Assembly: GCA_001804705.1 (NCBI GenBank)
Contig: MHAY01000013.1
Location: forward strand, 48,244 to 112,243
Direction: 5' to 3'
Length of the DNA: 64,000 nucleotides
From: Ignavibacteria bacterium RIFOXYC2_FULL_35_21
GTDB lineage: Bacteria > Bacteroidota > Ignavibacteria > Kapaibacteriales > UBA2268
Position numbers and translations under genes: made by a program. Each line of letters starts with the position of its first letter. Position 1 is the first letter of the stretch. Positions 1 through 64,000 of the stretch are shown in pieces. The notes below the pieces were generated by a model, which was not told the origin of the DNA, searched no databases, and worked only from the letters and a program-made list of their open reading frames with translations.

Positions 1-793
1 TAGTTGAAAATGCAATCAGGGCAGGCTCTTCCACTGCTTTTGCGAATCTCTTAATTGGTATTTTGAATAATAACATTATAGGAATGAAAACAAGGAAGAT
101 TAAAACAAAGAGAGAGCCATAAAGTGTTAAAATTATTTTGCCAAGATTCATCAGGACGCCTATACCGCTATGTCCCACAGTATAGCACATGGCTGCACCA
201 ATACCGAATGGTGCAAATTTCATTACAATGCCGGTGAATTTGAACATCACTTCGGATAAGCCTTCGCAAAAATTCAGTATGGCTTCTTTAGGTTTTCCCT
301 TAACCTGTGTGAGTGCAATTCCAAATAGTATAGCAAAGAACACAATCTGTAAGACATCATTGTTTGCCGCAGATTCAAAGAAGCTTTTAGGGACTAAATG
401 CTCTAATGTTTCTTTCCAGGACATTTGTGCAGGAGTTACCTGAGATGTGGGTGATATTGATGATGGAAGTGTAATCCCGGCACCCGGCTGGGTAAGATTA
501 ACGGCTGCAAGCCCGATAAAAAGTGCTATTGTTGTTACAATTTCAAAATAAATAATTGACTTAAAAGCCAACCTCCCAACAGCCTTCAAATCGTCGCTAT
601 GACCTGCTATACCAACTACCAAAGTGCTGAAAAGAAGCGGGACAATTATAACTTTAATCATTTTCAGAAAAATATTAGATATGATTCTGATATGCTGTGA
701 TAACTCAGGGAAGAGCCACCCTGCTATAGCACCAATGACCATAGATATTAATATCCATTGAGTCAGGCTGATTCTTTTAATAAAAGTCCACAT
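1..793 (-). CDS. Dicarboxylate/amino acid:cation symporter (DAACS, GltP/DctA family), partial, runs off left edge
   Basis: Minus-strand reading frame from ATG at 793 (MWTFIKRISLTQWILISMVIGAIAGWLFPELSQHIRIISNIFLKMIKVIIVPLLFSTLVVGIAGH...) is typical of the family; absent from the ORF track because it is open at the window edge. Confidence 0.85.
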   Translation of the reverse strand, partial: MWTFIKRISLTQWILISMVIGAIAGWLFPELSQHIRIISNIFLKMIKVIIVPLLFSTLVVGIAGHSDDLKAVGRLAFKSIIYFEIVTTIALFIGLAAVNLTQPGAGITLPSSISPTSQVTPAQMSWKETLEHLVPKSFFESAANNDVLQIVFFAILFGIALTQVKGKPKEAILNFCEGLSEVMFKFTGIVMKFAPFGIGAAMCYTVGHSGIGVLMNLGKIILTLYGSLFVLIFLVFIPIMLLFKIPIKRFAKAVEEPALIAFST

Positions 794-980
794 TAATTCT
801 CACAATAATTTTTTAATAAATATAGCAGGTTAAAATAATAATTCGGCAATTATACAAAAATTCCAAAGATTTTCATAGATAAGAATTGCAAGAATATAAA
901 AAAGAGAAATAATCTTTTTAGATTTGCATAATTAATTTAATAAATACAAGTACAGCATCATTAAATGAATAATAAAATTA

Positions 981-3077
981 ATGGATGAAGAGAATAATAT
1001 AGAACAAATTGAACAGGAATTTCAAAATTCAAAGAAGCGATTATATAAATTCTGGTTAGTGCTTTTATTTATTAGTATCGGGTTCATTGCTGTTATCGTA
1101 AGATTATTTATAGTACAAATTATTGATTCCGAAAAATACCGGCAGCAGGCAAAACGCCAGCATGAAGCAAAAGTCCCGCTCAGAGCCGAAAGAGGAAATA
1201 TATATGACAGAAACGGTAATTTGATTGCAGGAACTGTAATGGGTATATCTCTTGCAGCAGACCCAACCGTTCTCACAGAAAAAGAAAAGTTGTGCTTTGA
1301 ACTCGAAAAATCCGCAGGTTTAAATTCCAGGGAATTACTCGGCAAAATCAAATCAACAGAAGGTGCATTTGTTTGGCTTGCAAGAGGTTTGATACCCGGT
1401 GATTTGATTGGTATTGATTCAATTAAATATAAGGGATTTATAAAATACATCGAGCCCAGAAGAAATTATTTATACTCACCTGTTGCCTCGCAGATAATCG
1501 GATGTACCGACGTTGACAACAAAGGCCTATCCGGTATTGAACTGAGTTTTGATACCCTACTCAGCGGAAAAAGCGGCTATATGATTATGCAAAGAGATGC
1601 AACCAGTCATATTCACCCGACTGCAAATCTTCCGACCATTGAGGCTATTCACGGGAAATCTGTCGTATTAACAATTGATATTGAATTGCAAAGGATAATT
1701 GAGTATGAACTGAAGAAAGGGATTGAAAAAACAAATGCTGCAGTCGGCACTGTCATAGCAATTGAACCTTCAACAGGTGAAATATTAGCAATGGCATCTT
1801 ACCCGAGTTATGACCCAAATGATTTGAAAAACACACAAGTATCAGCGATGAAAAACAGGGCTATAACCGATTTGTACGAACCCGGCTCAACTTTCAAAAC
1901 CATAACGGCTTCTGCAGCAATTGACAAAAACCTAATCACACCAGAAAAGCTTGTCAACGGGCACATGGGATTACTTGATTTCGGGAAATATCAAATCAAG
2001 GACGACCATCCGATAGGAACTGTAACTTTTGCCGATGCACTTGCCTATTCAAGCAATGTTGTTTTTTCACAAGTTGGGAATAGCATTCCTGATGATGATT
2101 TTGCAAATTATGTAATGAATTTCGGTTTCGGAAAACGATGGGGTGTAGAATTATCGGGAGAGCCTTCAGGTAGAATCAGAAAAGCAAATGAACTTACTAC
2201 AGCTTCAAAAAGATTCATGAGCTTCGGTTATGGCATTTCGGTAACACCTCTGCAAATGATTGCAGCATATTCTGCTATTGCTAACAAAGGGGTCCTGATG
2301 AAACCTCATATTGTCAAAGCTACCATTGATAATATCGGAGATACTACACATTTCAATCCTCGAACCATCCGAAGAGTCATATCAGAATTATCAGCAGAAA
2401 CAATAACTGATATGTTAGTTGGTGTTGTTGAAAAAGGAACCGGGAGGGAAGCAAAAATTGAAGGATACAAAACAGCAGGTAAGACAGGAACATCGCAAAA
2501 ACTTGTAAATGGCTCATATACAACACAAAATTATTATGCATCCTTTATAGGATTTTTCCCTGCAGATAAGCCTAAAATAGCTTTGCTTGTCTTACTCGAC
2601 AGCCCGAAAGGTTCTTACTATGGAGGTGCAACGGCAGCACCAATTTTTAAGAACATTTTAATGGATTGGCTTTCAATTAATCCAATTATTCAATCTGAAA
2701 AGGCAAAAGAAGATTCACTAAAACATGATTCAGTTTATGTCCCGGACTTTCGAGGATTATACGTCAAGGATGCAATTAGAATGGCTCAGAATATTAAATT
2801 GAAACTGAGTAATACATCAGATACAAACTCAATCATAATTTCACAAAATCCAAAACCAAATCAAAAAGTTCATAATTGGAAAATAATCGAATTACAAACA
2901 TTCAACAAAACAAAACAAGTAGAACTACCCGATGTACGTGGATTAACGCTTCGCAGAGCTATTACAATTCTTCATCATGCAGGTTATAAAACCAAAGTAA
3001 TTGGTTCAGGAAAAGTAAGTGAGCAACAATGGGCAAGAGATGGAAAATTCCGCACTTGTACTTTGTTTTGTAATTAA
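981..3077 (+). CDS. ftsI: Penicillin-binding protein 2 / FtsI-like transpeptidase with C-terminal PASTA domains
   Basis: N-terminal TM, transpeptidase motifs (EPGSTFKT, SSN, KTGTS), C-terminal PASTA repeats (VPDFRGLYVKDA, LPDVRGLTLRRA). Confidence 0.9.
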   Translation: MDEENNIEQIEQEFQNSKKRLYKFWLVLLFISIGFIAVIVRLFIVQIIDSEKYRQQAKRQHEAKVPLRAERGNIYDRNGNLIAGTVMGISLAADPTVLTEKEKLCFELEKSAGLNSRELLGKIKSTEGAFVWLARGLIPGDLIGIDSIKYKGFIKYIEPRRNYLYSPVASQIIGCTDVDNKGLSGIELSFDTLLSGKSGYMIMQRDATSHIHPTANLPTIEAIHGKSVVLTIDIELQRIIEYELKKGIEKTNAAVGTVIAIEPSTGEILAMASYPSYDPNDLKNTQVSAMKNRAITDLYEPGSTFKTITASAAIDKNLITPEKLVNGHMGLLDFGKYQIKDDHPIGTVTFADALAYSSNVVFSQVGNSIPDDDFANYVMNFGFGKRWGVELSGEPSGRIRKANELTTASKRFMSFGYGISVTPLQMIAAYSAIANKGVLMKPHIVKATIDNIGDTTHFNPRTIRRVISELSAETITDMLVGVVEKGTGREAKIEGYKTAGKTGTSQKLVNGSYTTQNYYASFIGFFPADKPKIALLVLLDSPKGSYYGGATAAPIFKNILMDWLSINPIIQSEKAKEDSLKHDSVYVPDFRGLYVKDAIRMAQNIKLKLSNTSDTNSIIISQNPKPNQKVHNWKIIELQTFNKTKQVELPDVRGLTLRRAITILHHAGYKTKVIGSGKVSEQQWARDGKFRTCTLFCN

Positions 3078-5135
3078 TTATTTTTCTATTAAAATCCTTG
3101 CATCAGCGACAACTATTTCATAATCTTTTATGAGTAGCGGATTAAGGTCCAATTCCTTAATTTCGGGTGCTATTTCGAGTAAGGCAGATAGACGAACAAT
3201 AATATCTGCATATTTATGCTCATCAACTTTTTGTTTTCCTCTAACACCCTGAAATATTTGATATGATTTCAAGTTACGAATCATATATAATGCCTCATCT
3301 GAATTGATGGGGCATAATCCATAAGTAAAGTCTTTTAGAACCTCGATGAAAATACCACCCACACCGCATAAAATTATAAATCCAAAATCCTTTTCATATT
3401 TAGCACCAATGAATAACTCGAAATCAGAATGCAGCATCGGTTGAATTAGCACTCCACTTGCCCCCTGAATTTTCATTAATCTTTTATAAGATTGGACTGC
3501 TTCATAATCACTACTTATATTTAGTATAACACCTCCAACATCGGTTTTATGAATGGGTCCTATAACCTTCATCACTAATGGAAAACCTACCTTAGAACAA
3601 GCCTGTAATACTTGTTCTTCATACGTTGCGATATATTCTTTTGCTCTTTTAATACCTGCAATATCTAATAATTCCTTTACTAATTCAGGTTTTAAAAAAC
3701 CATTTTCGTTTTCATTAATTAATTTACTTATTCTGTTACTATCGAATTTATATTTTGAAACTTCTTCAAAAGGTTTTGGGATATTATATACTTTTGACAT
3801 TGCATTTGCAAGTACGACCTCATCTTTAAAAAATACTCTTCCAAGTGAAATAAATGTGTCAATAGCATCTGATGCCTGTACGATTGAAGGGAGAACAGGC
3901 AAAATTGGTTTCCTGCAAATTTTCATTTTTTCATTTATCAACTCATAAACAGGGGTTACATCTGTCAATCCCGGTGTTCCGAAAATAACTACAGAGCCAT
4001 CAATATTATCGAATTTATTATCAATATAATCGAGAATAATTCCCAACTGTTCGGCTGTTCCTGTTGCAATGAAATCAATAGGATTTGCCACAGAAGAACC
4101 ATAATTCAAATTTGATAACAATTCATTTGCATCTTCACCTTTGATATGAGGAATATCAAATCCACCTTTTGACAATGAGTCTGTTAACATTACACCGGGT
4201 CCTCCAGCATGAGTTACAATTGCAATTCTTTTTCCTCGGAACTCAGGATAATTGAATATTCCTGCAACATAAGCAAGTTCTACCCTTCCAGAACATCGAA
4301 CCACTCCCGCCTTTCTGAATAATGCATCAACAGCTAAATCAGAACCGGCGAGTGCTCCCGTATGTGAAGATACAGCTCTTGAACCGGCATCTGTTGTTCC
4401 TGCCTTAATTGCAGCAATTCTGCATCCTTTCTTGATTAATGAACGACAATGTTTTAGAAATTTCTGAGGTTCATTTATTTGTTCAACATATATAAGTTTT
4501 ATTCTTGAACTTGTTTTTTCATCAAAAGTTTCATCCCAATATTGAATAATATCTTCGACACCTATTAATGCACTGTTTCCGACAGTAAACACACTTGAGA
4601 ATTTTATTCCCATTGGTATTGCAGTCTCGAGAATAAAAACAGCAGTTGCTCCTGAACCTGAAACGAAATCACATCCTTTAGTGTCAAGCACTGGCATCGG
4701 ACCGCCAAATAATCCTTTGTATGAAGTTGTCATAACACCCATACAGTTAGGACCAATCAGGCAACCATCGGCTTTTTTTACCATATCGGTAATTTTTTCC
4801 TCGAGAATTTTACCTTCTTCTCCCATTTCACTGAAACCTGCGGAGAGAACAATAAAAGATTTGCAACCAACTTGGTTAATAAGGATCTCTAATGTTTCCG
4901 GAATAAATTTTGAAGAAATGGCTATTATTGCGAGGTCAACTTCCTTTAACTCCGAAACACTTTTTAAGCAAGCTAATCCCTGTACTTGGGTTTCCTTAGG
5001 ATTCACAACAAATAGTTCACCTTTATATCCACCATCAACGATATTCTTAATTACTCTCCCGCCGGGTTTGGATAAATCATTTGACCCGCCGACAACAACG
5101 ATGCTTTTAGGTTCTATCAGCTCTTTAGGTATCAT
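3078..5135 (-). CDS. Acetate/acyl-CoA synthetase (ADP-forming), fused alpha and beta subunits
   Basis: CoA-binding N-terminus (SIVVVGGSNDLSKPGGRVIKNI), succinyl-CoA ligase-like and ATP-grasp regions. Confidence 0.85.
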   Translation of the reverse strand: MIPKELIEPKSIVVVGGSNDLSKPGGRVIKNIVDGGYKGELFVVNPKETQVQGLACLKSVSELKEVDLAIIAISSKFIPETLEILINQVGCKSFIVLSAGFSEMGEEGKILEEKITDMVKKADGCLIGPNCMGVMTTSYKGLFGGPMPVLDTKGCDFVSGSGATAVFILETAIPMGIKFSSVFTVGNSALIGVEDIIQYWDETFDEKTSSRIKLIYVEQINEPQKFLKHCRSLIKKGCRIAAIKAGTTDAGSRAVSSHTGALAGSDLAVDALFRKAGVVRCSGRVELAYVAGIFNYPEFRGKRIAIVTHAGGPGVMLTDSLSKGGFDIPHIKGEDANELLSNLNYGSSVANPIDFIATGTAEQLGIILDYIDNKFDNIDGSVVIFGTPGLTDVTPVYELINEKMKICRKPILPVLPSIVQASDAIDTFISLGRVFFKDEVVLANAMSKVYNIPKPFEEVSKYKFDSNRISKLINENENGFLKPELVKELLDIAGIKRAKEYIATYEEQVLQACSKVGFPLVMKVIGPIHKTDVGGVILNISSDYEAVQSYKRLMKIQGASGVLIQPMLHSDFELFIGAKYEKDFGFIILCGVGGIFIEVLKDFTYGLCPINSDEALYMIRNLKSYQIFQGVRGKQKVDEHKYADIIVRLSALLEIAPEIKELDLNPLLIKDYEIVVADARILIEK

Positions 5136-5309
5136 AAATCAAATTATTAAAAATGAAAATAAATATAATTAACAAAATTATAATATATGGATTAAAAAAT
5201 ATGTTCGGAATTGAAATAAATTGAATTACCATAGATTTTAAACAAGAAAAATAAATAATTATTTCATATATTAGTCATTATTGTATCCAATAAATTTATG
5301 TAGTTTGTC

Positions 5310-5681
5310 ATGACAATAAGGGAACAGGCTCAATACTGGTTTGAATGTTCGCAAAGCGATTTAAAAGCGGCTGAGAATAATTTTAAATCAGGTAATTATG
5401 ACTGGTGCTTATTTATTAGCCACTTAGCACTTGAAAAAGCACTTAAAAGTATTTATGTTCTGCTTATACAAGATACACCTCCAAGAACTCACGATTTAGT
5501 CAAATTGGCTCAGGCATCTGATTTGGATTTATCAGCAACATTAAAAAAATTATATTCTACGGTGAATACCTTTAATATTGAAGCAAGATATTCCGAATAT
5601 AAAAGTGATTTTCATAAAATCTGTACTAAAGATTTTGCACAAAATTATTTAACACAAATTAAGGAAAATTTGAATGGCTGA
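5310..5681 (+). CDS. HEPN domain protein (putative toxin of HEPN-MNT module)
   Basis: HEPN-type pattern (AENNFKSGNYDWCLFISHLALEKALKSIYV...PPRTHDLVKLA); overlaps downstream MNT ORF by 8 nt. Confidence 0.85.
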   Translation: MTIREQAQYWFECSQSDLKAAENNFKSGNYDWCLFISHLALEKALKSIYVLLIQDTPPRTHDLVKLAQASDLDLSATLKKLYSTVNTFNIEARYSEYKSDFHKICTKDFAQNYLTQIKENLNG

Positions 5682-5991
5682 AATCCCTGATAATGTCAAA
5701 AATATAATTGAAAAATTAATATCAAAGTTGGAGATTAATCAAATCAGAATTGATAAAGCAATTCTGTTCGGCTCATATGCTGAAGGGAAATATGATGAAT
5801 GGAGTGATATTGACCTTGCCCTGGTATCAAAAGATTTTTCAGGTTCACGTTTTTATGATAACCTGAAAGTACTGGACGCTGCATTAGATATTGATAGCGG
5901 TATTTCGCCTATGACGTATTTACCAGATGATTTTACTCCTGATAATTTATTTGTACGGGATATACTTAGAAAAGGAATACAGATAAGATGA
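5674..5991 (+). CDS. MNT-type minimal nucleotidyltransferase (putative antitoxin of HEPN-MNT module)
   Basis: GSxxxGxxxxxSDIDL motif (LFGSYAEGKYDEWSDIDLALVS). Confidence 0.87.
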   Translation: MAEIPDNVKNIIEKLISKLEINQIRIDKAILFGSYAEGKYDEWSDIDLALVSKDFSGSRFYDNLKVLDAALDIDSGISPMTYLPDDFTPDNLFVRDILRKGIQIR

Positions 5992-6010
5992 TAATTTTAC
6001 ATTTTTATAT

Positions 6011-6826
6011 TTAATTGCGAGTTATACGATAGAATAAATACGAAACAATCTTTGATGGCAAGAGTAATAAAAGCAATTCTCCAAATAATCTTAAATAATC
6101 TCCAAAACCGAATTTTAATTTCTTACGATATTGTTGTTTTAATTTAATTGTGTTTCTCAATTGCAGTTTGGTGTTTCTGCTTTTTATATTTGTTTTGTTT
6201 TGATAATATTTATACAATGGTTGCTCAATATTATGAAACTTCACACCCTGTAAATACCACCTTAACCATAACTCATAATCTTCAACATATTTGAATTGTT
6301 CATCTTCGCTATAAAACCAATATCTCGAAAATATCTCTCTTCTAATCAAAAGAGTAGGGTGTCCTAAAGAATTATATTTTCTAATAAACTTCAGGGGTTG
6401 TGGAGGATAAATCCTAACGAATATTAATTTACCATTCTCATCAACATAATCCAGTGCTGTACCGAGAACATCAATATCATTATTTGAATTTATAAAATTA
6501 ATTTGAATTTCAAATCTATCGGGAAGTGACTCATCATCAGCATCCTGCCTTGCGATAAATTCTCCGGATGCAGATTTTATTCCGATGTTCAGCGTTGGTG
6601 CAACACCGAGATTTTTATCGTTTATTATTAATTGAATTCTATTATCAGTTTTTGCAATTTCCTGAATTAAGGAGACTGCATCATGGTTTTGAGGATTATC
6701 AAGAACAATAATGAATTCATAATCCTGAAAGGTTTGGTTTAGTACTGAGTCAATTGCCCGTTTCAAAACTGTTGGTTCTTCCTTATAAACAGGCATTACT
6801 ATCGAAATTTTTGGACTTATACCCAA
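6011..6826 (-). CDS. Glycosyltransferase family 2
   Basis: ISIVMPVYKEEPTVLKRAIDSVLNQTFQDYEFIIV...RQDADDESLPDRFEIQ GT-A motifs. Confidence 0.88.
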   Translation of the reverse strand: MGISPKISIVMPVYKEEPTVLKRAIDSVLNQTFQDYEFIIVLDNPQNHDAVSLIQEIAKTDNRIQLIINDKNLGVAPTLNIGIKSASGEFIARQDADDESLPDRFEIQINFINSNNDIDVLGTALDYVDENGKLIFVRIYPPQPLKFIRKYNSLGHPTLLIRREIFSRYWFYSEDEQFKYVEDYELWLRWYLQGVKFHNIEQPLYKYYQNKTNIKSRNTKLQLRNTIKLKQQYRKKLKFGFGDYLRLFGELLLLLLPSKIVSYLFYRITRN

Positions 6827-8016
6827 TTATTTTCTCCGAGTAAATTCAAATACAAATTCTCATATTCATTTGCAATTTTCTCCCATGTAAATCTTTTTTT
6901 CCATGCCTCGAATCCGGATTCTGCCATAGCTGTTCTTTTTTCTTTATCATTATATAATTGTTCAAGCATCACGACACTATCCTTAATCTTAGTCCTGCTC
7001 AATCCTTTAAAAAATGTCGTCGGCAACATTTCGCCTGAACCAGACCATTCAATTATTTCTGATGAATTCCCAACATCAGTTACTATAAATGGTGTTTTTG
7101 ATGCCATACATTCAAAAAGGACAAGTGGCGAACATTCAACATTTGATGGAAAAATAAAAAGGTCTGACTCCTTAAATGCCTGTACTGTTTCTATACGTGG
7201 GACATCCAATACAATTACTTTTTTATTTAGTTTTTTTTGCCTTGAGCTTTGATTGAATATGAAAAGTTTGGCATCGAATATTTTCATAATTGGTTTGTAA
7301 AGGCCACTTCCTTCATTGCCAATCATAACAAGAATCGAATTCTTGATATTAGCTTTACTAAAAATACTCAAAGCCTCGGAGTGTCCTTTGAACCCGGTTC
7401 TTGAACCAACATGTAAAATCATAAAATCATCATTCTCGATTCCATATTTATTTCTGAATTCAATTCCTGTTTCTCTTAGAAATTCATCCTCGTCAGCACC
7501 ATTTGGAATTACTTTTATATTTTTTATTCCATGTTCCCTTGCAAAATCAATATCTCTATATTTGTCTGAAAGAAAAATATTCATATCATAAAGATTCATC
7601 CATTCAGCCATTTTTGAATAGTAGTTCTTATATGCACTTAAATACAAGCCTGAAAAACCAGTCGGAACAAATACTTTTTTTGATTTTAACCGGGATAATA
7701 ATGGCAATGTCAAATCGGTAGCCCACTGTTGTGCAGCGAAGTTGCAAATTATATCAAAATCATTATTAAGTAAAAATTCAATGTATTTATCTACTTCACC
7801 TTTAATTCCGCGTACATTATTTCCTTTAATCGAAAATTCTACAATCTTTACACCGTTGATGATTATATCTTTTCTATCATTCAATTTTGATGTTGCAACA
7901 GTTACTTCATGACCTTTCGATACAAGTCTTTCAGATATTTGTCTCGTAACCTCAGCCATTCCTGTGTGTGTAGGAAGATAAGATTCAACAGTATGTAGAA
8001 TTTTCATTTTTCTCAT
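6817..8016 (-). CDS. Glycosyltransferase family 4 (GT-B)
   Basis: TGMAEVTRQISERLVSKGHEVTVAT..., VIPNGADEDEF, LFIFPSNVECSPLVLFECMASKTPFIVTDVG; 10-nt overlap with 6011..6826. Confidence 0.88.
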   Translation of the reverse strand: MRKMKILHTVESYLPTHTGMAEVTRQISERLVSKGHEVTVATSKLNDRKDIIINGVKIVEFSIKGNNVRGIKGEVDKYIEFLLNNDFDIICNFAAQQWATDLTLPLLSRLKSKKVFVPTGFSGLYLSAYKNYYSKMAEWMNLYDMNIFLSDKYRDIDFAREHGIKNIKVIPNGADEDEFLRETGIEFRNKYGIENDDFMILHVGSRTGFKGHSEALSIFSKANIKNSILVMIGNEGSGLYKPIMKIFDAKLFIFNQSSRQKKLNKKVIVLDVPRIETVQAFKESDLFIFPSNVECSPLVLFECMASKTPFIVTDVGNSSEIIEWSGSGEMLPTTFFKGLSRTKIKDSVVMLEQLYNDKEKRTAMAESGFEAWKKRFTWEKIANEYENLYLNLLGENNWV

Positions 8017-9030
8017 TTATTTCAGATATTTATTAATAATGGCTATTATACCCCAAAACAATGTTCTGAATATTCCAAATATATCATACTTTATCGTTTT
8101 TAAAATGTTAATTATCATTGTTGGTGAGTACAATTTTGTTACGGCTATAAGAAGAATACGTCTTGCTGTATCATGATGAATCATGGTAATTTCTTTTTCT
8201 GATAATTTATTTTCATCTAAGAATTTTTCATTTGCTTTAATTATAGCTCCAATCATTTTTTTTGCATTTGCGATAGTTGCAAATTTCCATGTCCAAAATC
8301 CTTTTATTATTACCTCATCAATATCAGAATCAATATAATACGATAAATTTCTCCTGCAAATATTAATTGCACTTTGCAATTGTTCTGAATAAAGTGATAT
8401 AGATACTTTATTTCCACTTATTCTTAATAGTAAAAGAAAATCCTGAATATTATGAAATTTAACATTGTTTACAATTCTGCTCCAATAATCGTATTCCTCA
8501 GACCTTATAATATTATCATCAAAATAACCATAGTTTTTAACGATTGACTTCCTTATCATAACGGAAGGATGGCATATTGGATTTGAAAAAATCAAAGACC
8601 ACTTTATGAATGAATGATATTGAGGATATTCTATTTTATATTTGGGCTTTGAGTTTTCGCCAATAGCATAAACATTTGTTCCAATTACACCTATTTCAGG
8701 ATTTGAGTCCATATATTCAATTTGCTTTTCAAATCTTTGGGGAAGACTAATGTCATCGGCATCCATCCTTGCTATAAATTCACACTGACAATATTCAATA
8801 CCCTTTATTAGTGATTTTGCCCATCCAATATTTTTCTCATTTATTATCAGTTTAATTCTTTTGTCATCAAAAGAATTAATAATATTTCTTGTTGAATCAG
8901 TTGAACCGTCATCAACGATAATAAATTCAAAATCGGAATAAGTTTGATTGAGTATGCTCTGAATAGCTTCACCAAGGTGCTTTTCACCATTATAAACAGA
9001 CATCAGAACCGATACACGAGGTGAAGCCAT
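8017..9030 (-). CDS. Glycosyltransferase family 2
   Basis: VSVLMSVYNGEKHLGEAIQSILNQTYSDFEFIIVDDGSTD...RMDADDISLPQRFEKQ. Confidence 0.88.
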   Translation of the reverse strand: MASPRVSVLMSVYNGEKHLGEAIQSILNQTYSDFEFIIVDDGSTDSTRNIINSFDDKRIKLIINEKNIGWAKSLIKGIEYCQCEFIARMDADDISLPQRFEKQIEYMDSNPEIGVIGTNVYAIGENSKPKYKIEYPQYHSFIKWSLIFSNPICHPSVMIRKSIVKNYGYFDDNIIRSEEYDYWSRIVNNVKFHNIQDFLLLLRISGNKVSISLYSEQLQSAINICRRNLSYYIDSDIDEVIIKGFWTWKFATIANAKKMIGAIIKANEKFLDENKLSEKEITMIHHDTARRILLIAVTKLYSPTMIINILKTIKYDIFGIFRTLFWGIIAIINKYLK

Positions 9031-9031
9031 A

Positions 9032-10003
9032 TTAAATCTTAATTTCCTTCAACCATGATTTGTTTTCCAAATACCACTCAACTGTTCTTTTCAAGCCGTC
9101 ATCAAAATTAACCTTCGGCTCCCAGTCAAGAATACACTTTGCTTTTGATATATCCGCCCAGGTAACATCCATGTCAGTTTTTTGAAACTCTTTTTGATTA
9201 ATTAATGCTTTCTTTCCTAAATATTCCTCAATTTTTGAAATCATATATTTTATAGATATAGGATTCTTTCCTCCACCAAGATTTATAATTTCATATCCTA
9301 CTTCTTTTATTGCTTTAATTGTTCCATTAGCTATGTCATCAATATAAGTAAAATCTCTGCTCTGGGTGCCGTCACCGAAAAGTTCAATCGGTTTTCCTTC
9401 GTCAATCCATTTAATAAATCTGAAATAACTCATGTCGGGCCTGCCGGCAGGACCATAAACAGTAAAATAACGAAGAATGCTTACATCAATTCCGAAAAGA
9501 TAATGATATGTATATGCTATTAATTCTGCCGACTTCTTTGTAGCGGCATAAGTGGATATTGGCTTGTTTACGGGTAATTCTTCATTGAATGGCATCTCTT
9601 CACCGGCATAGGTTGAAGATGATGAAGCAATGACATATTTCTTAATATTAAATTCACGCATCAATTCAAGAAGATTCAGAGAACCATGAATATTTGTTGT
9701 AACATAAACATGAGGATTTTCAAGGCTATACCTAACACCGGCACGTGCTGCAAGATTAATGACAGCATCAAATTTGTACTTACCAAATATAACCTTCAAT
9801 GTCTGCAAATCTTCTATATCAGCCAATTCTAATTTGTATTTATAAAATTTAAGAAGTTGATTATTCCGATATTTCTTTAATTCGATATCATAATAATCGT
9901 TGAAATTATCTATACCAACTACCATATTACCCTGCTTCAGCAAAAGCTCAGCAGTCTTTGAACCGATAAATCCGGCACTACCGGTTAAGAGAATAGTCTG
10001 CAT
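9032..10003 (-). CDS. NAD-dependent epimerase/dehydratase (UDP-glucuronate 4-epimerase-like)
   Basis: ILLTGSAGFIGSKTAELLL Rossmann motif, YAATKKSAE catalytic motif, LRYFTVYGPAGRPDMSYFRF. Confidence 0.85.
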   Translation of the reverse strand: MQTILLTGSAGFIGSKTAELLLKQGNMVVGIDNFNDYYDIELKKYRNNQLLKFYKYKLELADIEDLQTLKVIFGKYKFDAVINLAARAGVRYSLENPHVYVTTNIHGSLNLLELMREFNIKKYVIASSSSTYAGEEMPFNEELPVNKPISTYAATKKSAELIAYTYHYLFGIDVSILRYFTVYGPAGRPDMSYFRFIKWIDEGKPIELFGDGTQSRDFTYIDDIANGTIKAIKEVGYEIINLGGGKNPISIKYMISKIEEYLGKKALINQKEFQKTDMDVTWADISKAKCILDWEPKVNFDDGLKRTVEWYLENKSWLKEIKI

Positions 10004-10086
10004 ATTTCACTCATCAAATTAACAATTATCGTTAATTAGCAAAATCTATACCTCTAAAATAAAAGAAAATCTAATAACTAAGATTA

Positions 10087-11931
10087 TCAGAGTTCAAAAT
10101 CGTATTCATGTTTTTCCATCCAGATGGAAAGTGTGAGAAGAATCCAGGCCAGGTAATTATTTCTTTGAACATATTCACGGGTATTTGGGAATGAGAACAG
10201 CTTAAATATTTTTTTTCGGGAGTCATTAAGATAAATATTTTTTAATTGGGTGAATTGTTCTTCTTTTAGCCACTCATGTACGGGGGCTCCAAATCCCTGC
10301 TTTCCTCTTGTCCTGATGTCTTCTGTCCACAAGTTTTGATATGCCTGCCTCAAAATGTATTTATGTTCGCTTTGTGTGATTTTCAGCCTTGATGGAATAG
10401 TTATACAAAATGATGCAAACTCCCAATCGAGAAAGGGAGACCGAAGCTCCAAGCCATGAGCCATTGAGGCTCTGTCTGTCTTGACAAGAATATCACCGGG
10501 CATGTAATCCATTAAATCACTTTTAAGTACAACATCAATTGAATTGCCTTGCATCTTCTGATTAGTCGCTTCTGGATTAAAGGAAAGATTGAAGTTTAGA
10601 ATTTTTGCAAGTTCATCATTCTTAAAATATTTTTTTTGTTCGTTGTGAGCATCGAGTAAGGTTTTGAATGTAGAGTTATAAAATAGGTCAGGTGCTGCAT
10701 ATTTCACAACTTGTGAAAGACTGTATCCATGCACGCGTGGAAATTTGGATAAATCCTGCAACCACTTAGCAATAAATTTATCCTTGTCCTTCTTCTTCTC
10801 AATTTTGTAAAGTTGTTTATACCAGTAATCATAGCCTCCGAGAAGCTCATCTGCTCCATCTCCTGTTAGTATTACTTTAAGATGTTCCCGCGCAAGTTTG
10901 GATATTAAATAGGTGGGTATATTAGATGAGTCTGCAAAAGGTTCATCATAGACATCCTGCATCGTTATCAATAAATCTGCAAGATTACTTTCTTCTTGCG
11001 ATAATTCATAATGCTCAGTATGATATAGTTTGGCTATTCCTCGTGCATAAGGTAGTTCATCTATGATACTACCAAATTTGAATGAATAAGTTTTTAACCT
11101 TTCTTTGTATTTACTTGCTACGGCAACTATTGTGCTTGAATCCAGCCCTCCGCTGAGAAATGCTCCAACCGGGACATCTGCCACCAACTGGTTCTCAACC
11201 GACTTTTCAAGTAATGTCTTAAACTGTTCAACTGCGTCATCAAATTCTATTTTCTCATTTACCTCAGGAAGTTCCCAATACCTTTCAACTCTTAAATTCC
11301 CATCTTTAAATTTAAGATAATGGGCAGGGGGAAGGCTGTAAATGTTTTTATAAATTGTTCTATTCGGAAGAATATATAGATATTGAAGGTAGTGAACAAG
11401 TGATTCAAAGCCTAAAATCGGCTTTACAAGCCCTGTCTCAATTATTGCTTTGATTTCCGAAGCAAAAATAAATTCTCCGTTTTTTCCAAAAGCATAATAA
11501 AATGGTTTTTCACCAAAGCGGTCTCTGGCGGCTGTTAATTCCTTCTTTTCATCATCCCAGATTGCAAAAGCAAACATTCCGGGAAGCTTTTTTAAAAAAT
11601 TGTCACTACCGTGTTTTTCATATAAAGCTAATATTAATTCTGTATCGGATGTTGTTCTGAAAGGATAATCCTCGAATTGTTCCCTAATATTTTTGTAGCC
11701 ATAAATTTCGCCGTTGAATGTAATTGCTGTATTTGTTACCGGTGATAGCATCGGCTGACTACCCGTCAGAAGGTCAACTATGCTAAGCCTGACATGTCCG
11801 AGGATACAATTATCATAAGAATATATACCATCGCCATCGGGACCTCGATGGTGGATGCTTTGAATCATCCGATTGATTGCTGGTGTATAGCTTTCGGCAT
11901 TTCTGGCAACAATTCCGGCTATTCCACACAT
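10087..11931 (-). CDS. asnB: Asparagine synthase (glutamine-hydrolysing)
   Basis: MCGIAGI class II amidotransferase N-terminus, SGGLDSSTIVA PP-loop. Confidence 0.92.
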   Translation of the reverse strand: MCGIAGIVARNAESYTPAINRMIQSIHHRGPDGDGIYSYDNCILGHVRLSIVDLLTGSQPMLSPVTNTAITFNGEIYGYKNIREQFEDYPFRTTSDTELILALYEKHGSDNFLKKLPGMFAFAIWDDEKKELTAARDRFGEKPFYYAFGKNGEFIFASEIKAIIETGLVKPILGFESLVHYLQYLYILPNRTIYKNIYSLPPAHYLKFKDGNLRVERYWELPEVNEKIEFDDAVEQFKTLLEKSVENQLVADVPVGAFLSGGLDSSTIVAVASKYKERLKTYSFKFGSIIDELPYARGIAKLYHTEHYELSQEESNLADLLITMQDVYDEPFADSSNIPTYLISKLAREHLKVILTGDGADELLGGYDYWYKQLYKIEKKKDKDKFIAKWLQDLSKFPRVHGYSLSQVVKYAAPDLFYNSTFKTLLDAHNEQKKYFKNDELAKILNFNLSFNPEATNQKMQGNSIDVVLKSDLMDYMPGDILVKTDRASMAHGLELRSPFLDWEFASFCITIPSRLKITQSEHKYILRQAYQNLWTEDIRTRGKQGFGAPVHEWLKEEQFTQLKNIYLNDSRKKIFKLFSFPNTREYVQRNNYLAWILLTLSIWMEKHEYDFEL

Positions 11932-11959
11932 TACTTAATAGTTCTTACTTAATGAAAAA

Positions 11960-12880
11960 TTATCTGATAATTGTTCCTATTCTTGCCCATCTTGTTGATG
12001 TAATTTTATCGAGAAACTGAGACAATGGCAGATTAGTATCCCATGACCAGTAAACGACAACCGGTGTCCCGACAATATTTTCTTCGGGAATAAATCCCCA
12101 ATAACGGCTGTCAAGGCTGTGGTCACGGTTATCGCCCATACCAAAGCAATAGTCTCTCTGTACTTTGTACGAAGTTACAGCAGTTCCATCCACAAAAATA
12201 GAATTTCCGTCTGATGTGATTTTATGTCCCTCCCGCTGAATAAAAACTGCCCATTCGTGAAGACTACTCATTGATAACGGAATAACATCCCCTTCTTTGG
12301 GAATTCTGATTGGACCGTAATTATCTCTTGTATATCCTCTGCCATAAGGGAAAGTCTGCCATTTTTCAGAGGGGATTTCAGGAACAGATGAATCATAAAA
12401 TCCATTTTTTGCAAGAAACACTTCTTTATGATTAACATAAATATGATTGTTTCGTATTTCAAGAGAATCACCTGCAGTGGCTACACACCTTTTTAAATAA
12501 TATTGAAATTCTGTGGCTTCAACTTCATCGCGGTTACCCGGAAATATAAATACAATCACATCACCTTTTTGAGGTTCCCGAAAAGCAGGAAAACGGAAAA
12601 AAGGCAATGGGATATTCAAAATTGGAATCACCTGTGGAGTTGATGGCCCATAAATAAATTTATTAACAAAAAGGAAATCACCTGTCATTACAGTCTTTTC
12701 CATTGATGGGGTTGGTACAACAAACGAAGCAATTGCCAAACCGTTTATGATTGTTACCACAATAATTGCCCCAACCAAAGTTTTTACCCATGACCAAAGC
12801 TTTTCACCGGCACCGTGTTCTTCAACTTTTTTTCTGGTGTCCTTTCTGGATTTAATATTATCTTTTGATAATGCACTCAT
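11960..12880 (-). CDS. lepB: Signal peptidase I
   Basis: PTPSMEKTVMTGDFLFVNKF, KRCVATAGDSLEI, MGDNRDHSLDSRYWGFIPEENIVG. Confidence 0.93.
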   Translation of the reverse strand: MSALSKDNIKSRKDTRKKVEEHGAGEKLWSWVKTLVGAIIVVTIINGLAIASFVVPTPSMEKTVMTGDFLFVNKFIYGPSTPQVIPILNIPLPFFRFPAFREPQKGDVIVFIFPGNRDEVEATEFQYYLKRCVATAGDSLEIRNNHIYVNHKEVFLAKNGFYDSSVPEIPSEKWQTFPYGRGYTRDNYGPIRIPKEGDVIPLSMSSLHEWAVFIQREGHKITSDGNSIFVDGTAVTSYKVQRDYCFGMGDNRDHSLDSRYWGFIPEENIVGTPVVVYWSWDTNLPLSQFLDKITSTRWARIGTIIR

Positions 12881-12912
12881 AACATATAATACAATTAATT
12901 TGACACATAAAT

Positions 12913-14715
12913 TTAATCTTCAATGCTCAATACAGCAAGAAATGCTTCCTGGGGAATTTCTACTCTCCCGACCTGTTTCATACGTTTTTTGCCTTCTTTT
13001 TGTTTCTCAAGCAATTTCCTTTTTCGCGTAATATCGCCGCCATAGCACTTTGCAGTAACATTTTTTCTCATAGCTTTAACTGTTGACCTCGATATTACTT
13101 TTGACCCTATGGCAGCCTGTATCGCAACTTCAAACATTTGCCTTGGAATTAGCTCTTTCAGCTTTGAACACAATTTCTGTCCCCAATTAAAAGATTTCAT
13201 TCGATGAACAATTGACGAAAGTGCATCTACCTGCTCCCCATTTAAAAGTATATCAAGCTTAACAAGGTCTTCGGTTCTATATTCTGAAATTTCATAATCC
13301 AAAGAAGCATATCCCTTTGATATTGATTTCAGCTTATCGTAAAAATCAAAAACAACTTCCGATAGAGGCAATTCATATTTAATTTCAACACGTTCCTGAG
13401 ATAAATATGTTGTAATTATGAATGTTCCCCGACGGTCCATACAAAGTTTCATAATGTTACCAAGATATTCAGGTGGAGTAATTATTGATGCTTTTATGAA
13501 TGGTTCCTGAATTTCTTTTATGACACCTAATGATGGCAATTTTGCGGGATTGTCAATATATAACTCTTCTTCATTTGTCTTAATCACTTTGTATTTTACA
13601 TTAGGCACTGTATTAACAATATTTTGATTGAACTCTCTTTCGAGCCTCTCCTGCACTATTTCCATATGGAGTAAGCCCAAAAATCCGCATCTGAATCCAA
13701 ATCCAAGTGCAGCAGAAGTTTCGGGTTCAAATGTTATTGCCGAATCGTTCAAAACCAACTTTGAAAGTGACTCACGTAATCCTTCGAAATCATCCGCTTC
13801 TGCTGGATAAATTCCACTAAACACCATTGGTTTTATTATCTTAAAACCTCTTATTTGTGCTGGACATGGCTTGTGAAAATGTGTTACTGTGTCCCCGACT
13901 TTAGAATCCTGAAGATTTCTGATGTTAGCAGTAAAATATCCGACATTACCTGCTAACAATTCCTGGGTTCTGTGCCTTTTCATTAGAAGGATTCCGACTT
14001 CTTCGACTTCATAGGTCTGGTTTGTCGCCATGAACAAAATCTTATCCTTCTCAGAAAGCTTACCGTCAAAGACTCTGACATTAACCACTACTCCGCGATA
14101 GGAATCAAATATTGAATCATAAATCAAAGCCCGAAGAGGCGCTTCAGAATCTCCTTTCGGAGCAGGTATCTTAGTAACAATCGCTTCAAGAATTTCATCG
14201 ACACCTGTGCCTTGCTTAGCAGAAGTAAGTAAAATCTCTTCTTCCTTGCAGCCGATTAATTCTATGATTTGTTGTTTAACACTTTCGATTGTTGTCGAGG
14301 CACTCGGCAAATCTATTTTATTAATTATTGGAATGATTTCAATGTTAGCATCGATTGCAAGATAAAGATTGCTTATTGTCTGGGCTTCTACTCCCTGGGT
14401 AGCGTCAACAATAAGTAATGCTCCTTCGCAAGCTGCTAGTGAACGTGAAACTTCATAAGTAAAATCAACATGTCCCGGTGTATCTATCAAATTGAGAGCA
14501 TATTTATTCCCATCTTTTGCCTTATACCCCATCTGAATTGCATGAAGTTTGATGGTAATACCTCTTTCCTGTTCCAATGGATTATCATCGAGAATCTGAT
14601 TGTAAATCATTTCCCTTTGAGTTACGGTGCCGGTTTTTTCCAGCAATCTATCAGCTAGCGTAGATTTTCCGTGGTCAATATGTGCAATTATGCAAAAATT
14701 GCGAATATTTTCCAT
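12913..14715 (-). CDS. lepA: Elongation factor 4 (LepA)
   Basis: [48 protein letters not shown]-terminal [24 protein letters not shown]. Confidence 0.97.
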
Positions 14716-14839
14716 AAATTATTGTTTCATTTAATACTTGTATAAACTTACAAAATTACGAAATGAATGACTGGTTTGCAATAATTAGGAACAGTTTAAT
14801 AAAAACCTTTATATTGAAATTAACAAGTAATGATAAAAT

Positions 14840-17056
14840 TTATCTTGAAATCACAAAAGGATGGACACCAGAATTTAAGCCGCTTTCAATTCTAAGGTAA
14901 TAAAAACCTGTAATATAATTTGATACATTTAAATTTATTCCATTTAGAGAATCGTTGGCATCAAATAAATTTGAGCTGAGTTTCTCGCCTAAAGAATTGA
15001 AAATTGAAATCTTAATTTTATTTGGAATATCTTTGAATGAGATATAAAGTATATCGCTTACGGGATTCGGGTACAATTCAATTTTCAATGGTTCACCATT
15101 GGTTACAGCACCAATAATCGTATAAAGTTCAACATTATTATTTACGGTTGAATTATCATCAATTAATTCCACATTTGTATTATAAGTATAATACCCAACT
15201 TTATCGGCAAAAATTTTATATTTACCTGCTTTCATACTCCGCATTTCATATCGTCCCAAATCATCGGTAAAAGTAAAATTTCTGACATTCGAGTTTTGGT
15301 CGAGTGCGAAAACAAGAGCTCCTGCTATTGGGTCACCTTCCTTGAGTACTTGTGAGCTAACCATAAATGTTTCGCCCTGGGTAATAACTCCGCTTATGAT
15401 ACCTCTCCCGCTTTCATGAACAGGAAGATTTGGCACTTTAATAAATATTTCTTCTTTGATTGTTGTATCACCAATTTCAATCTTGGTAGCATCCCTCCAT
15501 GTTCTGATAACAGGATTATTTAACAAATAATATCCCGGTATTTTTCTTGAATTGGATGAAGTAAAGACCATTAATATATATTTCCCTGTTAGAAGACTCT
15601 CAAATTTGAAATTACCTGAGTTATCAGTCACTGCGTTCCGGCTGACATAACGCATATTCTGCATTGTATCCGGAGAGACTCTGAATGCTATAACATTTAT
15701 TTCTTTAATTTTGTTACCTTCATTATCTTTTACAACACCGGAAAGTTTGTTTGAAAATGTAGGTTTTTCTTTTAATACAAAGTCAATATGTTCTCTATTA
15801 CTATTTAACTCTATAATTGTAGCTTCTGAGGTATTATCTGCTTTATCATAAAACTGAGCTAAATAGTTCTGCCATGATGAAACGGTTGCTATATAATTTG
15901 AATTGCCTTCTAATCTAATCTCATAGTTCCCTTCTTCGTCAGTTATCATACCTTTTTTAGTCTCTTCAGACTGATTATTTCTGCCAACAAAATGAACAGG
16001 AACAAATGGGACTGGTGCTCCATCGCTTTCTCTTGTAACTTTTCCGCTTAACTTATAGGTTTCAATTGGAATATATTTATCAACTTTTGCCTCAACTTTG
16101 ATTTCATCTCCGCATTTAACTTCAATTCGCTTCGCTTCTGCTAATAAATAAGCATCCTCATACCATTCGGGAATAATTTTTTCACCTTCGAAACGAAGTA
16201 AATATACCCCTTCATCAACATCCATGCTGAACTCACCATTTGTAAATTGGAATGTTGATAATAATACAGGTTCGTTCTGAGGTGCACCAATTTGTTTATA
16301 TACTTTAACTAATCCTGATTCTACAAATTCACCCCCAGGATATTCTATAATACCTGACAGTGTTGTATGTCTTTTACAACTTTTGACGTTTATATACCAA
16401 AGTTTAAGATTAAAGAGGTTAGGATGGTTTATAGATATTGCTTTTATAATAACTTTATATACACCCTTTTCTGTTGGAAGCCAGTTCAATTCACCATTAG
16501 TATGAATAATACTCATTCCGTCAGGAGCTTCTGCTATCTCATACTTCAACATATCACCATTTGAAGCAACGGCATTTGCATCGTAATAATAATTTTCACC
16601 GACAAAGCCAACTGTGTCTGGGTTGGACGTAAATTCAATTCTCGGTGGATTTTCACCAATGGTTTGAAATACTATGTTGGAACGTTCACTTTCCCCGTAT
16701 TGATTATAAGCAGTTATAAAAAATGAATATTTCCCCTTATTTTTCAGATAAACATTAACAAAGTGATAACCCTCATTATCCTTTTTTAAAGAATCATTTC
16801 GATTAACTGTTTTTAGTAGTTGAAATTCAGATATTTCTTCTGTTTCACCATTAGCATAGTAAATTTTGAAACCGTCAATAGATGCTCCACCCGAGGTAAC
16901 TTTCCATTTGAATAAACCATAGTTGCCGCTTGGATTCGTCACAATGAAATTAGATGGAGGTTTGGGCTTTTCTTCCTTGCTATATAAATTGACTATACAG
17001 CAAAACATAAAGAAAAACACTAATAATATTTTGTATTTAATAGGATTACTTTTCAT
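14840..17056 (-). CDS. Secreted protein with fibronectin III-like, putative-Ig and carboxypeptidase-regulatory-like domains and T9SS type A sorting domain
   Basis: Signal peptide, repeated SGKVTRESDGAPVPFVPV / SGVVKDNEGNKIKEINV-type domains, C-term ELYPNPVSDILYISF...GFYYLRIESG. Confidence 0.75.
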   Translation of the reverse strand: MKSNPIKYKILLVFFFMFCCIVNLYSKEEKPKPPSNFIVTNPSGNYGLFKWKVTSGGASIDGFKIYYANGETEEISEFQLLKTVNRNDSLKKDNEGYHFVNVYLKNKGKYSFFITAYNQYGESERSNIVFQTIGENPPRIEFTSNPDTVGFVGENYYYDANAVASNGDMLKYEIAEAPDGMSIIHTNGELNWLPTEKGVYKVIIKAISINHPNLFNLKLWYINVKSCKRHTTLSGIIEYPGGEFVESGLVKVYKQIGAPQNEPVLLSTFQFTNGEFSMDVDEGVYLLRFEGEKIIPEWYEDAYLLAEAKRIEVKCGDEIKVEAKVDKYIPIETYKLSGKVTRESDGAPVPFVPVHFVGRNNQSEETKKGMITDEEGNYEIRLEGNSNYIATVSSWQNYLAQFYDKADNTSEATIIELNSNREHIDFVLKEKPTFSNKLSGVVKDNEGNKIKEINVIAFRVSPDTMQNMRYVSRNAVTDNSGNFKFESLLTGKYILMVFTSSNSRKIPGYYLLNNPVIRTWRDATKIEIGDTTIKEEIFIKVPNLPVHESGRGIISGVITQGETFMVSSQVLKEGDPIAGALVFALDQNSNVRNFTFTDDLGRYEMRSMKAGKYKIFADKVGYYTYNTNVELIDDNSTVNNNVELYTIIGAVTNGEPLKIELYPNPVSDILYISFKDIPNKIKISIFNSLGEKLSSNLFDANDSLNGINLNVSNYITGFYYLRIESGLNSGVHPFVISR

Positions 17057-17248
17057 TGAGCAATTTTAATTTTCATAAAAATATGAAATCCGGTAAAAAT
17101 ATTAAACCAATTTTATATTCTTTACCCTTGTCATTATACAAATAACACAGTAATTATAAATTAGTTGCAAAAATATTTAATTTTTTTTTAACAATTTCTG
17201 CATCTTTTTTTAAATTTATGTGTTAATATAGTTAATAAGTTAAATACT

Positions 17249-17824
17249 TTGGACGAAATGAGGCATAATTTTTCGACATATACCGACGAAAAGCTTGTGT
17301 TTCTTCTCCGCAGTGATAAGCGGGAAGAATCCGAAATCGCTTTTACTGAAGTATATAACAGGTACTCATCCAAGGTTCATGCTTACTGTTTAAGGATTTT
17401 AAATAACAATGAACAGGCTGAGGATATATTTCAGGAAGTGTTTATTCGGTTTTTTCAGAAGATAAAATCGAATTATCCCGATACAAATGTTCCGGGTTAT
17501 TTAATTAAAATTGCAAGAAATTTATGTTTGAACTATAAAAGAGATAAAGTTAATACAATTAGCATTCAGGAGAATGATGTTTATTTTGAACCGGGAAAAT
17601 CCTTTGAAAACTCGGAACTTTTGGATTTAATCACGACAGCTCTTGAACTGCTGGACTTTGAATATAAGGAAGCATTTGTCATGAGGGAATACGATGGTTT
17701 ATCTTATAATGAGATTGCTGAAGTAACAAATACGACAGTTACAAATGCAAAATCCCGTGTTTTCAGGGCAAAGCAAAAAATTAAAGAAATATTACAGCCA
17801 TATTTAAAGGATATGGCAAGTTAA
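17249..17824 (+). CDS. RNA polymerase sigma-70 factor, ECF subfamily
   Basis: YNRYSSKVHAYCLRILNNNEQAEDIFQEVFIRFFQ (region 2), EAFVMREYDGLSYNEIAEVTNTTVTNAKSRVFRAKQKIKE (region 4); TTG start at 17249 or ATG at 17258. Confidence 0.93.
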   Translation: MDEMRHNFSTYTDEKLVFLLRSDKREESEIAFTEVYNRYSSKVHAYCLRILNNNEQAEDIFQEVFIRFFQKIKSNYPDTNVPGYLIKIARNLCLNYKRDKVNTISIQENDVYFEPGKSFENSELLDLITTALELLDFEYKEAFVMREYDGLSYNEIAEVTNTTVTNAKSRVFRAKQKIKEILQPYLKDMAS

Positions 17825-17860
17825 TGAAAATGAATAATAAACAATATATGGTAAATTAAA

Positions 17861-19066
17861 ATGGATAACACAAAGCTTATACACGATTTTATGGACGGAA
17901 GTCTCGATGGGACTCAGGAAGAACAAATGTTCTACCAGTTCTCATCAAATGAGGAACTTCGTGCTGAATTGAAACAGCAAATTGCCATCAGGGAAGCAAT
18001 CCGAAATGATTCGAGGGCTTATACTCCTGCGGCTAATTCAACTGTCGGAGTGTTTGCGGCTCTTGGTTTCAATCCTCCATCTACTCTTGCAGTAACAGGT
18101 TCATCTGTTGCCAATGGTGGTATGATTGGACTCCTGACTAAATACAGGCAAGGATTAATCGGAGGAACAATTTCCGTTGTTGCCACAGCGGCTTTATTCC
18201 TGTTGCTGATGAATCCTTTCGGGAGTTCAGGTACAAATTTATCTGATTCGGGAAAATCTTCAATGGCACAATCACATGCCATTCCAGGTAATGTGCCAAA
18301 AGTTGAAAGCTTTAGCAATGATGCTCAAAAGCCACAGGTCAGGTATATTACAAAAATCAGATATATAGATGTCCCGAGGTATATTGCTCAAGAGCCTGTT
18401 CAAACTGTGCAGGAAAGCACAAGTTCAATTACTTCTGCCGAAGAATCTGACAATTTAGATTTGACTTCTTCTAATTTGGGAATTACTCTTTCACCGAGAC
18501 TGGATATGAGTTATAAAACAAATGGATTTTCCGATTTAGGCATGGGAAATACTTCTAACAAATTCAATAATCTGATTTTACCAGGTGAACAAATAGGTTT
18601 GTCTATTGAAGTTCGAGGTTCACAATATTGGAATTTTGATAATGAAACAATTCATCCGTTTAAGTATTCAAAATTCAACAATACGGCTGCAGCTCTTTAT
18701 TATAACTTATCAGATAATTTTGCTGTCGGTGGCGAAGTAAGGCAGGAAAATTTCTTCCAAAAATTTACAAGTCCGGCTCAGGACACAACTTACCAGCAGC
18801 AGCCAAACTTTACTTCTTTCGGATTAAACATAAGATACACATTGCCTTATGAGTTATGGGGATTTGAACCTATTATGCAATTAAATGTAGGAGCCAATAA
18901 TGCTGGTCCTACTGGTAGAATTATGCCAGGTTTTAAATATACTCCCTATCGTGATATAACATTTATCCTTGGAGGTGAGCTTAGCGGACTAAGATATCAT
19001 CATAAAAATGAACCATTCTATTCATATAAATTTGGTTTGAATTATGGTGTTATGGTTAATTTTTAA
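17861..19066 (+). CDS. Anti-sigma-like N-terminus + single TM + periplasmic linker + C-terminal outer-membrane beta-barrel-like domain
   Basis: N-term MDNTKLIHDFMDGSLDGTQEEQMFYQFSSNEELRAEL resembles anti-sigma/zf-HC2-like regions; TM GGTISVVATAALFLLLM; C-term alternating aromatic beta-strands ending in ...YKFGLNYGVMVNF (terminal Phe). Confidence 0.6.
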   Translation: MDNTKLIHDFMDGSLDGTQEEQMFYQFSSNEELRAELKQQIAIREAIRNDSRAYTPAANSTVGVFAALGFNPPSTLAVTGSSVANGGMIGLLTKYRQGLIGGTISVVATAALFLLLMNPFGSSGTNLSDSGKSSMAQSHAIPGNVPKVESFSNDAQKPQVRYITKIRYIDVPRYIAQEPVQTVQESTSSITSAEESDNLDLTSSNLGITLSPRLDMSYKTNGFSDLGMGNTSNKFNNLILPGEQIGLSIEVRGSQYWNFDNETIHPFKYSKFNNTAAALYYNLSDNFAVGGEVRQENFFQKFTSPAQDTTYQQQPNFTSFGLNIRYTLPYELWGFEPIMQLNVGANNAGPTGRIMPGFKYTPYRDITFILGGELSGLRYHHKNEPFYSYKFGLNYGVMVNF

Positions 19067-19106
19067 AAATATATTTTTAAATTAAAATTTTATAGTTGGT
19101 GAAAAT

Positions 19107-19745
19107 TTGAAGTACATAATAACATTATCTCTGTTAATTATTACAGTCATTATTCTCAATTCATGCAATGATTCGCTTGGAATTGAGAGGAATGTTATTA
19201 TTACTACAATTGATACCAACGGCAATGATACAACCGGAAAAGACACAATACAAAAAATTCCTGCGTCTATTGATTCATTTGAATTTCATGAAGAATTTTT
19301 AATGGATGGTATTTCTTATGAGTTTCCAATTAATGAACAGGTAACTTTTCAGGAAGCTTTTGTGGATACCTCAAGAGATCCGATTTATGTTTGGGTGAGG
19401 CTTAATATTATAAATAAATATGGGGACGATAGATACCAGGCTATTGGTAGGAAAGAATACACACAATCAATAAGGTTTACTGCAGACTCTCTCCAGGGAG
19501 TTGGGCCCTTTAAACTTATCGGTTCACCCAACAGCGGCTATTGGTCAGAACTTGGAGTAAGAAATATTGATAAGAAGGATAGTACATTTCTTTCGGGTTC
19601 ACAATCAAATTTTGATATACAGTTTCGTTCGGATTTTAAAAATCATCAAATAACAGCAATAACTTATGCAAAAATACCTAATCCTGCAGAACCTGATAAT
19701 CCAACTTATGTGACAGGTAATTTTATAATAAAATATCCAAAATAA
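19107..19745 (+). CDS. Putative lipoprotein of unknown function
   Basis: Lipobox-like signal peptide MKYIITLSLLIITVIILNSCND; directly downstream of 17861..19066. Confidence 0.6.
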   Translation: MKYIITLSLLIITVIILNSCNDSLGIERNVIITTIDTNGNDTTGKDTIQKIPASIDSFEFHEEFLMDGISYEFPINEQVTFQEAFVDTSRDPIYVWVRLNIINKYGDDRYQAIGRKEYTQSIRFTADSLQGVGPFKLIGSPNSGYWSELGVRNIDKKDSTFLSGSQSNFDIQFRSDFKNHQITAITYAKIPNPAEPDNPTYVTGNFIIKYPK

Positions 19746-19753
19746 AAAAATAA

Positions 19754-19777
19754 AGCCACACCTTTTGTGGTATGGCT
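19754..19777. terminator. Bidirectional hairpin between lipoprotein and mdh
   Basis: AGCCACACC-ttttgt-GGTATGGCT stem with one mismatch, A-tract on the left, between convergent genes. Confidence 0.6.
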
Positions 19778-19805
19778 CCATTATTAAATACAAAATAAAA
19801 TTTTA

Positions 19806-20741
19806 CTACTTCTTAATAAGCTCCATAGCTTCTTTAATCGTTGCAGTAACATGGTCGCAGGATGTCTGTAACAATGCCTTTTCAGCATCGTTCAATTTCA
19901 ATTCTATTACTTTTTCCATACATCCCTTACCAAGAACAGCAGGAACACCAACAACAACATCATTATAGCCATATTCACCCGTCAGCAGGACTGAACATGG
20001 AAGAACTCTCTTCTGGTCTTTCACGATAGATTCAACCATCTGGATAACGGCTGCAGCAGGAGCATAATAAGCACTTCCTGTTTTCAGGTATTTTACGATT
20101 TCACCGCCTCCGCCTGCAGTTCTCTTAACGATTTCATCGAGCCTGTCGGCAGGGATAAGGTCAGTTACAGGAATACCTGCAACTGTTGTATATCTCGTAA
20201 GAGGAACCATTGTGTCGCCATGACCGCCGAGTATCATCCCTTGGATATCCTGCATAGAAACACCGAGCTCCATCGAGATAAATGAACGGTAACGTGCCGT
20301 ATCAAGAATACCAGCCATACCTATAACTTTATTTTTGGGAAGTCCTGTAACTTTCAGGGATACATAAGTCATAACATCTAACGGATTCGATACGATTAAA
20401 TAATATGCATTCGGTGAATATTTGAATGCACTCTCAATGCATGAACTTACTATTTCTGCATTCTTGACGAGAAGGTCATCACGGCTCATTCCGGGCTTAC
20501 GAGCTAAACCTGCTGTCTGAATAACTATGTCTGAATTTTTGGTCAGTTCATAATTGTTCGTACCATAAATTTTTGAATCCGAACCCATCACAGGCATTGA
20601 TTCATACATATCGAGAGCCTTACCCTCGGGAATACCTTCGAGAATATCTACAAGGTATACTTCACTTGCAAGCTCTGCATTTGCAATAAGCTGAGCAGTA
20701 GTAGCGCCGACATTTCCGGCACCAATAACAGTAATTTTCAT
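19806..20741 (-). CDS. mdh: Malate dehydrogenase
   Basis: MKITVIGAGNVGATTAQLIA, IVIQTAGLARKPGMSRDDLL, MILGGHGDTMVPL. Confidence 0.93.
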   Translation of the reverse strand: MKITVIGAGNVGATTAQLIANAELASEVYLVDILEGIPEGKALDMYESMPVMGSDSKIYGTNNYELTKNSDIVIQTAGLARKPGMSRDDLLVKNAEIVSSCIESAFKYSPNAYYLIVSNPLDVMTYVSLKVTGLPKNKVIGMAGILDTARYRSFISMELGVSMQDIQGMILGGHGDTMVPLTRYTTVAGIPVTDLIPADRLDEIVKRTAGGGGEIVKYLKTGSAYYAPAAAVIQMVESIVKDQKRVLPCSVLLTGEYGYNDVVVGVPAVLGKGCMEKVIELKLNDAEKALLQTSCDHVTATIKEAMELIKK

Positions 20742-20792
20742 TTTATTACTCCATTATTTATAAAATAAAATTTGTCAAGAGGATAAAACCAA

Positions 20793-20826
20793 GTTTGTAT
20801 TACATCCTAAAAGGAGTAATACAAAC
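20793..20826 (-). terminator. Hairpin downstream of citrate synthase (terminator or attenuator)
   Basis: Perfect 11-bp inverted repeat GTTTGTATTAC...GTAATACAAAC between gltA stop and mdh start; only a weak T-tract on the minus strand. Confidence 0.5.
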
Positions 20827-20843
20827 CGGGAAAAAAATTTCAA

Positions 20844-22121
20844 TTAAGCACCAACCAGCTTTTTGAAAGCAGCAGTCGGAAGTGATTTGGGCCTTGTAAT
20901 AGGATAACCCATTGCACGTGCAACGACTCCCTGGGAACAAATGCCTAATGCCCTCGAAATGCTGAACAGTACTGTATAGTAGCTGAATTCGGTTAATCCA
21001 TAGTGATATAGTAAACCACCCGAACCTGCATCAACATTGGGCCATGGGTCCTTAATCTTCTGAACCTGAGAGAGAACTTTCGGAACAACGTTAAATACTC
21101 TTTCAACTGTCTGGAATACAGGGTCATTCGGCATATACTTCTTACCAAAAGCAAGGAAAGCATCATAGCGCGGGTCAGTGATTCTCAGTACTGCATGTCC
21201 GTAACCAGGCACAACTTTTCCGGATTCGAGTGTTTCTTGAGCAAACTTTTCGAGTTGTTCTTCAGTAGGTGACCCACCAAATTTTTTCATGGTATCGAGG
21301 ACCCATCCTAAACATTCCTGATTTGCTAATCCGTGTAGTGGGCCTGCTAAGCCATTCAGGCCGGCTGATAATGAATAATACAAATCCGAAAGTGCCGAGC
21401 TTACGGTTGCTGCAGTATAGGCACTGACATTTCCACCTTCATGGTCACAATGGAGTGTAAGATACAATCTCATCATCAATGAAAATTCTCCGTTTGGGTC
21501 AGGTAAGCCGAGCATATGCACATAGTTTTTTGCCCAATCCGCTGTCTTGTCCGATTCAATTCTCGGTCCCTTATTAAATCTTTTGCGATAAACATAAGCA
21601 CCGATTGCAGGCAGTTTTGCAATAATGTCGAGTGCATCCTCATAAGTCGGGTCCCAGTAATCGTCTTTCTTCATACCTTCGCTGTAACGCTTAGCATACT
21701 TCGATTCTTTCTGCATAACAAGAATTGCTGTGTTGAACATTGCCATAGGATGAGAATCTGCCGGCATAGAATCGAGAACGTTCCAAACATACTGGGGAAC
21801 ATCTTCGCGTGCTCTTAAATCTTTTTGCAAATCTTTTAATTCAGCTTCATTCGGAAGCTCGCCGGTTAGCAATAACCAAAGAATTTCTTCGGGTAATTTT
21901 TCTGTGATATGCTTCAATTCGATTCCTCGAATAATCAAACCTTTATCAGGTGGCACTTCAGAAGTATCGCATACAAGTCCTTTTACTCCTCTCAAACCGC
22001 CATATGCTTGTGCAAGGGTTACTTTGGAAACTTCTTTATCCCCATGTTCTTTTACAAACGCACCAATTTCAGCTTTGAGCTGGGGGAATTGCTTTGCTAA
22101 TTTTTCTTTTAACATTGACAT
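20844..22121 (-). CDS. gltA: Citrate synthase, type I / eukaryotic-like
   Basis: TLAQAYGGLRGVKGLVCDTSEVPPDKGLIIRG, LHCDHEGGNVSAYTAATVSSALSDLYYSLSAGLNGLAGPLHGLANQE, VPGYGHAVLRITDPRY. Confidence 0.93.
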   Translation of the reverse strand: MSMLKEKLAKQFPQLKAEIGAFVKEHGDKEVSKVTLAQAYGGLRGVKGLVCDTSEVPPDKGLIIRGIELKHITEKLPEEILWLLLTGELPNEAELKDLQKDLRAREDVPQYVWNVLDSMPADSHPMAMFNTAILVMQKESKYAKRYSEGMKKDDYWDPTYEDALDIIAKLPAIGAYVYRKRFNKGPRIESDKTADWAKNYVHMLGLPDPNGEFSLMMRLYLTLHCDHEGGNVSAYTAATVSSALSDLYYSLSAGLNGLAGPLHGLANQECLGWVLDTMKKFGGSPTEEQLEKFAQETLESGKVVPGYGHAVLRITDPRYDAFLAFGKKYMPNDPVFQTVERVFNVVPKVLSQVQKIKDPWPNVDAGSGGLLYHYGLTEFSYYTVLFSISRALGICSQGVVARAMGYPITRPKSLPTAAFKKLVGA

Positions 22122-22413
22122 ACTAAAACCTTTTTTTAATTATTACACAAATGTGTTATTTATATTGAACACCTAAATTAATTCTTTCTAAATTGATAAA
22201 AAACATAATTTAGTAACTTTAAGTAAAATAAAGAGTAAGATATTATTAAAAAATCATCTTTTTTTACAGATTTTAAAAGATATGAAAAAAATCAGCTAAA
22301 AGCAATAGTAATTAAAATAATTTACGATAAATATAAAGTTAATGTAATCAATGTGTGTGAAAAAATTTTTTATTGTGTAATAATTCACAATTACTATCGT
22401 CAAAACAAAAACT

Positions 22414-22497
22414 ATGAAAACAAATTCAAAAAATATATTCAATCGAACACATACAGGCATTGTGGCTCTCTGCTTGCCAACAGTCTCTATGCAGTAA
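22414..22497 (+). CDS. Possible micro-ORF, 27 aa: MKTNSKNIFNRTHTGIVALCLPTVSMQ
   Basis: ATG-to-stop in a long intergenic region; no homology claim; below ORF-track length cut-off. Confidence 0.2.
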   Translation: MKTNSKNIFNRTHTGIVALCLPTVSMQ

Positions 22498-22506
22498 TTA
22501 CTGCAT
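22489..22506. repeat. Perfect 18-bp palindrome ATGCAGTAATTACTGCAT
   Basis: Read directly; overlaps the end of the first micro-ORF. Confidence 0.6.
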
Positions 22507-22543
22507 CTTTAATCAACAAATTTTTATAAGCATTTTGAGGTTA

Positions 22544-22630
22544 ATGATGAAAACATCTTTATCATTTTTTGCATTTACAAATGTAGTCGCAGTAACGGTT
22601 ATTCCTGTTGAAATTTACATTACAAATTAA
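22544..22630 (+). CDS. Possible micro-ORF, 28 aa hydrophobic peptide: MMKTSLSFFAFTNVVAVTVIPVEIYITN
   Basis: Preceded by TGAGG, ends 30 nt before the MATE ORF. Confidence 0.25.
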   Translation: MMKTSLSFFAFTNVVAVTVIPVEIYITN

Positions 22631-22660
22631 AATTACAGATAAAATCTAATAGGAAAGGGA

Positions 22661-24103
22661 ATGGAAAAAACTGAAAATAATTTAACTGCAATAAAAAAGT
22701 TATATTATAAAATGAATTTTAGCGAACTGAAAATAAATTTTAGCGAAGCAGTCAAAGGCACTGACAGAGACTACACAAGCGGGAGCCTGAGAAAAGCAAT
22801 CATTCTACTTTCGATACCCATGGTACTTGAAATGGTGTTCGAATCAATCTTCGCTGTGGTTGATATTTATTTCGTCTCGAAAATCGGAGCAAATGCTGTA
22901 GCATTTGTTGGAATCACCGAATCAATGCTTACTATAGTTTATTCTCTTGCATGGGGATTAAGCACTGCAACATCTGCTGTTGTATCGAGAAGAATTGGTG
23001 AAAAGAATACGATAGCGGCTTCTAATGCCGCATTCCAGGCGATATTGACAGGATTAGGTTTATCTCTTTTTATAGCTATACCCGGATTTATTTTTGCTTC
23101 CGATATGTTAAAGATTATGGGATTATCAGCAAAAATTGCATCTGAATATTCAGGATATACTGCTATCATGCTAGGTGCAAACAGTGTTATTATGCTCCTC
23201 TTTGTGATAAATGCCGTGTTCCGCAGTGCAGGTGATGCGGCGGTTTCAATGAAAGTTCTCTGGCTGGCAAATATTATTAATATCATTCTTGACCCATGTT
23301 TAATATTTGGTTTGGGACCTTTTCCCGAACTTGGAATCAAAGGAGCGGCGATTGCAACAACGACAGGTAGGTCAGTTGCAGTTGTGCTTCAAATCTACAT
23401 CCTGTTTTATGGGAATAAGAGAGTGAAATTCAAACTCTCGGATTTGAAACCTGATTTAAAAGTGATTAAAGACATAATCATATTATCTTTAGGAACAGTC
23501 GGACAAAACATTATAGCTACATCAAGCTGGATTGGTCTGGTGAGAATAGTTTCTGCTTTCGGCAGTGAAGTTGTCGCCGGTTATACAATAGCAATCAGGA
23601 TAATAATATTTTCACTTCTGCCATCATGGGGCATTAGTAATGCAGCTTCTACACTCGTAGGGCAAAACCTCGGTGCTAAGAAACCTGAACGTGCAGAAGA
23701 ATCAGTTTGGGTAACAGCAAAAGCTAATGCAATATTGATGGCAGTAATCGGATTTGTATTTGTATTAATTCCTGAGTCATTGGTCAGTCTATTAACATCA
23801 GACATCGGTGTTATTCAAAAAGGCGGTGAAGCTCTTAGAATCATAAGCTACGGCTTTATTGCTTACGGGCCGGGAATGGTTTTGGTTCATTCGATTAACG
23901 GTGCAGGCGATACAAATACACCGACAAAGATAAACATATTTTGTTATTGGCTTCTCGAAATCCCTCTTGCATATCTTCTTGCAATGAGTCTTAACTTAGG
24001 TGAGCAGGGAGTGTTTTATGCAATTGTTATTTCTGAAATAGCTATGACCGTAACAGCAGGACTTGTATTCAGAAAAGGAAAATGGAAGGAAAGAGTTGTT
24101 TGA
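22661..24103 (+). CDS. MATE family efflux transporter
   Basis: Multi-TM protein with LRKAIILLSIPMVLEMVFESIFAVVDIYFVSKIGANAVAFVGITESMLTI and GAKKPERAEESVW. Confidence 0.9.
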   Translation: MEKTENNLTAIKKLYYKMNFSELKINFSEAVKGTDRDYTSGSLRKAIILLSIPMVLEMVFESIFAVVDIYFVSKIGANAVAFVGITESMLTIVYSLAWGLSTATSAVVSRRIGEKNTIAASNAAFQAILTGLGLSLFIAIPGFIFASDMLKIMGLSAKIASEYSGYTAIMLGANSVIMLLFVINAVFRSAGDAAVSMKVLWLANIINIILDPCLIFGLGPFPELGIKGAAIATTTGRSVAVVLQIYILFYGNKRVKFKLSDLKPDLKVIKDIIILSLGTVGQNIIATSSWIGLVRIVSAFGSEVVAGYTIAIRIIIFSLLPSWGISNAASTLVGQNLGAKKPERAEESVWVTAKANAILMAVIGFVFVLIPESLVSLLTSDIGVIQKGGEALRIISYGFIAYGPGMVLVHSINGAGDTNTPTKINIFCYWLLEIPLAYLLAMSLNLGEQGVFYAIVISEIAMTVTAGLVFRKGKWKERVV

Positions 24104-24112
24104 TAATATTGG

Positions 24113-24131
24113 GTCAGGAATTTTTCCTGAC
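24113..24131 (+). terminator. Hairpin downstream of MATE gene
   Basis: GTCAGGAA-TTT-TTCCTGAC perfect stem. Confidence 0.5.
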
Positions 24132-24216
24132 GCAATTATTTAATATATTTCTTATTATATCTAAAATTTTAAGAAATTTGTAAGCTAATTTTTTAACATT
24201 AATGAAAAAATAAATT

Positions 24217-25158
24217 ATGGCTCGTGTTTTAATTACAGGTGGTGCAGGGTTTCTCGGTTCGCATTTGTGCGACAGATTCCTTGCGGAAGGCGACAAGGTT
24301 ATTTGTATTGACAATTTTATTACAGGCTCACCCGATAATATTGCTCACATGTTTGGAAATAAAAATTTCAAATTCATTCAGCATGATGTTACTAATTATA
24401 TTTATGTTGATGGAAAGGTAGATTATATACTGCATTTCGCTTCGCCCGCTTCACCTATTGATTATCTTAAACTTCCGATTCAGACCTTAAAAGTAGGTTC
24501 ACTCGGAACTCACAAAACCCTTGGATTGGCATTGGCAAAGAAAGCGAGATACTTACTGGCAAGCACAAGCGAAACTTATGGGGATCCCGCTATTCACCCG
24601 CAACCTGAGACTTATTGGGGTAATGTAAATCCTGTAGGATTCAGAGGAGTGTATGACGAAGCAAAACGCTTTGCAGAAGCAATGACTATGGCATACCACC
24701 GATTTCATAAAGTTGATACCAGAATAGTACGCATATTCAACACCTATGGCCCGAGAATGAGACTTATGGACGGAAGGGCTATTCCTGCTTTCATCACACA
24801 GGCACTCGGGCACAAGCCTGTAACTGTTTTTGGTGACGGAAGCCAGACACGCTCTGTCTGCTATGTGGATGACTTGATTGAAGGAATTTACAGACTGCTC
24901 TTGTCGAATGAAGTTGAACCTGTAAACATTGGCAATCCCGGTGAGCTTTCGATGCTCGAGCTTGCAAAAGAAATAATCGAATTAACAAATTCAAAAAGCA
25001 AAATCATTTACAAAAAACTTCCTGAAGACGACCCAAAAGTTCGTCAGCCGGACATCAGCAAAGCTAAGAAAATATTAAAATGGAAACCGAAAGTCAATCG
25101 TAAGGAGGGACTGAAAGCCACAATCGAAGATTTTAAAATGAGATTACATATTAAATAA
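24217..25158 (+). CDS. UDP-glucuronate decarboxylase-like SDR
   Basis: [71 protein letters not shown]. Confidence 0.88.
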
Positions 25159-25217
25159 ATTTGATATTTGAATTTTCAATTTTAAATGGATTTTATGTTA
25201 TATTTAACCTGTAATTA

Positions 25218-25248
25218 TTTGATTTAGTCATTGAATATACTATATTTG
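25218..25248 (+). promoter_or_regulatory. Bacteroidota-type promoter: TTTG-N19-TATATTTG
   Basis: TTTG at 25218-25221, TATATTTG at 25241-25248, spacer exactly 19 nt; ATG begins at 25253. Confidence 0.7.
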
Positions 25249-25252
25249 TATT

Positions 25253-25459
25253 ATGTTTGATGATAATTTTAAAATGGATAAAACTGCTTTTTCTATCTGC
25301 ACTTTCGAGGAAGCAGCAGAACAAGATAAAGCATATTGGTTGAGTAAGACTCCTCAAGTAAGGTTAGCTGCTCTTGAATACATGAGGCAAATGTTATATG
25401 GCTATGACCCGGATACCGCAAGAATTCAAAGAATTCTTACAGTTGTTGAACCTGCATAA
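25253..25459 (+). CDS. Small protein of unknown function upstream of a nucleotidyltransferase (possible TA partner)
   Basis: 68 aa ORF with strong promoter match just upstream; its end overlaps the next ORF. Confidence 0.6.
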   Translation: MFDDNFKMDKTAFSICTFEEAAEQDKAYWLSKTPQVRLAALEYMRQMLYGYDPDTARIQRILTVVEPA

Positions 25460-25847
25460 AGTTGAATACATTCTTCTTGGAGGATACGCAGTGAGCTACC
25501 ATGGTTATCCAAGAACAACGAATGATATTGACATTTGGATTTCCTTTAAAAAAGAAAATATTGAGAAAATAAAAGTTGTATTGAATGCCTTCGGTTTTGG
25601 TTTACCTGAAAATTACCTTGATGAATTTTGGGAATTTGGAAAAATTATTAGGATGGGAATGCCTCCTTTACGAATTGAATTAATATCATCTGCTTCGGGT
25701 ATTGACTTTGATAAATCCTATCAAGATTGTATTAAGGATGAATTCGACGGCATACCAATCAACATCATATCAATTGAACATCTTAAATTAAATAAAAAAG
25801 CAAGTGGAAGAAAAAAAGACCTGAATGACCTTGAAAATTTACCATAA
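25398..25847 (+). CDS. Nucleotidyltransferase-fold protein (AbiEii / DUF6036-like)
   Basis: VEYILLGGYAVSYHGYPRTTNDIDIWIS motif; annotated start overlaps upstream ORF by 62 nt, so the true start may be further downstream. Confidence 0.72.
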   Translation: MAMTRIPQEFKEFLQLLNLHKVEYILLGGYAVSYHGYPRTTNDIDIWISFKKENIEKIKVVLNAFGFGLPENYLDEFWEFGKIIRMGMPPLRIELISSASGIDFDKSYQDCIKDEFDGIPINIISIEHLKLNKKASGRKKDLNDLENLP

Positions 25848-25879
25848 CAATTTTTCCTAATTCCGAAATGTTAATTAAT

Positions 25880-26067
25880 CCCAGATTATTCAATAGAAAT
25901 TGAAATAGTATAATTTAATGTCATGCTGAGCGAAGTCGAAGCATCTTTCCCCCTTTTTCAAAGGGGGATTAAGGGGGTTTCAGAATCTTCGTCGTTACAC
26001 TTCTCAGAATGTCAGTCAGACACTTGCCTTTTGGATAATGATAAACTTCTAATGAATAATTTGGGTT
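25880..26067. repeat. ~190 bp dispersed intergenic repeat, copy 1
   Basis: Near-identical to 45701..45889; contains CATGCTGAGCGAAGTCGAAGCAT and CCCCCTTTTTCAAAGGGGG hairpins. Confidence 0.9.
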
Positions 26068-26072
26068 AATTA

Positions 26073-26891
26073 TTAATTGGGAGGGACCCAACCAGATCGC
26101 TTCCATTTAATTAAATGTATGTCAGCGTTTCCTATATATAGTTTCATCTTTGCCTGAATTGGTATGCGGGCATTGTCGTCACTGAACCAGCCTTCGAAAT
26201 GTCCTGTTACACCATATACTCCTTTCCAGTCTGCTTTACCATTGAAATAAACTGTCCTTACCGGATAGCTGATAGCATCAATCTCGATATTCTCAACCTT
26301 GCCTGAAAAATTGATGTATGTGTTGCATGTATCATGCTCCATGAATGTTGGAATTTTTACACTTCTGTTAACTTTCACGTATTGCCTTGCTGTAAAAAAT
26401 AAAGATAAGCCGTCGCTCATTTTTTTGCTGCTCAAAATTGTACTACTGTCGAACATTTTACTATTGTTCCACATTTCATATTTAATATTTCCATCGGATT
26501 GATTGAAGAATATCTTCTGGAAATCCCAGGTGCCGTCTGATTTCTTTGTACTTCCCTCAAACTTGCGAGAAAATGAAACCGAAGGGTCAATCCAGCTCTG
26601 ATAAATAGAATGAAGGTCAACAAAGGGTATGCCGCGGTAAGAGTCCATGTAACACTTTGCTTTCCAAATTTCGTATCCGTTAAGATTTTGTTTGCCTTCA
26701 GTAATCACTTTGATTGAGCCAAGTCTTATTCCCATAAATGAAACTTCATAATACAATTCCTCACCCGGAACCATCACCTGTGAGTAAGTGAATAGTGAAA
26801 AGTGAATAGTGAATAATACAATAGAGAAAGTAAATCTGAGATTCCAATATCCGAATAAATTTTTCAATATAATTCCTAAATGACAAAACAC
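26073..26891 (-). CDS. DUF3108-like exported protein
   Basis: Signal peptide; VPGEELYYEVSFMGIRLGSIKVITEG... Confidence 0.7.
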   Translation of the reverse strand: MFCHLGIILKNLFGYWNLRFTFSIVLFTIHFSLFTYSQVMVPGEELYYEVSFMGIRLGSIKVITEGKQNLNGYEIWKAKCYMDSYRGIPFVDLHSIYQSWIDPSVSFSRKFEGSTKKSDGTWDFQKIFFNQSDGNIKYEMWNNSKMFDSSTILSSKKMSDGLSLFFTARQYVKVNRSVKIPTFMEHDTCNTYINFSGKVENIEIDAISYPVRTVYFNGKADWKGVYGVTGHFEGWFSDDNARIPIQAKMKLYIGNADIHLIKWKRSGWVPPN

Positions 26892-26926
26892 AGGAAGCTA
26901 AAACGAATTGATGGTGAAAATATGAT

Positions 26927-27355
26927 TTATACCGGATTTTTGATTTTAAATACTTTCCTGAAAAACGGTTCAATTAATAATGCAAATAGCACGAATCCAA
27001 GACCCAGTGGAATGAGAATAGGAATCTTTATTCCTGAAAAAAATGATTTTAGATAAAGGCCAAAAGTATTAGTAAGCATTTCAAAATCCCTTGCAATAGT
27101 AAATTGACTTGCTCCTTCTCCTGATGAAACAGAAACGGCAAGAATAATTAGTGTAATAGATAAGACAACAAAAGTTACAAGAAGAAACCATGCTTTGCGG
27201 CTTATAATAGGCTTGTATTCTATAGCCCATACAGGTTTCATTGCTGATATTTGAGTCATTACATTATTTGTAAAATCCCCGGACGGCTCGTGAATACTTG
27301 ATTTCCTCAATATATTCTTCACGAGAAAGTCTGTGTTAATATTATCTTTTCCCAT
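26927..27355 (-). CDS. Putative membrane-anchored anti-sigma-like protein
   Basis: Short cytoplasmic N-terminus and TM segments; lies 3 nt downstream of an ECF sigma gene. Confidence 0.5.
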   Translation of the reverse strand: MGKDNINTDFLVKNILRKSSIHEPSGDFTNNVMTQISAMKPVWAIEYKPIISRKAWFLLVTFVVLSITLIILAVSVSSGEGASQFTIARDFEMLTNTFGLYLKSFFSGIKIPILIPLGLGFVLFALLIEPFFRKVFKIKNPV

Positions 27356-27358
27356 CTC

Positions 27359-27943
27359 TTACACCAAAATATTGATTTCTTCTTTTAATAATTTTTTCAA
27401 AATAATAAACAATTTCTTTCTGGAACGATATAGAATCACTTTTATGTTTGACCTGCTCAAACCTGTGATTTCACTTATTTCTCCTACTGACATACCATCG
27501 AGGTAGAACAATGTCAATAGTAAACTTTCATTCTCATCTAACTTATCGAGTGCTATATCTATATATTTTCTCTGCTCTTCGGCTTCGAGAGAGTTCAATG
27601 AACTATTTACAAAATCAGGCTCTTCGTTTTCAATGTATTCATCATCAATTCTCTCTGTCTTAATTTCCGTCTTACGCTTCCGCAGTTTCGATATGGCTGT
27701 CGTATATGCAATTCGATAAAGCCATGTCGAAAAACTCGCCTTTCCGTTGTAATCATTCATGCAAGAATAAACCTTTATAAAAGTATCCTGAGCCGACTCT
27801 TCTGCATCCTCCCTGTTTCGCAGAATCCGAATAGAAACAGAAAACACCATCTGCTTGTATTTATTGACAACAAAAGCAAAGGCATTTTTATCTCCTTTCA
27901 GAATCTTCTGAATATATATGTTATCGGAAGCTCCATCTTTCAT
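27359..27943 (-). CDS. RNA polymerase sigma-70 factor, ECF subfamily
   Basis: VNKYKQMVFSVSIRILRNREDAEESAQDTFIKVY; LTLFYLDGMSVGEISEITGLSRSNIKVILYRSRKKL. Confidence 0.95.
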   Translation of the reverse strand: MKDGASDNIYIQKILKGDKNAFAFVVNKYKQMVFSVSIRILRNREDAEESAQDTFIKVYSCMNDYNGKASFSTWLYRIAYTTAISKLRKRKTEIKTERIDDEYIENEEPDFVNSSLNSLEAEEQRKYIDIALDKLDENESLLLTLFYLDGMSVGEISEITGLSRSNIKVILYRSRKKLFIILKKLLKEEINILV

Positions 27944-28064
27944 AAATCATTTGACGTAACAAAAGGGAAAGTGGTTACAACAATTTTCAAATTATTTGTA
28001 ACCACATTTCAATTTTCTGCGTCAAACGGGAAGTTGAATTATTGAATTTTTAAGGAGTTTTGTA

Positions 28065-28418
28065 ATGAACAATTTAGAAGACATTTTAATCCCGCTTTTT
28101 TCGATTGTATTTACATTCGGTACAATTTTCGGAATAGTTTATTTATACTTCATCACAAGGCATAAGGAAAGGCTTGCACTGATTGAAAAGGGAATAGATG
28201 CAAAAATATTCATGTATGAAAGAAAGCCGTTTTATATACTTATGAAGTTAGGTTTGCTCTCTATCGGAGTAGCAATCGGCATACTTCTGGGTAACCTGCT
28301 GGATGCAACAACGGTAATGGATGCTGAAGTTGCCTATCCATCTATGATATTTTTATTTGGAGGTATTGCACTCGTTCTGACTTACTTTATCGAGAAGAAA
28401 CTGAATAAGAAAGAATAG
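28065..28418 (+). CDS. DUF6249-like small membrane protein
   Basis: FITRHKERLALIEKGIDAKIF followed by two TM segments. Confidence 0.65.
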   Translation: MNNLEDILIPLFSIVFTFGTIFGIVYLYFITRHKERLALIEKGIDAKIFMYERKPFYILMKLGLLSIGVAIGILLGNLLDATTVMDAEVAYPSMIFLFGGIALVLTYFIEKKLNKKE

Positions 28419-28451
28419 AAGAATCTAAAAAATAATATCTGATAAGATTAG

Positions 28452-28480
28452 CCCCAATCTTCGGATTGGGGTATTTTATT
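28452..28480 (+). terminator. Rho-independent terminator
   Basis: CCCCAATC-TTCG-GATTGGGG then TATTTTATT. Confidence 0.85.
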
Positions 28481-28509
28481 GCACATAACCAAATTTAATG
28501 TTAATTAGA

Positions 28510-29181
28510 TTATTTAATTATTCTATTCAACAATTCTGTTGCGGCAAAGCATCCGAGCTTGTCAGCCTTGTCCCAATCCTCACGGGCGCCATCAAGAAAT
28601 CCCTGGTTAAACTTTGCTGTTCCTCTTTTATAATAAGCCCATGCATATTCAGGCCTTAATTCAATTGCTTTTGTAAAGTCATCAATAGCATCATTAAAAT
28701 CTTCATTATTATAATATGCCAATCCTCTTTGGAAATAAACATTTGCATCGTTAGGATTTAATTGTGTTGCTTTTGTCAAATCTTCGGTTGCACCGCGAAA
28801 GTCCCTTAAGTCCATTTTTATAATTGCTAAATTGAACCGGGCATTAAAATCATCCGGCTTTAGCTCGATTACTCTCATATAATCTGAAATAGCCCGGTCG
28901 TAATTTTGAAGCCAGTGGTATGTATCAGCCCTTGAAGAATATGCATCTGCATTGAAGGGGTCGTATTCAATGGCTTTGTTATAGTGGTTAATTGCATTTT
29001 GATAATTGTGAATGTTAAATTCAGATATGCCTTTGTAATAAAATGCTTCCGAAGGGTCGGGAAGCAATACCTTTCCTTTTGAGAAATCCATGCAATTAAC
29101 AGTTCCGGTGACAAATAAAATCATCGGTACTATAAAGATAGTCTTATATTTATAAAACCATACTTTAGGGCGTTTGAACAT
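28510..29181 (-). CDS. TPR-repeat protein
   Basis: Repeated 34-aa TPR units (AIEYDPFNADAYSSRADTYHWLQNYDRAISDYMRVIELKPDDFNARFNLA...). Confidence 0.9.
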   Translation of the reverse strand: MFKRPKVWFYKYKTIFIVPMILFVTGTVNCMDFSKGKVLLPDPSEAFYYKGISEFNIHNYQNAINHYNKAIEYDPFNADAYSSRADTYHWLQNYDRAISDYMRVIELKPDDFNARFNLAIIKMDLRDFRGATEDLTKATQLNPNDANVYFQRGLAYYNNEDFNDAIDDFTKAIELRPEYAWAYYKRGTAKFNQGFLDGAREDWDKADKLGCFAATELLNRIIK

Positions 29182-29417
29182 AGGCTCTTATTTATTATTT
29201 ATAACCCCTGAATTATTCTTGTAAAATTCTTAAAATTAGACAAGAATAAATATATTTTTAGATAAAACTAACATTATGACATAAATAATTAAAAAATATT
29301 TTATTAAAATCAAAATTTATTATTCATATTCCTATATTCTCATGCAACTAAGTTCTTAATTTTTCGTATTATAGTGAAAAATCAGTAATTTTACTGAATT
29401 TTAAATTTGAGCGTCAA

Positions 29418-30572
29418 ATGAAAATTAAATTTTATTTAGTTATATTTTTTATTGTCAGTACATCCTTGACCGCACAGGTAACTCTTGATTTCAGCGGCTA
29501 TTTATATGATGTCCCTACGTTTTATTTTAAGCCTGCTTCTGCTGATTTCTTTGGCTTGGAAGATAATGAAAATATTTATCCCATGAATCTTACACGCCTT
29601 CGACTTAGGCCCACTCTGAATTTCAGCGAAAATTCCAGAATTACTATGCAATACGAAGCTAACTTGTTGTTCTCAAAAATGCCGATTCCATTGGTTGAAG
29701 GTACGGGTATGACAAACCGCCAGGCTCTCGACCTGCACTGGCGTTTCTATAATAAAAATAATTTCACAGCACAGCATTTCATAGATATTCTCTATTACAA
29801 ACACATCTTCGACTTTGCCGAAGTTGTTTTCGGCAGGCAAGTCATTTCGTGGGGAGTAGGCAGAATCTGGCAGCCAACTGATTTGTTCAATCCCATCAAT
29901 CCTGCAAATTTTAGTAAGCTGGAAAAGGATGGAGCAGATGCTTTTTCTGCAAAATTCTTTATAAGTGATTTCACTGATTTTGAACTGGTCTGCAATTTCA
30001 GGGAAAACCAAAAGGATTATAATTACGGTGCAAGATTCCGAACTAATTTCAGTGAGTATGATGTTTCGGCTATGGCTGGTTACTTCGACAGGAAAGTAAT
30101 TGTTGGAGGAGATTTCACGGGAAATTTTTTTAATGCAGGCCTGAGAGGCGAAGGTATTTTTTCTTATGACCCGGATTCACCTGATTCAAACTATGTGAGA
30201 GCCATTCTCGGTCTTGATTACCAATTCACATCAGAATTATATGGATTGATTGAATACCAGTTCAACGGCAGAGGTACAGCTTGCAAGGATTGCTACGACT
30301 TCGACCGGTTGAAGAGAGGCGAAATACAAAATGTCGGATTGAACTATGTAACAGTTCAAAGCAATTATCAAATTCACCCTCTTGTAACAATAAATGCAGG
30401 TGCAATGCTCAACATCAACGACCTGAGCGGCTACTTTAATGCTGGTGTAACATATTCAATATTTGAAAGCCTTAATTTATCTCTCGGAGGGATGTATTTC
30501 ATCGGAAGTGAGAAGGATGAGTTTTGGTATTATCCATCTGCAGTGTATTTGAGTGGTCAGTGGTTTTATTAA
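29418..30572 (+). CDS. Outer-membrane beta-barrel/porin-like protein
   Basis: Signal peptide, alternating beta-strand composition, C-terminal aromatic residues (SGQWFY). Confidence 0.65.
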   Translation: MKIKFYLVIFFIVSTSLTAQVTLDFSGYLYDVPTFYFKPASADFFGLEDNENIYPMNLTRLRLRPTLNFSENSRITMQYEANLLFSKMPIPLVEGTGMTNRQALDLHWRFYNKNNFTAQHFIDILYYKHIFDFAEVVFGRQVISWGVGRIWQPTDLFNPINPANFSKLEKDGADAFSAKFFISDFTDFELVCNFRENQKDYNYGARFRTNFSEYDVSAMAGYFDRKVIVGGDFTGNFFNAGLRGEGIFSYDPDSPDSNYVRAILGLDYQFTSELYGLIEYQFNGRGTACKDCYDFDRLKRGEIQNVGLNYVTVQSNYQIHPLVTINAGAMLNINDLSGYFNAGVTYSIFESLNLSLGGMYFIGSEKDEFWYYPSAVYLSGQWFY

Positions 30573-30651
30573 ACATACCTTTTTGAAAATTCACAAAATT
30601 CTGAACAAGTTTCTTTGTTTTTCGTATATTAATATTAAAAAGGAGCGAAAG

Positions 30652-31392
30652 ATGAAGAAAATAATTTTAGTCTTAGTGATTTCGATTTTGTTTTTCAGCA
30701 ATGCTTTTTCGCAGAAGGCGGTAGAAATTATTAAGAAAGCAGAAGATGCGATTAAGGGTGAAACCAGTTATGGTAAATTTACAATGAACATTATTACCCC
30801 CGATTATCAGCGTTCAATGACAATGCAGAGCTGGTGGGTCGGAAACGAGAAATCACTAATTGTGATTCTCTCGCCGAATAAAGATAAAGGTAATAAAACA
30901 TTAAAAATAAAAAACGAGCTATGGAGCTACCTGAAAAATACAGAAACAACGATGAAGCTACCTGCCTCGATGATGCTCCAGTCATGGAACGGTTCAGACC
31001 TGACAAACGACGACCTTGTACGGGAATCCAACTTAGCTAAGGATTATATTTCTACAATTTTGAAAGAAGAATCTATTGGCGGAGAAATGTGCTGGAAGAT
31101 TGATATGAACCCTAATCTACAGGCGGCTGTTGTATGGGGACATATTTATTACTGGGTAAGGCAGAAGGATTACCTTCCAGCATTAATCCAGTATTACAGT
31201 GAGAAAGGTGAGCTTGTAAGGACGATGAAATTTTCTGATTATCAAAGGATGAGCGGGCGGTTTATTCCGGCAAAATGGATTATCGAAAGCAATAAGAAGA
31301 AAGGACATTATACGGAGTTTATATATAATGAAGTGAAGTTTGATGTGGTAATTCCTGATAAGATATTTTCTTTCAGAGAGTTGGAGAAGTAA
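30652..31392 (+). CDS. Outer membrane lipoprotein-sorting (LolA-like) protein
   Basis: Start moved to ATG 30652 after AAGGAG-type RBS; signal peptide, then ...MNIITPDYQRSMTMQSWWVGNEKSLIVILSPNKDKGNKTLKIKNELWSYLKNTETTMKLPASMML typical of the family. Confidence 0.8.
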   Translation: MKKIILVLVISILFFSNAFSQKAVEIIKKAEDAIKGETSYGKFTMNIITPDYQRSMTMQSWWVGNEKSLIVILSPNKDKGNKTLKIKNELWSYLKNTETTMKLPASMMLQSWNGSDLTNDDLVRESNLAKDYISTILKEESIGGEMCWKIDMNPNLQAAVVWGHIYYWVRQKDYLPALIQYYSEKGELVRTMKFSDYQRMSGRFIPAKWIIESNKKKGHYTEFIYNEVKFDVVIPDKIFSFRELEK

Positions 31393-31426
31393 TTACGAAT
31401 TATGAATTATGAATTAAGGTTTTAGA

Positions 31427-32653
31427 TTGTTACTGAAATTTAAAATGGCGTGGCGGAGTGTCTGGGGGAATTGGAGACGTTCTGCTATAACCATAGCCGC
31501 TATTGCATTTGCCGCATACCTGACTATTATTTTTTCAGGTGTGAATGAAGGTACTTATGGAGCCAATATCAGGATGACATGCGATATGTTCACAGGTTAT
31601 CTTCAAATCCAGAAAAAGGGATATATTGAAAATCCGACACTAATTAAGACTTTTCATTATACCAAAAAACTTGAAAATAAACTCAAATCAATTTCATCAA
31701 TAAAAGGTTTTACATCCAGAATTACGACTGATGGTTTGGTGAGTTTCAAAAATAAAACCAGCGCTGCAATGCTCATTGGATTAGACCCAAAGGGAGAAAA
31801 AGGAGTGTCTAAACTTAAAGATAAAGTAAAGAAAGGTTTATTTATTAAAGATGGTGTTTTATATGACATCGTTGTCGGTTACAAGATGCTCGACAATCTG
31901 AAAGCTTCGATTGGAGATACAATAGTTATATTGACTTCAGCTTATGACGGTACTATGGGAAATCTAAAATTCAGGATTGCGGGAACTTCCAGGCTTGGTT
32001 CACCTGATATGGATGCAATGTCAATTTTTATGCACATTGATGCCGCGAAGGAATTGCTTGTAATGGGAGATAGAGTTTGTGCAATTGTTATTTCATTAAA
32101 CGACCTGGATGAAATACCAACTGTAAAAAAGCAAGTGTCCCGAATATTACCAAAAGACCTCGTAGCTCTCGATTGGGGAGAAGTAAATCCGGAGTTAAGG
32201 CAAATGATGGAGATGGACTCATCGAGCAATATGATTTACTACCTGTTAATAATAATTATAATTTCATTCGGTATTATGAACACAGTTCTGATGTCAATTA
32301 CAGAGAGGTTCAGACAATTCGGAGTTATGCTCGCAATTGGAATGAGAAATATAAATCTGATTAGTATAATTTTTATTGAAATGCTCATAATTCTTATAAT
32401 AGGTTTAATAATTGGCAATACTGCCGGATATTTCACGAATTATTACTTAATGATGAATCCGATTGAGCTTGGTGGTGAGATGGGAAAATTTTATGAAGAA
32501 TTTGGCTTCGAGCCTGCGATTTTTTCATCTGTAGTTCCTAAAATTTTTGTCTCTACATGTGTCTCGATAATTATTATTTCAGTTATTGTATTCATTTATC
32601 CTGCATTCAGAGTAATGAAGCTGGAAGCATTAAAAGGTATAAGATACACTTGA
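31427..32653 (+). CDS. ABC transporter permease (FtsX/MacB/LolCE type)
   Basis: N-terminal TM, large periplasmic region, three C-terminal TMs, IMNTVLMSITERFRQFGVMLAIGM. Confidence 0.88.
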   Translation: MLLKFKMAWRSVWGNWRRSAITIAAIAFAAYLTIIFSGVNEGTYGANIRMTCDMFTGYLQIQKKGYIENPTLIKTFHYTKKLENKLKSISSIKGFTSRITTDGLVSFKNKTSAAMLIGLDPKGEKGVSKLKDKVKKGLFIKDGVLYDIVVGYKMLDNLKASIGDTIVILTSAYDGTMGNLKFRIAGTSRLGSPDMDAMSIFMHIDAAKELLVMGDRVCAIVISLNDLDEIPTVKKQVSRILPKDLVALDWGEVNPELRQMMEMDSSSNMIYYLLIIIIISFGIMNTVLMSITERFRQFGVMLAIGMRNINLISIIFIEMLIILIIGLIIGNTAGYFTNYYLMMNPIELGGEMGKFYEEFGFEPAIFSSVVPKIFVSTCVSIIIISVIVFIYPAFRVMKLEALKGIRYT

Positions 32654-32672
32654 TTATTAAGAAAAGTGATTT

Positions 32673-33905
32673 ATGTTTTTCAAAATGGCTATTCGGAATC
32701 TGTTAAGGAATAAAAGAAGGACATTGATTGTTCTTTCTTCAATTATTGTCGGAGTAGCGGCTACACTGCTTTATGACAGTATAAATGCAGGAATGATAAA
32801 TCAGATGCTGGTGAATCAGATAAACTCCTATTATTCTCATATTCAGATTCATAAACAGGGATTTAACGATAATAAACTTGTAACAAGCTATATTCCTGAT
32901 TATAAAAATGTAGAAGAAGTGATACAAAAACAGGACTACGTCAGGAATTACAGCAAAAGAGTAATTGCATTCGGCATGTTAAGCAGTGCCAACAGTTCAG
33001 CAGGTATTTCGATGCTCGGCATCGAACCCGGGAATGAAAAAAAAGTCAGCAACATTTACAAAATGATAATCGAAGGCAAATACCTAAGCGGAAAAAGCAA
33101 CGAAATTCTTATTAGTAAAAAGATGGCTGAAAAACTTGAAGTAACTCTTGGTGACAAAGTTGTTGCTATGGCTGCAGATATTAACGGTAAAGTAAACTCC
33201 GAGCTATTCAGAATTATTGGCATCTACCGTTCTCATACTGCTGAATTTGATAAAGTATTCGTTTATGTCCCTATCGAAAACGCAAGAACTATACTCGGTC
33301 TCGGAGATAATGTTTCTGAAATTGCAATTATAACAAATAATTCTGACAGTACATTATCATACAAAAAACAACTTGTCAGTGCTATGAAGAATGCAGGTGT
33401 GGAATCAAATGAAGTCGAAGTTTCAACTTACCAGGAATTATTAGCCATGATTATGTACTTGATTGATATATGGAAGCAAACATCAATAATAATCTACCTG
33501 ATAATTGCACTGGCTGTGCTGTTTGGTGTAATCAATACAATGCTTATGTCCGTCTTTGAACGTGTAAACGAAATCGGTGTATTGATGTCAATAGGAATGA
33601 GGAATTCAGGAATATTCAGAATGATTATTCTTGAAGCTTTTATGATGGGCGTCGTAGGCACTTTAATAGGTTTCGGAATTGGAGTACTTATTTATTTACC
33701 ATTGTCCAATAATGGTATAAATCTCGGGATGTATTCAGAAAGTATGCAGACATTCGGGCTGAATAATATTATTTATCCGGCACTTGATTCGAATGTAATA
33801 ATAAATTCAATCTTCATAATGCCTCTTGCTACGGCTGTAGGTGCAATTTATCCTGCAAGAAAAGCAATGAAACTTCAGCCGACTGATGCGATGAGGCATG
33901 TATAA
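32673..33905 (+). CDS. ABC transporter permease (FtsX/MacB/LolCE type)
   Basis: MAIRNLLRNKRRTLIVLSSIIVGVAATLL; VINTMLMSVFERVNEIGVLMSIGM. Confidence 0.88.
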   Translation: MFFKMAIRNLLRNKRRTLIVLSSIIVGVAATLLYDSINAGMINQMLVNQINSYYSHIQIHKQGFNDNKLVTSYIPDYKNVEEVIQKQDYVRNYSKRVIAFGMLSSANSSAGISMLGIEPGNEKKVSNIYKMIIEGKYLSGKSNEILISKKMAEKLEVTLGDKVVAMAADINGKVNSELFRIIGIYRSHTAEFDKVFVYVPIENARTILGLGDNVSEIAIITNNSDSTLSYKKQLVSAMKNAGVESNEVEVSTYQELLAMIMYLIDIWKQTSIIIYLIIALAVLFGVINTMLMSVFERVNEIGVLMSIGMRNSGIFRMIILEAFMMGVVGTLIGFGIGVLIYLPLSNNGINLGMYSESMQTFGLNNIIYPALDSNVIINSIFIMPLATAVGAIYPARKAMKLQPTDAMRHV

Positions 33906-33914
33906 TTTAGAATA

Positions 33915-33947
33915 AATGTCATTCTGAACTTGGTTCAGAATCCATTT
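33915..33947. repeat. REP-like hairpin TTCTGAAC-TTG-GTTCAGAA inside ABC operon
   Basis: Perfect 8-bp inverted repeat in a GTCATTCTGAAC...CAGAATCC context. Confidence 0.75.
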
Positions 33948-33968
33948 ATTAAATCAGAAGGAAATAAT

Positions 33969-34652
33969 ATGGAAATTATTAGATTAGAAAAAGTTGATAA
34001 AATTTACAAAGACCACGGAATTCCCGTGCAGGCACTCAAAGAGATTAACCTGACAATTGATAAAGGCAATTTTGTTGTTATTGCAGGACCTTCAGGTTCA
34101 GGAAAAACAACATTATTGAATATTATAGGATCACTTGATGTTCCAACAGAAGGAGAAGTCTTCCTAGAAGGAGAAAATATTACACATAGGAAAAAAAGTG
34201 AGTTATCAACAATCAGATTGAGAAAAATCGGATTCATCTTTCAGGCATACAATCTTCTGCCTGTACTGACAGCACTCGAAAATATTGAATTTTCTATGAT
34301 GCTTCTCGGTTTACCAGATAAAGAGAGACATAAAAAAGCAATGAAGATAATGGAAGAGCTTGATATAGCGGAATTAGCAAACAAAAAGCCAAATAAAATG
34401 AGTGGCGGTCAACAGCAGAGAGTTGCTGTTGCAAGAGCCATAGTGAATGACCCTTTACTTGTACTTGCAGACGAGCCGACTGCTAATCTTGATTCAAAAA
34501 CAGCAAATTCATTACTCGATTTAATGCAAAAAATGAACGAAGAAAAAAATATTACTTTTGTGTTTTCATCTCATGATAAAAAAGTTATAGATAGAGCAAA
34601 GAAATTATTCATCCTCAAAGACGGAATGATTGTCAATGGAAATGGAAGTTGA
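33969..34652 (+). CDS. ABC transporter ATP-binding protein (LolD/MacB-like)
   Basis: Walker A GPSGSGKTTLL, signature MSGGQQQRVAVARA, Walker B LLVLADEPTANLD; start refined from 33930 to ATG 33969. Confidence 0.93.
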   Translation: MEIIRLEKVDKIYKDHGIPVQALKEINLTIDKGNFVVIAGPSGSGKTTLLNIIGSLDVPTEGEVFLEGENITHRKKSELSTIRLRKIGFIFQAYNLLPVLTALENIEFSMMLLGLPDKERHKKAMKIMEELDIAELANKKPNKMSGGQQQRVAVARAIVNDPLLVLADEPTANLDSKTANSLLDLMQKMNEEKNITFVFSSHDKKVIDRAKKLFILKDGMIVNGNGS

Positions 34653-34660
34653 ATTGAATA

Positions 34661-34688
34661 AAAAAAACCGGCGTTAAGCCGGTTTTTT
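34661..34688. terminator. Bidirectional rho-independent terminator
   Basis: AAAACCGGC-GTTAA-GCCGGTTTT between convergent genes. Confidence 0.9.
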
Positions 34689-34712
34689 GTTACGAGGTTC
34701 GTTGGGCCTTTA

Positions 34713-35426
34713 TTATTCATTCCCGCATTTTATTTCGGGTAAACTATCTCTCCAACTCGTCCAGATTTCTAATTGTTCAGTTGACAGAAGAAGAGCTTCA
34801 ATACCATCCAACAGAGTTTTTGTGCAATCTTTTATTGCAAGACAAACTTCGACTCTTACCGGATTATTTTTTAATTCTTCTCTTGTGCTCTGAGCTAATT
34901 CCTGCAATGCTGCTTTCAACTGCTCTCTTGTCCAGCCTTCTTCTTTTGCCTGTTGCATTATGGTTCTTCTTTCCTGGTTTGCAGACTGAAGTATAGCTCT
35001 TTCAGATTCACGAAGCCTTTGCATAGCAGTTCTTACACAATCCATGTGTTCCCTGAGCAATAATTTGACAGCATCAATCTGTTCTTGTGTCAAATCAAGC
35101 TTACGCAATATCATTCCAAGATGTAGCCTTTGACCTCTGCCGTTACGCATGTCGCCGAACCTACCACCATCACGGCCATCCCTGCTGCCATTCCAACCCA
35201 TGAATTGACAATCCTCATTGGAATATCCGGTTGGTGGTAACATCATAAATTCAGACGTTTCGGATGCGTCCTGAATGTCACTCGGTGTGTTATCTGTTAC
35301 GGGCAATTGAAATTCGGTTGAACTAAACATATCATTTGTTGGGCCTGTTGATTTTTGACATGAGCTCATTGTCATAAACAATCCGACAACAAACAATGAT
35401 AACATTAATACACTTAATCTTTTCAT
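34713..35426 (-). CDS. Putative lipoprotein with Spy/LTXXQ-like helical region
   Basis: Lipobox MTMSSCQKS; LDLTQEQIDAVKLLLREHMDCVRTAMQRLRESERAIL. Confidence 0.55.
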   Translation of the reverse strand: MKRLSVLMLSLFVVGLFMTMSSCQKSTGPTNDMFSSTEFQLPVTDNTPSDIQDASETSEFMMLPPTGYSNEDCQFMGWNGSRDGRDGGRFGDMRNGRGQRLHLGMILRKLDLTQEQIDAVKLLLREHMDCVRTAMQRLRESERAILQSANQERRTIMQQAKEEGWTREQLKAALQELAQSTREELKNNPVRVEVCLAIKDCTKTLLDGIEALLLSTEQLEIWTSWRDSLPEIKCGNE

Positions 35427-35783
35427 ATTACTTCTCCAAAAAAAGTATTTAATAAAAAAATAATTTTTAACTTTGATTCTTTGACACCCAATATCGTTTT
35501 TTGGTTTAAAATTATTTTGAGCATCATGCTTTTATTACAAATAACACAAAATATCTAAAATGGTTGCAAAATTTTTTACAGAAGAATAAAATTAATTAAT
35601 AACTGTTGAAATTGTGTTCATTTTTTAAGTTGTATTGTTAACACATTATTAGGTCTAATGTCTTAGCAAATATTAATTTAATAATGATAAATTTATTACA
35701 ATTCTTTAATTAAAAATAATTTACTTAATATCGCAACGTCAGAATTAATGTAATTTTTGTTAGTTTCTAAATGAGGAAATAAA

Positions 35784-36392
35784 ATGAAATTATTCAAGTA
35801 TCTTTTCGCCTTCTGCTCAATTTTTCTTTTCACATCATGCTTAGTCAGAACAATCTATCCTTTATTTGAAGATAATGAGATTGTTTTTGAACCAAAACTG
35901 ATTGGCAAATGGATGAATAATGACAGCTCAGAAATATGGGAATTTTCAAAATACAAACCTGATGATACAACAAGAAATCCAAATAAATACAGGTTACAAA
36001 CAATAGCTATTTATAAAGATGGAAATAAAGATACCGCTTTATTTGAAGCCTTGACAGGCATGCTTGGAAAGAATTTATTTCTTGACGTTACAATTGACAA
36101 TAGAGAAATGATAAAGCAATGTTCACTTAATTTACGACAATCGTCACACCTCATTTTTACTCATATTTTTTATAAAGTAAATTTCAAAGATGATTCTTTG
36201 TGTTTTGTTGAAATGAGCAAAGAATGGTATACAAAGAACATGAAGAAACTCAAAATTAGTATATTACCCAGAGATGAGGGTGATTATGTAACTTTAACTT
36301 CCAGAACAAAACAGTTGCAAAATTTCATTAAAAAATATGCAAACAACCCAAAAGCCTTTCCTGAATCCGGATACTTGCATAGAATAGATTGA
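35784..36392 (+). CDS. Putative lipoprotein of unknown function
   Basis: MKLFKYLFAFCSIFLFTSCLVRTIYPLF lipobox. Confidence 0.65.
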   Translation: MKLFKYLFAFCSIFLFTSCLVRTIYPLFEDNEIVFEPKLIGKWMNNDSSEIWEFSKYKPDDTTRNPNKYRLQTIAIYKDGNKDTALFEALTGMLGKNLFLDVTIDNREMIKQCSLNLRQSSHLIFTHIFYKVNFKDDSLCFVEMSKEWYTKNMKKLKISILPRDEGDYVTLTSRTKQLQNFIKKYANNPKAFPESGYLHRID

Positions 36393-36525
36393 TTGATTAA
36401 ATATCTGTTCTGTTGAAAACTTTTTGTTTCCACTATCTCATAAGTTTATTAATTTTAACAACATTATAATATGTAAAACGTGTTTTTACTGTGTTAGTAT
36501 TCTCACAGGTTCAAAAAAAGAATGA

Positions 36526-37506
36526 ATGTTGAACAAGCTCGCAAGAAAAATATTGAGGTCGGTTGATATATTAATAATATCAATAGCTGTTGTCATTGCG
36601 GCTACTGTGAGAATTTCATATTCTTCATTTTACCCCGGCGGATATGACCAAAAGGCGGCATTCTTCAAACCTGTCATTAATAAGCTAATAAAAAAAGGTG
36701 CAGACAGTTCCTTCATCTTTGCAATGATTAATGATAATAGAACAAAATTCAACGAAAGATATGTAAAAATAAATGTTACAGGCTATTTGAAAAAAGTTGA
36801 TTATTCGTCGAACTATAATGCTTTTTCGGTCAGGAAGTCACGCCAGTTCATCAGAGAGAACCGCTATATTCTTAATAAATGCGAAAAAGAATTTGGTGTT
36901 CCCAAAGAAGTCATTACCGCTGTGTTATGGGTTGAAACAAAGCATGGCTCTTATCTCGGAGATAATCATATTGCAAGCGTGTATCTAAGCACTGCAATGT
37001 GCGACCAGCCTGAGTTCATCGAATTGAATAAAAAAGAGTTGCATGAAACATTCACAGGTGATACTGCAGAATTGTCCGGCCTCGAAAAGAAAATCTCAGA
37101 AAGAGCCAGGAAAAAATCACGCTGGGCTGTTAATGAATTAGTATATCTAAGTAAAATCAATAAGTCTGCTACTGTTCCTGTTCTTGATTTAAACGGTTCA
37201 TGGGCAGGTGCTTTCGGACTGTCTCAATTCCTCCCGTCAAGTTATTTCAACTGGGCTATTGACGGTAATGGCGATGAGGTTGTTGATTTATTCAATATCG
37301 AAGATGCTATCTACAGCATAGCAAATTACCTGAAGAAGAACGGATGGTCTGACTCTTATGATAGCTGGAAAAAAGCCATTTACCATTACAACAACAGTAA
37401 TGATTACGTCGATGCCATATTCAGGCTTGCCTCAAAACTTGAAATCAGTACAATCAGAGGAGCGGCAATGGGTGCTGATGGGAAACCCATTCCGCCAAAT
37501 CCCTAA
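36526..37506 (+). CDS. Lytic murein transglycosylase (MltB-like)
   Basis: EFGVPKEVITAVLWVETKHGSYLGDNHIASVYLSTAMCDQP; WAGAFGLSQFLPSSYFNWAIDGNGDEVVDLFNIEDAIYSIANYLKKNGW. Confidence 0.87.
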   Translation: MLNKLARKILRSVDILIISIAVVIAATVRISYSSFYPGGYDQKAAFFKPVINKLIKKGADSSFIFAMINDNRTKFNERYVKINVTGYLKKVDYSSNYNAFSVRKSRQFIRENRYILNKCEKEFGVPKEVITAVLWVETKHGSYLGDNHIASVYLSTAMCDQPEFIELNKKELHETFTGDTAELSGLEKKISERARKKSRWAVNELVYLSKINKSATVPVLDLNGSWAGAFGLSQFLPSSYFNWAIDGNGDEVVDLFNIEDAIYSIANYLKKNGWSDSYDSWKKAIYHYNNSNDYVDAIFRLASKLEISTIRGAAMGADGKPIPPNP

Positions 37507-37529
37507 TTCAAAATAAACCGGAAAATATG

Positions 37530-38798
37530 CTATCTTTTCACATCAATCTTGCTCAAAAGTATCAAGTTTTTTGGGTCTGAATAATCATACTGAAATAATC
37601 CATCACTTCCTATCATAATAGCGATTTTTCCAAGTGGAATAATGTCATAAGTCTGAATATCGCTCTGCCAGTTTAGCAATTCTATATTCATTGGGTCTTT
37701 TACATCAAACACCTTCAACCCGGCTTTGCCGTCACAAATGAATAGTGTAGTTCCGTCAATACCTACTCCAGCAGGTTCCTGCATCGGGTATGATTTCAAC
37801 AGAATTGGTTTCATCAAATTTGTTATATCAAGTATATCAAGCTGATTCAGATTACCTGCACAGCTTGTACCTGTCCGCAAAGTAACATAAGCATATTTAT
37901 CTTCTGCAACCACGGGGTCACAGCCTCTTGCATGTGAGAACTGCCCAAGGTAAGTTGGGTTCCACGGTGTTGAAGCATCATATATAAACATTCCGGTTTG
38001 GGAACCTATGAACAACTTGTCTCTGAACGGGAAAATAGTCTCAATGTTCCAGCCGATATTAACTTTGTTCCAGGGTCTCGGATTTTCAGGTATTGATATG
38101 TCAATTGATTGCAGATTAGACCTGTCAACGACATATAGATAATTTAAATAAGTTGTGAACCGTGCCATAGAACCGCCCTTCCCGCTTGAACCACCAATAT
38201 TACCAACATCAATCGGGCCACCATTATAATCTAGGCCGCTACTCTTCCATCCATCCATAGGTGAAACAACATAGTCGTTCCCGTCAACTTCATAAGTTAT
38301 AGTTGTATCTCTTACATCCCACCTAATCAAAATCCCTTTTTCCGGGTCAATATACGAACCTTCAAGGTCAAGGGGATTTGGAAAAATGTCTTTAACCCTT
38401 TTCACAATTGTCGGATTGAGAGGGTCTTTGATGTCAATTGCCACAAGGTCAATGTAACTGTCAGCATAAAGAATACCGTCTCTCACGGCAATATCGCCAT
38501 TACCCGGTATTTCAATAAAAGATATAGGATTAGGTGAAGCAGGATTACCGTCATCAATAATATGAACACCTTGTCCGCTTTCGCAAATGAACAGGTACTT
38601 CCCGAAAATGTAAATTTTACCGGGTCTTTCAAGTTCTCGGGCAGAAGTGGTTTTCACACCGTTTCTGAACTCTTCTATGCTCTGGTAAACCGGAGTATAG
38701 ACCTTAGTCTTATAGCTGATGGTTTTAGTTGTATAACAGCCGCTAAGTAAAATAATTGTAAAAAGGGTAACAAACGAGAGCAGAACTTTGTTTCTCAT
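37530..38798 (-). CDS. LVIVD-repeat lipoprotein
   Basis: Beta-propeller-type repeats (VHIIDDGNPASPNPISFIEIPG, LKVFDVKDPMNIELLNWQSD); start refined to ATG 38798, preceded by AAAGGAG. Confidence 0.75.
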   Translation of the reverse strand: MRNKVLLSFVTLFTIILLSGCYTTKTISYKTKVYTPVYQSIEEFRNGVKTTSARELERPGKIYIFGKYLFICESGQGVHIIDDGNPASPNPISFIEIPGNGDIAVRDGILYADSYIDLVAIDIKDPLNPTIVKRVKDIFPNPLDLEGSYIDPEKGILIRWDVRDTTITYEVDGNDYVVSPMDGWKSSGLDYNGGPIDVGNIGGSSGKGGSMARFTTYLNYLYVVDRSNLQSIDISIPENPRPWNKVNIGWNIETIFPFRDKLFIGSQTGMFIYDASTPWNPTYLGQFSHARGCDPVVAEDKYAYVTLRTGTSCAGNLNQLDILDITNLMKPILLKSYPMQEPAGVGIDGTTLFICDGKAGLKVFDVKDPMNIELLNWQSDIQTYDIIPLGKIAIMIGSDGLFQYDYSDPKNLILLSKIDVKR

Positions 38799-38944
38799 AT
38801 CACACACTCCTTTCGGAATTGTTTTACAAAATGTTTCCAATTTTTTGTCAATATATAAATATATAAACCCAAAAAAATGAAAAATGTTTCAGTGAGATAG
38901 AAATTTTTTTATTTATTTCACAAACTAATTCAATTATTAAAATT

Positions 38945-39556
38945 CTAGATTATTGATATAATTGATATAAACAATGAAAAAATTATTCCTAATATTAAAG
39001 AGGAAGTTCTAATTATTTTTTTGCTGCTATACAAGTAGAAAAAAGCACCTAATGTAATAATTAATGTTATGATAATTAGTATCGGTATTAACTTTATATC
39101 CGACACCTCATCAAAAACCATTAATACCGATATAGGAAGAATGCCGTAAAGAGAAAATACAATCAAACTCGTATCATCCTTAATTCTTTCTGCAAGTTTC
39201 TTTAGAGGTTTGAGAGATGGTTTTAAAACAATTGAAATTATTAATGCCATAGCGAAAGGTAACAATGCCCACACTCCGAGAATCGTTCCGCCGGTAATAC
39301 TTGGTATTGACACATTCATTAATAATAAACTAAAGATAATGCAAAATCCGACAGATGGGATTGTCCAGCGGGGAAATTCCTTAATCCAGCCTACGACAAA
39401 CAGCACGAACATTGAAATGACCGGGACAAAAAAGACCAATCCTGAAAGATATAATGGTAGTTTAACATAATCAAATGAATCAATATCAATCAAGCCAAGA
39501 AATAGAAATGGTAATGATGATAAAATTGAAACCCTTAATGAAAAATTGTTTTCCAT
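38945..39556 (-). CDS. Multi-pass membrane protein of unknown function
   Basis: Several hydrophobic segments; no recognised family. Confidence 0.55.
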   Translation of the reverse strand: MENNFSLRVSILSSLPFLFLGLIDIDSFDYVKLPLYLSGLVFFVPVISMFVLFVVGWIKEFPRWTIPSVGFCIIFSLLLMNVSIPSITGGTILGVWALLPFAMALIISIVLKPSLKPLKKLAERIKDDTSLIVFSLYGILPISVLMVFDEVSDIKLIPILIIITLIITLGAFFYLYSSKKIIRTSSLILGIIFSLFISIISII

Positions 39557-39622
39557 AATTTAGACTCCAAATGTGAAATTGTTTTTTATTAAATACGAAT
39601 AATACTTGTTTTTGGTTTACAA

Positions 39623-40597
39623 TTATTCCTTTATCATACACACATTTCGTTTCATACCTTTCAGCTTGATACGTTTTAAAGAGCGGTCTTTGAACATTAT
39701 CTTGAATTCTTCGTTTGTGAGGTTTTGTATAAACTCTTTTGACAGTTCTGTCCGATTATCTTTGACTTGGAATTCAGTTTCTTCAGTTGGTTTGGCAAAG
39801 CGGTTCCAGGGACATACTTCCTGGCAAATGTCACACCCGAACACTCTTGAACGTGAATTGTTTACGATGTCGAGAGGTATTTCAATATACGACTTTGTCT
39901 CGATTGTCCAGTATGAAATACAGCGGGTTGCATCAACTAATCCCGGTTTTATTATTGCAGATGTAGGACAATCATCGAGGCATTTTGTACAGTCACCGCA
40001 AAAATCTTTGTGCGGTTCATCAGGTTCAAATTCATTAGTAGTAAGAATAATTCCAAGAAACACATAAGAGCCAAATTCTTTTGTGAGAATCAAACTGTTT
40101 TTCCCCTGCCATCCGACACCGGCACGTACAGCAAGAAGCTTTTCAGGTAAGGTACCGGAGTCAACAAAAGTCATATTTTTACTGTCGGGAAAAATTTCAC
40201 TAATTTTTTCTGCGAGGCTTATCAGTTTTAGTTTTATGATTTTATGATAGTCCTTACCCCAGGCATAACGGGCTATCTTGCCAGAATTAATTTTAGCTAT
40301 GTGATTCTTATCAGGATTAAAATAATTAACAGCAAGAACAATTGCAGTTTTACAGCCTTCAAGAATTTTTGATGGGTCGAATCTTTCTTCTAAATTTCGT
40401 TCCAGATATTTCATACTCCCATGCCTGCCCTCATCTACCCATTTCCTGAAAACCTCCTTTTCTTCGACAAATGGCTCGACACTTGCAAACCCGATTTTAT
40501 CGAAACCGAGTTTTTGAGAATAAGATATTATATTTAATTTTAAAGATTTTTTCACTATAATTGTAATACATATAAAATCATAAATTTTATTTAACAT
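39623..40597 (-). CDS. queG: Epoxyqueuosine reductase
   Basis: SVEPFVEEKEVFRKWVDEGRHGSMKYLERNLEERFDPSKIL; CGDCTKCLDDCPTSAI and CDICQEVCPWNRF 4Fe-4S motifs. Confidence 0.93.
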   Translation of the reverse strand: MLNKIYDFICITIIVKKSLKLNIISYSQKLGFDKIGFASVEPFVEEKEVFRKWVDEGRHGSMKYLERNLEERFDPSKILEGCKTAIVLAVNYFNPDKNHIAKINSGKIARYAWGKDYHKIIKLKLISLAEKISEIFPDSKNMTFVDSGTLPEKLLAVRAGVGWQGKNSLILTKEFGSYVFLGIILTTNEFEPDEPHKDFCGDCTKCLDDCPTSAIIKPGLVDATRCISYWTIETKSYIEIPLDIVNNSRSRVFGCDICQEVCPWNRFAKPTEETEFQVKDNRTELSKEFIQNLTNEEFKIMFKDRSLKRIKLKGMKRNVCMIKE

Positions 40598-40692
40598 TTA
40601 TCCTTTTTAGTTGAATAATAATTATAATCTGCAAAGATAAATTTTTATTTTAAATATCAAATTAATACATACTTTATTTTATTGGAAAAACG

Positions 40693-40923
40693 ATGGACTT
40701 AAAAATAGAACTCGAACAATATCAGAAAAAAATTGATGAAGAGACCGGTTCAATCCTTTTTTTCATGAAGGATTTTAAGGGTATTCCTGATAAAGTTATT
40801 AATGGAGACGGCTGGACTATAGAAATGAAAGACGAATCTATCGTTATGATAGATATTTATAAGCCTAAAATATTAATTGAACATATATTAAATTCTTATC
40901 AGGAATCTACAATAAATAATTAA
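40693..40923 (+). CDS. Hypothetical protein (76 aa)
   Basis: Isolated ORF in intergenic space; no recognised family. Confidence 0.45.
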   Translation: MDLKIELEQYQKKIDEETGSILFFMKDFKGIPDKVINGDGWTIEMKDESIVMIDIYKPKILIEHILNSYQESTINN

Positions 40924-40949
40924 ATTATTCAATTCTAATAAATATAAAA

Positions 40950-41357
40950 TTATATATTTTCTCTCCATTTAGGTATATCGAATTTAGGGTATTCGATATA
41001 GATTTTTCCTTCTTTTTCAATTATTTCATATTTTCTGAGGCTTCTCAATCCCTGAAGTGGATTAACATTTTTTCCCGTTTCGAGAGAGTATGTCCATCCG
41101 TGTTCAGGACAGCTTATTTTCATATCATCAATAATTCCATCATAAATTTTATCCTGATGACGGTGGGGGCAGATATTCGACAAGCAATACAATCTTCCCT
41201 GCCTCCTGAACACTGCAAGCTGTTTATCGAGGTCATCATCAAAAAGGAACTGGTAACCTTTGCCTTCATATATTTTATTAGAAGGACAGAGGAATATATA
41301 ATCCTTACCTTCGATAACAAACCTGTCTTTAATACTGCTGAGGTTGAGTTTGGTCAT
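40950..41357 (-). CDS. Rieske [2Fe-2S] domain protein
   Basis: CLSNICPHRHQDKIYDG...ISCPEHGWTYSLETGKNV (CxH...CxxH). Confidence 0.9.
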   Translation of the reverse strand: MTKLNLSSIKDRFVIEGKDYIFLCPSNKIYEGKGYQFLFDDDLDKQLAVFRRQGRLYCLSNICPHRHQDKIYDGIIDDMKISCPEHGWTYSLETGKNVNPLQGLRSLRKYEIIEKEGKIYIEYPKFDIPKWRENI

Positions 41358-41358
41358 A

Positions 41359-42213
41359 TTAATATTTTGTTATTTCAACTTTCTCACCGGCAGTAAAGCC
41401 TTTTTCAGTTGAGATTATTTTCGATGCCTGCATAAAAGCATCATGCTCATAAGCTATGAGCCATCCCTCTTCATATGCCTGTGGCAGCAGTTTCTTTTTC
41501 TCCTCGATTGTAGTTAAAGGATTATTATCATATCCCATAACGAAAGGAATATTGATATGAGCATGAGTAGGAGACAAATCCGCACAATAGAGCAATGACT
41601 GACCTGAATCAGAAATTTTAACAAGCTGCATGGAATTTGTATGCCCAAATAAAGGAATCAAGCTAATCCCGGGGAATATCTCCCCCGCTCCGTCAATAGT
41701 TTCCAACATACCATCGGCAATAAGAGGTTCATAATCATCCTTGACAAATGATGCCTTATCCTTATCTGTTGGTTTTATTGCCCAATTAAGCTGGTTTTTC
41801 TGAACATAATATTTTGCATTAGGAAAAGTCGGAACAATTTTTCCATCTTTTATTGTTGTGCCTCCACCTGCATGGTCGAAGTGTAGATGTGTAAGAATTA
41901 CATCTGTTATATCATTTGCCGAAATACCAAATTTTAGTAAAGCTGTCTCAATCGAAGATTTGTCTCTGTCAATTGCATATATTTGGGCGAATTTATCTTT
42001 AAACTTTGTACCGTTGCCTGTGTCAATCAGCACTATCCTGTCGTCCCAGCGGACAAGAAGAGGCCGGACTGAAAGAGGTATTCTGTTTAATTCATCACCG
42101 GGATGATATGCCTTTGACCATAGCGCCTTCGGCACAACACCGAACATGGCTCCCCCATCAAGTCCGAACACGCAGGTTTCCACTGCATCTATTGTAAATT
42201 TTCCAATATTCAT
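41359..42213 (-). CDS. Metallo-beta-lactamase fold hydrolase (lactonase-like)
   Basis: ILTHLHFDHAGGGT HxHxDH motif, IPLFGHTNSMQLV. Confidence 0.88.
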   Translation of the reverse strand: MNIGKFTIDAVETCVFGLDGGAMFGVVPKALWSKAYHPGDELNRIPLSVRPLLVRWDDRIVLIDTGNGTKFKDKFAQIYAIDRDKSSIETALLKFGISANDITDVILTHLHFDHAGGGTTIKDGKIVPTFPNAKYYVQKNQLNWAIKPTDKDKASFVKDDYEPLIADGMLETIDGAGEIFPGISLIPLFGHTNSMQLVKISDSGQSLLYCADLSPTHAHINIPFVMGYDNNPLTTIEEKKKLLPQAYEEGWLIAYEHDAFMQASKIISTEKGFTAGEKVEITKY

Positions 42214-42276
42214 AATTTATCCATAAGTCAAAAATAATTGATTAAGACTTTTAATTATTAAGTTTATTTCAAAATA

Positions 42277-42307
42277 AAATGGGTTTCTCTTTGAGAAAAA
42301 CCCATTT
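42277..42307. terminator. Hairpin terminator downstream of marR-like gene
   Basis: AAATGGGTTTCTC-ttt-GAGAAAAACCCATTT. Confidence 0.75.
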
Positions 42308-42342
42308 GAACCGCAAATTTAAATTCGTTCGATATAAGAATT

Positions 42343-42831
42343 TCAGACTCTATCTTCCCATTTTTTCATAGCATCGAAAAAAAGTGCGACATTTTCTAAA
42401 ATCTCATCTCTTTTCCCATCTGGCAGGTACTCGAGTATTTCTTCATGAAGCTTTGTATATTCATTAATTACCTTATCAATGAAACTAATTGCATCGGGTG
42501 TGATGTATGTTTGAATACCCCTTCGGTCGTTCTTATCAATTTGCCTCGAAATCAAATTTTTGAATTCGAGTGAATTAAGAAGATGAGTAATTCTTCCGGG
42601 AGTCAATTTCATCTGTTTTGCCAAAGTCTTTGTGCTGATTGCTTCATTCTCTTTAATAATCCTCAAACATCTGAATTCAGCAGGAGTGAGTTTGAATTTA
42701 CTGCTGAAGAAATGGTCTTTAATCTGACAAAATTTTTCAAGCTGAATTGTTAAATTTGCCATCATGCGAGCTTGTTCAATTTGACTAGTTGAGATTTTTT
42801 TTTCGGACATAAAACACCAAATATTAATCAA
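42343..42831 (-). CDS. MarR family transcriptional regulator
   Basis: LTPAEFRCLRIIKENEAISTKTLAKQMKLTPGRITHLLNSLEFKNLISRQIDKNDRRGIQTYIT winged helix. Confidence 0.9.
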   Translation of the reverse strand: MINIWCFMSEKKISTSQIEQARMMANLTIQLEKFCQIKDHFFSSKFKLTPAEFRCLRIIKENEAISTKTLAKQMKLTPGRITHLLNSLEFKNLISRQIDKNDRRGIQTYITPDAISFIDKVINEYTKLHEEILEYLPDGKRDEILENVALFFDAMKKWEDRV

Positions 42832-43406
42832 AGGACAACAATTTATAAAATAAAATTATTACAAGATAAATAGTTTATTCAATATTATAAAGAAAATATT
42901 AAAAATTATAATCAGACATATTATTCTGTAATTTATAAGTTGCAAATAATAAATTACTTAATTACATCATAGAAATAATATAAATTTTCAAAAAAAATTC
43001 AATCTTTGACTTAATATAATAAATTTAGGTTAGATTTAATATTTTATTTATTAAAGTAATAATATTCATTTTTCAATTTTAAATCAATTTTAAATTTTAA
43101 TGACAGAATGTAATGGGATAAAATAAAACCATTATCTGTTGAGAATTTGAAGGAAAAAGGTTATTGAAAAAAATGAATATTTTGAAAATTTGTTCATTGA
43201 TAATTCAATGAAAATTACAAATTTGAAAATAGAAAATTCTTACTCCGTGTAAATTCTAACTATGATGCGTATCATCGTGTATAAATTCTTAAACATTTAG
43301 GAAATTAATATAAAATTGGATATTAATTGAAATCTCAATAAGTTTGTTGTTCTGAATTTTTCAATTTTATTAAAACTGATTAAAATAATAAGGAGATAGT
43401 ATTCTA

Positions 43407-45584
43407 ATGGGTACAATGGAAAGAATGCGTAAGACTTCGCCGTATTTTTTGGCAGCATTTGCTGTATTGTTTGTTGGATTTATGGTGGCGTCCGATGCTG
43501 ATATTGGTAGTCTCATTCAGGGAAGGGGAAGTATCCAAACTGAGCTAATTGGGAAAATAAACGGAGAAGAAATATTATATAAAGATTTTGACTTAAAAGT
43601 AAAAGAAGTAATCGAACAAAAGCGAAAGCAATCTTCTGACCCTAATGCAAATATAGATGAGGACCAGGTTATTAACCAGGTGTGGAGCCAAATGGTTGAT
43701 GAAACTCTTCTAAAACAGGAAGCAAAAAAAGCCGGAGTCATTGTTAGTGATGAGGAAATTCTTGATGTACTTTTGGATAATCCGCCGGAATCCTTAAGAA
43801 AGCCTTTCACTGATTCTACAGGCACTTTTAATAATCAACTTTATCTCGAACTCGTTACTAATCCGGACAAAATGGGTGAAGCATTGGGGCCTAATGTCAG
43901 CGCGGAAGAGAAACAGAAAGCAATTGATGACTTCAAGAAATACCTTATAGATTTTGAAAAATATTTAAGACAGCAGAAACTTGCAGAAGGTTTGATTGCT
44001 GTTGTTTCTTCATCTGTTTCGGCTGTATCCCCCCAATATGCAAAAGAAAAATATATCTATGATTATACATCCTCTGACGTTGATTTTCTTTTCTTCGGCA
44101 GGGATGAAATTCAGGATAATCAGGTCCAGGTGACTGAAAAAGAAATTGCTGACTATTATGATAAACATAAACAAGCATATAAGCAGAAGCCCCAGCGAAG
44201 ACTGAAATACATCAAATTTGATATTGTACCCAACATTGACGATACAATCAGAGCGGGCAAGAAAGTTGACAGAATCACTGCCGACCTCGCATCAGTCACT
44301 ACTATCCTCGAAAAGGACAGTGTTTTCGACTTAAAGATGAGTGAATTTGGCGGGAACAATCCCGAATTTACTTTAATAAAAGACATTCCTGATTTCAAGC
44401 TTAATATGCTTCAGACAATGAATGTGAATGATATCATTGGACCTGTGATGACACCCGACGGAATTACATTTTTAAGATTGGATGGCAAAAGAAGCGGAGA
44501 AAATGAAGTTGTTAAAGCAAGCCATATTTTGCTCAAATTTAGTGTTAATAAGGACAGCACTAAAGCAGAAGCCGAAAGAATTATGGCAAGGGCAAAGGGC
44601 GGCGAGGATTTTGCCGAGTTAGCCCGTAAATATTCAGGTGACCCCGGTTCAGCCTCTAAGGGTGGTGATTTAGGTTTCTTTGGTAAAGGGGCTATGCTTA
44701 AACCATTCGAAGAAGCCGCTTTTGCGGCTGCTCCGGGCTCGATTGTCGGCCCTGTCGAAACAGAATATGGCTATCATATAATTAAAGTGTTTGAAAAGAA
44801 ATCCGATGAAATTAAATACAGCGAAATCGTAATTAAACCGATTGTCTCCAACACAACAAAGAATATGCTTTTCAGAAATGCTTATTCTTTCCAGAAGCAG
44901 GTTGAAGAAGGACATTCGTTCGATAATCTCGCAGAAAAATCGAAATATAAAGTTCAGCAGACTATGTTCTTCACAAAAGGAACTCCTGTTCTTGGCTCTC
45001 AGTACCTTTCCGACTTGGCATTCGAATCGGAAACAGGAACTGTGCTTCAGCCTCTTGAATTAAAAAACCAAGGGTTGTTTGTCTGTGTGGTAACAGATTC
45101 CCGTGAGAATGGTTTAAGGACTCTGAAGGATATGAAAGAATTCATCAGGGTGCAGGTTACGAATATTAAAAAGCTGGATGCAGTCAAATCTAAGGCAGAT
45201 GCAGCTTATTCTAAAGTTGCAGGGCTGGACGCATTAAGCAAGGCATCGACGGTTGACCCGTTACTTGTTGTTAAGTCTCTTGCAGGTGTTCAGAACACGG
45301 GTAATGTCCAGGGTATCGGTGAAGATTTTGTATTCACTACAAAAGCTACAAATCTTCCTGTTCTTGCCATATCAAAACCATTCAGGGGAACTATGGGTTA
45401 TTATATTATGCAGGTGAAAAGCCGTCTGGCACCTCCTGCAGAGAGCATCGAGAAGGGATACATGCAATACATAACCAAAATGAAGAAGGACAATTATCAG
45501 AATGAATTTTACCAGTGGTTCGGCAAAATCAAGCAGGATGCCGATATTGAGGATTACAGGGTGAAGTTTTATCGGGAATACTAA
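43407..45584 (+). CDS. PpiD/SurA-like peptidylprolyl isomerase
   Basis: N-terminal TM + SurA_N-like region + parvulin domain (VVKASHILLKFSVNKDSTKAEAERIMARAKGGEDFAELARKYSGDPGSASKGGDLGFFGKGAMLKPFEEAAF). Confidence 0.92.
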   Translation: MGTMERMRKTSPYFLAAFAVLFVGFMVASDADIGSLIQGRGSIQTELIGKINGEEILYKDFDLKVKEVIEQKRKQSSDPNANIDEDQVINQVWSQMVDETLLKQEAKKAGVIVSDEEILDVLLDNPPESLRKPFTDSTGTFNNQLYLELVTNPDKMGEALGPNVSAEEKQKAIDDFKKYLIDFEKYLRQQKLAEGLIAVVSSSVSAVSPQYAKEKYIYDYTSSDVDFLFFGRDEIQDNQVQVTEKEIADYYDKHKQAYKQKPQRRLKYIKFDIVPNIDDTIRAGKKVDRITADLASVTTILEKDSVFDLKMSEFGGNNPEFTLIKDIPDFKLNMLQTMNVNDIIGPVMTPDGITFLRLDGKRSGENEVVKASHILLKFSVNKDSTKAEAERIMARAKGGEDFAELARKYSGDPGSASKGGDLGFFGKGAMLKPFEEAAFAAAPGSIVGPVETEYGYHIIKVFEKKSDEIKYSEIVIKPIVSNTTKNMLFRNAYSFQKQVEEGHSFDNLAEKSKYKVQQTMFFTKGTPVLGSQYLSDLAFESETGTVLQPLELKNQGLFVCVVTDSRENGLRTLKDMKEFIRVQVTNIKKLDAVKSKADAAYSKVAGLDALSKASTVDPLLVVKSLAGVQNTGNVQGIGEDFVFTTKATNLPVLAISKPFRGTMGYYIMQVKSRLAPPAESIEKGYMQYITKMKKDNYQNEFYQWFGKIKQDADIEDYRVKFYREY

Positions 45585-45590
45585 CTCAAT

Positions 45591-45617
45591 TACGAATTAC
45601 GAATTACGAATTACGAA
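45591..45617. repeat. Short tandem repeat (AATTACG)n
   Basis: aattacgaattacgaattacgaattacgaat immediately after a stop codon. Confidence 0.85.
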
Positions 45618-45700
45618 TGGTGGTTATATTTTAATTGAAATTTGAAAATTATACTCTAACATCGTTCCCCTTTCCAAAAAGAGAGGGGATTTATTTTTAT

Positions 45701-45889
45701 CCCGGATTATTCAATAGAAATTGAAATGGTATAATTTAATGTCATGCTGAGCGAAGTCGAAGCATCTTTCCCCCTTTTTCAAAGGGGGATTAAGGGGTTT
45801 TAGAATCTTCGTCGTTATACACTTCTCAGAATGTCAGTCAGGCACTTGCTTTTAGGATAATAATAAACTTCTAATGAATAATTTGGGTT
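45701..45889. repeat. ~190 bp dispersed intergenic repeat, copy 2
   Basis: Near-identical to 25880..26067. Confidence 0.9.
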
Positions 45890-46309
45890 TATTATCCCAG
45901 TCTATTTCAATCTCCAAGGGAAGAGTTGAGCCCTTCGACAGAACTCGTGGTAAAATTCATTCTTTGCGTGCTTTGTGGCTTCTTTGCGAACCTTGCGTGA
46001 AATCTTTTATGGATGCTGAAACGAGTTCAGGGTTACATTCTTTCTCTAGTGAATAAAATATATAACAATAACAACTCATTATTCGTTATTCACTATTCAC
46101 TTAAAAAATAATCCCCATTTGACAATGTGGAAAAATACCCTTCTACATAGATTAACCTGAAGATTACCACGGGATGAAATTGATTTTAGAAATTATTATC
46201 AAATGAGTGGAGTGACAACATTGAAATATAGACAGATAGTTTCATATAAGATAAAAATTAGTTAAATTTGCAAGTTGTGAAATTTATTTCTAATAAAAAA
46301 ATATAAAAA

Positions 46310-47785
46310 ATGGCAAAACCTTTAAGCGTTCTTTTTGTAACCAGCGAATCACTCCCCTACGTTAAATACGGGGGTGTTGCGGATGTGTCTTACTCCCTGC
46401 CACTTGCATTACGGGATTTAGGGCATGACATGAGGATTATGTTGCCTAAATACGGCTGTGTCTCCGAACGGAGAAACAGGATACATGAGATTAACAGGCT
46501 TAGAGATGTTCCGATTCCTGTCGGGAGTCATTCTGACCCTGCAACGATAAAATCGTCATCCATAAATAATCCCAGGGCTAAGGTTCAGGCTTACATAACA
46601 ACGAATAATAAGTATTTTGATGCCAAAAAAGGGATTTACAGCGATGCAAAAACAGGCAAGCCGTATCCTGACAACCATGAACGATTTATTTTCTTTTGCC
46701 GCTCGGTGATTGAGACCTGCCTTATTTTAGGCTGGTTCCCTGATATAATCCACTGCAATGACTGGCAGACAGCATTGGTTCCCTTGATGGCAAGAACTAC
46801 ATTTGCAAAAGAATTCAAGAAAACAAAGTTTGTATTTACTTTTCATAACATAAACCAGCAGGGTGAATTTTCAGAAAAACTGTTTGATTTGACAGGATTA
46901 CCACAAAAAGTAAAAAATGATTTAATTTATAAGAAGATGGTAAATCCTGTTAAAGGTGCATTAATTTATTCGGATTATATTACCACAGTCAGCGAAACGT
47001 ACGCTAAGGAAATCCTGCAGGACAGCAAGAACACAAATGATTTGAATGTTCTTCTATTGAAATACAAGAAAAAATATAAAGGAATATTGAACGGAATTGA
47101 CACTTATAGCTGGGACCCGAAAATTGATTCATTAATAAGCAAAAAACTTGGAAATAATTTCGATGACTTCAAGCAGGCAAATAAGAAATCACTTGCTTTC
47201 AAGACGGGTTTAAACTACCATGATGAAACACCATTGATTGGAATGGTAACGAGGTTGGACGAGCAGAAGGGTGTTCCTCTCCTGACATCAGCCGCAGATA
47301 AAATATTCCAGGAAGACATTCAGATGGTTATTCTTTGTGACGGCTCGCAGGAAGCTAAGAATGAACTTAGGGATTTATCATTGAAGTATCCAAAGAAGCT
47401 GAAAGTAAGATTCGGCTTTGACGAGCCGTTGGCACATTTGATTGAAGCAGGGTCGGACATGTTCCTTATGCCGTCAGAATACGAACCTTGCGGATTGAAT
47501 GCAATGTATTCTCTTGCTTATGGGTCAGTTCCGATAGTGAGGGCAACCGGTGGTTTAACTGAAATAGTGAGTGACTTCAATCCCGAAACGAAAACAGGTA
47601 ATGGCATTACTTTCAAAAATTATAAGAGCGGCGAATTATTATCTTCAATTGCTAAAGCCTTAAATTTATTCAAAAACAAAGAATTATGGGATGTGCTTAT
47701 TCAAAATGGAAGGAGCGGAGATTATTCCTGGAGTAAATCCGTCATAAAGTATGATGAAATATATAAAATTATAACAAAAGATTAA
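46310..47785 (+). CDS. glgA: Glycogen/starch synthase (GT5)
   Basis: SLPYVKYGGVADVSYSLPLALRDLGHDMRIMLPKYG; VTRLDEQKGVPLL; MPSEYEPCGLNAMYSLAYGSVPIVRATGGL. Confidence 0.92.
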   Translation: MAKPLSVLFVTSESLPYVKYGGVADVSYSLPLALRDLGHDMRIMLPKYGCVSERRNRIHEINRLRDVPIPVGSHSDPATIKSSSINNPRAKVQAYITTNNKYFDAKKGIYSDAKTGKPYPDNHERFIFFCRSVIETCLILGWFPDIIHCNDWQTALVPLMARTTFAKEFKKTKFVFTFHNINQQGEFSEKLFDLTGLPQKVKNDLIYKKMVNPVKGALIYSDYITTVSETYAKEILQDSKNTNDLNVLLLKYKKKYKGILNGIDTYSWDPKIDSLISKKLGNNFDDFKQANKKSLAFKTGLNYHDETPLIGMVTRLDEQKGVPLLTSAADKIFQEDIQMVILCDGSQEAKNELRDLSLKYPKKLKVRFGFDEPLAHLIEAGSDMFLMPSEYEPCGLNAMYSLAYGSVPIVRATGGLTEIVSDFNPETKTGNGITFKNYKSGELLSSIAKALNLFKNKELWDVLIQNGRSGDYSWSKSVIKYDEIYKIITKD

Positions 47786-47807
47786 TTACGAAAAAAAAAC
47801 CTCAGGT

Positions 47808-49079
47808 ATGGTAAAAAATATAATTAAAAAAAAACGACTTTTATTTATCCCGGTAATAACTACCCTGTTTTTTCTGCTCGTTTCATGCAATGACGAGCCT
47901 ACATTCATGGGTTCTTCACTATTACTTGATACAATAGCAATCAAATCTATCTCGACAGATTCTACAACTTTGATTACAGATTCGAAATCATTTATTCACA
48001 GGCTTGAAATATTTAATTCGGGTGCAATGTTTGTCGGGAAATCAAATGATGTAATAGCAATTTCAATGCTCAGATTTTCCGGCATACCTGATACGCTTGA
48101 CAATATAACAGAAGCTGATATTGATTCAGTTACCCTCACTTTACCCTTACTGAGATACGCTTATGGCGATTTATCAAATCAAACAGCTTTATCATTTAAG
48201 GTATATAAAATTGTTAAATACTGGACAAATCAATCGAATTGGGATACTTTGTTTCCAACAGGAAGCCAGACGACAGAATATTTCGATTACACGAAAGTAC
48301 TTGGTACATTTACCGGGTCAATTGACCAGAATGCACCGGACTCAGCATTCAGCCCTATTAGTATCCAGCTTGACAAGCTATTGATTGCCGAATGGTTCAA
48401 GCTTGCTTCAGATACGACAACAGTAGGAACAATCTGGGGAATAGCATTGGTGCCGGATGATAACTCTTCAGTTATTCGTTCACTTTCCTCTCAATCCTTG
48501 CAGGACACGAGGGTTCATCCTTATATCAGGACGGCATACAGAAGAACTCAAGACACCCTCGATACTCTGATTCTTACTTCGGCAATTGATGCTTCTGTAA
48601 CAAATTCAAATCCACCGGATGAAAAATCCTTGACAATTCAGGGAGTTGTTTCAAGCAGGTTTAAGCTCGGTTTTGATGTTAGTTCAATTCCGGATGAAGC
48701 GGCAATACATATAGCAGAACTTGATTTGTATCTTGACACGTCTATATCAAATTATGGAAATTTCAACCCTGATTCAACAGTAGTTACCAGGTTATATATT
48801 GATTCGACATATAGTAGTTACCTTTACTATTATTATGGAGGCAATGATACCACCCTAAAACCTGATTTATTCAGATTCCCTGAAATAACATCGGCTGTGC
48901 AATACTGGGTTACTCATGGTAAGAAAGGAGAGCTTGTGTTTTTACCCGAAGGAATAAATAATGAATACAGGGAATTAGATAAACTTGTTTTTCGTGGAAT
49001 TAATGACCCTGACCCGGCAAAAAGGCCTGCACTGAGAATTATATATTCGACAAGGCCAAAAACGAAATGTAATCCCTAA
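47808..49079 (+). CDS. Putative lipoprotein (DNRLRE/DUF4270-like)
   Basis: Lipobox FFLLVSCNDEP; beta-rich repeats. Confidence 0.5.
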   Translation: MVKNIIKKKRLLFIPVITTLFFLLVSCNDEPTFMGSSLLLDTIAIKSISTDSTTLITDSKSFIHRLEIFNSGAMFVGKSNDVIAISMLRFSGIPDTLDNITEADIDSVTLTLPLLRYAYGDLSNQTALSFKVYKIVKYWTNQSNWDTLFPTGSQTTEYFDYTKVLGTFTGSIDQNAPDSAFSPISIQLDKLLIAEWFKLASDTTTVGTIWGIALVPDDNSSVIRSLSSQSLQDTRVHPYIRTAYRRTQDTLDTLILTSAIDASVTNSNPPDEKSLTIQGVVSSRFKLGFDVSSIPDEAAIHIAELDLYLDTSISNYGNFNPDSTVVTRLYIDSTYSSYLYYYYGGNDTTLKPDLFRFPEITSAVQYWVTHGKKGELVFLPEGINNEYRELDKLVFRGINDPDPAKRPALRIIYSTRPKTKCNP

Positions 49080-49123
49080 ACAATTACGAATTACGAATGA
49101 AATAAATTTATTAATCGAAAAAA

Positions 49124-50359
49124 GTGAAAAAAATACTTATCATATTGATTATAATATTTGGGCTGATTGAAGCAAGAACAGGACTTGCTCAAGGCGGGTC
49201 GAATTACTCTATTTTTGGAATAGGTGATATATATCCGGGAGGGAATGCCGCTTATGAATCGCTCGGAGGGACATCAATAGCTGTTCCTTCGGATTTTGGC
49301 ATCAATATGAGAAACCCGGCATTGTGGTCGTTTACAAATACTTCAAGGCTTCAGGCAGGTTACAGGTTTAACCAAAATTATGTAAGCAATGAAGGAAACT
49401 CGCTCTTTCAGAACAATGGCAAGGTTGACGGAATACTCGGAATTTTTTCGGTTGATACTTCAATGGGGCTCTCATTCAGTTTTGGAGTACATCCATATAG
49501 TTCGGTAAATTATCTGGTCAAAACAGAAAATTATATTGATATAGATACAACACAGGCGCTTGCTCAAACATCATTCAGCGGCAGTGGAGGTTTATCCAAT
49601 GCTTACCTGGGTGCTTCGATAAAAGTGTTTGAGGGTTTGAACATCGGAGCTTCAATATTTGCTACTTTCGGATTGGTTGAAACAATGATAACAACAGTAT
49701 TCCCTCAAAATGCCTATAATGCATCAGTCAGTATAAGAGACGATAATTTCTTTGGTTTTGGATACAAAGGAGGAATCTATTATTCGGGTATCGGGAATCT
49801 TGGTATTGGAGCTTACATTGAAAACCATGCACAAACGAATATAGACAGTAAACTATATTATACTTATCTCGCCGTAAAAACCGACACTATTATTGAATGT
49901 CCCGAATATGGAATAAACATACCTCCTGCTTATGGTTTTGGTTTATCATATAAACTTGGTAAATTCCTTTTTGCAGGCGATTTAATTTTTCAGGACTTTT
50001 CAAATTTAAATTATAACACAAATGTTAAAGCAAAATACAAAAATTCAACTCAAATGTCATTTGGTATTTCAAGATTAGGTAACAGGTCAATTAGTGCAAA
50101 GTCTCTCGATAAAATTAATTACAATATCGGATTCGGATACAGGGAACTGTATGTTAATACTTATGGAAATGATATAAGTGAATATTACGGCACCTTCGGA
50201 ATGGATATTCCTGTAGTAGGTACGGCGATGGTGAATTTTGCTATATCTATTGGCTCAAGAGGTACAACAAATTCAGGACTTGTAAGAGAACTTTTCGGCA
50301 GGCTTACCGTTGATTTAAGTATTGGGGAAACATGGTTCAAACCATTCAAGAGAGATTAA
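49124..50359 (+). CDS. Outer-membrane protein, beta-barrel-like
   Basis: GTG start, signal peptide; SNYSIFGIGDIYPGGNAAYESLGGTSIAVPSDFGINMRNPALWSFTNTSRLQAGYRF. Confidence 0.65.
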   Translation: MKKILIILIIIFGLIEARTGLAQGGSNYSIFGIGDIYPGGNAAYESLGGTSIAVPSDFGINMRNPALWSFTNTSRLQAGYRFNQNYVSNEGNSLFQNNGKVDGILGIFSVDTSMGLSFSFGVHPYSSVNYLVKTENYIDIDTTQALAQTSFSGSGGLSNAYLGASIKVFEGLNIGASIFATFGLVETMITTVFPQNAYNASVSIRDDNFFGFGYKGGIYYSGIGNLGIGAYIENHAQTNIDSKLYYTYLAVKTDTIIECPEYGINIPPAYGFGLSYKLGKFLFAGDLIFQDFSNLNYNTNVKAKYKNSTQMSFGISRLGNRSISAKSLDKINYNIGFGYRELYVNTYGNDISEYYGTFGMDIPVVGTAMVNFAISIGSRGTTNSGLVRELFGRLTVDLSIGETWFKPFKRD

Positions 50360-50386
50360 TAAATAATTAATAATTACTAATTACTA

Positions 50387-50947
50387 ATGAAAAAAAATAA
50401 TAATAATATACTATTACCTGAAGTACTTTCGACAACTGTGATTGGTGTGCTGAAGGACGGTAAAGCAGCAATGGGAGCGGACGGACAGGTAACGTTTAAC
50501 AATACCGTGATGAAGCATAATGCAAAGAAGGTAAGAAAAGTATATGATGATAAAATTATCGCAGGATTTGCCGGAGCAACAGCCGATGCTTTTACATTAC
50601 TCCAAAGATTTGAAGAAAAGCTCGAAGCACACAGTGGAAATTTATACAGGGCATCAATCGAACTGGCGAAAGACTGGAGAACAGACAGATACCTTAGACG
50701 GCTTGAAGCTATGCTTGCTGTCATGGATAATACAAATGCACTTCTTATTAGCGGGACAGGTGATGTAATCGAACCCGACGACAGAATTATATCAATCGGT
50801 TCAGGCGGGCCCTTTGCACTGTCTGCCGCACGAGCCTTGCTGACACATACAAACAAAACTGCAAAGGAAATCGTCGAAGAATCACTAAAGATTGCAAGTG
50901 AAATCTGCATCTTCACTAACTCTGTTATTACTATTGAAGAACTATAA
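50387..50947 (+). CDS. hslV: ATP-dependent protease subunit HslV
   Basis: [58 protein letters not shown]. Confidence 0.96.
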
Positions 50948-50973
50948 TTTAATTAACGAAGAAGAAAATTGAT

Positions 50974-52407
50974 ATGAGTGATACAAGCAATATAGTATTG
51001 TCGGATACACAAAAGAAAATAATAAAAAAAGTTATTGCTCATGAAGCAATCAACAAACAGCTTACTCCGAGGCAGATTGTTACCGAGCTGGATAAATTTA
51101 TTATCGGACAGGACAATGCAAAGAAAGCTGTTGCCATTGCTCTGAGGAACCGATGGAGGCGTCAGCAGGTTACATCAGAAATTAAGGATGAAATACTCCC
51201 AAACAATATAATTTTAATTGGTCCAACAGGAGTAGGTAAAACCGAAATAGCACGCCGCCTTGCTAAGCTTGCAGGTGCTCCGTTTGTAAAAGTCGAAGCA
51301 ACAAAATTTACCGAAGTCGGATATGTCGGCAGGGATGTCGAGTCAATGATACGTGACCTGGTAGAAAGAGCAGTTTCTATTGTCAAAGAAGAAAAGACTG
51401 CAGATATACAAATTGAAGCAAGGATAGCCGCAGAGAACAGGGTCCTCGACATTTTGATTCCTCCCGTTAAGAAAAGCCCTTCATTCGATACAGCAACCGA
51501 TACAGACTTTGAAGAAAATGCAAGGACACGCGAAAAATTCCGCGAGATGCTGAAGAACGGCAAGTTGAACGATAGAACTATCGAAATCGAGATGATGGTT
51601 GACCAGGTGCCTTCACTACAGGTTCTGGGACCAATAGGATTAGACGAAATGGGAATGAACCTGCAGGATATGTTCGGCAGTATTCTTCCTAAAAAGAATA
51701 AGAAGAGGGTGCTGACTGTCAGCGAGGCTCTCAAGTTTATGGAAAAAGAAGAAGTTGATAAACTGATTGACATGGATGCAGTCGTTAAAGAAGCAATATC
51801 GAGAGCGGAAAATTCAGGCATTGTTTTCGTTGATGAGATTGACAAGATTGCTTCACGTGGCGGTGCAAGCGGTTCAGGCCCAGAAGTTTCGAGGGAAGGC
51901 GTCCAGAGAGACCTATTGCCGATTGTCGAAGGAACGAGTGTTAATACAAAATACGGACAAGTCCGTTCTGACCATGTTTTATTTATTGCTTCAGGAGCTT
52001 TTCATGTCTCAAAGCCTTCTGACCTGATTCCCGAATTGCAGGGAAGGTTTCCCATAAGGGTTGAACTGAAAAGCCTGACAAAAGAAGATTTCATCAAGAT
52101 ATTGACTATTCCCGAAAATGCACTGATTAAGCAGTACCAGGCATTGATTGAATCCGAAGGGATTAAGCTGGAGTTCGACAGTAGTGCTATAGAAGAAATT
52201 GCCACGATGGCTGAACAAGTGAATGACGAAGTTACCAATATCGGTGCAAGGAGACTGCATACGATACTCACTACATTGCTCGAAGACATACTTTACAACA
52301 CACCCGACAACATAGAGAAAGAATCATTCAAGATTGATGCACAACTTGTCAGGGACAAGCTCAAAGACATAGTAAAGAGCAGTGACCTGAGCCGGTTTAT
52401 ATTGTGA
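50974..52407 (+). CDS. hslU: HslUV protease ATPase subunit HslU
   Basis: [82 protein letters not shown]. Confidence 0.97.
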
Positions 52408-52574
52408 TGTGAACGAAAAAAATCCAATATGATAAAAAAATTCACACGAGTTTCATTTTAGGTATTATTGTCTCCTTAATTGCTCCTACGACTTTCACCT
52501 TTCCTACATCAGTAACAAATGCATCAATCTCAGTGCGAAATCCCATTTCTTAAAATTCAAGTATCAAATAATGA

Positions 52575-52605
52575 TTTGTTTAATTGTTTGATTTGATTAT
52601 TTTTG
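52575..52605 (+). promoter_or_regulatory. Bacteroidota-type promoter: TTTG-N19-TATTTTTG
   Basis: TTTG at 52575-52578 and TATTTTTG at 52598-52605, spacer 19 nt, upstream of PIN-type locus. Confidence 0.65.
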
Positions 52606-52650
52606 ATAATGTTAAGTTATAGTTAAATAATAAGGTATAAATTAAAAGAG

Positions 52651-53111
52651 TTGCATAAACCAAGAATATATATTGACACATCTGTTATAGGAGGATATTA
52701 CGATGATGAATTTGAAGTGTATTCAAAAAAATTAATTGATGATTTCATAGAAGGTAAGAAAATTGTTATTGTTTCTGACATTACGATTGAAGAATTAGAA
52801 GATGCACCTGAAAGAGTTCGAAAAGTTATAAGTTTAATACCAGATAGTAACAAAGAAATTGTATCTTTAAATCAGGAAGCTAGAGAACTATCTTAAGGTA
52901 CATAAGTGAAGGTATTGTTAGTGAAAAATCACTTTTAGACACCAGACATATAGCAATTGCAACGATAAATAAAGTTGATGTTTTGGCAAGCTGGAATTTC
53001 AAACATATTGTTAATTACAATAAAATAAAACAATATAATTCAGTTAATTTAAAATTGGGTTATTCATTAATTGAAATAAGAAGTCCACAGGAGTTAACAG
53101 ATGAAAACTAA
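52651..53111 (+). pseudogene. PIN-domain (VapC-like) protein gene with a frameshift near 52893
   Basis: PRIYIDTSVIGGYYDDEFEVYSKKLIDDF in frame 1 to stop at 52894; continuation LRYISEGIVSEKSLLDTRHIAIATINKVDVLASWNFKHIVNYNKIKQYNSVNLKLGYSLIEIRSPQELTDEN in the -1 frame to 53111. Confidence 0.85.
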
Positions 53112-53274
53112 AGAAAAAGAATTTGACGCAGTAAAAATGATGCGTGATATCAGGGATAGATTGTCCGAACGTTGGTCGAATAATCCTGAATTAGAGATGA
53201 AAGACTTAGAGGAAATCAGAAAAAAATATAATATCAAAGTCGAGAAAAAGGACAATCAGGTGTTAGTAACCTGA
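53101..53274 (+). CDS. Small (57 aa) putative antitoxin partner of the PIN protein
   Basis: MKTKEKEFDAVKMMRDIRDRLSERWSNNPELEMKDLEEIRKKYNIKVEKKDNQVLVT; overlaps the 3' end of the PIN frame; shorter than the ORF-track cut-off. Confidence 0.75.
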   Translation: MKTKEKEFDAVKMMRDIRDRLSERWSNNPELEMKDLEEIRKKYNIKVEKKDNQVLVT

Positions 53275-53370
53275 TTTCAGAAAATTCTTTTTTTTCCAAA
53301 TTTTATGTGCCCCACAAGAAATGTTGGAGGTTTAATAAGTGGAATAATATAATTTATCTAAGGAGGTGCG

Positions 53371-53472
53371 ATAATAATAATAGTTCCAAAACATCGTGGA
53401 GTATCCCAGGGAACATTAAATATTATAATCAAACAGGCAATGATTAGTGAAGAAGAATTTTATAATTTATAA
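53371..53472 (+). pseudogene. HicA-like mRNA interferase C-terminal remnant
   Basis: IIIIVPKHRGVSQGTLNIIIKQAMISEEEFYNL* matches the HicA C-terminal pattern (VPxH....GTL..IIKQAG...EEF); in-frame stop at 53359 and no N-terminus. Confidence 0.65.
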
Positions 53473-53504
53473 TATACTTATTAATCCGATACTAATTTTT
53501 TATG

Positions 53505-53533
53505 CAAAAAAATTCCCTCTTGCGGCGGGAATT
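53505..53533 (-). terminator. Rho-independent terminator downstream of HMA-like gene
   Basis: Minus strand: AATTCCC-gccgcaaga-GGGAATT followed by TTTTT. Confidence 0.75.
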
Positions 53534-53585
53534 GAGGTAATGTGAGCATCGTTTATATTAAACAATTGCTATAATGCAAATCAGA

Positions 53586-53963
53586 TTACTCGAGACAATC
53601 ATGAACTTTTTCTCCTTCTTTTTCCGTCTTGTCCGCTCCGTTATTATCCTTCACTTCACTACAAACCTGTTCTGCTTCGTATCCGAGCTTTCTGATTGAT
53701 TTTATTATACTATCGCAATTTGTCTTTTCGCTGTTAATTCTTACAGTAAGAATTTTTGTTTTAAGGTCGAGGTCGGAATCAATAACTCCGAGCATACCGC
53801 TCAGGTTAGATTCAATTATATTTTTGGATTCCCAGCTATAAGCCGAAGTCTTGATTTTCAATTCACTGCATTTCTCATTGTCGGCTGCAAATATCTTTGC
53901 GGCAAAGAGCAATATTATTGCAAATGCAATTAAGAAAATTCCAAGTTTTGATATATTTTTCAT
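53586..53963 (-). CDS. Exported HMA-fold (MerP-like) protein lacking the CxxC motif
   Basis: Signal peptide; IIESNLSGMLGVIDSDLDLKTKILTVRINSEKTNCDSIIKSIRKLGYEAEQV matches the HMA beta-alpha-beta pattern. Confidence 0.7.
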   Translation of the reverse strand: MKNISKLGIFLIAFAIILLFAAKIFAADNEKCSELKIKTSAYSWESKNIIESNLSGMLGVIDSDLDLKTKILTVRINSEKTNCDSIIKSIRKLGYEAEQVCSEVKDNNGADKTEKEGEKVHDCLE

Positions 53964-54279
53964 TTTATTACCCTCTTTATTAATTCGATTTATTTCCCTT
54001 TTGTTCTTTATACGAGAAAAAATGATTTAGGTTACGTTAATATGAATTTATTACCTCCCCTTATATTCCCCTCCTTAATTTAAGTAGGGGATTCAGGGGT
54101 GGTTTTTTAAAAATTTTTGAGACCTTTTTGTTTCTAAAGTGTCATTAGTATAAATAAAGAGACAAAAATTCAAAAAGTATAAAATTATTCTTAAGTAATT
54201 AATAAGTTTGTAGAACAATAAAAGGAAAAGATGAAAGATTGATACACCTTAGGTGTATAATTATTAGCAGGATAAAAAA

Positions 54280-57200
54280 ATGTTTTACAAACTAATATTA
54301 TTATTTGTATTATTAATAATAATAGCAATCCCGGCTCCCAGCCAGAGCCAAATAATAATCAACGAAATAATGTCAACGAGCAATCAATCTGCTTTCGATG
54401 AAGACAATGAATCTTCCGATTGGATTGAACTCTATAACAACAATTCATCACTCGTAAGACTGGAAGGATACAGGATTTCAGACAAAAACAGTTTTTCTGG
54501 TGCCTGGATATTTCCTGATATTTCTTTGAATGAGGGTGAAAAACTATTGATATTTGCTTCTAATAAGAACAGGACATATTCTAATAAATATATTATAGAA
54601 GCAAGCGGAGAAGGAATCAATCCTTATGAATATGATGACGGATTCAGATTCCAGTACCTTAGATTAGACGGTGATTTCGACATACAGATGCGTGTACATT
54701 CATTAAGAAATACCGGTATTTCAGGTTCGGTAGGTTTAATCATGCGGCAAAGTTTAGATGAAAGGAGCAAATTCGCAGGAGTTTTTTGTTATTATCAAGA
54801 GAGTTTTAATTTTATAATAAGAAAGCAGGATGGGACTTATCCTGAACTAACACCAACAATTTTCAATCTCGAATATCCTAACGGATGGGTAAGGTTGAAA
54901 CGGCAGGGAGATTCTGTTTTTGGTTTTACTAAGAATTTGGGTGGGCATTGGTCTGTTATAAAAGTTGATTATTACCCTGCTCCTGACACCATGCTTGTTG
55001 GTATAGCCGTATCATCTTCAGAACAGAACAGGTTAGCTAAAGCTGCAATAACAGATTTAGTATTAAATAACAAACCATTGAATTATAATTCTCTGCAGAT
55101 AGCCGAAATCAATACTGATATTGCAGGAAGGAGTTATTATTCATCAGAATTGCACACTGATTTCAAACTTAGTTCGGAAGGTGAAACTCTATATATATGG
55201 AATCCCCAGGGAGTATTAATAGAATCAATGAGTTTTCCGGCTCTTACATCAGATATTTCTTATGGGAGATATCCTGATGGTAATAGCAACATGGAGTATT
55301 TCTCACCTTCAACACCAGGGGAACAAAACCAAAAAGGTTTTCCCGGTTATACAGAAGAACCGAAATTCAACATTCCGGCGGGATGGTACAATAACCGGTT
55401 ATTATTAAGGTTTGAAAACAATAATCCCGATTTGCAAATCAGATACACAACAGATGGAACTGATGTATCTGAAACATCAAAAATATATAATGATAATAAT
55501 ATAGTAATTGACAGTTCTGTGGTAATCAGGGCAAGAGCATACCGGGAAAATTTATTTCCTTCGAATGAAATCGTCAATACCTATATATTGAATGACAGCA
55601 GTTCGCTGCCTGTAGTATCTTTCGCAATCAGCCCAACATTGCTTTGGAACCCTGATTCAGGCATATTTGATAATGATCACATTTGGCCTGCTCCGGAAAT
55701 TGGCGGAAATTTTGAAATTTTTGATAATCAAAAGAACAGGGTTTTTACAAGTCATTCCGGGTTAAGTGTTCACGGTGGGAATTCCCGTACTTACGCTCAA
55801 AAATCATTAAAGATGGTTGCAAGAGGAAAATATGAATCATCCACTTTCGAGTATCCGTTCTTTGGAGACAATTACCTTGACGAGTTCAATGGAATAATTT
55901 TCAGAAACTCCGGAATAGACTGGCGGGATTCAAAATTAAGAGATGCATTTTGTTCAGTAATTTCCGAACAAATACCCTCACAAAGAATGGCAAAATACCT
56001 ACCTTATGTTTCATTTTTGAATGGCAAATATTGGGGACTTTATGATTTAAGGGAAAAACTCGATGAATTTTATTTAAGTGAGAATTATCATCTGCCTCCT
56101 GAAAGCATTAATCTCATAGACCAGGATGAGTTTATTATGTACGGCAGAATTGATGAATATGATGATATGAAGAGTAAAATATTCAATTCCGATATGTCCA
56201 AAGCCGAATCATATAAAACGATTGACAGTCTGATTGATATTGAGAACCTGATTGATTATCTTTCATTGGAAATCTTCTGTAATAACATGGACTGGCCCTG
56301 GAATAACGTTAAAGTATGGAATTCCGTGAATTATGACGGAAAATGGAGGTGGATGCTTCATGATTTGGACTGGACTTTCGGGTTTATGGGAGCATTGCCA
56401 AGTTTTGATTTAATGATGGATGCGCTGAGACCCGATACTTCGAAATTCACCAGCTTGTTTTTAAAGATACTTGAAAATAACCAAGTCAGGGAAAGATTCA
56501 TTAATAAATTTGCCGATTTGATGAATAGTGTTTTACTTGCAGACAGGTTGAGAACTATTCTCGACAGCCTTGCAGGTGATATTGAGCCTGAAATGCAAAG
56601 ATTTTTTAATAAATGGGGAGATAGTGTTGAGACATATCAAAAATGGCAGGGTAAATTAAGTAACATGAGAATATTTATTAACGAAAGAGCTAGCTGGCAA
56701 AGAGAACATATAGTGAAATTCTTCAGCTTAGAAGGTTCTTCAAAGGTTTCTCTGAATGTAAACATCAAAGGTGCGGGAAAAATAAAAATTAACACACTCA
56801 ATATATCAGCATTCCCTTGGACCGGATTTTATTTTAATAAAATACCCTTTCAAATTCAGGCTATACCGGGTGCAGGATATAAGTTCATAAGCTGGAATAC
56901 TACGCTTTTGTTCAATGACAGTATAGCTCCGGAACAGACGGTCAATTTACAGGGTGAAGCAAGTATTACTGCTAATTTCGATAAAATTGAAGATACTGCG
57001 AACCATGAAATTTGGAACGATAATTTATCGTGCTATCCCAATCCATTTAATGATAAGATAATTATAAAAGTTATAGTAGAAAAAACTCAAAAGGCTGAAA
57101 TAGAAATTCAAAATTTATTAGGTCAAAAGTTAAAGACGATAATAACCGATTTCTTAACGTCGGGCATTAATGAATTTACCTGGGATGGAACTGATGAAAC

Positions 57201-57291
57201 AGGAAATACTGTGAGTAATGGTATTTATTTTTGTATTCTTTCCACTAACCAAAACAAATTAATATATAAGATTATTAAATATTGCAACTAA
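54280..57291 (+). CDS. Secreted protein with lamin-tail domain, CotH kinase domain and T9SS/FlgD-like C-terminal domain
   Basis: QIIINEIMSTSNQSAFDEDNESSDWIELYN (LTD); SLKMVARGKYESSTFEYPFFGDNYLDEFNGIIFRNSG...WMLHDLDWTFGF (CotH); CYPNPFNDKIIIKV...NGIYFCIL. Confidence 0.85.
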   Translation: MFYKLILLFVLLIIIAIPAPSQSQIIINEIMSTSNQSAFDEDNESSDWIELYNNNSSLVRLEGYRISDKNSFSGAWIFPDISLNEGEKLLIFASNKNRTYSNKYIIEASGEGINPYEYDDGFRFQYLRLDGDFDIQMRVHSLRNTGISGSVGLIMRQSLDERSKFAGVFCYYQESFNFIIRKQDGTYPELTPTIFNLEYPNGWVRLKRQGDSVFGFTKNLGGHWSVIKVDYYPAPDTMLVGIAVSSSEQNRLAKAAITDLVLNNKPLNYNSLQIAEINTDIAGRSYYSSELHTDFKLSSEGETLYIWNPQGVLIESMSFPALTSDISYGRYPDGNSNMEYFSPSTPGEQNQKGFPGYTEEPKFNIPAGWYNNRLLLRFENNNPDLQIRYTTDGTDVSETSKIYNDNNIVIDSSVVIRARAYRENLFPSNEIVNTYILNDSSSLPVVSFAISPTLLWNPDSGIFDNDHIWPAPEIGGNFEIFDNQKNRVFTSHSGLSVHGGNSRTYAQKSLKMVARGKYESSTFEYPFFGDNYLDEFNGIIFRNSGIDWRDSKLRDAFCSVISEQIPSQRMAKYLPYVSFLNGKYWGLYDLREKLDEFYLSENYHLPPESINLIDQDEFIMYGRIDEYDDMKSKIFNSDMSKAESYKTIDSLIDIENLIDYLSLEIFCNNMDWPWNNVKVWNSVNYDGKWRWMLHDLDWTFGFMGALPSFDLMMDALRPDTSKFTSLFLKILENNQVRERFINKFADLMNSVLLADRLRTILDSLAGDIEPEMQRFFNKWGDSVETYQKWQGKLSNMRIFINERASWQREHIVKFFSLEGSSKVSLNVNIKGAGKIKINTLNISAFPWTGFYFNKIPFQIQAIPGAGYKFISWNTTLLFNDSIAPEQTVNLQGEASITANFDKIEDTANHEIWNDNLSCYPNPFNDKIIIKVIVEKTQKAEIEIQNLLGQKLKTIITDFLTSGINEFTWDGTDETGNTVSNGIYFCILSTNQNKLIYKIIKYCN

Positions 57292-57302
57292 GGAGAAATA
57301 AA

Positions 57303-60300
57303 ATGAGAACATATATTTTTTCAGCAATTATTATCGCTTTGATGAATGTAAATGTATCATTAGCTGTAGATGAATATTATTTGACATGTGACCCTGCAAA
57401 ATTACAGGAAATTATAGATAAATATAATGAGGACATTTACATCGATGCAACTCTAACATTTAACGGAAAAACATGGCAGGATGTTCAAATCAGGATTCGT
57501 GGACAAGATACAAGGGCTTATCCCAAAAAGCCTCTGAAAGTCAAATTTAATGGTGAAGCATTTTTGGACGACATTGACGAGTTTAATTTTAATGCAGAAT
57601 ATGGAGACAAATCATACATGAGGCAATACTTATCCAGCAGGATTATGATTGAATCCGGTCTGGATTGTTTCAGGACATCACATGCAAGATTATATATAAA
57701 TGGTGAATATTATGGATTGTATTTAAAAATTGAGCAGGTCGGTAAAAGATTTCTAAGGGACCGGGGATTAAACGATGATGGAAATTTATACAAGGCGTCA
57801 CTCCAAAACCTTTCATGTCTGAGTAAATGGGATAATTTAGAACTGGGTTGGGAAAAGAAAACCAATGAAGGACAGGGTAATGAGGATCTTGCTGAATTGA
57901 TAAGGAAATTAGACGTTGAACCCGATGCTACTTTTTATAATCTTATGCATGATATATTTGATTACAATCAAATGATTAACTTTCTTGCTTTGAATATTGT
58001 AATAGCTAATACAAGCACATATTATCATAATTATTTCATGTACAATGATATGTATGGCACTCAAAAATGGCTTATCCTGCCCTGGGATATGGACAAATCA
58101 ATGGGAGCATGGTGGCCTAATAATCTGTACAACAGCAATTCTTCAAGGCCCGATAATCCAATATATGAAAAGTCATTCCTGCTCGAACAAATCTTCTCGG
58201 ATGTCCGAAAAAGGATAGACACAATTTGCAGCACTGTATTTACTGAAAATCATCTTTTCCCAATCATTGACAGCCTGATTGCTGAATTAACTCCATCGGT
58301 AATCGAAGATACACATGATAATATTTCCGACACTTCACAATGGATGGCTGGAATTGGAATGAATAAATATTTTATACAAGCGAGATATTCCAAATTAAAT
58401 GAACAATATCCGATTATACCAAGGGTTTTCAGGGTAGAGTCAACCAATGGCACTTATACAGGTGATATTAAATTAGTATGGCATCCATGTACATTCCCTG
58501 AAAATACAGATATAAAATATAAATTATGCTATTCAAAAGAATTTGACCTGTACGATACTTCTAAGGCAAAAGTAATTAACAACCTTACAGATACCGTTTA
58601 TACTATAAATAAATCTGAACTTAAAGAAGGTTTATATTACTGGAAAGTTTCGGCATTGGCAAACGGTTATGAAACCGATGGATATGATAATTTCAATAAA
58701 TTCACATTTAAAAACGGGACAATACTCCAATGTCCGATTACACAAAATACAATATTGACAAAAGAAGGCTCACCATATACCATTGATTGCGATATGGAAG
58801 TTGTGAATACTGCTACCCTGACTATAAATAACGGTGTTGAACTTTACATTCTCAATAATTCTCAGGTGAACATCAATGGTTCACTCAGAATAGAAGGAAC
58901 AAAAGAAGAGCCTGTTCTGATAAAATCAATCAGCAATGACACCACTGGTAATTTAATTACATTGTCGATCGGTAGCGGAAATTCTTCTATTAAATTTGCT
59001 GATTTTGAAAATGTTTTTATATATTTCAATACAAGCTCCGATATATTGATTGAAGATTCGAAATTTAATTATACTAAAGAAATAAATAGAATTTCTTTAT
59101 TTGGTGCAGGATGCATCTTTACAATGAGAAGATGCAGTTTAATCGGTCAAGGTAAGAGATACCCTGAAGGAATGATTATTCTTTCATCTCCAAAAGCTAT
59201 AGTTGAGGATTCATATTTTAATAGTATTTTTGACGCAGTCGAATATATAAAAGTAGCTAGTGGTATTATTCAAAATAACTTAATTAAAAATTCTACTGAT
59301 GATGGAATTGATTTGAATGGAGGAGATGAGATTGTTATTTCTTACAACAAAATATTCAATTCTATTGATAAGGGTATATCAATTGGCAATGATAGTTATG
59401 GTGGTGCAAAACAAATTACAGTTGAAAGGAATATAATAGTTGGTTGCAATACAGCAATTGGTATCAAAGACAGTGCAGAAGCCAATATAATTAACAATAC
59501 TTTCTATAATAATAATTCAGGAATAATGTGTTTTGAAAAGAATATTAATGGAGGTGGTGGATTCGCAGTCATTAAAAATTGCATTATCTCAAATTCTAAA
59601 ACAAAATCATATGGAGTTGACGAAAAATCAATAGCAACAGTAACATATACTCTTTCTAATACTGATTATTTAAAGGATGGTGTTGGGAATATGTTTGCTG
59701 AACCTCAGTTTGAAGACCCTGCGAATAATAATTTTAATCTGAAAAGAAATTCTCCCTGCATAAATAAAGGAGACCCTGCAAGTCCAAAAGACCCCGATGG
59801 CTCAAGAGCTGATATAGGAGCTATACCATTTAACTCAAGTCAAGTCCAAATTGTTATTAATGAAATAAATTATAATTCTTCTGCTGATTTTGAAACCGAA
59901 GACTGGGTCGAATTTTATAATCCTGAAAAAACGGATGCAGACATTTCGGATTGGTACTTCAGAGATGAAGATGATGCACACAACTTTGTTTTTCCAAAAG
60001 GAACGACAATTCACGAAGACGGTTATCTCGTTATTTGCAGAGATAAAACAATCTTTTCTTCAAAATATCCATCTGTTACAAATTTCCTCGGTAATTTTGA
60101 ATTTGGTTTTAATGCTGCCGGAGAGAAACTCAGGCTATATAATCAGGAAGGTGTAATTATTGATTCATTAACTTATGATGATAAATTACCCTGGCCCGAA
60201 GAACCCGATGGCACAGGCGTTACACTTGAGTTAATCAATCCTACACTCGATAACAGCAAGCCTGAAAGCTGGAAGGCATCATTAGTTCAGCACGGAACTC

Positions 60301-60623
60301 CCGGTGAACAAAACTCTGTTTTCACTGGAATTGAAGATGAAATTACTATCAACACTTCCCTACTGAAAGTTTCTCCGAATCCAATTGATGATAATGCTGA
60401 TATTGAGTTTAACTTACAACAAGCCGGCAGAGTCTCACTCGGAATTTATGATATGAATGGCAGGCTTGTTTCATCAATCATTGATAATAAATTTTATGAC
60501 AGCGGTAATCATAATGTTAATATTATTACTTCTAATCTTTCTCAACAGGTGTACTATTGCAAGTTAGAAGTTTTTTATCCGAACCAAATGGTTGTTTGTG
60601 TGCCTGTGGTGAGGATAAAATAA
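57303..60623 (+). CDS. Secreted CotH kinase protein with parallel beta-helix, lamin-tail domain and T9SS sorting domain
   Basis: VQIRIRGQDTRAYPKKPLKVKFNGEAF, LILPWDMDKSMGAWW (CotH); beta-helix repeats; QIVINEINYNSSADFETEDWVEFYN (LTD); VSPNPIDDNADIEFNL. Start refined to ATG 57303, preceded by AAGGAG. Confidence 0.85.
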   Translation: MRTYIFSAIIIALMNVNVSLAVDEYYLTCDPAKLQEIIDKYNEDIYIDATLTFNGKTWQDVQIRIRGQDTRAYPKKPLKVKFNGEAFLDDIDEFNFNAEYGDKSYMRQYLSSRIMIESGLDCFRTSHARLYINGEYYGLYLKIEQVGKRFLRDRGLNDDGNLYKASLQNLSCLSKWDNLELGWEKKTNEGQGNEDLAELIRKLDVEPDATFYNLMHDIFDYNQMINFLALNIVIANTSTYYHNYFMYNDMYGTQKWLILPWDMDKSMGAWWPNNLYNSNSSRPDNPIYEKSFLLEQIFSDVRKRIDTICSTVFTENHLFPIIDSLIAELTPSVIEDTHDNISDTSQWMAGIGMNKYFIQARYSKLNEQYPIIPRVFRVESTNGTYTGDIKLVWHPCTFPENTDIKYKLCYSKEFDLYDTSKAKVINNLTDTVYTINKSELKEGLYYWKVSALANGYETDGYDNFNKFTFKNGTILQCPITQNTILTKEGSPYTIDCDMEVVNTATLTINNGVELYILNNSQVNINGSLRIEGTKEEPVLIKSISNDTTGNLITLSIGSGNSSIKFADFENVFIYFNTSSDILIEDSKFNYTKEINRISLFGAGCIFTMRRCSLIGQGKRYPEGMIILSSPKAIVEDSYFNSIFDAVEYIKVASGIIQNNLIKNSTDDGIDLNGGDEIVISYNKIFNSIDKGISIGNDSYGGAKQITVERNIIVGCNTAIGIKDSAEANIINNTFYNNNSGIMCFEKNINGGGGFAVIKNCIISNSKTKSYGVDEKSIATVTYTLSNTDYLKDGVGNMFAEPQFEDPANNNFNLKRNSPCINKGDPASPKDPDGSRADIGAIPFNSSQVQIVINEINYNSSADFETEDWVEFYNPEKTDADISDWYFRDEDDAHNFVFPKGTTIHEDGYLVICRDKTIFSSKYPSVTNFLGNFEFGFNAAGEKLRLYNQEGVIIDSLTYDDKLPWPEEPDGTGVTLELINPTLDNSKPESWKASLVQHGTPGEQNSVFTGIEDEITINTSLLKVSPNPIDDNADIEFNLQQAGRVSLGIYDMNGRLVSSIIDNKFYDSGNHNVNIITSNLSQQVYYCKLEVFYPNQMVVCVPVVRIK

Positions 60624-60803
60624 AGCATAACAAAACTATCAGAACCTCATCCCCAACCCTTCTCCAAAGGGGAAGGGAATCAAACCTAATTCATGATAAT
60701 ATAGTCCCCTCTCCGTGCGGAGAGGGGATTTAGGGGTGAGGTTTGCAACTATTTTTATAAATTTGCGTAAATGACAAAGTGATATTATTTATTCCGGAGA
60801 ATT

Positions 60804-61718
60804 ATGGATATTCTTAAAGTAAATTCAATTGTCAAAAGATTCGGTGATTTTGAAGCAGTAAGCAATGTTACTTTTTCTGTCGAGCAAGGCACTGTGTTTG
60901 GATTGCTGGGACCTAACGGAGCCGGCAAAACTACAACAATCAGAATGATGACAAACATATTAAAACCTGACGAAGGTGAAGTCAGTTTGTTCGGTGAGAA
61001 AGTAGGCTCACTCCAGCAGAACAGGATTGGATACCTTCCCGAAGAGAGAGGCTTGTACAAGAAAATAAAAGTGATTGACCAGTTGATTTATTTCGGACAG
61101 CTAAAGGGTATGTCCCGCTCTGATGCTCAATCGGAAGCGAGAAAATGGCTGAAAAAATTAGATGCCGAAACATGGGAGACAAAAAAAATCCAGGAACTAT
61201 CGAAAGGCATGCAGCAGAAAGTTCAGTTCATCACCACGATTTTGCATAATCCCGATTTATTGATTTTAGACGAGCCATTCTCAGGTTTTGACCCGATTAA
61301 CACGGAGATAATCAAGAAAATTATTAGTGACCTGAAATCAGAAGGAAAAACCATTATCCTTTCGACTCATATCATGGAACAGGTAGAACAGCTCTGCGAC
61401 CACATCTGCTTAATTGATAAAGGGAAAATGATTCTGTCGGGCATGGTGAGAGAAATAAAAAAGAATTACGGCAGAGATACTATTCTCATGGAGTGGGACG
61501 GAGATGATTTATTCCTGAATGAATTTTCTAATATTAAATATATTAACCGCTCGAACAACCGTGCCGAGTTCAGAATAACTGACGGACTTACTCCGATGCT
61601 CATATTGCAGAAGGCATCTCAAAAAAATAATATTTATAAATTCGAGCTTGCTGAACCAAGCCTCAACGAAATTTTTATTGATGTTGTAACTAAGCAGGGA
61701 GTTGACAATGAATCCTAA
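60804..61718 (+). CDS. ABC transporter ATP-binding protein (NatA-like)
   Basis: GLLGPNGAGKTTTIRMMTNILKPDEGEVSLFG; LSKGMQQKVQFITTILHNPDLLILDEPFSGFDP. Confidence 0.93.
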   Translation: MDILKVNSIVKRFGDFEAVSNVTFSVEQGTVFGLLGPNGAGKTTTIRMMTNILKPDEGEVSLFGEKVGSLQQNRIGYLPEERGLYKKIKVIDQLIYFGQLKGMSRSDAQSEARKWLKKLDAETWETKKIQELSKGMQQKVQFITTILHNPDLLILDEPFSGFDPINTEIIKKIISDLKSEGKTIILSTHIMEQVEQLCDHICLIDKGKMILSGMVREIKKNYGRDTILMEWDGDDLFLNEFSNIKYINRSNNRAEFRITDGLTPMLILQKASQKNNIYKFELAEPSLNEIFIDVVTKQGVDNES

Positions 61719-63015
61719 AGGCTCGACAAGCAAGATTAAGACAATCATTGTTCATGAATACCTTACAAAGGTAAAGACAAAAGGTTTTATCATCGCTACC
61801 ATACTTGGGCCGCTACTCCTTCTTGCGGTGATTTTCATTCCAATTCTCGTAACGATGCTTGGTGCTGACAGCACGGAAAGAAAAATTGCAATCGTTGATT
61901 ACACTGAAAAACTCGGGAAGGAAATTGTCAACAGTGATACTTCAAAATACTTCCTTACAAATTATTCTCCTGAAACACTAAGAAAGGAAGTCCTCAGTGG
62001 AAAACTTGACGGATACCTCGTTATTCCCAAAGATTTTCTCAAAAGAGGCGAGGCTGATGTTTACACAATGGGCGGCGGCGGTATCGGATTTTTAAATACA
62101 CTTGAATCCAATGTAAGGGAAGTTGCCCGAAAAGAAAGACTGCGTGAGGCAGGTGTAGATTTGAGTGTAATCAATCTTGTCGAAGAAGGTGTTGACATCA
62201 ACACTCAGAAAATCACAAAGGAAGGCACCGAAAAAGATTATGCCGAAGCTTATGCTGTCGTGGGATATGTGTTTGGTTTTATCATCTATACATTGATGTT
62301 GCTTTACGGCAGCTTTGTTTCACGTGGTGTGATTGAAGAAAAAGCAAACAGGATTATCGAGGTGATTGCATCTTCAGCACGACCTTTTGAAATTATGATG
62401 GGTAAGGTGATTGGCATTGGCTGTGTTGGATTGACTCAAGTGCTGTTCTGGGTTATTCTCTCAGGTGTCCTGCTCTATCTGATTGCACCTATGCTGGGCG
62501 GAATGGCCAGCGACCCTGAAATGCTCAAGACTCAGATGATGAATCAGAACCAGAATATGGTAATGCCAACCTCTTTTGAAATACCAAATATATCCCCCTG
62601 GATTTTTGTTGCATTTATTTTTTATTTCCTGTCGGGGTATTTCCTTTATGCAACATTGTTCGCCGCAGTTGGCTCGGCGGTTGACCAGGAGTCGGATGCA
62701 CAACAGTTGCAAATGCCAATCATGCTGCCTATAATTATTCCGATTCTTTTGGTGGGTTATGTGATTTCGAATCCTGAAAGTACAATTTCTGTAATCCTTT
62801 CATTGTTCCCATTGTTCACTCCGATTCTTATGATGGTGCGTGTGGCGGCTACGCCTGTACCTCTATGGCAAATCATTGCATCCATTGTGCTGATGCTCGG
62901 CTCGTTTTACGGGTGCGTATGGATGGCGGCACGTATATACAGAGTCGGTATTTTGATGTACGGCAAGAAACCAAACCTGAAAGATTTGTTTAAGTGGGTT
63001 AGACAGTCAGGTTGA
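61702..63015 (+). CDS. ABC transporter permease (NatB-like, ABC-2 type)
   Basis: IIVHEYLTKVKTKGFIIATILGPLLL...GVIEEKANRIIEVIASSARPFEIMMGKVIGIG; 17-nt overlap with the ATPase gene. Confidence 0.92.
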   Translation: MTMNPKGSTSKIKTIIVHEYLTKVKTKGFIIATILGPLLLLAVIFIPILVTMLGADSTERKIAIVDYTEKLGKEIVNSDTSKYFLTNYSPETLRKEVLSGKLDGYLVIPKDFLKRGEADVYTMGGGGIGFLNTLESNVREVARKERLREAGVDLSVINLVEEGVDINTQKITKEGTEKDYAEAYAVVGYVFGFIIYTLMLLYGSFVSRGVIEEKANRIIEVIASSARPFEIMMGKVIGIGCVGLTQVLFWVILSGVLLYLIAPMLGGMASDPEMLKTQMMNQNQNMVMPTSFEIPNISPWIFVAFIFYFLSGYFLYATLFAAVGSAVDQESDAQQLQMPIMLPIIIPILLVGYVISNPESTISVILSLFPLFTPILMMVRVAATPVPLWQIIASIVLMLGSFYGCVWMAARIYRVGILMYGKKPNLKDLFKWVRQSG

Positions 63016-63046
63016 ATTAAAAATTCACAATTAACAATTCACAATT

Positions 63047-63077
63047 GGGGTTGGGGTTTGGGGAATAGGGATTGGGG
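63047..63077 (+). other. G-quadruplex-capable tract
   Basis: GGGGTTGGGGTTTGGGGAATAGGGATTGGGG. Confidence 0.75.
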
Positions 63078-63164
63078 AAATAATATTAATATTACAATTC
63101 TATCGCTTAGTGATTATATATTAGTAGAAAACGAATCCCATCCACTACAGTTATCCCGTTTTTA

Positions 63165-63190
63165 TGTCATGCTGAGCCTGTCGAAGCATC
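63165..63190. repeat. REP-like element TGTCATGCTGAGCCTGTCGAAGCATC
   Basis: Same family as the core of the 25880/45701 repeats. Confidence 0.75.
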
Positions 63191-63598
63191 CATAGCAGGA
63201 AACCCACATTAAAAAACATTCACCGCAAAGTCCCTAAGACGCAAAGTATTTTGGTTAATATGAGCCCAAATTGGGCAGATTTGGGCATTTTGAGCAGGTT
63301 TGACATGATTTTTCATTTGCTCAAAAATATAAGGTAAGCTCAAATAAATTATAAACTTAATACAGCACATCCGGTTGATTTGTGTAATATATTTTTGATA
63401 CTTGAAGCTCAAATAAGTGACCCAAGTCATTGTACATGAAGAAAATATATGCCAAGAACTAAGATAGTGGCTATTCATCCCGGAATATCAAAGAACATGC
63501 GGTGCAAAGATAAGGTTGTAGCGATGATATGTCAAGAAAATGGTTTTAAAAGGATTTAAAAATGGTTTTTAAAAATTATTATTTAAAATTGAATTCTA

Positions 63599-63934
63599 TC
63601 AAATTCTTTCAATTATACTTATTAATTCGTTTATCTCTTTTTGCTTACCCAGATAGTCTTTATAGCTATTAATAGATTCAGTTATCAATGTATCATAAGT
63701 TATATATCTTGCACTTTCAGCTCTAAGTAGTTCAATATTCCTTGGCTCATCTTCAATAGGCATTGGGGGAGTACCTAATATACAAATTACATCAATTGAT
63801 CTAGATTTAGTTGGAAATTGAGTTTTTAAGCATTTATCTAAAGCTGAACGATATTTACTTATTTGTTTTGTCAATTCATGAATTTCAATTTTTCGATCGT
63901 ATTTTTTAAGTTCTATAATAATATTTTGAGAGTG
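63599..63934 (-). pseudogene. C-terminal remnant of a PD-(D/E)XK-like nuclease-domain protein
   Basis: Open frame HSQNIIIELKKYDRKIEIHELTKQISKYRSALDKCLKTQFPTKSRSIDVICILGTPPMPIEDEPRN...; in-frame stop just upstream, no N-terminal part in the window. Confidence 0.5.
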
Positions 63935-63958
63935 TTAACATAAGATAGATATTTTTAT

Positions 63959-63966
63959 TATATTTG
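63959..63966 (+). promoter_or_regulatory. Bacteroidota-type -7 element TATATTTG before a gene starting at 63971
   Basis: TAnnTTTG match 5 nt from ATG; no -33 TTTG at the optimal spacing. Confidence 0.45.
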
Positions 63967-63970
63967 TATT

Positions 63971-64000
63971 ATGTTAAACAAACCAAGTGGAAGAATTATG
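63971..64000 (+). CDS. Start of a gene running off the right edge (MLNKPSGRIM...)
   Basis: ATG after a TAnnTTTG element; only 10 codons visible. Confidence 0.4.
   Translation, partial: MLNKPSGRIM

Follow-up and report, generated by a model that had tools for sequence, protein, structure and literature searches.

How could an event at the outer membrane be conveyed to a cytoplasmic sigma factor by a single polypeptide, when such signaling normally takes several proteins? The locus considered here raises this question, since the initial annotation of the window (the whole stretch of 64,000 nucleotides that was analyzed) had placed a fusion protein between the genes of an ECF sigma factor and a lipoprotein, and had suggested that this one chain, unless processed into two parts, could link a sigma-binding domain to an outer-membrane sensor. 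The suggestion is supported by the computed pairing with the sigma factor, by homology to anti-sigma factors and by the predicted barrel fold. The reading that we favor, at a probability of roughly 0.85, is that of one chain running from cytoplasmic sigma binding through the inner membrane and the periplasm to an outer-membrane barrel.

Organization of the Locus

All three ORFs are present where the initial annotation had placed them (Table 1); their order holds and their spacing is slightly different, the gap between the sigma and fusion genes being 36 nt and not 37. The sigma factor matches the Pfam families Sigma70_r2 (E 3e-15) and Sigma70_r4_2 (E 1e-15), and by E-value its closest NCBIfam models are TIGR02985, for which it stays under the cut-off, and TIGR02937, the general model of sigma70-ECF factors, whose cut-off it exceeds. 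An ATG at 17258 is as likely a start of this ORF as the TTG at 17249, because the same-genus homologues favor a MR[HQ]NFSTYTD start. The fusion protein, queried alone, gave no Pfam or NCBIfam family match, and no curated family covers it. Elsewhere in the window (26927-27943, minus strand), an ordinary pair, formed by an ECF sigma factor (27359-27943) and a 142-aa protein with transmembrane segments, lacks a barrel and contrasts with the fusion.

Table 1. Features of the sigma–fusion–lipoprotein locus and of associated promoter sites (positions in the window).
Feature	Position	Strand	Basis or remarks
Divergent gene, secreted protein, predicted sigma target	14840..17056	-	fn3, CarboxypepD_reg and T9SS C-terminal sorting domains
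Second promoter copy, facing the divergent secreted-protein gene	17143..17169	-	Strict pattern match
ECF-type operon promoter, TGCATC ... GTGTTA	17197..17226 (pattern core 17199-17225)	+	Same site in same-genus operons
ECF sigma factor	17249..17824	+	TTG start; Sigma70_r2 and Sigma70_r4_2 matches; member of the sigma clade that pairs with fusions (support 99)
Fusion protein, 401 aa	17861..19066	+	ORF between the sigma and lipoprotein genes
Putative cytoplasmic anti-sigma domain, residues 1-70, helical	17861..18070	+	Predicted structure, homology, conservation
Predicted single transmembrane helix, residues 98-118	18152..18214	+	Family-average charge net positive before, slightly negative after
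Putative periplasmic tether, residues 119-244, without predicted fold	18215..18592	+	IPxxxS-like motif (V145-P146), KYIYI-like motif (R167-Y168)
Predicted 8-strand outer-membrane beta-barrel, residues 245-401, Phe C-terminus	18593..19063	+	Structure prediction
Lipoprotein, third gene of the operon	19107..19745	+	TTG start, lipobox LNSC
Third exact copy of the promoter pattern in the window, 5′ of lipoprotein gene 34713-35426 (-)	35542..35568	-	Strict pattern match

Distribution and Linkage to ECF Sigma Factors

Co-linear full-length homologues without internal stops were found in 52 of the 55 genomes of the family, and the module is present in 120 of the 124 genomes of the order (100 of the 101 of good quality), with 1–14 copies in each; the source genome itself carries six full-length copies. 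This recurrence of co-linear homologues in 120/124 genomes of the order rules out a chance fusion, a frameshift or an assembly error. A tblastn search for plasmid relatives gave no match.

The surroundings of more than 100 homologues were retrieved, and the non-redundant set comprised 135 unique full-length proteins. In the first set, a same-strand ECF sigma gene lies directly upstream of 119 of the 120 matching ORFs, the exception being located at a contig end, and all 135 unique full-length homologues are encoded directly 3′ of an ECF sigma gene, with a median gap of 15 nt (134 recognized by an automatic filter and one, L148, by eye). The sigma–fusion layout noticed at this locus is thus shared by the related genomes, where both halves of the protein remain linked to each other and to sigma genes. 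In a FastTree tree, the partner sigmas form one group (80/80, support 99). Just two further sequences join it, one paired with another full-length fusion (L178) and the other with a gene truncated at a contig end (L175), whereas the other ECF sigmas sampled from the source genome and the sigmas of the short anti-sigmas fall outside it. Judged by this distribution, the module is old and conserved.

Regarding the lineage, FMO was detected in 36 of 149 genomes of the phylum of the source genome, corresponding to FMO-bearing green sulfur bacteria, and NigD, which is common in Bacteroidales and was present in the Bacteroides control, in 3 of 197. Neither as a marker nor as a partner was NigD found in the source genome or in the listed genomes of the family and order. 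Since the phylum holds FMO-bearing green sulfur bacteria and almost no NigD, the lineage probably belongs to the Chlorobi/Ignavibacteria/Kapabacteria side, outside the class Bacteroidia.

Architecture of the Fusion Protein

In other families of the class and phylum, the N-terminal profile of the fusions detects short proteins of ~150-240 aa with one transmembrane segment and without a barrel, nearly all of which adjoin an ECF sigma gene and some of which carry the zf-HC2 zinc anti-sigma motif. The alignment of the fusion profile with that of these short anti-sigmas reaches an hhalign probability of 98.7% (E 3e-16). Among 177,635 PDB sequences, the domain is matched best by the portions of RseA (E 0.09) and RsiW (E 0.11) that bind the sigma factor, each match being weak alone; of 60 relatives, 10 match RseA_N (E 8.8e-5 at best), and the window protein scores 12.9 bits against this family (E 0.17), under the Pfam cut-off of 24. 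These homologies are in agreement with the sigma-binding type of N-terminus that had been proposed, and on their basis the N-terminus is an anti-sigma domain homologous to the ordinary short anti-sigmas of sister lineages. Cysteine is absent in 99 of the 135 full-length homologues, and most fusions therefore represent a zinc-free version of such a domain. The anti-sigma fold rests on sequence homology because the full-length AlphaFold2 model, built on an alignment of two sequences, is poor (pLDDT 42).

Related anti-sigma domains also occur in other combinations. One of them (L186:1982-3079), adjoining an ECF-like sigma gene, is fused to a trypsin-like protease domain, and in others with an adjacent ECF sigma (L168:2060-2767, L172:2012-2719, L187 and L188) the periplasmic end matches AMPK1_CBM/CBM_48 carbohydrate-binding domains.

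The full-length model contains helices at residues 3-67, a transmembrane helix at ~98-118 and eight main strands at 246-400, with no secondary structure and low pLDDT from residue ~120 to 245. When the C-terminal 170 residues are folded alone by AlphaFold2, an 8-strand barrel is obtained with a pLDDT of 74, the nearest PDB folds being OmpA (E 1.6e-7), NspA and OmpW. Among the relatives, 8 of 60 match the Pfam family OMP_b-brl, and a C-terminal Phe, the usual ending of outer-membrane proteins, is found in 94 of the 135 full-length homologues. The barrel that the initial annotation had read from the alternating strands of the C-terminal half is thus recovered by modeling, which points to an OmpA/NspA-like outer-membrane barrel, and the one transmembrane segment claimed between the N-terminal domain and the periplasmic linker is also confirmed as a single predicted helix. 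Over the family set, the hydropathy profiles indicate one such segment, with a mean net charge of +2.0 before the helix and -0.6 after it and without an N-terminal signal peptide, a pattern that fits an N-in, C-out topology.

The tether measures 104-193 aa (median 131) in 134 proteins and about 125 aa in the window protein. An extended chain covers ~0.36 nm per residue and the periplasm is usually 20-30 nm wide; even the shortest tether, at ~37 nm when extended, is therefore long enough to cross it, and a single chain could bridge the two membranes. An 8-strand barrel has both termini on the periplasmic side, a geometry compatible with its entry from the tether. Conservation in the tether amounts to 0.53 bits per column, versus 1.71 in the anti-sigma domain and 1.48 in the barrel. 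Amid this variable sequence stand two motifs, at window positions 18293-18301 (IPxxxS-like) and 18356-18373 (KYIYI-like), which are also found in homologues. The pattern [IVL]P[IVM][IVTM][SEK][SN], 15-31 aa outside the transmembrane helix, occurs in 21 of 134 proteins versus 0.35 in shuffles, and the KYIYI-like motif, ~48 aa outside it, in 24 of 134 versus 0.05. Either motif could be a protease or partner site.

Co-Variation and the Lipoprotein Family

Sequence distances between sigma factors correlate with those between their anti-sigma domains (r 0.72), compared with a mean of 0.20 and a maximum of 0.35 in 1000 reshufflings within genomes, and with those between barrels (r 0.41; reshuffled maximum 0.24). 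Among paralogues within one genome, the correlation is 0.53 for sigma and anti-sigma domain and -0.09 for sigma and barrel. Downstream of the fusion, one lipoprotein family is found in 92 of the 116 operons that have a downstream ORF, with a clear lipobox in 76, and its distances correlate with those of the barrel (r 0.66), the anti-sigma domain (0.54) and the sigma (0.49), the respective reshuffled maxima being 0.40, 0.33 and 0.26. This gradient fits an arrangement in which the sigma would act with the anti-sigma domain in the cytoplasm, and the barrel with the lipoprotein at the outer membrane; as neighboring genes are inherited together, co-variation falls short of proof of contact. At L038:2769-3479 and in its relatives, the third gene of the operon encodes a DUF4397 lipoprotein in place of the main family.

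Promoter and Candidate Regulon

A site of ECF form, TTTGnAACnnnTTTT-N10-GTGTTA, is common to the sequences that precede the sigma genes, and in leave-one-out scoring it exceeds 12 bits in 54 of 102 non-redundant operons. In the controls, this threshold was passed by 0/102 sigma coding stretches and 0/102 shuffled regions, and by 19/300 regions lying 5′ of other ORFs; a portion of the latter regions may share sequence with the same operon region. The strict pattern TGNAWCNNNWTNNNNNNNNNNGTGTNA has 17 matches in the source genome and none when read backwards, and 61 across four genomes of the genus versus 1 in the backwards control; TGTA and TGAA variants occur among the sites. The paired divergent arrangement (window 17143-17225) recurs in 4/4 genomes of the genus.

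Apart from the operon itself and the divergent secreted-protein gene, the shared promoter precedes about a dozen other exported-protein genes. Leaving the sigma gene aside, nearly all the targets in the source genome carry a signal peptide or a lipobox according to simple rules, many candidate targets are orthologous between genomes, and their domains include Ig-like, CarboxypepD_reg, IgGFc-binding, BNR and glycosyl-hydrolase types. The paralogue operons of the source genome have different sites or none of this type, and at least part of the site set should therefore belong to the sigma factor of the window. The divergent T9SS-type secreted protein is placed among its predicted targets, and secreted and surface proteins are its candidate regulon. 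The lipoprotein encoded at 34713-35426 (minus strand), with the shared promoter upstream, contains LTxxQ-like stretches; a Spy-like identity was set aside, as Pfam gives no matches despite these stretches.

Proposed Mechanism and Alternatives

In the resting state, the N-terminal helices would hold the ECF sigma in the cytoplasm, the single helix would cross the inner membrane with the N-terminus in and the C-terminus out, the long tether would cross the periplasm, and the 8-strand barrel would sit in the outer membrane, probably in association with the lipoprotein of the operon. A change there, affecting the barrel or the lipoprotein or consisting in envelope damage, would be passed along the tether and free the sigma, possibly through proteolysis near the inner membrane, and the freed sigma would transcribe its own operon and the genes of secreted and surface proteins. 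Computation supports the sigma pairing, the anti-sigma homology, the one transmembrane helix, the sufficient length of the tether, the barrel fold, the co-variation of the lipoprotein and the shared promoter. What we infer for this scheme is the simultaneous insertion of one intact chain in the two membranes of the living cell, together with the nature of the signal and the proteolytic release.

The flexibility and poor conservation of the tether, together with its conserved proline-containing motif, which is located 15-31 aa outside the inner membrane and could be a cleavage site, also suit a protein that, once exported, is cleaved to give an anti-sigma in the inner membrane and a separate barrel in the outer membrane, the two parts sharing only a gene. 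Nevertheless, no tether among the 134 proteins is shorter than 104 aa and their lengths fall in a narrow range, as expected of a span and needless if the chain were always cut, and no barrel-only copies were seen beside these sigmas; cleavage of this kind is therefore considered unlikely. More improbable still, and by far, is a fused form of TonB-dependent cell-surface signaling of the FecI/FecR/FecA kind, which shares the logic of an outer-membrane event reaching an ECF sigma, but whose receptor would be too large for an 8-strand barrel. A TonB/FecR fusion was rejected after Pfam searches of the window protein and its relatives returned no FecR, STN, plug or TonB-receptor domains.

Within the one-chain reading, the signal itself might be a failure of barrel assembly, the unfolded periplasmic C-terminus triggering cleavage of its own tether, as a sigma-E/DegS system acting in cis. 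The outer-membrane-protein-like C-terminal Phe of most homologues, the proximity of the N-terminal domain to RseA, and the service of a similar P. vulgatus protein in the envelope-stress response (PMC9308784) speak for this sub-case. A lipoprotein co-varying with the barrel and a separate barrel sequence for each paralogue, as reflected in the lack of sigma–barrel correlation within genomes, are more readily reconciled with distinct ligands or surfaces than with a single general alarm, and render it a rather doubtful, though not negligible, option.

Returning to the trans-envelope chain as a whole, a broader scenario is put forward tentatively, with somewhat less than even confidence: within the FCB group, a three-part sensor would have evolved not in Bacteroidia but on the Chlorobi/Ignavibacteria side, when a short class I anti-sigma gained a tether and a barrel, and each barrel would have its own lipoprotein. 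Up to 14 such sensors per genome would control the secreted and surface proteome, the barrel and lipoprotein forming a head that reads the ligand, and the tether relaying the signal to the sigma mechanically or through proteolysis.

Comparison with Known Systems

The architecture is already published in Bacteroides (Dma, PMC13088901) and in Phocaeicola vulgatus (PMC9308784), and what is added here is the order-wide, multi-copy distribution, the link to short anti-sigmas, the co-varying lipoprotein, and the promoter together with the exported proteins that form its candidate regulon. A near-universal module with up to fourteen copies, often with its own lipoprotein and a readable promoter, opens signal, tether and targets to direct testing, and extends the Dma idea past gut Bacteroides.

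RseA and RsiW resemble the fusion in a related N-terminal sigma-binding domain and one transmembrane helix, but they end in the periplasm or outside, whereas the fusion continues with a tether and an outer-membrane barrel. In EcfO-Reo and M0N98_03761-03760 of Bacteroides and Phocaeicola, the gene after the ECF sigma likewise encodes an anti-sigma that is predicted to cross the periplasm and to end in an outer-membrane barrel (PMC9308784, PMC13114119). This system is induced by antibacterial toxin, likely via envelope stress (PMC9308784, PMC13114119); the P. vulgatus pair M0N98_03760-61, of the same layout, responds to such a toxin (PMC9308784). Its regulon includes nigD genes (PMC9308784, PMC13114119), in contrast to the candidate regulon found here, composed of secreted and surface proteins with Ig-like, CarboxypepD_reg and IgGFc-binding domains.

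The closest parallel, and an experimental precedent, is provided by the pairs Dma1/Das1 and Dma2/Das2 of B. thetaiotaomicron. Dma1 and Dma2 possess an N-terminal anti-sigma domain, a transmembrane helix and a long disordered tether that leads to a barrel at the C-terminus, and each is encoded adjacent to an ECF21 sigma; the loss of Dma2 strongly induces its operon (PMC13088901). The module described here shares every one of these architectural elements, including the adjacent ECF sigma, as well as the further operon genes and the several paralogues per genome, and may work like Dma, a likeness of architecture. It differs in being apparently outside the class Bacteroidia, in its almost universal presence in the order at 1-14 copies per genome, and in its lipoprotein family co-varying with the barrel and its tight ECF-type promoter. 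As in Dma, a single chain seems to do here the work of several proteins.
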